A DNA stretch of 37,155 bases from Gammaproteobacteria bacterium (GTDB taxonomy: Bacteria > Pseudomonadota > Gammaproteobacteria > UBA6429 > Thiohalophilaceae), in assembly GCA_023135195.1 (NCBI GenBank), contig JAGLTQ010000077.1, positions 1-37,155 of the forward strand. Direction: 5' to 3'. The stretch's first letter is position 1; each line of letters opens with the position of its first letter. The notes under the pieces were generated by a model. It searched no databases. It worked only from the letters and a program-made list of their open reading frames with translations, and had not been told where the DNA came from. Positions 1-37,155 of the stretch are shown in pieces. The translations under genes were made by a program, and so were the position numbers.

Positions 1-552
1 ACATGGTGGATTCGTCAGGCAATTACCCGTTCAATTGCTGATCAGGCGCGTACTATCCGTATCCCTGTTCACATGATTGAAACGATTAATAAACTTAATC
101 GTATTTCACGTCAGATGCTCCAGGAAATGGGCCGCGAACCTACACCTGAAGAACTATCTGAACGTATGGAAATGCCAGAAGATAAAGTACGTAAAGTACT
201 CAAGATTGCTAAAGAACCTATCTCTATGGAAACACCCATTGGTGATGATGAAGATTCACATCTTGGTGACTTCATTGAAGACTTTAATGTTGAATCTCCA
301 GTTGATTCTGCAACAGCAGGTGGCCTTGGAGAAACGGTACAGGGTATTCTTGAAGGCTTAACCGCTCGTGAAGCTAAAGTTTTACGTATGCGTTTTGGTA
401 TTGATATGAATACTGACCACACTTTAGAAGAAGTGGGTAAACAGTTTGATGTTACACGTGAACGTATTCGTCAAATTGAAGCCAAGGCGTTACGTAAATT
501 GCGTCATCCAAGTCGCTCAGACCATTTGAGAAGCTTTCTTGATATTGAATAA
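1..552 (+). CDS. rpoD: RNA polymerase primary sigma factor RpoD, C-terminal part
   Basis: Principal sigma-70 factor, which directs core RNA polymerase to housekeeping promoters. The frame is open from the first base, so the gene starts outside the window; about 183 residues are visible. It begins inside region 2.4 ([17 protein letters not shown], which reads the -10 element), runs through region 3 ([16 protein letters not shown]) and ends in region 4 ([17 protein letters not shown] and the helix-turn-helix [20 protein letters not shown], which reads the -35 element). The [12 protein letters not shown] linker and the ending [20 protein letters not shown] are RpoD-type rather than RpoS-type. 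An intrinsic terminator follows 21 bases after the stop. Confidence 0.97.
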
Positions 553-573
553 ACTATTTAGATAATCTAAAAC

Positions 574-600
574 AAAAAAGCACTTTCGGGTGCTTTTTTT
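574..600 (+). terminator. Intrinsic terminator of rpoD
   Basis: AAAAAAGCAC and GTGCTTTTTT pair around a TTTCGG loop, giving a 10-bp stem ending in a T run. It lies 21 bases after the rpoD stop and before the tRNA promoter. Confidence 0.9.
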
Positions 601-640
601 AATCTAGTACCTCACTAATAAGCTTTGTGAAGTATAGGGT

Positions 641-669
641 TTAACTAGTCCATAACTATGTAGTAGAAT
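641..669 (+). promoter_or_regulatory. Probable sigma-70 promoter of the tRNA gene
   Basis: TTAACT at 641-646 and TAGAAT at 664-669 are separated by 17 bases and resemble -35 and -10 hexamers. The predicted start of transcription near 676 is a few bases before the mature tRNA 5' end, as is common for tRNA genes. Inferred from sequence only. Confidence 0.5.
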
Positions 670-680
670 AGCCTCGTTTT

Positions 681-757
681 GGGCCTTTAGCTCAGCTGGT
701 TAGAGCATCCGACTCATAATCGGCAGGTCCCCAGTTCAAGTCTGGGAAGGCCCACCA
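681..757 (+). tRNA. tRNA with anticodon CAU, probably tRNA-Ile2 (lysidine type)
   Basis: Complete cloverleaf with encoded CCA. The acceptor stem GGGCCTT/AAGGCCC (681-687, 747-753) is perfect, the D stem is GCTC/GAGC, the anticodon loop is CTCATAA (713-719, CAT at 715-717) and the T arm is CCCAG-TTCAAGT-CTGGG. The top pair of the anticodon stem (27:43) is a T-C mismatch. CAU can mean initiator Met, elongator Met or Ile2. The C4-G69 and C5-G68 pairs, the anticodon arm CGACTCATAATCG and TTAGCTCAG resemble E. coli tRNA-Ile2, in which C34 is changed to lysidine by TilS so that AUA is read. Elongator tRNA-Met cannot be excluded. Confidence 0.9.
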
Positions 758-771
758 ACTAAAGTAAAATC

Positions 772-807
772 AAAGGCTTACATCATTATTGATGTAGGCC
801 TTTTTTT
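772..807 (+). terminator. Intrinsic terminator after the tRNA
   Basis: AAAGGCTTACATCA pairs with TGATGTAGGCCTTT around a TTAT loop (14 bp, one G-T pair), followed by more T. It should end the tRNA transcript before the intron remnant that starts directly after it. Confidence 0.88.
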
Positions 808-811
808 ATAG

Positions 812-980
812 ACCAAAGGACTTTCGGAAGGTGCAGAGACTACCTGAGAACTGGTTTTTAATAAAAACCAAGCGTTCTTAATAACAGGCTAGAGCGTCCC
901 GCCCCCTAACAGACAAATTTAACATTTGTACTGAGGGAGATGAGATAGTCCACACTCGATAGAAATATCAAGATTATGTG
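812..980 (+). ncRNA. 3' half of a group I self-splicing intron (5' half absent)
   Basis: The block CGGAAGGTGCAGAGACT at 825-841 is the conserved R region of group I introns and closely matches the bacterial tRNA-Leu intron. ATAGTCC at 945-951 is the S region. P7 forms from GACTA (838-842) and TAGTC (946-950). P8 forms from CCCT-CAG-ACAAAT (904-918) and ATTTGT-A-CTGAGGG (924-937). P9 is GATA-GAAA-TATC (958-969). The terminal guanosine is G980, directly before the 3' exon. CC/GG around 813-826 may be the tip of P6. A composite hairpin at 843-888 is inserted between P7 and the P3 strand. P1 to P5 and the guide sequence are not found upstream: the tRNA terminator lies there instead. As it stands, the intron cannot splice in cis. 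Confidence 0.87.
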
Positions 981-1020
981 AATCCCTTGGTCCTTGGTTC
1001 GAGTCCAAGTAGGCCCACCA
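981..1020 (+). pseudogene. 3' half of a second tRNA (exon 2 of the interrupted tRNA, probably CAU/Ile2)
   Basis: Starts directly after the intron's terminal G. AA are loop positions 37-38, TCCCT is the 3' strand of the anticodon stem, TGGTC the variable loop, CTTGG-TTCGAGT-CCAAG a perfect T arm, then TAGGCCC, ACCA. The intron site lies just after anticodon position 36. If the lost 5' exon ended in CAU, its last base U fits the U-G pair required at group I 5' splice sites, and tRNA-Ile(CAU) introns are known from Azoarcus. The missing 5' half should start GGGCCTA and have a GGGA-type anticodon stem. The intact upstream tRNA cannot supply it, because its anticodon stem would have three mismatches. 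Either a decayed gene or one half of a split tRNA. Confidence 0.83.
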
Positions 1021-1030
1021 AAATACCAAT

Positions 1031-1061
1031 AAAAAAGGGTTACAAATGTAACCCTTTTTTT
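1031..1061. terminator. Bidirectional intrinsic terminator
   Basis: AAAAAAGGGTTAC and GTAACCCTTTTTT form a perfect 13-bp stem with an AAAT loop. It ends transcription from the tRNA remnant and, read the other way, from the PhnD-like gene that converges on it. Confidence 0.9.
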
Positions 1062-1079
1062 ATAAACATCATCCCAATG

Positions 1080-1915
1080 CTACCAACCCCAGATAACACC
1101 CTCCAGTAAATTGTTATAACCGGCATATTCCTTCTTTTTCACCGGAATAAAGCTGGTCGCTTTACCTGCAAAACGTTTTAATAATCCTTTTGTTGTAACA
1201 ACGACGTCACCAATGGTTAGTGACGTTTTAATGCGTAACTTCAGTTCAGGGCTAATACGTTGACTCACAGATATACCCTGATTAGGCATCGCTTTACTTT
1301 TAAATATTGTTTTAATTTTTGAACGTTGCTGAATATTTAATTTTTTATTGTGAAATGTTGTACGCAATACAGCCGCATCACATTTTTTCCTGTCTTTAAA
1401 AGAAAGACTGTTAAATACTTTCTTCATACCACCTTTAATGCCTTTAACTACCGGCTGACGAACCGGGTTCCGATAATGATCAAGCACTGATAAAGTTGAT
1501 AAATTCGGAGGCGAAATACCACAAATATTTTTGCCAATTAAGTCCCCGGCCTTTTTAAATTTTTTTTTCATTTTACCCGTAACTAATACAAACTGAAGTT
1601 TACCTGGTAATTTTACTAATACTTCATGCCCAAATGTTTCTCTCTCCAGGAAATAAAGTGCGGTCCATCAAAAATAATATCGTATTTATCATCTCGCATT
1701 TCATGTTGGTATGTCATCCAGTTACCTGGATGTTTATAAGTTACTATGACACCAAGTAATTTTGATAAATGTTGTGCAATTGGTCCATATATTTTCATAC
1801 CCGCCTCAGCTGTTTCTCGTGGCGGTGCAGACAAAATCAAATTCCGGGCAAAAGCAGTAGAAACAATGTTACCAAGCATAAGTAACAACAAAATTAATCT
1901 CTTATAATTTTTCAT
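1080..1915 (-). pseudogene. PhnD-like phosphate/phosphonate-type binding protein, interrupted by a single-base frameshift
   Basis: Periplasmic substrate-binding protein of the Phosphonate-bd family (PhnD-like). The first frame (1616-1915) encodes a signal peptide ending in TAFA and the conserved start NLILSAPPRETAEAG-YGPIAQHLSKLLG, then YDIIFDGPHFISW. It stops after KHLGMKY. The next frame continues the family without a gap: HEVLVKLPGKLQFVLVTGK, then the rest of lobe 2 to the tag stop at 1080. The whole span is one base short of 279 codons, as expected for one lost base, most simply from the GGG tract at 1629-1631. The start at 1915 follows a good ribosome site (AAGGGAGA). No ABC permease or ATPase is adjacent, so the substrate is unknown. 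Either a recent pseudogene or a sequencing error. Confidence 0.8.
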
Positions 1916-2182
1916 TATCTATCTCCCTTCTACCCTTAGGGTGCTTGCAACCTCCTTTTGCAACTCACCTTGAAGTTTTATTATTTTACAGAATAGATTA
2001 ATCCGAACTGGAATATTGAATAAAACAGATTTAACATTTACAAACAATAACGCCCTGCATTTTACAGTGTAGAATAATGAAAAATGCAGTAGTATTAGGG
2101 ACATAAGATAAGTGTTGTAAAATAGGACGTTAACTGAAAATATATTTTCAACATCAACTGTACAAAAAAATGGAAAATATTT

Positions 2183-3883
2183 GTGACATTACCCGTTCTT
2201 AACTTGCCATTACTGAGTTCTAAACGACCAAAGCCCTATATTAAACCTAAAAAGTTTCGTTTATGGCTAAATGGACTTCCTGTTGGTAATGTACAAAAAT
2301 CATCTCAGATTGTATTACAGCAGCTGAAAATCCTGAATCAATCACGTTATCCTTATTCAGAACGCAGCCAATTGCTTGATGCTTTACGTCCAACAATTCG
2401 ACAATTACTACTCTCATTAAAGCAACCCCTACACCGTGCAAATCTACCTCTATCGGATGAAAATAATTTAGTTGCTCAACTTATTCAGGATCTACTCAGT
2501 GAAATTGCCCATGGTTATAAACTCATAACCAGTGATTTAATGGAAAAAAACTCACGCAAAGAAAACGATCAGCTTTTATTACGAGAATCTATTTATTTAA
2601 GTATTCAATATCTTGCCCGTAGCATAGTTGAAAGTTACCTTATTTATACAGCGCCACAATATGATATATGGCGTGAACTACACCAACTCTATCGTTATGC
2701 TGAATATGAACATATTCAAAATGAAGCGATTGATGATCCTTACCCGGATTATGTTTTACCCGTCCAATACACTATTGATTTAGTTTATAAACGTATTGTG
2801 CTGTTATCTCTCTCAGCGCCTTACCATTTAATGCAAAATGAGGCTGAAGATATTTACTATCTCGTTTCTGCCTGGACATCCGTTTGCGAAATACAAGAGT
2901 TAGAAAAAAAGCATATCTCAAATCAATATGGCGTTGATTTTGCCACGGATATGTCACCTCGCTATATTCCCGATAATCTCGAATGGGAACCTGTAGATGG
3001 ACGTGTGATTGATATTAGTGAAGTAAAAGCACGTCTTACTAATCACACTACAAAAATTCTTCGCTTAAATGTTGATAGTGATGATCTCATTAATGATGAT
3101 ACCCCGAGATCACTTAAAGAACGCCAACAGCGCGATATGCTACTTCGGTTGATGGATGCCTGGCACAGTAAGTTAACGCGTGGAACACATCGTGAAGATC
3201 GCGGCGCAAAATTACGCATGGCACTCGGCCTTAATGCTTGTCATTTTTATTGCTCTAACAAAGCTACATTCACCCCCGAGATGGACGAGCTAAGACTTAT
3301 TTCATCCACTGAAAATAAACAAGCAACTGTTTTTGCAAATATCTATCGTGAAGCGCTGCACAAAGATCGCATACATGAAAATAACGCTTACCCTATTAGC
3401 CCATGGCAACAACATAATATTAGTCATACCGGTCTCGCGCTAAGTTGTGGTGAGTCTTGTAATAATATGAATATAAAGGTGGGTGAAGTTGTTAGTTATC
3501 TCTTTGAAAGTAAAACAGGTTTACGCTGGAAAATTGGTATCATTCGATGGGTGCATATTAATGAAGAAAATAACATTGACATGGGAATTATGAACCTCTC
3601 ACATAGCGCTGTTCCCATTGCTATTAAAGCAGTAAAAGGATTAGGCAAAGGTACAGATTATTTCCGTAGCCTACTAGTACCAAAACAGGTTTCTATCCGT
3701 CAACTTCGTAGCATCATTGTTCCATCCATGCTCTATGATATTGGTACCGCGCTATCCGTTAATATGAAAACAAAGTTGTTCTACATTAAGCTCAGAAAAC
3801 TCATTATTTCTACTGGCAATATAGCCATGTTTGAATTTGAGACATTAGAAAATGCTCCGGTAGATTTATCACAAGAAATTTAA
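2183..3883 (+). CDS. Uncharacterised 566-residue protein, possibly with a C-terminal PilZ-like fold
   Basis: I do not firmly recognise this protein. It has no signal peptide or membrane span. The N-terminal half (about 30-290) is leucine-rich and probably helical, with RPTIRQLLLSLKQPLHR and LLRESIYLSIQYLARSIVES. The C-terminal part (about 435-530) looks like a small beta barrel: VGEVVSYLFE, LRWKIGIIRWVH, NIDMGIMNLSHSAVPI. This resembles the degenerate PilZ-like domains of large gammaproteobacterial cytoplasmic proteins, but the canonical RxxxR and D/NxSxxG c-di-GMP residues are not clear. The start is GTG; no strong ribosome site is visible and an earlier alternative is not evident. Its stop overlaps the end of the convergent DUF255 gene by four bases. 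A link to c-di-GMP signalling is inference only. Confidence 0.75.
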   Translation: MTLPVLNLPLLSSKRPKPYIKPKKFRLWLNGLPVGNVQKSSQIVLQQLKILNQSRYPYSERSQLLDALRPTIRQLLLSLKQPLHRANLPLSDENNLVAQLIQDLLSEIAHGYKLITSDLMEKNSRKENDQLLLRESIYLSIQYLARSIVESYLIYTAPQYDIWRELHQLYRYAEYEHIQNEAIDDPYPDYVLPVQYTIDLVYKRIVLLSLSAPYHLMQNEAEDIYYLVSAWTSVCEIQELEKKHISNQYGVDFATDMSPRYIPDNLEWEPVDGRVIDISEVKARLTNHTTKILRLNVDSDDLINDDTPRSLKERQQRDMLLRLMDAWHSKLTRGTHREDRGAKLRMALGLNACHFYCSNKATFTPEMDELRLISSTENKQATVFANIYREALHKDRIHENNAYPISPWQQHNISHTGLALSCGESCNNMNIKVGEVVSYLFESKTGLRWKIGIIRWVHINEENNIDMGIMNLSHSAVPIAIKAVKGLGKGTDYFRSLLVPKQVSIRQLRSIIVPSMLYDIGTALSVNMKTKLFYIKLRKLIISTGNIAMFEFETLENAPVDLSQEI

Positions 3884-5727
3884 TTAGCTGGATAGTAACT
3901 CTGAAACTCATATAAAATAGAAATTTGTGAGGCGTACCAAAAAGGCTGTTCTTCTAAATCATTATGCCCAACTTTTAACGCATTTAATATTTTCTTTTTT
4001 AAGAAAATATTTTTGTACTTCACTGCTTCTTTTAAGGAAACGTTAAGCAATATTGAAGAAGCAGAGGGTAATACACCATCTGAAATAACCTCTTCACCTT
4101 CACCGTACTTTAACAAGCTATTTTCGGCTAATAACCAGCCTTGCTTGTTATGAAAACGATTCCATGCTTGTTCCATTATCTCTTCTAACCATTTTTTATC
4201 TTTTTTGTTAAATGAATAATCAAGCCAATGAGACAAGCCTTGTGCAACATAGGCATAGTCTTCTAATCCAGCCTCACCTAATACATGCTTGCCTTTAATA
4301 GCCCTTACCAATTTCTTCTTAATCCATAAGTTTTTATGGATATAGTCTTTTATCTCTTTTGCAGCTTTAGCATAAGGCTCACTTTTAAATTGTTTTGCTG
4401 CTTTTGAAAAAGCAGTTAAAGCCAGCCCGTTCCATGCTGCAAGTAATTTATCATCTCTGGGGACATTACGTTTATTACGTTCCAGTAACATCTTTTTCTT
4501 TGCTGAATTAAAGTCATTTTTTGCTTTTACAGAAGAAATTTTCAGTATTTTAGCTGCATCTGTTGCATTCATTATTTCTACTAAATGGTAACCACCTTCC
4601 AGATCTGCGGGACCTTCCAGTTGCCACATTAACTCAACAACTTTTAATTCATCTTGATTAAGTAATTTTTTAAGTTCATCACGCTGCCAAAGATAATAAC
4701 CACCTTCTACACCTTTATTATCAATGGCAGAAAGACTCGCAATATAAGCACCGGATTTAGATCGAAAAACATTAAGCAAAAAATCCAGAGTGTTTTGAGC
4801 AATCTTTGAATATTTTTCGCTCTTAAATACTCTGGCTGCATCCAGGTATAATGATGCTAACAATGCATTATCGTAGAGCATTTTTTCAAAATGAGGGATT
4901 TGCCAGTTTGGATCAACCGCATAACGGAAAAACCCTCCACCAAGTTGATCATTTAGACCCTGTGAGGCCATTTTATTTAAAGTAAGCAGTAAAAATTGCT
5001 TTAAATCTTTATCTGGACTATTTTCATATGATTTTAACATTACGGTTAATTGAGGGAATGAAGGAAATTTATTCTGTTGTCCAAAGCCCCCCGCCATGTC
5101 ATCAGCCATAGTGGTCGCTTGTTTTAAAAATCGTGTTATATATTTTTGACCTAGCCCAGTAGGTAACTTATTTAATGTGTTTTTTGTTCTTATTGAAAGT
5201 TCCTTTGTTGCATCTTTGGCCATACTTTCAAGAAGATGCTTTTCTTGTTTCCATTTTGACTCTATATTTTTTAAAACTTCTATAAAATTTGAAGCTGGTA
5301 AATAAGTCATTCCCACCAGGGGATAACCATCCGGTGTAATAAAAACATTTAACGGCCAACCTGCTCGACCCTGAGTACGTTCAACAAAATCAATTAAATG
5401 ACTATCTAATGCACTATTGATTTCTCTATCAATTTTTACCGGTATAAAATTAGAATTTAATATATTTGCAACAATTTTATTTTTGTAGCTCTCACGCTGC
5501 ATCACATGGCACCAGTGACAGGAAAAATAACCACTGGAAACATATATCAATTTCCCTTCTTTTTTTGCTCGTGCAATGGTCTCTTTATTCCATTGCTGCC
5601 ATGCAACAGGATCAGTTCCATGCATCGCTAAATAAGGGGAAGCATGTTGCTGTAAGGTGTTTTTTAAATTACCTGCATAGACATGAAATGACAAATTAAT
5701 TAAGAAGAACGTTATTAAATGCTTCAT
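3880..5727 (-). CDS. Exported thioredoxin-fold protein, DUF255 / YyaL (spermatogenesis-associated 20-like) family
   Basis: 615 residues. Residues 1-18 are a signal peptide (hydrophobic ITFFLINLSFHVYA). The N-terminal DUF255 thioredoxin fold (about 20-180) carries the family marks HASPYLAMHGTDPVAWQQW, the CHWC motif at 70-73 (YFSCHWCHVM) and GRAGWPLNVFITPDG. The rest is the long helical (alpha/alpha) barrel region seen in the family, with GGFGQQNKFPSFPQ, GLNDQLGGGFFRYAVDPNW and PHFEKMLYDNALLAS. Most family members are cytosolic; the signal peptide places this one in the periplasm, where the CxxC may act in disulfide exchange. Substrate unknown. A lone gene: 170 bases separate it from tatC, and it converges with the 566-residue protein. 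Confidence 0.9.
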   Translation of the reverse strand: MKHLITFFLINLSFHVYAGNLKNTLQQHASPYLAMHGTDPVAWQQWNKETIARAKKEGKLIYVSSGYFSCHWCHVMQRESYKNKIVANILNSNFIPVKIDREINSALDSHLIDFVERTQGRAGWPLNVFITPDGYPLVGMTYLPASNFIEVLKNIESKWKQEKHLLESMAKDATKELSIRTKNTLNKLPTGLGQKYITRFLKQATTMADDMAGGFGQQNKFPSFPQLTVMLKSYENSPDKDLKQFLLLTLNKMASQGLNDQLGGGFFRYAVDPNWQIPHFEKMLYDNALLASLYLDAARVFKSEKYSKIAQNTLDFLLNVFRSKSGAYIASLSAIDNKGVEGGYYLWQRDELKKLLNQDELKVVELMWQLEGPADLEGGYHLVEIMNATDAAKILKISSVKAKNDFNSAKKKMLLERNKRNVPRDDKLLAAWNGLALTAFSKAAKQFKSEPYAKAAKEIKDYIHKNLWIKKKLVRAIKGKHVLGEAGLEDYAYVAQGLSHWLDYSFNKKDKKWLEEIMEQAWNRFHNKQGWLLAENSLLKYGEGEEVISDGVLPSASSILLNVSLKEAVKYKNIFLKKKILNALKVGHNDLEEQPFWYASQISILYEFQSYYPAN

Positions 5728-5811
5728 AACATTTACCCGGGATAGATATATTGAATGTGTAACCTATTGACCAAAAGGAAGTCAAAGAATTCATTATTTA
5801 TTAAAATAATG

Positions 5812-5830
5812 TGGAATGGATTTCATTCCA
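5812..5830 (-). terminator. Weak hairpin after tatC, possible terminator
   Basis: On the minus strand TGGAATG and CATTCCA form a 7-bp stem about 70 bases after the tatC stop, followed by the A/T-rich stretch CATTATTTTAAT. The T run is short, so termination would be partial at best. Confidence 0.35.
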
Positions 5831-5897
5831 TTTCAAGTATTAAGAAGGTAATCAACTCTTACAATGAAAGTAGGGCTATAAAAATATTATAAATATA

Positions 5898-6764
5898 TTA
5901 TTCTGGCTTAATTGAATTTGAACCAGAATGTTTATCAAGCCTTTCTTCATCGGCAATAGCTTGTTCAAATTCATCATCAAGTTCTTTTTCTTCTTGCTCT
6001 TCTCTTTCTTTAGCTAAACGCGCTTTTTTACGCGTTAATATACGAGAGAAAACTAAACCTAATTCAAAAAGTATCCACATCGGCACAGCTAATAACATTT
6101 GTGAAACAACATCAGGCGGCGTCAATAACATGCCAAAAACAAATGCAACAACAATCATATATGGACGCTTTTCGGCTAATTTATCTGCTGTTGTCATACC
6201 CGTGGAAATAACAAGAATAGTCGCAATAGGTACTTCAAAGGCAATACCAAAAGCGAAAAACATTTTTAAAACAAAATCGAGATACTTAGAAATGTCTGTC
6301 ATCATGGTTACACCTTCAAGTGCAATCCCGGTAAAGAATGCAAACATCAAAGGGAAAACAACAAAATACGCAAACACCATACCAAGATAAAATAAAATAA
6401 TACTGGAAAATAATAGTGGGAAAGCGAGTGACTTTTCATGCTTATACAAGCCAGGCGCAATAAAAGCCCAAAGTTGGTACAAAATAAAAGGCATACCAAT
6501 AAAAATAGCAGCCATCATGGCAAGTTTGAATGGCGTTAGAAAAGGTGATGCAACATCCGTTGCGATCATGCTGCTGCCTTGAGGCAAATGAATCAGTAAA
6601 GGTTCTGCTAAAAGCGAATAGAGATCATTAGAAAAGGTAAATAAAGCAAGGAAGATAACTAAAACAACTAATACTGCTCGCAACAAACGATCTCGCAACT
6701 CAACAAGGTGTGACATAAAAGGTGCTTCTTGATTCTTAGCTTGTTGTTTTTTATTCTCTGCCAT
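5898..6764 (-). CDS. tatC: Twin-arginine translocase subunit TatC
   Basis: Core receptor of the Tat pathway, which exports folded proteins with an RR signal peptide across the inner membrane. The chosen start gives 288 residues beginning MAENKKQQAKNQEAPFMSHL; an upstream ATG adds 29 residues with no family likeness. TatC marks: HLVELRDRLLRAV at the cytoplasmic N-terminus, the first periplasmic loop with PLLIHLPQGSSMIATDVASPF, six hydrophobic spans, and a late P-rich segment LLTPPDVVSQMLLAVPMW. The C-terminal tail (about 50 residues) is unusually long and highly charged, with a run of E/K/D (KEREEQEEKELDDEFEQ). Last gene of the his-tat block, 37 bases after tatB. Confidence 0.97.
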   Translation of the reverse strand: MAENKKQQAKNQEAPFMSHLVELRDRLLRAVLVVLVIFLALFTFSNDLYSLLAEPLLIHLPQGSSMIATDVASPFLTPFKLAMMAAIFIGMPFILYQLWAFIAPGLYKHEKSLAFPLLFSSIILFYLGMVFAYFVVFPLMFAFFTGIALEGVTMMTDISKYLDFVLKMFFAFGIAFEVPIATILVISTGMTTADKLAEKRPYMIVVAFVFGMLLTPPDVVSQMLLAVPMWILFELGLVFSRILTRKKARLAKEREEQEEKELDDEFEQAIADEERLDKHSGSNSIKPE

Positions 6765-6801
6765 AGTTTTTATTTTATTTTTTATAACGTGTAGATTTTG
6801 T

Positions 6802-7257
6802 TTAAGAATTTTTGGATTGTGGGCTTTCAGGTTCTGAATCAGAACCATCACTATGATCTGTTATGCCGCTTAATTCTTCTTCTAATTGACGGTCATGCTC
6901 TAAATCCGCAGCTTCCTGCTGTTCACGTTCTTCGCGCAGAATATTTTCATTAAACTCATCAGGATCATCCATCGCACTAACTTGATAGTCTGGCGTATCA
7001 TCTGCATCAATGGTGAAATTATCCGCATTCATGATTTGCTTGATTTCATCAAGCCCGGCATCTTCAGCGAGTGCTTTTCTTATTTCTTCTTGTTTAAGCT
7101 CGCGATCAATATCTGATTTTACATCACCCACAAAGCGACGTGCACGGCCAACCCATTTACCCGCAGTTCTTGCAACGCCGGGCAACTTATCCGGGCCGAT
7201 CACCAATAAGGCGATCACCGCAATCATGGTAAGCTCCCAAAAACCAATATCAAACAT
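6802..7257 (-). CDS. tatB: Twin-arginine translocase subunit TatB
   Basis: Works with TatC in recognising twin-arginine signal peptides. One N-terminal span (FDIGFWELTMIAVIALLVIGPDKLPGVART) with the conserved E8 and G-P hinge, then the amphipathic helix AGKWVGRARRFVGDVKSDID and a long acidic cytoplasmic tail. LIGPDKLP and the longer tail separate it from TatA. 151 residues is normal. It lies between tatA (68 bases upstream) and tatC (37 bases downstream). The last third is low-complexity (REEREQQEAADLEHDRQLEEE), which is common in TatB. Confidence 0.97.
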   Translation of the reverse strand: MFDIGFWELTMIAVIALLVIGPDKLPGVARTAGKWVGRARRFVGDVKSDIDRELKQEEIRKALAEDAGLDEIKQIMNADNFTIDADDTPDYQVSAMDDPDEFNENILREEREQQEAADLEHDRQLEEELSGITDHSDGSDSEPESPQSKNS

Positions 7258-7325
7258 GAATAAACATTCTCAAAAAAAATTAAACCGTGATGTAATTTTA
7301 AATAAAGCGTAAGTTTAAATCAGCT

Positions 7326-7550
7326 TTAAACTTTATCTTCTTCTTTTACTTTTGTTGCTTCACCTTCAATAACATTACTTTCACTTTTCTCAATGTTTTC
7401 TTGTGGCTTGGTTTCTTCGTCTTTCATCGAAGTTCTAAAACCTTTTACAGCTGAACCTAAATCGCTACCCACATTTTTTAAACGTTTTGCACCAAATAAA
7501 ACTAAAACGATAACCAATATAATAATTAACTCTGTAACTCCGAATCCCAT
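7326..7550 (-). CDS. tatA: Twin-arginine translocase subunit TatA
   Basis: Pore-forming or membrane-thinning component of the Tat pathway, recruited to TatBC with cargo. 74 residues: a short N-terminal span (GFGVTELIIILVIVLVLFGAKRL) with the hinge FGAKRLKNVG, the amphipathic helix SDLGSAVKGFRTSMKDEE and a polar tail. FGAKRL rather than IGPDKLP marks it as TatA. The ribosome site GGAG lies 7 bases before the ATG. It follows hinT by 33 bases and probably belongs to the same transcript. Confidence 0.96.
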   Translation of the reverse strand: MGFGVTELIIILVIVLVLFGAKRLKNVGSDLGSAVKGFRTSMKDEETKPQENIEKSESNVIEGEATKVKEEDKV

Positions 7551-7583
7551 TTTAACTCTCCAATTAGTTTGTATCTAAAATTG

Positions 7584-7922
7584 TTACTGAAAACCAGGTA
7601 GGTTACTGCCACCCAACAAATGCATGTGCAAATGAAAGACTACCTGACCACCACCTTTGCCGGTATTAATGATGGTTCTAAAACCATCTTTTAAACCCTG
7701 TTCCTTTGCCAGCTTCGGCAACTGTTTTATCATATGAGCAATGATTTCGTCATGCTCATCGCTAACTTCATTTAAGCTTGTTATATGGACACGCGGTATT
7801 GCAAGTAAATGCACTTCTGCTTTTGGATAAAGATCCTTAAATACCAGCATTTTATCATCTTCGTAAACGATATCAGCTGGAATTTCACCTGCTAATATTT
7901 TACAAAAGAGGCAGTCACTCAT
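7584..7922 (-). CDS. hinT: HIT-family purine nucleoside phosphoramidase HinT
   Basis: Cytoplasmic histidine-triad hydrolase that splits adenosine phosphoramidates and acyl-adenylates. 112 residues with the HIT signature [12 protein letters not shown]; the catalytic triad is H97, H99, H101. N-terminal [19 protein letters not shown] and [15 protein letters not shown] are typical. The start overlaps the hisE stop by four bases, so translation is probably coupled. The conserved place between hisE and tatA reflects an old gammaproteobacterial cluster; no role in histidine synthesis is implied. Confidence 0.95.
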
Positions 7923-8239
7923 GATTCTTTCCTGCTCGCTTTCTCTTCTAATCCAGACATACCAAAACGACGTGCTAGCTCATTTAAAACATCTTCATGA
8001 CTTAAGCCTTGATCAGATAATAGCACCATAGTGTGAAACCAAAGATCAGCTGTCTCATAAATAATTTTTTTCGCGTCGCCATCTTTTGCAGCCATCACCG
8101 TTTCAGTTGCTTCCTCACCAATTTTTTTCAAAATTGCATCCAGGCCCTTACTGTGAAGCTTTGCCACGTAAGAACTTTCCGGATCCGCATTTTTACGTTC
8201 CGCTAGTACTTCTGCTAATTGTTTTAATATGTCAGACAT
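7919..8239 (-). CDS. hisE: Phosphoribosyl-ATP pyrophosphatase HisE
   Basis: Second step of histidine synthesis: PR-ATP is hydrolysed to PR-AMP and pyrophosphate in the cytoplasm. 106 residues. The MazG-like helical fold shows in [31 protein letters not shown] (metal-binding EExxE type) and [22 protein letters not shown]-type helices. It is a separate gene from hisI, whereas enterobacteria have a fused HisIE. 157 bases separate it from hisI, and that gap is filled by a palindromic repeat. The end overlaps hinT. Confidence 0.96.
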
Positions 8240-8244
8240 AATCT

Positions 8245-8395
8245 TTCAACGCAAAGACGCAAAGACGCAAAGGTCGCGGAGAAAAATAATATATTATTGC
8301 CTTCATACTCTACTCATTCATTTAAACATCTAAATTTTACTTTCTTTTAATAAAAAACCTTAGCGCTCTTTGCGTCTTAGCGCCTCTGCGGTAAA
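8245..8395. repeat. Palindromic repeat element, copy 1 (hisI-hisE gap)
   Basis: The left arm is ttcaacgcaaagacgcaaag with further gacgcaaag units; the right arm reads, in reverse complement, accgcagaggcgctaagacg and is an imperfect inverted match. The centre is AT-rich. It fills the hisI-hisE gap and comes within two bases of the hisI stop. The left arm and centre match copy 2 closely, except that copy 2 holds an extra 63 bp. This G/C/A-rich gcaaagac pattern belongs to a loosely related group of intergenic repeats found in many bacteria, probably moved in trans. Confidence 0.8.
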
Positions 8396-8396
8396 T

Positions 8397-8786
8397 TTAT
8401 TTTTTATATATTTCTTTAGGGTCTTTTACTACCGCCTCAACTTCAACCCATTGTTCGTTTTGTAACTGTTTATAAAAACAATTATGACGACCAGTATGAC
8501 AAGCAATACCACCGATTTGTTCAACTTCTAACAACACAACATCGTTGTCACAATCTAAACGAATATCTTTAAGTGTTTGCACATGACCGGATTCTTCACC
8601 TTTACGCCACAACTTACCACGCGAGCGCGACCAGTAAATTGCACGGCCTTCTTTTACCGTTAATTCTAATGACTCGCGATTCATCCACGCCATCATTAAT
8701 ATTTTGCCTGTGCCTGTTTCCTGTGCAATGGCAGGGACTAAACCATCACCGTCCCATTTAATTTCATCAAGCCAGCTATTTTTCAT
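8397..8786 (-). CDS. hisI: Phosphoribosyl-AMP cyclohydrolase HisI
   Basis: Third step of histidine synthesis: opens the adenine ring of PR-AMP. The start [20 protein letters not shown] gives 129 residues; an upstream ATG would add nine residues without family likeness and would lie inside the repeat. Family marks are [48 protein letters not shown] and the zinc-binding [10 protein letters not shown]. Repeat elements border it on both sides, so its distances to hisF and hisE are set by insertions. Confidence 0.96.
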
Positions 8787-8794
8787 ATATCTTT

Positions 8795-9008
8795 TTTCAA
8801 CGCAAAGACGCAAAGACGATGCCAGAACGTGCGGAGCAGGTTAGGGTAATACTGACGAAACGCGTAGCGGTTCATTAAGTGCAAAGGTCGCGGAGAAAGA
8901 TAATACATTATTGCTGTCATATTCTACCCTCTCCCTAAATATTCAAAATTAATATTTTGTATTTTAAAAAACTTTGCGCTCTTTGCATCTTTGCGCCTCT
9001 GCGTTGGA
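8795..9008. repeat. Palindromic repeat element, copy 2 (hisF-hisI gap), with a nested insertion
   Basis: The left arm is ttcaacgcaaagacgcaaag, the right arm (8971-9008) is ctttgcgctctttgcatctt and onward to gcctctgcgttgg; these are inverted partners. The sequence ggtcgcggagaaa.ataata.attattg after the arm is shared with copy 1. A 63-bp block at 8819-8881 splits the left arm exactly between gacg and caaagg, which are adjacent in copy 1. Confidence 0.82.
8819..8881 (+). repeat. 63-bp nested insertion, copy 1 (double-hairpin, REPIN-like)
   Basis: Absent from the matching place in repeat copy 1. Identical in sequence, but inverted, to 9935-9997. It contains two hairpins of the same design: AACGTGC-GGA-GCAGGTT (8826-8842) and GAAACGC-GTA-GCGGTTC (8857-8873), each with a 3-base loop and one mismatch, with a weaker GTTAG/CTGAC stem between them. 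No target duplication is visible. The two-hairpin plan recalls REP doublets. Confidence 0.8.
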
Positions 9009-9018
9009 TCTTAATATT

Positions 9019-9792
9019 TTAAAGCCGCATCTCTATTCCAGCCGCAGCCATTTTACGTTTGGCTTCTTCAATAGTGAACTCTGCAAAATGGAAAATACTC
9101 GCAGCAAGCACTGCATCCGCCTTACCTTCTTTAACACCATCAACCAGATGTTGTAGTTCACCTACTCCACCTGAAGCAATAACAGGAACATTTACGGCTT
9201 CACTAATTGCCCGGGTTAATTCAAGATCAAAACCAACTTTAGTACCATCACGATCCATGCTGGTTAACAGGATTTCACCTGCTCCGTAGTCGACCATTTT
9301 TATCGCCCACTCTACTGCATCAATACCGGTTTCTTTACGACCACCATGAGTATAAATTTCCCAGCGATTTTCTTCACCGTCGCTACTGACTTTTTTTGCA
9401 TCAATGGCAATAACAATGCATTGTGAACCAAATTTCTCAGCGGCTTCTTTTACAAATTCAGGATTAAATACTGCTGCACTATTAATTCCTACTTTATCCG
9501 CACCTGCATTTAACATGGTACGTATGTCTTCAACCTTGCGAATACCGCCACCAACGGTTAACGGAATAAAAACCTGACTAGCCACTTCTTCAACCATATG
9601 CACCATGGTTTCACGATTATCTGATGTGGCAGTAATATCTAAAAAAGTAATTTCATCAGCACCTTGTTCATCATAACGGCGTGCGACTTCAACCGGATCA
9701 CCGGCATCACGGATGTCAACAAACTGCACGCCTTTAACAACACGACCATCTGCAACATCTAAACAAGGAATAATTCTTTTTGCCAAGCCCAT
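9019..9792 (-). CDS. hisF: Imidazole glycerol phosphate synthase cyclase subunit HisF
   Basis: Takes ammonia from HisH and cyclises PRFAR into IGP and AICAR, linking histidine and purine synthesis. 257 residues, the normal length. (beta/alpha)8 barrel marks: [20 protein letters not shown] with catalytic D12, [27 protein letters not shown] with the second catalytic Asp, [19 protein letters not shown] and [18 protein letters not shown]. Palindromic repeats lie on both sides, so it is 226 bases from hisA and 232 from hisI although all are in one block. Confidence 0.97.
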
Positions 9793-9805
9793 TCTTAATT
9801 TACTC

Positions 9806-10018
9806 TTTTCAACGGAGAGGCGCAGAGGCGCAAAGGCCGCAGAGAATCCTTTTGCATTTCTACGATTACTGCATCACATCTAATATTCTGTTTATCTGAG
9901 ATCATTAAATTATTATTTACCTTTGCGTTCTTTGCACTTAATGAACCGCTACGCGTTTCGTCAGTATTACCCTAACCTGCTCCGCACGTTCTGGCATCGC
10001 CTTCGCGTCTCTGCGTTT
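9806..10018. repeat. Palindromic repeat element, copy 3 (hisA-hisF gap), with a nested insertion
   Basis: The left arm is tcaacggagaggcgcagagg then cgcaaaggccgcagaga; the right arm is ctttgcgttctttg, then after the 63-bp block cgccttcgcgtctctgcg. The arms are inverted partners with the nested block in the right arm. The element reaches the hisA stop codon: the tta at 10017-10019 directly follows the repeat end ctgcgt. Confidence 0.8.
9935..9997 (-). repeat. 63-bp nested insertion, copy 2 (inverted relative to copy 1)
   Basis: Base-for-base reverse complement of 8819-8881. With flanks the identity covers 70 bp (9930-9999 versus 8817-8886). Both copies sit at the same point of a cg|caaag unit of the host palindrome. 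Confidence 0.85.
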
Positions 10019-10760
10019 AGGTTTTTGAATTTAACTCATCTGAAAGTTTCTGTCCTTCAGCAAAATCCAACGTGCCTTCATAAATAGCACGGCCGGTAAT
10101 CGCACCAACAATGCCTTCTTCAGATACTGCACTCAGGGCACGAATATCATCTAAATTAGTAATACCACCTGATGCAATCACAGGGATATTTATTGCTTGG
10201 GCTAATTTCACCGTTGCTTCGACATTCACACCCCGCATCATACCGTCACGGCTAATATCAGTATAAATAATAGCGGCTACACCATCATCCTGAAAATGTT
10301 TGCCCATATCAATTACGTCATGCTTAGAGAGCTTTGACCAACCATCAATCGCGACTTTGCCATCTTTTGCATCCAGGCCGACTATAATGTGGCCGGGAAA
10401 TTCCAGGCAAAGATCTTTAACAAAATGAGGGGCGTTAACTGCTTTCGTTCCGATAATGACGTACTGCACACCGGCATCTAAATATGTTTGCACGGTATCT
10501 TCATCACGAATGCCGCCACCAATTTGAACAGGTAAATCAGGATAGGCAGCGCAAATGTCGTGTACCACTCCTGCGTTCATTGGCTTGCCTTCAAATGCAC
10601 CGTTTAAATCAACAATGTGCAAACGACGCGCACCTGCTTCAAGCCATCTTCCCGCTACAGCGACAGGATCATCTGAAAAGATGGTTTCATCATTCATATC
10701 ACCTTGGCGTAAACGAACACATTTGCCATCTTTGAGGTCAATTGCAGGTATTAAAAGCAT
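10017..10760 (-). CDS. hisA: ProFAR isomerase HisA
   Basis: Amadori isomerase converting ProFAR to PRFAR, the substrate of HisHF. 247 residues, normal. Marks: [21 protein letters not shown] with D8 as catalytic base, [38 protein letters not shown] with the second Asp, [17 protein letters not shown] and [14 protein letters not shown]. It differs from its paralogue HisF in the [14 protein letters not shown] start. The last residues LNSKT and the stop lie directly at the end of a repeat element, which may have supplied the stop region. Confidence 0.97.
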
Positions 10761-10790
10761 GTTCTTATCTCTATTAAATTTTCAATTTTT

Positions 10791-10817
10791 ATTCCCTCCC
10801 CTTCAAGGAGGGGGAAT
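10791..10817. repeat. Short near-palindrome in the hisH-hisA gap
   Basis: ATTCCCTCCCC...GGGGGAAT with the core CTTCAAGGA: a 27-bp near-palindrome with a few mismatches, of the ccctccccttcaaggagggg type that recurs in many genomes. It can form a stem of about 11 bp in RNA and may act on message stability within the operon. Confidence 0.7.
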
Positions 10818-10832
10818 CCTTAAATAATTTTA

Positions 10833-11486
10833 TTACTTCGTATTCCCATCCCATTTAAGGAAGTTTGCATACAGAGCTAAGCCGTCATGCTGGCTTTTCT
10901 CCGGGTGAAACTGAACTGCAAATACATTATCTTTACTCACTGCCGAAGTAAATGAAAAACCATAATTAGTGGATGCAGCAATGAGATCAGAATTGCCCGG
11001 CAGCGTATAATAGCTGTGCACAAAATAGAAGCGTGCATCTTGCGCAATACCGTCCCACATTGGGTGCTCTATTTCCTGATGAACCTGGTTCCAACCCATG
11101 TGAGGAATTTTAAGTTTATCTCCGGTTTTCAGATCTTTTAAATCATCACCAAAATACTCTACGTTGCCCGGCAAAATGCCCAAACAAGTGACACCATCAT
11201 TTTCTGCGCTGGATTCTAATAAGGCTTGCATGCCGACACACACACCAAACAGAGGTTTACCGCTTTCAACATACTCATGAATCACTTTATCCAAACCAAG
11301 CCGAATAATTTCACCCATGCAATCACGCATCGCGCCAACACCCGGTAAAACAACACGATCTGCGGCAAGGATAGTCCGGGCATCTGAAGTCACATGAATC
11401 GTGACACCCTCACCTACCTTTTCTAATGCTTTAGCAACGGAATGAAGGTTACCCATTCCATAATCAATAACAGCTACGCTAGACAT
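10833..11486 (-). CDS. hisH: Imidazole glycerol phosphate synthase glutaminase subunit HisH
   Basis: Class I glutaminase that supplies ammonia to HisF. 217 residues. Marks: [31 protein letters not shown] (oxyanion strand), the nucleophile C83 in [16 protein letters not shown], and the His/Glu of the triad in [26 protein letters not shown] and FYFVHSYY are also typical. No good ribosome site is seen upstream. Between hisB (130-base gap with a palindrome) and hisA (72-base gap with another). Confidence 0.97.
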
Positions 11487-11527
11487 AATTTTTAATATTT
11501 CTACAATTCATTAAAGATAAATCATTC

Positions 11528-11598
11528 ACCACAGAGGTCTCAGAGAAGCACAGAGTAAAGAATATAAAAACTCTGTGCTCCTCCGAGACCTCTTGGTT
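11528..11598. repeat. Palindromic repeat in the hisB-hisH gap (ccacagagg type)
   Basis: Left arm 11528-11556, accacagaggtctcagagaa then gcacagagt; right arm 11570-11598 is its inverted partner (actctgtgctcctccgagac then ctcttggtt). The arms of about 29 bp match with a few mismatches around a 13-base AT-rich loop. A different family from the cgcaaagac repeats downstream in the same operon. Confidence 0.85.
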
Positions 11599-11616
11599 AA
11601 AATGTTTTAAAGTTTT

Positions 11617-12210
11617 TTATAGTGAACCCTTAGTCGATGGCATCACACCTGCCATACGTGGATCTGGCTCAATCGCCATACGTATAGCCCGACCAAATGC
11701 CTTAAATATTGTTTCAGCAATATGGTGCGCGTTTTTGCCTTTAAGGTTATCAATGTGTAATGTCACCTGGGCATGATTTACAAATCCCTGGAAAAATTCA
11801 CCAAGTAAATCGACATCAAAACCACCAATCATTGAGCGTGGATATTCTACATTGCTCTCTAGACCCGGCCGACCTGAAAAATCGATTACCACACGTGACA
11901 AAGCCTCATCCAATGGCACATATGCATGGCCATAACGACGGATGCCTTTTTTGTCAGATAATGCTTTGGCAAATGCCTGGCCTAAAGTAATGCCGATGTC
12001 TTCAACAGTGTGATGATCATCAATGTGAGTATCACCTTTGGCGCTGATAGTCAGATCAACCATACCGTGACGCGCAACCTGATCCAGCATGTGCTCTAAA
12101 AAAGGCACACCTGTTTTAAATTCGCCTTTACCCGTCCCATCAAGGTTTATTGTTACCTCAATTTGGGTTTCTAATGTTTCGCGAGTAACTGTCGCGGTAC
12201 GATCTGCCAT
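11617..12210 (-). CDS. hisB: Imidazoleglycerol-phosphate dehydratase HisB
   Basis: Dehydrates IGP to imidazole acetol phosphate, a manganese-dependent cytoplasmic enzyme. 197 residues, the single-function form without the HisN-type phosphatase domain of enterobacterial HisB. Marks: [41 protein letters not shown] (metal-binding His/Glu cluster), [20 protein letters not shown], and [19 protein letters not shown]. The ribosome site GGGAG lies 7-8 bases before the ATG. First his gene of the block; its start is overlapped by the 3' end of a broken small gene in another frame. Confidence 0.97.
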
Positions 12211-12524
12211 GAAATGCTCCCATTAGCACTAAAATTTGTGCCTCATTATATGGTATAGGATAGCGGGATGCATCTAAATGATTAATAAGGACATACAAAG
12301 AGGATAACGTCATTACCTCTCCTGTTTTATGATTTTCCAGATAAAAATCTGCTAAAAACGAAAAACCAGAATAAAAGCAAGTTCGGTATTCTTTTTCAAC
12401 TTCGAGGGCCTTTTTTCCTACCGAAATAAGCCTTCACACCCCACTCCAGTATCAAACAAAATTTTATGTAATAAGATACGAAAATAACCAATACTTTCAA
12501 TAATGGGAGCTTTAGTTTTTTCAT
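12158..12524 (-). pseudogene. Small unrecognised membrane-protein gene with one frameshift, upstream of and overlapping hisB
   Basis: Two open frames join at a homopolymer. Frame one starts ATG at 12524 and reads MKKLKLPLLKVLVIFVSYYI-KFCLILEWGVKAYFGRKK, a membrane span with basic ends, then GPRS and a stop at 12396. Reading on in another frame from the AAAAAAGG tract (12409-12416) gives ALEVEKEYRTCFYSGFSFLA, DFYLENHKTGEV and LSSLYVLINHLDASRYPIPY, open to a stop at 12158, 53 bases inside hisB. The whole span is 366+1 bases, as expected for one extra base in 121 codons plus stop. An internal ATG at 12313 has a good ribosome site (AGGAGAGG) and could by itself make a 51-residue peptide. I do not recognise the family; coding is inferred from the protein-like composition. 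Confidence 0.5.
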
Positions 12525-12686
12525 AGGTTATTACCCTAAAACCAGCTATGTAAACGCTTATGTACACAGAGCATTTCCACATTATCTATATGGATATTAG
12601 AATTTTTTTTTGCCTCATGCTCAGCAAGGCAATACAATCAGGATAAAATAGAATCACTCCTTATTATATATACCAAGGCAATATAA
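12525..12686. other. Divergent intergenic region between the his block and fnr
   Basis: AT-rich and expected to hold both promoters, but I see no clear hexamers. It contains a T run (12603-12611), a TTGCCT/AGGCAA dyad around 12610-12631, and the 10-mer caaggcaata twice (12624-12633 and 12674-12683); the second copy overlaps the fnr ribosome site (AAGG). Confidence 0.4.
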
Positions 12687-13448
12687 ATGGCTGACAATCA
12701 AATTATAAAATTCTCGGAACTAAAAAGTCATTGTCAGAGCTGCAGTTTGTACGACCTTTGTCTTCCTATGGGGTTAGAGAGCAGTGATATCAACCGTTTA
12801 GGCAGCGTAATCAAACGCAGCAAATCAGTCCGTAAAAATGAATTTCTATTCCGCCTTGGTGAACCTTTAAAATCAATTTTTGCTATTCGTAGCGGTTCCT
12901 TCAAAACCTATTTAACAAACCCTGATGGCACCGAACAAATTGTCGGTTTTTCTCTGCCAGGAGAATTACTGGGTATGGATGCTATAAGTGACGAAAGACA
13001 TACCTGCACCACAAAGGCGCTTGAAACCTCCAGCGTCTGTGAAATTCCCTTTGAACGACTTGAAACACTTGCCCGTGATATTCCCGGCCTGCAACACCAG
13101 TTATTGAGGTTGATGAGTAAAGAGATCCAGCAAGATCAGAACCTCATGTTGTTACTTGCCCAAATGCCTGCTGAAACTCGATTAGCCAGCTTCTTACTCG
13201 GCATGTCTGAACGTTTAAATCTACGCGGTTATGCAGCAAATGAATTTAACCTCAGCATGTCACGCGGAGATATCGCAAACCTGCTTGGTATGGCAGTAGA
13301 AACTATCAGCCGATTGCTAAGTCATTTTCAGGATGATGGTTTATTGAAGGTTGAACGCAAACACATCACTATTTTAAAATTAGACGACCTACGTAAACTA
13401 ACAACACACTGTGCCTCTCATTGCCCCAACTCTTCTCAAGCAAATTAA
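12687..13448 (+). CDS. fnr: Oxygen-sensing transcription regulator, FNR/ANR type
   Basis: Crp/Fnr-family regulator. 253 residues: N-terminal cysteine cluster, cyclic-nucleotide-like sensor domain (about 35-150), dimer helix, and winged helix. Cysteines C16, C19 and C25 (HCQSCSLYDLC) plus C118 (ALETSSVCEIPF) have the spacing of the four ligands of the oxygen-labile [4Fe-4S] cluster in E. coli FNR (20, 23, 29, 122). The recognition helix MSRGDIANLLGMAVETISRLLSHF has the FNR-type E-xx-S-R residues for TTGAT half-sites. It is directly upstream of ccoNOQP in the same direction, and an FNR box lies between them, so local control of the oxidase is very likely. Confidence 0.96.
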   Translation: MADNQIIKFSELKSHCQSCSLYDLCLPMGLESSDINRLGSVIKRSKSVRKNEFLFRLGEPLKSIFAIRSGSFKTYLTNPDGTEQIVGFSLPGELLGMDAISDERHTCTTKALETSSVCEIPFERLETLARDIPGLQHQLLRLMSKEIQQDQNLMLLLAQMPAETRLASFLLGMSERLNLRGYAANEFNLSMSRGDIANLLGMAVETISRLLSHFQDDGLLKVERKHITILKLDDLRKLTTHCASHCPNSSQAN

Positions 13449-13506
13449 AATTTTTTTGTTACAAACTATTAAAAATATTGCCTGATATCCAACAATTCTT
13501 GCCTTA

Positions 13507-13520
13507 TTGATCTAGATCAG
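13507..13520 (+). promoter_or_regulatory. FNR/ANR box upstream of ccoN
   Basis: TTGAT-CTAG-ATCAG matches the FNR consensus TTGAT-N4-ATCAA at 9 of 10 informative positions. It lies 114-127 bases before the ccoN start and just after the fnr gene. If the site acts as a class II activator, transcription would begin near 13555. Confidence 0.85.
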
Positions 13521-13633
13521 ACAACCTCAGAGCGAGTTAAGGCAAGCTTCACCTTATTAATCTGAGGCAGCTTTGTCTTTTATTAATCTAGAAATAATAA
13601 CTAATTAATATGTCATTTCGATAAGGGGAAGAT

Positions 13634-15043
13634 ATGGATTCACAAAATACATACAACTATACCGTTGTACGTCAGTTTGCCGTGATGACGGTAGTCTGGG
13701 GTGTCATAGGTATGACGGTCGGGGTATTGATTGCATCGCAGCTGATTTGGCCTGCGCTCAATTTTGATACAGCCTGGTTATCCTATGGTCGCTTACGACC
13801 ATTACACACTAATGCGGTCATTTTTGCCTTTGGTGGCTCGGCACTCTTTGCCACCTCCTACTATGTGGTACAACGCACCTGTCAGGTTCGCTTATTTTCA
13901 GACAAACTGGCTGCCTTTACCTTTTGGGGTTGGATGCTGGTTATTGTGCTTGCGGTGGTTACTCTGCCATTAGGCATGACCAGCTCTAAAGAATATGCCG
14001 AACTTGAATGGCCGATTGATATTCTACTCGCGGTAGTATGGGTGTCTTACGCGGTGGTCTTCTTCGGTACCATTATGAAACGCAAGGTTCAGCATATTTA
14101 TGTTGCTAACTGGTTCTTTGGCGCATTCATTCTGACGGTTGCGGTGTTGCATATTGTTAACAGTGCAGTCATCCCCGTAAGTTTAACCAAATCATATTCA
14201 TTCTACCCTGGTGCTATCGATGCCATGGTGCAATGGTGGTACGGTCATAATGCAGTAGGTTTCTTCTTAACGGCTGGCTTCTTAGGCATTATGTATTACT
14301 TTATTCCTAAGCAAGTGGGTAAACCGATTTATTCTTATCGTTTATCGGTTGTGCATTTCTGGGCCTTAATCTCAACTTATATGTGGGCTGGTTCGCATCA
14401 TTTACACTACACCGCTTTGCCTGACTGGGTTCAATCTGTCGGTATGGTGTTCTCGTTAGTCTTACTCGCTCCTTCCTGGGGAGGCATGATCAACGGTATG
14501 ATGACTTTATCCGGTGCATGGCATAAGTTACGCACGGATCCTATCTTGAAGTTCTTAATCGTATCTTTATCATTCTATGGTATGTCGACCTTTGAAGGTC
14601 CGATGATGGCGATTAAAACAGTAAATGCATTATCGCATTACACTGACTGGACAGTTGGTCATGTGCATTCCGGTGCATTAGGCTGGGTTGCACTCGTCAC
14701 TATCGGTGCAATGTACTTCCTGATTCCTAAGGTCTTTGACCGTGAGCAAATGTATTCTATCAAATTGATAGATACGCATTTCTGGATTTCGACCATAGGT
14801 ATCGTTTTATATATCTCTTCAATGTGGATTGCCGGTGTTATGCAAGGTTTAATGTGGCGTGCAGTAAATGCAGATGGCACATTAACATATAGCTTTGTTG
14901 AATCTCTGGAAGCAACTTATCCATACTACATAGTACGACTCCTGGGTGGTCTGTTATTCCTCACGGGGATGCTAATCATGTCGTATAACGTTTGGAAAAC
15001 CATTAATGGTTCCAAGCCAGCCACATCAGAAGGGAGCGCATAA
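13634..15043 (+). CDS. ccoN: cbb3-type cytochrome c oxidase subunit I CcoN
   Basis: Catalytic subunit of the high-affinity cbb3 oxidase, which reduces oxygen to water and pumps protons. 469 residues and about 12 spans. Haem and copper ligands appear in order: His in [15 protein letters not shown] (low-spin haem b), His in [20 protein letters not shown] (CuB), the pair in [13 protein letters not shown] (CuB), and the two His of [14 protein letters not shown] (haem b3 and b). Ribosome site AAGGGGA. The FNR box upstream suggests induction at low oxygen. First gene of ccoNOQP; ccoO follows after two bases. Confidence 0.98.
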
Positions 15044-15045
15044 TC

Positions 15046-15675
15046 ATGAGTCATGAAGTCGTAGAAAAAAATATTGGCTTGATGATGATACTCATCATTA
15101 TCGTTATTAGCTTTGGTGGTCTGGTTGAAATTGTTCCTTTATTTTTTATTAAGGACACAACCGAACCTGTTGCGGGTATTAAACCTTATAGCGCATTGCG
15201 TCTTGAAGGTCGTGATATCTTTATTCGTGAAGGCTGTTCCAACTGTCACTCACAAATGATTCGTCCTTTCCGCGCAGAAACAGAACGTTATGGTCATTAC
15301 TCGGTTGCGGGTGAGTCTGTTTACGATCATCCCTTCCTTTGGGGTTCAAAACGTACTGGTCCTGATTTGGCACGTGTAGGTGGTCGTTATTCAGATGACT
15401 GGCATCGTGTGCATTTAACAAACCCACGTGATGTTGTGCCTGAATCAAATATGCCAAGTTACCCCTGGTTATCTGAAAACAAACTTGATGGCGTTTTAAC
15501 CGCTAAAAAATTAAGTGTGATGAATACACTTATTTCAGCAACCTGTAATAAATGTGAAACCTACAGTGATGCTGAAATAGCCAGTGCTGAAAGTGATGTT
15601 AAAGGTAAAACTGAACTTGATGCACTCATCGCTTATTTACAAGGCCTCGGTACTGCAATCAAGGCAAGGAGGTAA
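15046..15675 (+). CDS. ccoO: cbb3-type oxidase monohaem cytochrome c subunit CcoO
   Basis: Membrane-anchored cytochrome c that passes electrons to CcoN. 209 residues: one N-terminal span (about 10-35), haem site CSNCH at 64-68 ([17 protein letters not shown]), and axial Met in [10 protein letters not shown] (M136). [28 protein letters not shown] is the family core. Unusual: a second CxxC at 167-170 ([10 protein letters not shown]) just before the conserved YSDAEI segment. It lacks a following His, so it is not a haem site. CcoO proteins that I recall have no such pair there. Confidence 0.97.
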
Positions 15676-15678
15676 ACC

Positions 15679-15867
15679 ATGGATCTAAATGAAATTAGAA
15701 GTTGGTATACCGTGGTTTTGTTTGCGGTATTTATTGGGATTGTTTGGTGGGCATATAGCGGTAAAACTAAACGCCGTTTTCATGATGCCTCACAACTACC
15801 TTTTAACGAAGTAGAGCATCCGCTCGACACAACAAAAGAGCTTAAAAAAGGAGACCACCATGAGTGA
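15679..15867 (+). CDS. ccoQ: cbb3-type oxidase subunit CcoQ/FixQ
   Basis: 62-residue single-span protein that stabilises the cbb3 complex and the CcoP contact. MDLNEIRSWYTVVLFAVFIGIVWWAYSGKTKRRFHDASQLPF shows the family pattern: a span followed by a basic stretch and DASQLPF. Ribosome site AAGGAGG lies before the start. Three bases after ccoO; its last eight bases overlap ccoP. Confidence 0.95.
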   Translation: MDLNEIRSWYTVVLFAVFIGIVWWAYSGKTKRRFHDASQLPFNEVEHPLDTTKELKKGDHHE

Positions 15868-16753
15868 TTTCTGGAGTTGGTATATTTCTATTATTACAAT
15901 TGTAAATATCCTGGCATGTTACTGGTTAATAAAATGGGCAAGTAAAACAAGCGCAAATGAAGCGAAAGAAGGCGATGTTACTGGTCATAAATGGGATGGT
16001 GATTTAGAAGAATACAACAATCCCTTACCACGCTGGTGGTTATGGTTGTTTTATATCACTATTGTTTTTGCTCTGGTTTATCTGCTGCTTTATCCTGGCC
16101 TGGGTAACTACAAAGGCTTGCTCGGTTGGTCTCAAACAGGGCAGTATGATGAAGAAATTCAACAAGCCAAAAAGACCTATGATCCTATTTTTGCCGCCTT
16201 TGCCAAGCAAGATATTGCGACCTTAGCAAAGGATACAAAGGCGACTAAAATAGGTCAGCGTTTATTCTTAAACTACTGTGCAACCTGTCATGCATCGGAT
16301 GCCGGTGGTGCCAGAGGTTTTCCAAGCCTGGCGGACAACGACTGGTTATGGGGTGGTGAAGCAAGCGACATTAAAACCACTATCCTGGATGGACGTATGG
16401 GAGCCATGCCGCCATGGGAAGCCGCTATCGGTAAACAAGGCGTTAAAGATGTCACTCAGTATGTTATTAGTCTAAGTGGCCGTAAACATGACGAAGCTAT
16501 GGCAAAAGCGGGTAAAGCACAATTTGATGTTATGTGTGTTGCCTGCCACGGTGCTGATGGCAAAGGTAATAAAGCTATGGGCGCACCTAACCTGACGGAT
16601 AATGTTTGGTTGTATGGTGGTTCAGCAGGTGTTATTGCTCAAACTATCGCTAAAGGTCGTACAGGTGTTATGCCTGCACATCGCGACTTCCTTGGTGAAG
16701 ATAAAGTACATTTGTTATCTGCTTATATTTACAGCTTATCTACAAATAAATAA
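15860..16753 (+). CDS. ccoP: cbb3-type oxidase dihaem cytochrome c subunit CcoP
   Basis: Entry point for electrons from soluble cytochrome c. 297 residues with two N-terminal spans (about 6-25 and 60-80; the long form), the motif GHKWDGDLEEYNNPLPRWW between them, then two haem c sites: CATCH at 140-144 and CVACH at 226-230. Axial Met candidates lie in GAMPPWEAAI and GVMPAHRDFL. Ribosome site AAAGGAG. It overlaps ccoQ by eight bases. A terminator-like hairpin follows 12 bases after the stop, before the assembly genes. Confidence 0.98.
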   Translation: MSDFWSWYISIITIVNILACYWLIKWASKTSANEAKEGDVTGHKWDGDLEEYNNPLPRWWLWLFYITIVFALVYLLLYPGLGNYKGLLGWSQTGQYDEEIQQAKKTYDPIFAAFAKQDIATLAKDTKATKIGQRLFLNYCATCHASDAGGARGFPSLADNDWLWGGEASDIKTTILDGRMGAMPPWEAAIGKQGVKDVTQYVISLSGRKHDEAMAKAGKAQFDVMCVACHGADGKGNKAMGAPNLTDNVWLYGGSAGVIAQTIAKGRTGVMPAHRDFLGEDKVHLLSAYIYSLSTNK

Positions 16754-16765
16754 CAACGGCAATAT

Positions 16766-16802
16766 AGACAGCAGGTATTTATATTGCCTGCTGTCTTTTT
16801 TT
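16766..16802 (+). terminator. Terminator after ccoP, with an overlapping alternative hairpin
   Basis: AGACAGCAGG (16766-16775) pairs with CCTGCTGTCT (16787-16796), followed by a T run to 16802: a strong intrinsic terminator. A competing stem, GGCAATAT (16758-16765) with ATATTGCC (16781-16788), shares CC with the terminator's 3' arm, so the two cannot both form. It probably sets the ratio of oxidase to assembly-gene expression. Confidence 0.8.
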
Positions 16803-16821
16803 ACTTTCCAGGAGTGATAAT

Positions 16822-16953
16822 ATGGTTTTACTCGATTTATTATTTGGCACCTGGACAGGTCTTCTGAGCCTGTTCACTATAGTATTCATGATTGGTATGT
16901 TTGTTTTTTTTATGCGTCTTTTTATAAAAAAATCAAAAGAAGAAGAAGAGTAG
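16822..16953 (+). CDS. Small single-span membrane protein, DUF3149 family
   Basis: 43 residues: MVLLDLLFGTWTGLLSLFTI, then a second hydrophobic half VFMIGMFVFFMRLFI and the tail KKSKEEEE. A clear ribosome site (AGGAG) lies 7 bases before the ATG. DUF3149 peptides begin with LLFGTxxGLLSL and commonly lie between ccoP and ccoG in gammaproteobacteria and betaproteobacteria. Function unknown; probably an accessory of cbb3 assembly or stability by location. It lies after the ccoP terminator and 95 bases before ccoG. Confidence 0.85.
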   Translation: MVLLDLLFGTWTGLLSLFTIVFMIGMFVFFMRLFIKKSKEEEE

Positions 16954-17048
16954 CGTCTTCGTTATATTATTAAGTTCGATTAACTTCTCTCTTCCCTTTT
17001 TTCGGTGGAAGTATTTTTTTCCTTTAATAATCAACGAGAAAGTGGCGC

Positions 17049-18458
17049 ATGAGTAATAAACCCCTGACTGACCAGAAACCTGAACAAGGCGACTCCGAAG
17101 AATTCTACGCAAAACACAAAAAAGTATACCCGCGTAAAGCAAGCGGGGTCTTTGCACGCTTACGTACTTTAAGTGTGTTTGTTTTATTGGGTGGGTATTA
17201 TTTTGTGCCGTGGTTACGCTGGGATAACCATCAAGCGGTTTTATTTGATCTACCTGCACGTAAATTTTACATATTTGGCTTAACTTTTTGGCCTCAAGAT
17301 TTTTTTTACCTTGCTGCATTACTGATTATCGCGGCACTTGCTCTCTTCTTTTTTACCGCCCTGGCCGGACGTTTATGGTGTGGTTATGCCTGTCCGCAAA
17401 CCGTGTGGACAGAAATGTTTTTATGGATTGAGCGTAAAGTTGAAGGCAGTCGTAATCAACAAATAAAACTTGATAACAGTGAGATGAACTCACGTAAGTT
17501 TTCTACCAAGGCACTTAAGCACTTTTTATGGCTAACCTTGTCTGCCTGGACAGGTTTCACCTTTGTCGGTTATTTCACCCCCATTATTGATCTTGGTCAT
17601 GCTTTATTTCAATTCTCCCTGGGCCCATGGGAAACCTTCTGGATCATCTTTTATGGCTTAGCCACCTACGGTAATGCGGGCTGGATGCGTGAACAGGTTT
17701 GTATCTACATGTGTCCTTACGCACGCTTCCAAAGTGCTATGTTTGATAAAGATACACTGATCATTTCCTACGATGATAAACGCGGTGAATCACGCGGCGC
17801 ACGTAAAAAGAGCGAGGATCCAAAAGAAAAAGGATTGGGTGATTGTATAGACTGTACCTTATGTGTTCAGGTCTGCCCGACGGGGATAGATATTAGAGAA
17901 GGTTTACAATATGAGTGTATTGGCTGTGCTGCTTGTATTGATGTTTGTGATGACGTCATGGGTAAAATGAACTATGAAAAAGGGCTGGTTAAATACACCA
18001 CACAACATCGTATTGATGGAAAAACCACACACATGCTTAGACCTCGTATTGTCATCTATGCGTCGCTACTTATTCTTATTTCGCTGACCCTTGTTTATAG
18101 CATTGCTACACGAATTCCTCTGGAGCTGGATATTATTCGTGACCGTAATGCTCTGTATAGAGAAACTGTAGATGGTTTAGTTGAAAATATTTATACCTTA
18201 AAACTCATAAATATGGATACTAAAGATCATCAATACAAATTACGTGTAGATGGTTTAACAGATATGAGCTTCATTCAACCCAAAGCCGCAATTGAAATTA
18301 AATCCGGTGAGGTAATGATTCTGGCTGTTCGTATACAAATTGATCCTGTTAACCTGAAAAAAACCAGCAGTACTGTACACTTTTATCTAGACTCAATCGA
18401 CCAACCTGATCTCGAGGTGGTTGAACAAGCACGCTTTATTGGGCCACTTGCTAAATAG
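17049..18458 (+). CDS. ccoG: cbb3 oxidase accessory protein CcoG (FixG/RdxA)
   Basis: Polyferredoxin-like membrane protein needed for cbb3 biogenesis; in Rhodobacter CcoG is reported as a cupric reductase supplying Cu(I). 469 residues with about five spans. Cysteine motifs: CGYACPQTVW, CIYMCPYARF (membrane-associated), and two 4Fe-4S clusters, CIDCTLCVQVCPTGI and CIGCAACIDVCDD. The C-terminal 110 residues after the last span form the Ig-like domain of the family. Start context GAGAAAGTGGCGCATG. Followed 49 bases later by ccoH. No ccoI or ccoS lies in this window. Confidence 0.97.
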   Translation: MSNKPLTDQKPEQGDSEEFYAKHKKVYPRKASGVFARLRTLSVFVLLGGYYFVPWLRWDNHQAVLFDLPARKFYIFGLTFWPQDFFYLAALLIIAALALFFFTALAGRLWCGYACPQTVWTEMFLWIERKVEGSRNQQIKLDNSEMNSRKFSTKALKHFLWLTLSAWTGFTFVGYFTPIIDLGHALFQFSLGPWETFWIIFYGLATYGNAGWMREQVCIYMCPYARFQSAMFDKDTLIISYDDKRGESRGARKKSEDPKEKGLGDCIDCTLCVQVCPTGIDIREGLQYECIGCAACIDVCDDVMGKMNYEKGLVKYTTQHRIDGKTTHMLRPRIVIYASLLILISLTLVYSIATRIPLELDIIRDRNALYRETVDGLVENIYTLKLINMDTKDHQYKLRVDGLTDMSFIQPKAAIEIKSGEVMILAVRIQIDPVNLKKTSSTVHFYLDSIDQPDLEVVEQARFIGPLAK

Positions 18459-18507
18459 TAGTCAAAATAATAATTTATATAATGAAATCGAATAAATAAG
18501 GTTTGAA

Positions 18508-19035
18508 ATGACAAATAGCACAACTACCCCTCCAGCCATACCACCCATATTACCCTGGTACAAACAATTTTGGCCCTGGTTTCTCATGTTCTTCCCTGCT
18601 GTTGCGGTTGTTGCAGGAACTATTACCATCATTATTGCAGTGAAAACGGATGATGGATTAGTAAAAGATGATTACTACAAAGCAGGATTAGCAATCAATA
18701 AAACACTTGTACTTGAGCAAAAAGCACGCGAACTGGATTTAAGCGCACGCGTTAATTGGGACACGTTAACCCAAACCATTACACTAAACTTAAGCGGTAA
18801 AATACAGAAGCTACCGCCACGTTTAACCATCCAACTTGCTCACACTACTCGGGCAAATTACGATCAAACCGTTACTCTATTTCTTGCACCCGATGAAAAA
18901 AGTTATACCGGACGCCTGGAAACAGTAAAAAGAGGAAGTTGGCTGATTATTTTAGAGCCAGAAGAAAGAAACTGGCGTATAAATGGACGTGTTACATTAC
19001 CAAAACAAACACAATGGCAAATGAGCTCAGAATAA
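18508..19035 (+). CDS. ccoH: cbb3 oxidase assembly protein FixH/CcoH
   Basis: 175 residues. One N-terminal span (WYKQFWPWFLMFFPAVAVVA) is followed by the family's VKTDDGLVKDDYYKAGLAINKTL, then an Ig-like periplasmic domain. WPWFLM and DDYYKxGLxIN are diagnostic for FixH. CcoH holds the oxidase subunits together during assembly. Located between ccoG and the 93-residue membrane protein, 35 bases before the latter. Confidence 0.95.
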   Translation: MTNSTTTPPAIPPILPWYKQFWPWFLMFFPAVAVVAGTITIIIAVKTDDGLVKDDYYKAGLAINKTLVLEQKARELDLSARVNWDTLTQTITLNLSGKIQKLPPRLTIQLAHTTRANYDQTVTLFLAPDEKSYTGRLETVKRGSWLIILEPEERNWRINGRVTLPKQTQWQMSSE

Positions 19036-19070
19036 CAATAAAAATAAACTGAAAAACAGGAGATATACTT

Positions 19071-19352
19071 ATGGCATCGTCACAGCAAAATATCCCTACC
19101 ACACAAAAAGTCATCGCAGTCCTCTGGCCTTCATTTCTCACTGCCGGTGCTGCAACTATTTTATTCTTCACTGCATTTGATCCCCAGCTATTAATGGTAG
19201 TAGGTGGCTACGAACCCATAAGCGGCTTAGGTGGTTATACCATTGGTTTTTTCCTGTTTTGGTTCTTAACTGCCAGTACTTGCGTATTAACCTGTTATTT
19301 TCAACACCCTTGTCATGAACCAACTAAATCTGAATTAACAAGAAGAAAATAA
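19071..19352 (+). CDS. Uncharacterised two-span membrane protein in the cbb3 cluster
   Basis: 93 residues with two predicted spans: VIAVLWPSFLTAGAATILFF and YTIGFFLFWFLTASTCVLTC. The C-terminal end carries three cysteines and two histidines in a short stretch (STCVLTCYFQHPCHEP), at the membrane edge. A good ribosome site (CAGGAGATATACTT) precedes the ATG. I recognise no named family. It follows ccoH by 35 bases and precedes the tandem-thioredoxin gene by 10, so it is probably in the cbb3 assembly operon. The C-x4-C-x5-C-H cluster could bind a metal or form a disulfide; that is inference. Confidence 0.85.
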   Translation: MASSQQNIPTTQKVIAVLWPSFLTAGAATILFFTAFDPQLLMVVGGYEPISGLGGYTIGFFLFWFLTASTCVLTCYFQHPCHEPTKSELTRRK

Positions 19353-19362
19353 TTTTCTAAAG

Positions 19363-20412
19363 ATGAAACTGATGTTTAATTTTAAGCTCTTTAAAAAACA
19401 AACTTTAACCTTATTAATTGTTTTAAGTTTATTTGCTTTAGTACACCCAGCTAATGCAGCAAATAGTGATGACATTATATTTGATGATCGCCCCTTAGAT
19501 TATGCGCTTGTTCTTCCTGACTGGTTCAAGCTTAGCTTCCTTGAGTTAGATGGAGATATACAAGAAGCAAAGGAACAAAATAAAAAAGGCATTATTGTTT
19601 ATTTTGGACAAAAGTTTTGTCCTTATTGCAAAGCACATTTATCAAAAAACTGGGGACAGGATGATATTGTTAAATATACCCGAAAAAACTTTGATGTTAT
19701 TGCTATCAATATAAAAGGCCAACGGCCAGTACTTGATCTCGATGGTAAAACCTATACTGAAAAAACATTCTCTGCATTAAAAAATACAAACTTCACACCT
19801 TCAACGCTGTTTTATAATACCGAAGGTAAAGAGGTTCTGCTGCTACGCGGATATCGCCCTCCTTATCAATTTCGAGCAGCATTAGAATATGTTGCAGATA
19901 AACATTACAAAAGAGAATCCTTTCGTAATTATATGGCAAGAGCTGAATTAGCGCTGGGTTTTGGCAAAGAAGAACTTAATATAAATGATGCCTTTAATTC
20001 CCCGCCTTACCTTCTGGATCGTAGCCGTATAAAGGCTGAACGACCGTTAATGGTTGTATTTGAACGTAAACGTTGTCATGCCTGTGATATTTTACACGGG
20101 GGCCCTTTTACAAGACCCGAAATTGAAGTTCAGATGTTAAAGTTAGAAGCCGTACAGCTTGATGTTCATAGTGAACAGCCAATGTTAACTCCAGACGGAA
20201 AAAAAATAACAGTTAAAAAATGGGCAGAGCAACTGGATATCAACTACAGCCCTACTATCGTATTTTTTGATAAGCAAGGAAAAGAAATAATACGCATTGA
20301 ATCCGTAGTTTGGTTCTACCGTTTACGCAACGTATTAAATTATGTGTTATCAGGCGCTTATAAAAAATACCCAACATTTCAGCTATGGCGCCAGGCAAAA
20401 AATATGAAATAA
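19363..20412 (+). CDS. Secreted protein with two thioredoxin-like domains (CPYC and CHAC)
   Basis: 349 residues. A signal peptide (FKKQTLTLLIVLSLFALVHP, cleavage near ANAA at 30-33) sends it to the periplasm. Domain 1 (about 55-185) has GIIVYFGQKFCPYCKAH with CPYC at 86-89 and the cis-Pro segment NFTPSTLFYN; domain 2 (about 220-340) has LMVVFERKRCHACDILH with CHAC at 238-241 and YSPTIVFFD. Each resembles SoxW/DsbD-gamma-like thioredoxins, duplicated in one chain. The gene starts 10 bases after the 93-residue protein; another in-frame ATG at 19372 would also leave a complete signal peptide. Likely roles: reducing haem-site cysteines or copper ligands during cbb3 assembly. The role is inferred from context only. 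Confidence 0.88.
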   Translation: MKLMFNFKLFKKQTLTLLIVLSLFALVHPANAANSDDIIFDDRPLDYALVLPDWFKLSFLELDGDIQEAKEQNKKGIIVYFGQKFCPYCKAHLSKNWGQDDIVKYTRKNFDVIAINIKGQRPVLDLDGKTYTEKTFSALKNTNFTPSTLFYNTEGKEVLLLRGYRPPYQFRAALEYVADKHYKRESFRNYMARAELALGFGKEELNINDAFNSPPYLLDRSRIKAERPLMVVFERKRCHACDILHGGPFTRPEIEVQMLKLEAVQLDVHSEQPMLTPDGKKITVKKWAEQLDINYSPTIVFFDKQGKEIIRIESVVWFYRLRNVLNYVLSGAYKKYPTFQLWRQAKNMK

Positions 20413-20460
20413 AAAAATCTTATCACATTAATAATAGCATTTATTTTTACTTCTATTATT

Positions 20461-21309
20461 TCAGTTTAACTCTAACATCCAGCTCAAAGTTTCTTCAAAA
20501 GTATACGAAGGAAAATTTTCAATTAACTTAATAAGCTTACTATTCTCGCCCTTTAGCTCACGAACTTCATTTTCCCGAATAAACTCAGGATTGACTTTAA
20601 TTTCAATTTTATGTCCCGTCAGTTTTTCACAAAATAAAATGACATCTTTCAGTGAATAAGTCTGCCCGGTACATACATTTAAGGTCTCACCCACAGGACA
20701 ATTCTCAATAAGCATTCTGTAAATCGTCGCGACCGTTCTAACGTCACCAAACTCTCGCCAAACATCAAGGTTTCCTAACTCTATAACAGGTTCCTTGTTA
20801 CGAAAATGCCTTACTATTTTAGGAATAAGAAACCTGCCATCCTGACCTACACCAGTATAATTAAACGGCCTCACAATACAGAATGAAAGCTTTTTACCCC
20901 ACAAGCGCGTCATATATTCCATTGCTAACTTACTGACAGCATAGTCATTAGATGGATTTGGATTTATGCTTTCATCAAGCACTCCACCCGTGGAATTCCC
21001 ATAAACATTGGCGCTACTTGTAACAAGAACACTGGATAGTTTAGATGCATGCTTTGCAAGCGCATCCAGAAGGTTACGCGTTCCAATCAAATTTACTTCA
21101 TAAAAAGCATTTGCATTATCTTCGCCAACAAATGCCAGGCCAGCAAGATGAATGACTGCCTCTGGTTGTAAATCTAAAACTTCATTTGCTATGGCCTCTG
21201 CATCAGTGAGATCACCGCTTAAGCCAACAACCGCATGTCCATTTGCTTCTAACTCCGCTTTAACAAAGCGTCCTGTAAATCCTTCAATTCCAGTTACCAG
21301 GGTAAGCAT
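20461..21309 (-). CDS. rmd: NAD(P)-dependent epimerase/dehydratase, probable GDP-6-deoxy-D-mannose reductase
   Basis: Short-chain dehydrogenase of the sugar-nucleotide type. 282 residues. NAD(P) motif TGIEGFTGRFV (G-x2-G-x2-G), DLTDAEAI for the adenosine region, SSANVYG with catalytic Ser, and the Y-x3-K pair in NDYAVSKLAMEYM. The end of the sequence (TFEETLSWML) is also usual. It starts four bases after gmd ends, so the pair probably makes GDP-D-rhamnose: Gmd forms GDP-4-keto-6-deoxy-mannose and Rmd reduces the keto group. An alternative is an enzyme making a related 6-deoxy sugar. Confidence 0.85.
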   Translation of the reverse strand: MLTLVTGIEGFTGRFVKAELEANGHAVVGLSGDLTDAEAIANEVLDLQPEAVIHLAGLAFVGEDNANAFYEVNLIGTRNLLDALAKHASKLSSVLVTSSANVYGNSTGGVLDESINPNPSNDYAVSKLAMEYMTRLWGKKLSFCIVRPFNYTGVGQDGRFLIPKIVRHFRNKEPVIELGNLDVWREFGDVRTVATIYRMLIENCPVGETLNVCTGQTYSLKDVILFCEKLTGHKIEIKVNPEFIRENEVRELKGENSKLIKLIENFPSYTFEETLSWMLELN

Positions 21310-21313
21310 AATA

Positions 21314-22369
<1,056 letters not shown>

Positions 22370-22426
22370 TTATTGTTCTTAATGTTACAAAAAATAAAAC
22401 TTTAAAACTCTTTTATTTAGTTGAGT

Positions 22427-22816
22427 TTACTCATAATCAGAATAGGATTTTTCTTCAATAAGATCCGAGCCAAGCTTAAGATTAATAGCGCGTTTAATTT
22501 CAGCACGTTTATCATTCGAAAAATAAACTGAACGAGCTAACTCGATAAATTTTTCATCAAATTCTTTAACGCGTTCTTTATCACGAATATCATCTTCAAT
22601 ATCCCAGATTTTTTCATTAATTTCTTTCAGCGCGGTAAACTCACTGGCAATATCAACAGAAGATTTTTTATCTAATTTCCATAAATCATTTAATAAGTCT
22701 AATTCCTTATTAACGTTAGACAATTTATTTTCATCTGTGATGCGCTCACTTTTGATCTGTAAAATTGTCATTTTATCTAATAATTCGCCGTAAGCCAGAT
22801 CTACTTTAATTGTCAT
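22427..22816 (-). CDS. DUF6165 family protein
   Basis: 129 residues, soluble, mostly helical, with no signal peptide. The start KVDLAYGELLDKMTILQIKSERI and the end KRAEIKRAINLKLGSDLIEEKSY fit the DUF6165 family, whose members often lie in lipopolysaccharide or glycosyltransferase loci. The middle (NEKIWDIEDDIRDKERVKEFDEKFIELARSVYF) may form a coiled coil. Function unknown. It lies 78 bases upstream of gmd in the same direction and is divergent from the glycosyltransferase gene, which supports a part in surface-sugar production. Confidence 0.8.
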   Translation of the reverse strand: MTIKVDLAYGELLDKMTILQIKSERITDENKLSNVNKELDLLNDLWKLDKKSSVDIASEFTALKEINEKIWDIEDDIRDKERVKEFDEKFIELARSVYFSNDKRAEIKRAINLKLGSDLIEEKSYSDYE

Positions 22817-22928
22817 AATTCTTCTATATACAGTTGTGTTAGTTTAAAATGAATTCTATCTGTAGCTTGATATTAAGGTCAAATATATCAGCTATTTACT
22901 TATTATAACGTTAACAAACAAGATAAAA

Positions 22929-23924
22929 ATGAAAATACTTGTCGTACGCATAGGAAGAGCTGGTGATATGGTGATGATTACACCTGCACTTAAAGCTCTC
23001 ACCGAAAAATACCCCGCCGCCGAAATCACGATATTAACCAGTACCGATGGTCGACGTGTTTTAAAAGACTTTCATCCACAAATAAAAAACGTCTGGATAC
23101 TTATTCGCAAAACATTTTTTCCTTTTCTCCAGCGCAGGAAAATCAAGCGAGCTATCCAACAAACGGACTTTCAGCATATTTTTTGTTTTGAAACTAAACC
23201 AAGTTTCACAAGGTTATTTCGTGGTTCAGCTGCACAAATACATATTTTACAGAATATAAAACAGTCTGAAATTAATTTTGCTGAGCGCTGTTTAAAAATG
23301 ATCGATCCTGTATTTAATAAAGACCTGTACCCTGTCTTTTTACCAGTCCAGAATGCTGCTAGGAAACGCGCCCAGGATATACTGCAACAGGCAGGTATTA
23401 TTGAAAACACCTTCTTAATCGGAATTCACCCTAGCTATAGTGGATTAGGCAAAAAATTTGGCCGAAATAAGAAATCGTTACCACATCGTAACTGGCCGAT
23501 TTCACACTGGGGAAACCTCTGTAAACTCATCGATAATTATGCGAAGAAAAATGGAAAAAGCATACAGATAATTATGGATTTGATGCCTGAAGAAAAAGAA
23601 CTTGGTTTAAAGATTATCGAAGCCAGCCAGCACACCGTTAAATTATTAACACCACAACCTGATTTTGAACGTTATAAAGCAACACTTGCAGGTATCGATT
23701 TACTTATTGTTCCTAACACTGGCCCAATGCACATTGCTGCTGCAGTAGGTACGAATATTGTTTCTTTATTTTCAATACACAACCCAAAAGACTGCGCACC
23801 TTACACCAGTGAAAACAAGCTTGTCGTTTTACGTGCAGAAGATTGCCAACACCCAGAGCTGGGGCTGGCAGCAATCTCTGCAGAGGATGTTTTTCAAGCA
23901 AGTAAAGTATTCTTACCTCACTAA
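22929..23924 (+). CDS. Glycosyltransferase family 9 (heptosyltransferase-like)
   Basis: 331 residues, GT-B fold. Start MKILVVRIGRAGDMVMITPALKAL is the nucleotide-sugar transferase opening seen in WaaC/WaaF; PNTGPMHIAAAVGTNIVSLF near 273-292 is the family's donor-site motif and SLFSIHNPKDCAPY follows it. GIHPSYSGL and NWPISHWGNLCKLI mark the second domain. It probably adds heptose or a related sugar to the lipid A core or to another surface glycan. Which donor it uses cannot be told. Divergent from DUF6165, with 112 bases between, and convergent with rhlB. Confidence 0.9.
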   Translation: MKILVVRIGRAGDMVMITPALKALTEKYPAAEITILTSTDGRRVLKDFHPQIKNVWILIRKTFFPFLQRRKIKRAIQQTDFQHIFCFETKPSFTRLFRGSAAQIHILQNIKQSEINFAERCLKMIDPVFNKDLYPVFLPVQNAARKRAQDILQQAGIIENTFLIGIHPSYSGLGKKFGRNKKSLPHRNWPISHWGNLCKLIDNYAKKNGKSIQIIMDLMPEEKELGLKIIEASQHTVKLLTPQPDFERYKATLAGIDLLIVPNTGPMHIAAAVGTNIVSLFSIHNPKDCAPYTSENKLVVLRAEDCQHPELGLAAISAEDVFQASKVFLPH

Positions 23925-23994
23925 AAACTGAGCCGCTTTATATTTTTATAATACGGAGACTTGCTTACCATTGCCTCATCTGAAGAGTTTAAGC

Positions 23995-25452
23995 TCAAGA
24001 CATTAACTTATTTAAAAATGTTTTTATAAATCTTTGTTTTGGCTGTTTCAACGACTCAGGGTTATTTTTCTTCACACCACTATCAGTATTTGGCCTGGCT
24101 TTTTTATCCTGATTCCGTTGACTATCAGGCTTCGCATGTTGTTTCTTTTGCTGCGGTTTATTGGCTTTCTTGTTTTTATGATGATGCGGTTTACCCGTTT
24201 TATGCTGTGATGTTGTTTTATGCGCATTTTTTTTCTGATGCGGCTTATGTTTGCGCTCAATTCTTGCTGGCGCATTTGGCTTAACCAACATTTCATTAGT
24301 GATTCTTGAAACTTCAATCTTGTGACCAATATATTTTTCAATATCAGGCAGCGACATTGCGTAATCTTCACAAGCAAAGTTAATTGCTGCACCGCTTGCG
24401 CCTGCTCGGCCAGTACGGCCAATACGGTGTACGTAATCTTCTGCATCATTGGGTAAATCAAAATTAATCACTAAACTGACATCTTCAACATGCAAGCCGC
24501 GTGCAGCAACATCTGTCGCAACTAATGCGCGGATTTTACCGGCGGTAAAATCTTCCACAATACGTAAACGTTTGTTTTGTGGAACATCGCCCGATAACAT
24601 CGCGCCATTAATGTCATTCGTTTTAAAGTAAGCATCAATTCTTTCAGCTATACGTTTGGTATTAATAAAAACAATAATTTTTTGATCATCACGGCTTTTT
24701 AGTAAACCTAATAACAATGGGATTTTTTCATCCATTGCAGGGTAATAAACTGTTTGCGTAACACGATCGGCAGTGACTTTTTCAGACTTAATGATCACTT
24801 CAACAGGATCATTCATGTGATCGTAAGCAAGTTCGCTGACTCGGTGTGACAAGGTGGCTGAAAACAACATACTTAAACGTTTATCTGCATCAGGCATACG
24901 ACGAATTAAATAACGAATATCATCGATGAAACCCAAATCAAACATGCGATCAGCTTCATCCAAGATTAAAACCTGAATTTGTTTTAGGTCATAAACACCT
25001 TGCTTGAAGTAATCAATAATTCGACCGGGCGTACCAATGAGTAAATCGACCCCATCAATAATGGCTTGTTTTTGTGTGTCATAGCCCGTGCCACCGAATA
25101 CAGCGACATGCTTTAAACCCGTATATTTACCGAGCATTTCTGCATCTTTATGAATTTGTACTGCAAGTTCACGCGTTGGCGCAAGGATAATGCAACGTGG
25201 TTGATTCTTTTTTCTCGTTTCCGGTGCAGGATTTTTTGACAGGTGAACATAAGCCGCTAATAAAAATGCAGCCGTTTTACCTGTGCCTGTTTGTGCCTGA
25301 CCCGCAATATCTTTACCCTGCAAGGCAAAGGGTAAAGTCTCTGCTTGAATCGGTGTGCAATAAGAAAAGCCTGATTCTTCAACACCTTGCAGCACTTCTG
25401 CAGGCAAATCAAAGCTGGAAAATTTCGTTGTGGTTAAATGTTGTTCACTCAT
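23995..25452 (-). CDS. rhlB: DEAD-box RNA helicase RhlB
   Basis: ATP-dependent RNA helicase, a partner of RNase E in the degradosome of gammaproteobacteria. The start MSEQHLTTTKFSSFDLP aligns with E. coli RhlB (MSKTHLTEQKFSDF); an ATG four codons earlier is possible. Motifs in order: Q motif GFSYCTPIQAETLP, I AQTGTGKT, Ia PTRELAVQ, Ib TPGRIID, II DEADRMFDLGF, III SATLSHR, IV VFINTK, V ATDVAARGLHV, VI HRIGRTGRAG. The last 100 residues are a highly basic K/H/Q-rich tail that probably binds RNA. It is divergent from trxA-rho, as in E. coli. Confidence 0.95.
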   Translation of the reverse strand: MSEQHLTTTKFSSFDLPAEVLQGVEESGFSYCTPIQAETLPFALQGKDIAGQAQTGTGKTAAFLLAAYVHLSKNPAPETRKKNQPRCIILAPTRELAVQIHKDAEMLGKYTGLKHVAVFGGTGYDTQKQAIIDGVDLLIGTPGRIIDYFKQGVYDLKQIQVLILDEADRMFDLGFIDDIRYLIRRMPDADKRLSMLFSATLSHRVSELAYDHMNDPVEVIIKSEKVTADRVTQTVYYPAMDEKIPLLLGLLKSRDDQKIIVFINTKRIAERIDAYFKTNDINGAMLSGDVPQNKRLRIVEDFTAGKIRALVATDVAARGLHVEDVSLVINFDLPNDAEDYVHRIGRTGRAGASGAAINFACEDYAMSLPDIEKYIGHKIEVSRITNEMLVKPNAPARIERKHKPHQKKNAHKTTSQHKTGKPHHHKNKKANKPQQKKQHAKPDSQRNQDKKARPNTDSGVKKNNPESLKQPKQRFIKTFLNKLMS

Positions 25453-25581
25453 GGCGCGTAGCATAACAGACTTGTCAAGATTGGACTTGAAATAAACAGC
25501 TGCATAAGCTCAAATGGAGCTATAGATTTATTTCAATAACGACTACAATAAAAAAATAATTACGTCATAGGAGACACTACA

Positions 25582-25908
25582 TTGAGCGACAAGATCGTAT
25601 ATGCCACAGACGACACTTTCGATGCGGAAGTTGTTAACGCAGAAGGACCCGTATTAGTTGATTACTGGGCAGACTGGTGTGGTCCATGCAAAATGATAGC
25701 CCCTATTCTCGATGAGATTGCCGAAGAATACGCAGGCAAACTTAAAGTGACTAAATTGAACATTGATGAAAATCCTGCAACGCCACCTAAATTTGGCATT
25801 CGCGGTATTCCAACATTAATGATCTTCAAAAATGGTAATGTTGAAGCAACTAAGGTGGGGGCTGTGTCAAAATCCCAGCTTGCTGCTTTTATCGACAGTA
25901 ACCTGTAA
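25582..25908 (+). CDS. trxA: Thioredoxin 1
   Basis: Cytoplasmic dithiol reductant. 108 residues, the length of E. coli TrxA. Active site WCGPC at 32-36 ([15 protein letters not shown]), cis-Pro loop [14 protein letters not shown], and [13 protein letters not shown] at the end. The start is TTG at 25582, chosen because it begins [13 protein letters not shown] in register with E. coli; the ribosome site TAGGAGA lies 8 bases before. A terminator follows after 25 bases, then rho. Confidence 0.97.
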
Positions 25909-25933
25909 GTAATAACACCTAATAATTTAAGAT

Positions 25934-25970
25934 CGTCCAGCCCAACTACGTCTCGGAGCTGGACGTTTTT
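25934..25970 (+). terminator. Intrinsic terminator of trxA
   Basis: CGTCCAGC (25934-25941) pairs with GCTGGACG (25958-25965) across a 16-base loop, followed by TTTTT. It separates trxA from the rho leader. The 222 bases from here to the rho start hold nothing else recognisable; in E. coli the rho leader mediates autogenous control. Confidence 0.75.
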
Positions 25971-26192
25971 AGATTTTAGTGCTAATGTACATAGCATAAT
26001 TAATTTCAAAACTATTTAATCATTTCGCTGAGCTGATCTTTAAAGATAGCAAGCGGCAAAATCTCAAAAACTTCAAAAACAAACTTAAAAACCAGTACGC
26101 CGTAATTCCGCCTTCGCGCAACTCCGTGTCGTATCCAAATAAAATAAAACGTCTAAACAACTCATTAACCAGCAATTAAAGAACCCTCAAAC

Positions 26193-27449
26193 ATGAATCT
26201 ATCTGAACTCAAAAAAAATCCCGTCCCTGAACTTATTAAAATTGCTTCTGGAATGGGTATCGACAACCTTTCTCGCTCTCGTAAACAAGATATTATTTTT
26301 TCCATTCTGAAATCCCACGCCAAAAGCGGTGAGGATATATACGGAGATGGCGTATTAGAAATCTTACAGGATGGTTTTGGATTTTTACGATCGGCAGACA
26401 GTTCATACCTTGCCGGCCCCGATGATATTTATGTTTCACCCAGCCAGATTCGACGTTTTAACCTGCGCACCGGTGATACCGTTGCTGGAAAAATTCGTCC
26501 ACCTAAAGATGGTGAGCGCTATTTTGCTTTGCTCAAGGTCAATGAAATTAATTTTGATTCTCCGGAAAATTCCAAACACAAGGTTTTATTTGAAAACTTA
26601 ACGCCGCTGCACCCAACTGAGCGTCTTCAACTGGAAGTGGGTAATGGCAGCAGCGAAGATATGACTGCTCGAATTATTGACCTCACGGCTCCAATAGGAA
26701 AGGGTCAACGTGGACTGATTGTTTCTCCGCCTAAAGCGGGTAAAACAATGATGCTGCATGATATTGCCCATGCCATCGCTCACAATCATCCTGAATGTCA
26801 CTTAATCGTCTTATTGATTGATGAGCGTCCGGAAGAAGTAACCGAAATGTCACGCTCAGTCCGTGGTGAAGTGGTTTCATCAACATTTGATGAACCTGCC
26901 AGCCGCCATGTTCAGGTTGCTGAAATGGTCATTGAAAAAGCGAAACGTCTGGTTGAACATAAAAAAGATGTGGTGATTCTACTTGATTCAATTACCCGTC
27001 TCGCTCGAGCTTATAACACCGTAATTCCTTCATCCGGTAAGGTTCTCACCGGTGGTGTTGATGCTAACGCTTTACACCGTCCAAAACGTTTCTTTGGTGC
27101 TGCGCGTAACATTGAAGAAGGTGGCTCTCTAACGATTCTCGCGACGGCTCTGGTTGAAACAGGTTCTCGTATGGATGACGTTATTTATGAAGAATTCAAA
27201 GGTACCGGTAACATGGAAATCCATCTTGATCGCAAGATGGCCGAAAAACGTCTCTATCCTGCGATTAATATTAATCGCTCCGGTACGCGTCGTGAAGAAT
27301 TATTGACTAAACCTGATGAACTGCAAAAAATGTGGATCTTAAGAAAAGTTGTTCATGACATGGATGAAATTGCTTCAATGGAATTTTTGCATGATCGCCT
27401 GAAAGCCACTAAAACCAATAATGAGTTCTTTGATTCCATGAAGAAATAG
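26193..27449 (+). CDS. rho: Transcription termination factor Rho
   Basis: Hexameric RNA-dependent ATPase that ends transcription at rut sites. 418 residues (E. coli 419). Helical N domain with [21 protein letters not shown]; cold-shock-like RNA-binding domain [20 protein letters not shown] and [18 protein letters not shown]; Walker A region [20 protein letters not shown]; Walker [18 protein letters not shown] loop [13 protein letters not shown] loop [20 protein letters not shown]; arginine finger region [17 protein letters not shown]. The long untranslated leader is A-rich and may hold autogenous Rho sites. Confidence 0.98.
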
Positions 27450-27486
27450 AGAAATAAGAACTAAAATATCAATTTAGCTAATTTAA

Positions 27487-27518
27487 GGGGGGGAATGTTC
27501 AATTACCCCCTTTTTTTA
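27487..27518 (+). terminator. Intrinsic terminator of rho
   Basis: A run of G at 27487-27493 pairs with CCCCC (27506-27510), with an imperfect AAT/ATT inner stem, followed by seven T. 38 bases after the rho stop. Confidence 0.85.
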
Positions 27519-27598
27519 TACCCCGGCTTAAATCTTAAGCTTCTTTCTTTTTCTTAATAAGATAGATCTATTACATCAAGTAATTTCTAGATAAATAG

Positions 27599-27633
27599 TG
27601 TGTGATTTTTGACAAACAGACAAAAATCACACA
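27599..27633. repeat. Perfect 13-bp inverted repeat upstream of the DUF3135 gene
   Basis: TGTGTGATTTTTG (27599-27611) and CAAAAATCACACA (27621-27633) are exact inverted partners around ACAAACAGA. No T run follows on either strand, so it does not look like an ordinary terminator. It lies about 110 bases before the DUF3135 start. It might be an operator for a dimeric regulator or a leader hairpin. Confidence 0.8.
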
Positions 27634-27740
27634 TGCTAAGCCTCAGATTACATAGAAATTTGATGTTATCGGCTGTTTGGAAACAGTTTTGAACTAGCCT
27701 TAATTTCTAATTATTGCGTTTATTGAAAAGGACGGGGCAC

Positions 27741-28085
27741 ATGTCAGATATTTCAATTTGTGAAATCGATTTTGAGAAGTGGATGATGCTGGCTTCTTCA
27801 GAACCCAACAGTTTTGAACAGCTAAGACAGGATAAAATATCTGAATTAATTGAGAGCGCACCCGAAAAACATCAACATCGGCTACGTTGCCTGCAATGGC
27901 GTATCGATCAAATCCGTGAAAAAAATAGTGCCTCTCCTATGGCGGCCTGCATCGCTATTTCTGGACTCATGTGGGATACATTTGGACATCTTAGTGAATT
28001 ACTTCAATCTCAAGCTGAAAGTGGCTTATCTGCTCCCATACCTGTAACGCAAGCGAAGATTATCCCTTTTCCAGCCAAAGCTTAA
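27741..28085 (+). CDS. DUF3135 family protein
   Basis: 114 residues, soluble, all-helical in appearance. FEKWMMLASSEPNSFEQLRQ, APEKHQHRLRCLQWRIDQIR and MAACIAISGLMWDTFGHLSE match the pattern of DUF3135, a short family of gammaproteobacteria. Function unknown. Start chosen at the ATG with the ribosome site AAGGACGGGG, giving MSDISICEIDFEKW; a start 27 bases earlier has no such site. No operon partner: rpmE begins 168 bases later with its own promoter. Confidence 0.85.
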   Translation: MSDISICEIDFEKWMMLASSEPNSFEQLRQDKISELIESAPEKHQHRLRCLQWRIDQIREKNSASPMAACIAISGLMWDTFGHLSELLQSQAESGLSAPIPVTQAKIIPFPAKA

Positions 28086-28124
28086 AAATCATCTAATAAA
28101 AACATCTCTAATCTCGATTAAAGC

Positions 28125-28153
28125 TTGCTGTAACACGACCTTTTACGTATCAT
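28125..28153 (+). promoter_or_regulatory. Probable promoter of rpmE
   Basis: TTGCTG (28125-28130) and TATCAT (28148-28153) are spaced by 17 bases. The leader that follows (about 95 bases) holds three spaced taaga units at 28185-28215, TAAGATGTT twice and then TAAGAAATCTTA, the last being a palindrome; L31 leaders regulated by the protein are known in gammaproteobacteria. Confidence 0.55.
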
Positions 28154-28253
28154 CGCCCGTCCAATAATGTGCATGGTGCTTATTTAAGATGTTTAAGATG
28201 TTTAAGAAATCTTAAGCTGGTGGCGATGCTCTGATTAAATAGAGGTCTTTAAA

Positions 28254-28457
28254 ATGAAAGCTGAAATCCATCCAGCCTACGAAGAAATTACAGTAACGTG
28301 CAGCTGTGGCAATGTTTTTAAAACTCGCTCAGCAAGTTGCAATGATCAAACAATTGAAGTTTGTTCACAATGCCACCCGTTCTTCACTGGCAAACAAAAA
28401 TTATTAGATACTGCAGGACGTGTCGACAAGTTCAACCAGAAGTACGGCAAAAAATAA
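28254..28457 (+). CDS. rpmE: 50S ribosomal protein bL31 (zinc-binding form)
   Basis: 67 residues. [20 protein letters not shown] and [20 protein letters not shown] match E. coli L31. C16, C18, C37 and C40 form the zinc site of the C+ type; the paralogue without cysteines (YkgM/RpmE2) is usually induced when zinc is scarce. Ribosome site AGAGG about 9 bases before the start. It has its own promoter, and its terminator lies inside the next gene. Confidence 0.97.
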
Positions 28458-28469
28458 TTTATTTTTGTC

Positions 28470-29276
28470 ATGTCTGGCAGTTCACAGGTACATCAAAAAG
28501 CGTCCAAATGGACGCTTTTTGTTTTTATCGCTTTATCAATTTGCCTTCCAGCGAAAGTAAGTGCTGATACTTGCGCTGCTCAACTTTTTCATGAAACAGT
28601 AAACGTCTCGCATATTTATGATGGTGATACCATCCGCTTAACTGATGGTCGTAAACTGCGTCTTATTGGTATTAATACTCCTGAGCGAGGTCGTGATGGT
28701 AATAAAGACCAGCCATTCTACCTTTCTGCAAAAAAACAACTTCAGCAAATTGTAAAAAATAATAAAAACCAACTAAAAATTGTTTTAGGTAAAGAAAAAA
28801 ACGACCGTTATAAACGTTTGCTTGCTCATGTTTTCACAATCAATGGTAAAAATATAAGTGCAACTTTACTCAGAAATGGGCAAGGTTTTAGTATCACTAT
28901 TCCACCAAATATTCGATTTCTTAACTGTTATAAAAATGCCGAAAAAGAAGCACAAAATAATAAACGTGGTATTTGGAATCATGCTTTTAGCAAACCAATT
29001 AGAGCATCTTCTATATCTAATTCAACACTCGGCTTTCAGAGGGCGTCAGGTACAGTAAAACGTATAGGTAAAAGTCGTTCATCTTTTTGGCTAAATCTTG
29101 ATGCAAATTTTGCGATACGTATTCTGAAAAAAGATTTGCCTTATTTTAATTCTGTACATCCAAAAACATTACTTCACCATCACCTGACTGTTCGAGGCTG
29201 GGTATACAAAAAAAATAAAGAATTCCGTATGACGGTACACCATCCAGCTTCATTACAAATACATGCTACTGACTGA
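28470..29276 (+). CDS. Secreted thermonuclease-family nuclease (SNase domain)
   Basis: 268 residues. Signal peptide with core TLFVFIALSICLPA, cleavage near VSA (residues 30-32). SNase domain about 40-165: NVSHIYDGDTIRLTDG, then the catalytic Arg and Glu in LRLIGINTPERGR and the second Arg region in EKNDRYKRLLAHVF; RGIWN closes the domain. The last 90 residues look like a separate beta domain (ASGTVKRIGKSRSSFWLNLD). It starts 12 bases after rpmE with no visible ribosome site. Its first codons are also the rpmE terminator stem, and the T-rich arm encodes the hydrophobic signal residues; no other in-frame start would keep the signal peptide. Likely degrades nucleic acid in the periplasm or outside. 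Confidence 0.85.
   Translation: MSGSSQVHQKASKWTLFVFIALSICLPAKVSADTCAAQLFHETVNVSHIYDGDTIRLTDGRKLRLIGINTPERGRDGNKDQPFYLSAKKQLQQIVKNNKNQLKIVLGKEKNDRYKRLLAHVFTINGKNISATLLRNGQGFSITIPPNIRFLNCYKNAEKEAQNNKRGIWNHAFSKPIRASSISNSTLGFQRASGTVKRIGKSRSSFWLNLDANFAIRILKKDLPYFNSVHPKTLLHHHLTVRGWVYKKNKEFRMTVHHPASLQIHATD
28495..28526 (+). terminator. rpmE terminator embedded in the nuclease coding sequence
   Basis: AAAAAGCGTCC (28495-28505) and GGACGCTTTTT (28510-28520) form a perfect 11-bp stem with an AAAT loop, followed by GTTTTT. It lies 38 bases after the rpmE stop and within codons 9-19 of the nuclease (QKASKWTLFVF). Confidence 0.9.
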
Positions 29277-29327
29277 ATACTCTTCTGCTGTTACACTTTC
29301 GAACATATTTAATTTAAAGGATTGGAC

Positions 29328-30563
29328 ATGACTGGAAAAAAACTCACTGCCGAAGAACTCAAACAAGCGGCTCTTCACTATCATGCTCATCCCGTTGCAG
29401 GAAAGACCGCAACCGCATTAACTAAACCTTGTGATACTCAGGAAGATCTCAGTCTTGCTTACACTCCCGGCGTTGCCGCACCTGTCCGTGCAATCGCAGA
29501 AGATCCTGAGGCCGCATATCAATATACCAATAAAGGTAACCTTATTGCCGTTATCACCGATGGTTCCGCCGTTTTAGGGTTAGGTAATGTTGGTGCGCTC
29601 GCCGGCAAACCTGTTATGGAAGGTAAAGCTGTTTTATTTAAAAAATTTGCTGATATTGATGTTATGGATATTGAAGTCAATACAGATTCGATTGAAGATT
29701 TTGTGAAAACGGTAAAAAATATTTCTCCCACCTTTGGTGGAATCAATCTTGAAGACATTGCCGCACCACGATGTTTTGAAATAGAAAAATCACTTATAGA
29801 ACAGCTTAATATTCCAGTCTTTCATGATGACCAACATGGTACTGCCATTATCATTGCTGCCGGGTTATTAAATGCACTCGAAATAAGCGACCGTGAAATT
29901 GAAAAAGCACACATCGTTTGTTTAGGTGCAGGAGCAGCAGGTATTGCCGCAATGCGTATGCTAAAAAGTTTAGGTGCTCGAAAAATATATTTAGTAGATC
30001 GCAAAGGTGTTGTTTATAACGGCCGTGAAGAAGTAAATAAATATAAACAGGAATTCTCTCGAGAGTCCTCTCGTCGAACATTAGCAGACGCAATGAATGG
30101 CGCGGATGTTTTTATCGGTGTCTCAGGCCCCAATTTATTAAAACCTGAAATGCTGGAAACAATGGCAGCAAACCCGATTGTTTTTGCCTTATCAAATCCA
30201 GATCCGGAAATTAATCCTGAACTGGCAAGAAAAACTCGTGATGATATTATTTTAGCAACAGGCCGAAGCGACTATCCGAACCAGGTAAATAATGTTTTAG
30301 GTTTTCCATTTATTTTTCGTGGTGCATTAGATGTAAGAGCGACCTGTATAAATACTGAAATGCAAATTGCTGCTGTTAAAGCCCTTGCTGCTTTAACAAA
30401 AGAACCTGTGCCTCAAAGTGTATTAGATGCTTATGGTGTTGATAAACTTGAGTTTGGCAAAGATTATATTATTCCAAAACCCTTTGACACACGTTTGCAG
30501 GATTATGTTCCCAAAGCTGTTGCAGAAGCCGCTGTTGATACTGGTGTTGCTAAAGATCGTTAA
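29328..30563 (+). CDS. maeB: NADP-type malic enzyme, short form without the phosphotransacetylase-like domain
   Basis: Oxidative decarboxylation of malate to pyruvate. 411 residues against about 750 for E. coli MaeB; it ends after the NAD(P) domain, so the C-terminal Pta-like regulatory domain is absent. Marks: LSLAYTPGVAAPVRAIAEDP, LIAVITDGSAVLGLGNVGALA, PVMEGKAVLFKKFADIDVMD, INLEDIAAPRCFEIE, PVFHDDQHGTAI, dinucleotide fold IVCLGAGAAGIAAMRML and FALSNPDPEINPE. The start is ATG, 6 bases after AAGGA; TTG at 29322 is less likely. A palindromic repeat follows 16 bases after the stop. Confidence 0.92.
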   Translation: MTGKKLTAEELKQAALHYHAHPVAGKTATALTKPCDTQEDLSLAYTPGVAAPVRAIAEDPEAAYQYTNKGNLIAVITDGSAVLGLGNVGALAGKPVMEGKAVLFKKFADIDVMDIEVNTDSIEDFVKTVKNISPTFGGINLEDIAAPRCFEIEKSLIEQLNIPVFHDDQHGTAIIIAAGLLNALEISDREIEKAHIVCLGAGAAGIAAMRMLKSLGARKIYLVDRKGVVYNGREEVNKYKQEFSRESSRRTLADAMNGADVFIGVSGPNLLKPEMLETMAANPIVFALSNPDPEINPELARKTRDDIILATGRSDYPNQVNNVLGFPFIFRGALDVRATCINTEMQIAAVKALAALTKEPVPQSVLDAYGVDKLEFGKDYIIPKPFDTRLQDYVPKAVAEAAVDTGVAKDR

Positions 30564-30579
30564 AAGTCTAAAAAAGATT

Positions 30580-30752
30580 AGCCACCAAGGGCACGAAGAA
30601 CACCAAGAAAAGAATTTTATAAGTTTTATCGTTACTCCATCCACGAGGAAGACAAAGCTTACCAAGTATATGGTATTAAAAACCCCGAGCCCCCAATGTC
30701 CCAGTGGTTTATTTTCTATTTATTCTTCGTGTTCTTCGTGCCCTTGGTGGCT
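30580..30752. repeat. Long palindromic repeat after maeB (ccaccaagggcac type)
   Basis: The left arm (30580-30609) begins agccaccaagggcacgaaga, the right arm (30723-30752) is its inverted partner ending cgtgcccttggtggct; 29 of 30 positions match. The flanks aaaagat and atctttt extend the symmetry. The 113-base centre has no gene. It fills the convergent gap between maeB and the next gene, and its outer stem with T-rich flanks could end transcription from both sides. This is a third repeat family in the window. Confidence 0.85.
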
Positions 30753-30763
30753 ATCTTTTAGTT

Positions 30764-31366
30764 TTATCCAGAACTATTCAACAATAACTCAACATCGCTA
30801 ACACTTGCCCGTTGCACAGGTTTACCGTCTATCGGGCTTAATGGGATTTGTTTTTGCTTGGGTAAAAACACTGTCAATTCAACACGGACTTCATCCACAA
30901 TAAATTCATAGGTTGAATAATTTTGAAACTGATCAATGCCTATTCTTAAACGTCGTTCACCAAGTTCATGGGGGATTTTTTTATCTTGTAAATAAAAACC
31001 GATACTTTCCACTGTTTCTGCAAAAAGGTGGATACGTATTACCGAATGTTCATCAGCGGTGCCACTTAAAACACTACCGACTAACTTCGGATGAAAGTCG
31101 TTTAGAAAATGCATCGCTTCTATAGCAACCTGACGTAGGTGCTGTAAATTTTCAGGCTGACTACTTGCACGAAATAATCGCTGATATTCTACTAAAGCAG
31201 ATTCTATTTCAGAATTACTGGGTAAACTTGTTGTATCAGCTGCTCCAAGCTGTTGTGCGGCTTTTTGTTTTGCTGATTGAAAATCGCGATTGCCACTATC
31301 CAGTAATATTTGTGCGGCTCGCTGCGCCAGATGCTGGCGCATATGATTATGATCACGTTGCGACAT
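30764..31366 (-). CDS. Conserved nucleotidyltransferase-like protein of unknown function
   Basis: 200 residues, soluble. An N-terminal helical part (MRQHLAQRAAQILLDSGNRDFQSAKQKAAQQLG) is followed by HPKLVGSVLSGTADEHSVIRIHLFAETVESIGFYLQ. The G-S-x8-D-E-H-S-x-I-x-I-H-L-F segment resembles the GS...D-D pattern of nucleotidyltransferases, with weak metal residues. DEVRVELTVFLPKQKQIP and PIDGKPVQRASVSDVELLL close it. I recall this as a conserved gammaproteobacterial protein without known function. The start is 31 bases after the mrcA stop, so it may be co-transcribed with mrcA. Confidence 0.8.
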   Translation of the reverse strand: MSQRDHNHMRQHLAQRAAQILLDSGNRDFQSAKQKAAQQLGAADTTSLPSNSEIESALVEYQRLFRASSQPENLQHLRQVAIEAMHFLNDFHPKLVGSVLSGTADEHSVIRIHLFAETVESIGFYLQDKKIPHELGERRLRIGIDQFQNYSTYEFIVDEVRVELTVFLPKQKQIPLSPIDGKPVQRASVSDVELLLNSSG

Positions 31367-31397
31367 ACGAGAAAACCTTTTTCAAATTATTATTCGA

Positions 31398-34052
31398 TTA
31401 AAAAATATCTTCTGTTATGTCAGCAGGCCTTGCTTCAGTCGTAACATCTGTTTGTTCATTATCAATAAACTCTGTTTGCTCGGTCGGAACCTGATCTGCA
31501 AGGAAAAACTCAAAAATTGCATCTTTCGTTTTCGCATTGGCCAACTGCCCGGTCATCGGATCGATTCGAACAGAAACTAAACCTGGGGGTTGCTCAAGCT
31601 CTTTTTCTTCAACACCAGCTAATGCATCACGCATGAAATCTACCCACATCGGTAAAGCGGCTCGCGCACCGGTTTCACGATCACCCAATGGCCGCGGATT
31701 ATCAAAACCAACCCATGCAATCGTTGCTAAATCTGCATTGAAACCTGTGAACCAGGCATCGCGTTGATCATTGGTTGTTCCCGTTTTCCCCGCTAAATCT
31801 CTGCGCCCGATAACCAGGGCACGACGACCCGTTCCAAAACGAATGACATCTCTCATCATCGTGTTAATCAAAAATGCAGTTTGTGGCGATAATATCTGTT
31901 CTGCTAACTTTAATGGCACAGGGCCCTGGTTAACTTCTAAACGTTCCTGCTCATCCATTAAAGAAAGAAATGATTCACTTAAATCGGCTGGCAACATGGG
32001 TAATGCCGTGGCGACATTTTCTTTCTTGGAATTTTTATTTTTTTGTTTATCTTCACCTTCATCTAAAGAAAGATCTTCTTTTCGACATGCTCGACAAACT
32101 TTCGCAGGCTGCGCCATGAAAACGATTTTATCTTTTGCGCCAACAATATAATCAATCAAATAGGGGTTAACGCGATAACCACCGTTAGCAAACACAGTAT
32201 AACCCGTTGCCAAATCATATGGTGTTAATGAACCACTGCCTAAAGCAAGTGACAAATTACGGGGTAACATCTTACGGGTAAAACCAAATTGCTTGATATA
32301 GCGAATGGCATAACCAATTCCTATATCTCGCAATAAACGGATCGAAACTAAATTACGAGACTTAATAAGAGCCAAACGTAAACGGGTATCACCGTAAAAT
32401 TTTCCACTGTAATTTTCAGGACGCCAGGTATCTTCTAATCCTGGCGCATCAAATACCACCGGGGCATCAGCAATTATGCTGGCCGCGGTATATCCTTTAT
32501 CTAATGCGGCAGTGTATATAAAAGGTTTAAAACTTGAACCCGGTTGACGTTGAGCCTGAATAGCTCGATTAAATTTACTTTCATAAAAATCAAAACCTCC
32601 ATTAAGTGCTTCGATTGCGCCGTCTTCCGGCGCTAACGAAACGAGAGCACCGCCAACTGTTGGTTTTTGTGCCAACCAGCTGCATCCCGGTTTTGCGGAA
32701 GGAACCGTATATATAATATCTCCTTCTTTTAAGCGCTCATGAGCTGAAGTTAACTTAGCCTCGACCGTATTGTCATCAACATACGTTCGCGCCCATTCAA
32801 TATGTTCCCAGGGTAAGTGCACAACCTTATTTTCAGCGGTATAGGCATACGCTTCTTTGTCATTAACCTGAAAAACAAGTGACGGAATGAGGTTGCCAAA
32901 TGTGGGGATTTTATTTAACTCTTTACGCCAAATTATGAATTCATCTAATTCCTCAATTTCTGCTTTAATGACAACTGAATTTTCTTTCGCTGCCTTTTCC
33001 GGGGTAGCTTGATTTAATACCTTATCAGCCGAGGCTTTTTCGGAGGTTTCTGCTACCGAATTTAAATCAAAGAATCCTAAATGACCTCGATAGCCGTGTC
33101 GCCTGTCGTAATCCAATAAAGCATTACGTAAAGCATTGTTTGCTGCACGCTGCCTTTCAGCATTTACAGTCGTGTAAACACTATAACCACCGGTGTAAGC
33201 TGCAGAACCATATCGCGCAACCATTTCAGTTCGCACCATCTCTGCTATATAAGGTGCTTCCAGTTCAATATCCTGCCCATGAACTTTTGCCAGATCAGGC
33301 GTTGCCAGTGCTGCTTGATAAGCCTCTTCATCTATATAATCTAAAATTTGCATGCGGCCTAAAACATAATTACGACGAATGAGTGCGCGCTGAGGATTGT
33401 TAATGGGGTTATAACTTGATGGTGCTTTAGGTAAACCTGCCACCATGGCAAATTCTGGAATAGTTAACTCATTAAGAGCTTTACCGTAATAAACTTGTGC
33501 AGCAGCTGAAAAACCATAAGAACGCTTGCCGAGATATATTTTATTTAAATATAAAGCCAGAATTTCTTCTTTACTTAAAAAACCTTCAATCTTAAAAGCG
33601 AGGAAAATTTCATTTAATTTACGCAAATAGGTTTTTTCACGGCTTAGAAAGAAGTTTCGCGCGACCTGCATGGTAATCGTACTACCACCTTGGCCTTTTT
33701 TACCTGTTTTAATCAAATGAACGACTGCACGTAAAATCCCCTGATAATCAACGCCGGGATGCTCAAAAAAGCGATCATCTTCCGCGGCCAAAACCGCATT
33801 AATGAGATGTTGGGGAAACTCTTCATATTTAAGAGGGGTACGCTTCATCTCGCCAAATTCAGCGATCAATTCCCCATTTTTAGCATAAACACGTAAAGGA
33901 ACCTGTAATTGTACGTCTTTTAACGTTTCTATTCCGGGTAATCGAGGTGTGAGGTATAAATACGCACCCGCAATAAATAAACCTGCCAATATCCCGCCAA
34001 GCAACACCAAAATTCCAAAGATTTTCAGAGACTTCTTATAAATTAACTTCAT
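31398..34052 (-). CDS. mrcA: Penicillin-binding protein 1A (class A, bifunctional)
   Basis: Peptidoglycan glycosyltransferase and transpeptidase in the inner membrane facing the periplasm. 884 residues. One span (FGILVLLGGILAGLFIAGAY). GT51 domain about 55-230 with AAEDDRFFEHPGVDYQGI, GGSTITMQVARNFFLS and LALYLNKIYLGKRSYGFSAA. An OB-like insert (about 315-430) is typical of PBP1A. Transpeptidase: SSFK near residue 505 (QPGSSFKPFIYTAALD), KSRN, and KTGTT near 755 (LAGKTGTTNDQRDAWF). An insert near 660 has CRAC and a charged KQKNKNSKKEN stretch. Divergent from pilM, a conserved arrangement. Confidence 0.97.
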   Translation of the reverse strand: MKLIYKKSLKIFGILVLLGGILAGLFIAGAYLYLTPRLPGIETLKDVQLQVPLRVYAKNGELIAEFGEMKRTPLKYEEFPQHLINAVLAAEDDRFFEHPGVDYQGILRAVVHLIKTGKKGQGGSTITMQVARNFFLSREKTYLRKLNEIFLAFKIEGFLSKEEILALYLNKIYLGKRSYGFSAAAQVYYGKALNELTIPEFAMVAGLPKAPSSYNPINNPQRALIRRNYVLGRMQILDYIDEEAYQAALATPDLAKVHGQDIELEAPYIAEMVRTEMVARYGSAAYTGGYSVYTTVNAERQRAANNALRNALLDYDRRHGYRGHLGFFDLNSVAETSEKASADKVLNQATPEKAAKENSVVIKAEIEELDEFIIWRKELNKIPTFGNLIPSLVFQVNDKEAYAYTAENKVVHLPWEHIEWARTYVDDNTVEAKLTSAHERLKEGDIIYTVPSAKPGCSWLAQKPTVGGALVSLAPEDGAIEALNGGFDFYESKFNRAIQAQRQPGSSFKPFIYTAALDKGYTAASIIADAPVVFDAPGLEDTWRPENYSGKFYGDTRLRLALIKSRNLVSIRLLRDIGIGYAIRYIKQFGFTRKMLPRNLSLALGSGSLTPYDLATGYTVFANGGYRVNPYLIDYIVGAKDKIVFMAQPAKVCRACRKEDLSLDEGEDKQKNKNSKKENVATALPMLPADLSESFLSLMDEQERLEVNQGPVPLKLAEQILSPQTAFLINTMMRDVIRFGTGRRALVIGRRDLAGKTGTTNDQRDAWFTGFNADLATIAWVGFDNPRPLGDRETGARAALPMWVDFMRDALAGVEEKELEQPPGLVSVRIDPMTGQLANAKTKDAIFEFFLADQVPTEQTEFIDNEQTDVTTEARPADITEDIF

Positions 34053-34293
34053 ATACCCACACTATATTAATGTTCTGTCTGAAAATACCGATGCCTTCAC
34101 ACAAGCAGTAAAGTATATGGGCTCAATGAAAAGCTGTCACTCCTATTTGTTTTTTTTCATTAGATGTCCTATAGTTGACTCAACAACCTAAAGTATTATA
34201 TAAATAACAACCGTAAGCACATGCAAAATAAAGAAAAAAGCATACAACTTAAGAAACAGCTTTAATAACAAATAAGTAAAAAGCAGGCATTGA

Positions 34294-35372
<1,079 letters not shown>

Positions 35373-35373
<1 letters not shown>

Positions 35374-35939
35374 TGGCGCATATTAATTTACTCCCATGGC
35401 GTGAAGAACGACGCAAAGAACAACTTCGTCAATTCCTTACTATGCTTGGTTTGTCGGTTATTCTTATGCTGCTGGTGATTTTAGCGGTACATTTACAATA
35501 TAGCCGCATGATAAGCGCTCAAGAATCACGTAATAATTTCATGAAAAGGGAGATTACCGCGGTAGAAAAACAAATTCGCGAAATCAATGCTCTGGCAAAA
35601 GAAAAAAAGCGCCTGCTGGCTCGTATGGAAGTAATCCAGCAATTACAACGCAACCGTCCTGGCATTGTTCACTTATTTGAAGAAATGGTGAAAGTTATTC
35701 CTGAAGGTGCACATATTAAAAGCCTTACACAAAAAGGTAAGAATTTAACAATTAATGGTATTGCTCAATCTAATGCTCGTGTATCAGCTTATATGAGAAA
35801 TATTGATGGCTCTGACTGGTTAACTAAACCTCAGCTCAATATTATTCAGAAAAAAGGGGCAAAGAAAAAAAGTGATGGACGCGACTTTATATTACGTGCA
35901 GAACAACTAGCACAACCTAAAAAAGAGACTAAAAAATAG
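35373..35939 (+). CDS. pilN: Type IV pilus assembly protein PilN
   Basis: Inner-membrane protein that links PilM to PilO. 188 residues. The cytoplasmic N-terminal motif INLLPWREERRKEQ binds PilM; one span (FLTMLGLSVILMLLVILAVHL) is followed by a coiled-coil region (NFMKREITAVEKQIREINAL) and a ferredoxin-like periplasmic domain (IPEGAHIKSLTQKGKNLTINGIAQSN). Start overlaps the pilM stop by one base, so translation is probably coupled. Confidence 0.96.
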
Positions 35940-35948
35940 ACATTCATT

Positions 35949-36572
35949 ATGGCTGACTTTGATATTAATGATTTAGATCTTAGTAATATTGGTTCCTGGC
36001 CTCTGGCAATCAAGGGTGTACTTATTGCCGTTGTTGCTGTTGGTGTGCTGGCACTTGGTTACTTTGTTGATGTTCAATCACAGCAAGAAAATCTTGATCG
36101 CATCATCATAGAAGAAAAACGTTTAAAAGAAGATTTTGAAATTAAACAAGCTAAAGCCGCAAACCTTGATGCCTATAAAGCACAAATGGTTGAAATGGAA
36201 GATTCGTTTGGTGCCATGATTCGCCAGTTGCCGAGTAAAACTGAAGTTGAAGACTTACTGGTTGATATCTCGCAAACAGGTCTTGCCAGTGGTATAGAGT
36301 TTCTACTATTCAAACCTTTGGCTGAAAAACATATTGAATTTTACGCTGAGTTACCCATCACCTTAAAGATGACCGGAACTTACCATCAGTTTGGTGAATT
36401 TGTCAGCGGCATTGCGGCCTTACCCCGTATCGTGACCCTGGAAAATATTTCCATAAAGGGTGGCAAGAAGGGTGATTTAACGATGGACGTTACCGCAAAA
36501 ACTTATCGCTACCTTGATGAAAGTGAAGTCTCAGGTAAACGAAAAAAGCGTAAAAAACGCAAGAAAAGATAA
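35949..36572 (+). CDS. pilO: Type IV pilus assembly protein PilO with a long basic tail
   Basis: Partner of PilN in the periplasm. 207 residues. One span near 18-38 (PLAIKGVLIAVVAVGVLALGYF), a coiled coil (ENLDRIIIEEKRLKEDFEIKQAKAANLDAYK), then LLVDISQTGLASGIEFLLFKP and LKMTGTYHQFGEFVSGIAAL of the ferredoxin-like fold. The last 13 residues are almost only Lys and Arg (GKRKKRKKRKKR), a repeated K-K-R triplet. In PilO this end faces the periplasm, so the tail is unusual there. The base run is A-rich (36538-36570) and could reflect slippage. Confidence 0.96.
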   Translation: MADFDINDLDLSNIGSWPLAIKGVLIAVVAVGVLALGYFVDVQSQQENLDRIIIEEKRLKEDFEIKQAKAANLDAYKAQMVEMEDSFGAMIRQLPSKTEVEDLLVDISQTGLASGIEFLLFKPLAEKHIEFYAELPITLKMTGTYHQFGEFVSGIAALPRIVTLENISIKGGKKGDLTMDVTAKTYRYLDESEVSGKRKKRKKRKKR

Positions 36573-36632
36573 TTTTTTTAGTTAGCTTAAAAATTTAAAT
36601 TAAAAATATTGAAGCAAGGCGACACATATATA

Positions 36633-37155
36633 ATGGCGAATGAGATTAAAACACATTCACAAAAACCAACACCGGCTATGATTTCTGCAGTCAAAGTGTT
36701 GTGCTTATGCCTGCCTGTATTATTAACTGCATGCAGTAGTGATAATACCAGTGACCTTCAGGAGTATGTCGCAAGCATTAAGGCTCGTCCAAAAGGCCGA
36801 ATAAAGCCATTGCCTGAAATTACGCCTTATGAAACATACCTGTATCAGGTTAGTCATTTACGAGATCCTTTCACACCGTTTATTGCACAGGAAGAAGCTA
36901 GTCTTGAAATTCAGGATTCGAGCTTACATCCAAATTTAAATCGTAAGCGTGAAGAACTTGAACAATACAGTCTTGATTCCCTAACTTTTGTTGGCCATAT
37001 AGAAAAAAATGGCAAAACCTGGGCATTAATCACGGCACCTGACAAAGTTATATACAGAGTACTACCCGGTAACCACATGGGTTCAAACTATGGCGAAATT
37101 TTAGCTATTACAGAAAACTCAATACTACTAAATGAAATCATCCCCAATGGTGTGG
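36633..37155 (+). CDS. pilP: Type IV pilus lipoprotein PilP, N-terminal part
   Basis: Runs off the window with 174 codons present. Inner-membrane lipoprotein that ties PilNO to the PilQ secretin. A signal peptide with lipobox LTAC (VLLTACSSDNTSDLQEYVA); acylated Cys about residue 35. Then RPKGRIKPLPEITPYETYLY and SHLRDPFTPF, the PilQ/PilNO-binding linker, and the beta-sandwich start SLDSLTFVGHIEKNGKTWALI. No strong ribosome site is visible. An in-frame ATG at residue 16 is also possible and would still keep the lipobox. Confidence 0.95.
   Translation, partial: MANEIKTHSQKPTPAMISAVKVLCLCLPVLLTACSSDNTSDLQEYVASIKARPKGRIKPLPEITPYETYLYQVSHLRDPFTPFIAQEEASLEIQDSSLHPNLNRKREELEQYSLDSLTFVGHIEKNGKTWALITAPDKVIYRVLPGNHMGSNYGEILAITENSILLNEIIPNGV

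What the first reader, a model, noticed from the sequence alone, without database searches (positions are those of the whole stretch)
812..1020. Orphan 3' half of a group I intron fused to the 3' half of a tRNA, next to an intact CAU tRNA
The sequence shows P7, P8, P9, the R and S core blocks, the terminal G and a perfect tRNA 3' half with CCA, all well paired. The 5' exon and P1-P5 are not here; the terminator of the upstream tRNA takes their place. Group I introns in tRNA-Ile(CAU) and tRNA-Leu are known, but always contiguous as far as I know. Two readings: a deletion left a relic, or the gene is split and the 5' half lies elsewhere and splices in trans. The stems look undamaged, which favours either a recent event or retained use. 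A split bacterial tRNA joined by a trans-acting group I intron would be new.
Basis: partly seen in the sequence, partly recalled or inferred. Interest (0 to 1): 0.8.

Follow-up and report, generated by a model that had tools for sequence, protein, structure and literature searches.

The report
Relic of a replaced intron-bearing tRNA
The orphan half intron and half tRNA is the leftover of an ordinary self-splicing tRNA gene whose front half was overwritten by an intact intron-free tRNA gene from a related bacterium; there is no sign of a tRNA assembled from two separate pieces.

Summary
Window 820-980 is the 3' part of a group I intron (P6 3' strand, P7, a P7.1/P7.2 insertion, P3 3' strand, P8, P9, terminal G). 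It is fused to the 3' half (981-1020) of a tRNA-Ile2(CAU). It lies just behind an intact CAU tRNA (681-757) and that tRNA's terminator (772-803).

The trans-splicing reading is not supported. Twelve same-family genomes, two of them congeners, carry the whole intron in the tRNA-Ile2(CAU) gene; where rpoD could be seen upstream it lies just in front. They score 79-89 bits against Rfam Intron_gpI in the six tested; the window scores 27.6, cut-off 50. Four other congeners have the same tRNA without an intron. No 5' piece exists in the window's genome (86% complete), nor in congener G003 (93% complete), which carries the same truncation.

The intact tRNA has the isoleucine identity pairs C4:G69 and C5:G68. 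It is 98.7% identical to tRNA-Ile2 genes that sit behind rpoD in other gammaproteobacteria. So an intron-free tRNA-Ile2 replaced the intron-bearing one and cut off its front half.

The stems look fresh because the change is recent here. The window and G003 share a block at 531-864 with no mismatch, while flanking rpoD four-fold sites differ by about 40%.

The parts
73..552 (+). 3' end of rpoD (sigma-70), the conserved upstream neighbour of tRNA-Ile2(CAU)
   Evidence: ORF list; rpoD just upstream of this tRNA type in dozens of gammaproteobacterial loci
531..864 (.). Block without a mismatch in the gapless alignment to congener G003 (L007), whose flanks are diverged
   Evidence: Pairwise alignment; 268/268 identical for 545-812; 4-fold divergence of flanking rpoD 9/22
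641..669 (+). Promoter-like site (TTAACT-17-TAGAAT) in front of the intact tRNA; resembles the promoter region of this tRNA in congeners
   Evidence: number found is at the chance level; comparison with L005, L006, L020, L021
681..757 (+). Intact intron-free tRNA with CAU anticodon, tRNA-Ile2 type (C4:G69, C5:G68), the replacing gene
   Evidence: ARAGORN, Rfam tRNA 68.5 bits, identity pairs, 98.7% identical to tRNAs behind rpoD in other gammaproteobacteria
772..807 (+). Intrinsic terminator of the intact tRNA (14-pair stem 772-803, then T run)
810..819 (+). Junction zone; doubtful match to P4' of the intact intron
   Evidence: Alignment A1
820..980 (+). 3' part of a tRNA-Ile2 group I intron: P6 3' strand, P7, P7.1/P7.2 insertion, P3 3' strand, P8, P9, terminal G
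   Evidence: Alignment with 14 intact introns; Rfam
837..842 (+). P7 5' strand (R block), pairs with TAGTC inside 945-951
843..888 (+). P7.1/P7.2-type extension (CCTG...CAGG, GAGAAC/GTTCTT, TGGTTTTT/AAAAACCA); G003 lacks 20 nt of it between TTAATAA repeats
893..901 (+). P3 3' strand; its partner (CGGGATG in relatives) is absent
902..937 (+). P8
955..972 (+). P9
981..1020 (+). 3' exon: 3' half of the original tRNA-Ile2(CAU) with CCA
   Evidence: Identical to the 3' half of the intron-free tRNA of G002, G005, G006, G007

Best explanation
812-1020 is a non-functional relic. The ancestral locus was rpoD, promoter, then a tRNA-Ile2(CAU) gene with an ordinary contiguous group I intron in the anticodon loop. 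An intron-free tRNA-Ile2(CAU) gene with its own terminator, from another gammaproteobacterium, recombined into the locus. It took over the promoter and removed the 5' exon and the 5' part of the intron, up to about P4-P6. The new tRNA now decodes AUA after lysidine modification by TilS; the stranded 3' part is neither transcribed nor spliced. The truncated allele was then exchanged by recombination between two species of the genus, which gave the mismatch-free block 531-864. Shown: relic structure, intact relatives, absence of a 5' half from the held sequence, tRNA-Ile2 identity pairs, the shared block. Inferred: direction of transfer, order of events, the recombination mechanism, silence of the relic.
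For: Full introns in 12 of 40 same-family genomes including congeners G001 and G004. The six intact loci tested score 79-89 bits against RF00028; the window 27.6 and G003 28.0. No 5' half in G000 or G003 by BLAST or by a P3-P4 pattern with 3 mismatches, which finds G001 and G004 exactly. Intron-free allele in four congeners. The intact tRNA has C4:G69 and C5:G68, unlike the genome's elongator Met tRNA; these are the dominant E. coli TilS identity elements (PMC12514573). tilS is present and AUA is used (59 of 366 Ile codons in 12 window ORFs). The same tRNA type lies behind rpoD widely. Recent event: no mismatch at 531-864 against G003, and relic positions 885-973 differ from the functional G001 intron at 5 of 88 sites, as functional G001 and G004 differ (6 of 87), whereas 31% of rpoD four-fold sites differ (P = 5e-9 under that neutral rate).
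Against: G000 is a fragmented draft (86% complete, 5.5% contamination), so a missing piece is not strictly excluded. The relic is unchanged at all 72 columns that are invariant in intact introns, which by itself would also fit retained use. No genome with both the donor tRNA and its flanking terminator was found outside G000 and G003, so the donor and the exact breakpoints are unknown. No RNA data.
Confidence: 0.92

Rival explanations
1. A split tRNA-Ile2: the 5' exon with P1-P5 lies elsewhere and the two RNAs assemble and splice in trans.
For: All retained stems and all 72 invariant columns are intact in the window.
Against: No 5' piece in G000 or G003, though each search recovers the intact gene in G001 and G004. 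A strong terminator lies upstream and no promoter-like site was found for 812-1020. An intact tRNA-Ile2 is present. G003's copy has lost 20 nt and has changed P3' bases.
Confidence: 0.015
2. Assembly artefact: a misjoin between an intact-tRNA contig and an intron contig.
For: Drafts in hundreds of contigs; the shared block is short and identical.
Against: The same junction is in two different congeneric assemblies with different flanking sequence on both sides, and both flanks follow the expected rpoD-tRNA synteny. A chimera would need two matching switches.
Confidence: 0.03
3. An integrative element entered the tRNA gene, carried the replacement tRNA, and was later lost; the relic is the same but the vehicle differs from plain homologous replacement.
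For: Intact CAU tRNAs of this type occur on viral contigs. Second 3' fragments of the intron-tRNA exist in G015 (4 kb downstream of the intact copy) and G037.
Against: No integrase-like or phage-like gene was recognised by eye beside the window copy or in the G015 interval (no profile search was run). The replacing tRNA matches chromosomal copies behind rpoD. The missing segment is not what a clean attachment-site crossover leaves.
Confidence: 0.07
4. The relic has a new role, for example as a stable processed RNA.
For: High conservation relative to neutral sites.
Against: Explained by recent loss; downstream of a terminator; already damaged in G003.
Confidence: 0.02

Closest known systems
Group I introns in the anticodon loop of bacterial tRNA genes, such as the Azoarcus pre-tRNA-Ile intron (Rfam RF00028; review PMC3984707)
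   Same: Intact relatives of this locus are contiguous group I introns in the anticodon loop of tRNA-Ile2(CAU), with P3-P9 core and terminal G.
   Different: The window holds only the 3' part; relatives carry a P7.1/P7.2-type extension.
Trans-spliced group I introns of organelles (for example Prasinoderma mitochondrial LSU rRNA, PMC3873408; Haplopteris, PMC10027690)
   Same: A piece of a group I intron with its 3' exon, without the rest.
   Different: No partner piece was found here, and the gene product is supplied by an intact gene.
Archaeal split tRNA genes (PMC3218864)
   Same: A tRNA half gene.
   Different: Those have both halves and use a protein endonuclease; here one half only, and it is a remnant.

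Membership tests
Group I intron (RF00028) | P7 guanosine-binding helix, P8, P9, terminal G | tested here: met
Group I intron (RF00028) | P3 with both strands | tested here: not met
   3' strand 893-901 only; partner CGGGATG absent
Group I intron (RF00028) | P1 with guide sequence, P4-P6 domain | tested here: not met
   Absent from the window; present in 14 relatives
Group I intron (RF00028) | Score above the curated cut-off (50 bits) | tested here: not met
   27.6 against 79-89 in intact relatives
Trans-spliced split tRNA | A 5' half elsewhere in the genome | tested here: not met
   genome 86% complete, congener with the same arrangement 93%
Trans-spliced split tRNA | Both pieces transcribed and joined | not testable with these tools
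   No RNA data; no promoter-like site for 812-1020
tRNA-Ile2(CAU) (for 681-757) | CAU anticodon, C4:G69 and C5:G68, tilS in genome | tested here: met
tRNA-Ile2(CAU) (for 681-757) | Lysidine at C34 and charging with isoleucine | not testable with these tools
   needs biochemistry

The most novel reading that the evidence does not exclude
The 3' piece is still used: a 5' piece in the unassembled part of the genome splices to it in trans, giving a split bacterial tRNA joined by a two-part group I intron.
Probability: 0.015. Interest if true: 0.85.

Novelty: new member of a known kind. Interest (0 to 1): 0.2.

Why it matters
It is a modest but clean example of how a bacterium can lose a tRNA intron: not by precise excision, but by overwriting the gene with an intron-free relative, leaving a fresh-looking fragment behind. 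It also warns that an undamaged half intron need not mean trans-splicing; the block shared without mismatch by two diverged species explains the freshness. The claim of a split bacterial tRNA falls.

Tried and rejected
Phage and plasmid collections gave only matches to the tRNA part (about 22-30% of the query, best places about 72-89% identical), no copy of the junction. A search for the donor tRNA with its terminator found only the tRNA body outside G003: matches end within the tRNA or soon after it. G060 looked like the reverse case (5' half only), but its contig simply ends there. G015 and G037 second fragments were looked at as possible integration scars; no integrase-like gene was recognised in the ORFs of G015. 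G047's hit is a complete intron in a tRNA gene, apparently with another anticodon. Literature searches gave no report of a trans-spliced or half-deleted bacterial tRNA group I intron; the library is partial and most of those papers were seen as titles and abstracts only.

Full report
What is there. The window starts in rpoD. Behind it come an intact CAU tRNA (681-757), its terminator (stem 772-803), and then 820-1020: the 3' part of a group I intron joined to a tRNA 3' half with CCA. P7, P8, P9, the P3 3' strand and the terminal G are present. There is also a hairpin insertion between P7 and P3 (843-888) of the P7.1/P7.2 kind. Rfam's Intron_gpI model gives 27.6 bits, below its cut-off of 50, and forces the upstream terminator into the missing 5' side.

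Relatives answer the question. Searching relatives with 808-1020 finds long matches that begin at 820. In congeners G001 and G004 and in ten other genomes of the family, the same stretch is preceded by the missing part: GGGCCTATAGCTCAGTTGGTTAGAGCAGGGGACTCAT (or a close variant), then P1 to P6. Where the upstream sequence shows it, rpoD lies in front. The intact introns tested score 79-89 bits. So the gene at this place was an ordinary, contiguous, intron-bearing tRNA-Ile2(CAU). Congeners G002, G005, G006 and G007 have the same tRNA without an intron. Presence and absence of the intron therefore vary within the genus.

No 5' half. A 170-nt probe of the G001 5' half finds G001 and G004 fully, and in G000 and G003 only short matches to other tRNAs, the known relic and chance pieces. 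The conserved P3-P4 stretch ACGGGATGAATTCAGGGAAACC, with three mismatches allowed, has no match in G000 or G003 and one exact match each in G001 and G004. G000 is 86% and G003 93% complete, so both missing the same piece by chance is unlikely (about 1% if independent; inference).

The replacing tRNA. The intact tRNA at 681-757 is not a methionine tRNA in type: it has C4:G69 and C5:G68, which the genome's elongator tRNA-Met lacks. These pairs are the dominant identity elements for E. coli TilS according to PMC12514573. tilS is in the genome and AUA is used (59 of 366 isoleucine codons in 12 ORFs). Near-identical tRNAs (98.7%) lie behind rpoD in other gammaproteobacteria. The promoter region of the window's copy, by contrast, looks like that of its own genus. 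The simplest account is recombination that swapped in an intron-free tRNA-Ile2 with its terminator and removed the 5' exon and the 5' part of the intron. One-sided homology with an imperfect join on the other side would do this; that mechanism is inferred.

Why the stems look undamaged. Between G000 and G003 the stretch 531-864 has no mismatch and no gap, whereas flanking rpoD differs at 9 of 22 four-fold sites. The truncated allele therefore passed between these species recently. Beyond the block, the relic at 885-973 differs from the functional G001 intron at 5 of 88 positions, as functional introns differ from one another (6 of 87 for G001 and G004), against 31% at rpoD four-fold sites. If the relic had been free of selection since the species split, 5 or fewer differences would have P = 5e-9. 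So the right-hand part was most likely a working intron until recently. In G003 decay has begun: 20 nt lost between TTAATAA repeats and changed bases in the P3 strand.

What was not settled. The donor and the direction of transfer are unknown. 810-819 may be a remnant of P4' or part of the donor flank. Reads and RNA were not available. An assembly misjoin is unlikely, because the same junction is in two assemblies with different flanks on both sides.

Verdict. The feature is real, and ordinary in kind: a relic of a known type of tRNA intron, left by gene replacement. Trans-splicing is not supported.

Noticed in passing
G000:C40, about 2148-5173 (seen in L054, L060, L062, L069): Dense array of a dozen or more tRNA genes in 3 kb, many of 73-75 bases (possibly without an encoded CCA end) and some odd; looks like a phage or a mobile tRNA array, perhaps not host chromosome.
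   Followed up: no
G015:C24:41262-41384 (L296 4763-4885): A second, orphan 3' fragment of the intron plus tRNA 3' half, 4 kb behind the intact gene, its T arm interrupted by an insertion; an ORF (4387-4824) reads into the fragment.
   Followed up: partly
G037:C149:7210-7295 (L295): Another orphan 3' fragment (from the P3 3' strand to the tRNA end) on a separate contig from the intact copy; its downstream flank resembles that of the intact copy.
   Followed up: partly
window 1080-1915, minus strand: Two adjacent ORFs (1616-1915 and 1080-1571) look like one secreted substrate-binding-type protein broken by a frameshift near a T run; similar sequence continues in G003.
   Followed up: no
L177, just after its tRNA at 476-552: A decayed tandem copy of the CAU tRNA follows the intact one behind rpoD, another sign that this site collects tRNA duplications.
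   Followed up: no
G047:C134 (L297, minus strand): A related group I intron in a tRNA gene that apparently has another anticodon (5' exon ends near GGACTCTTG), next to tRNA-Pro, tRNA-Arg and tRNA-His genes; the intron family seems to have moved between tRNA genes.
   Followed up: no
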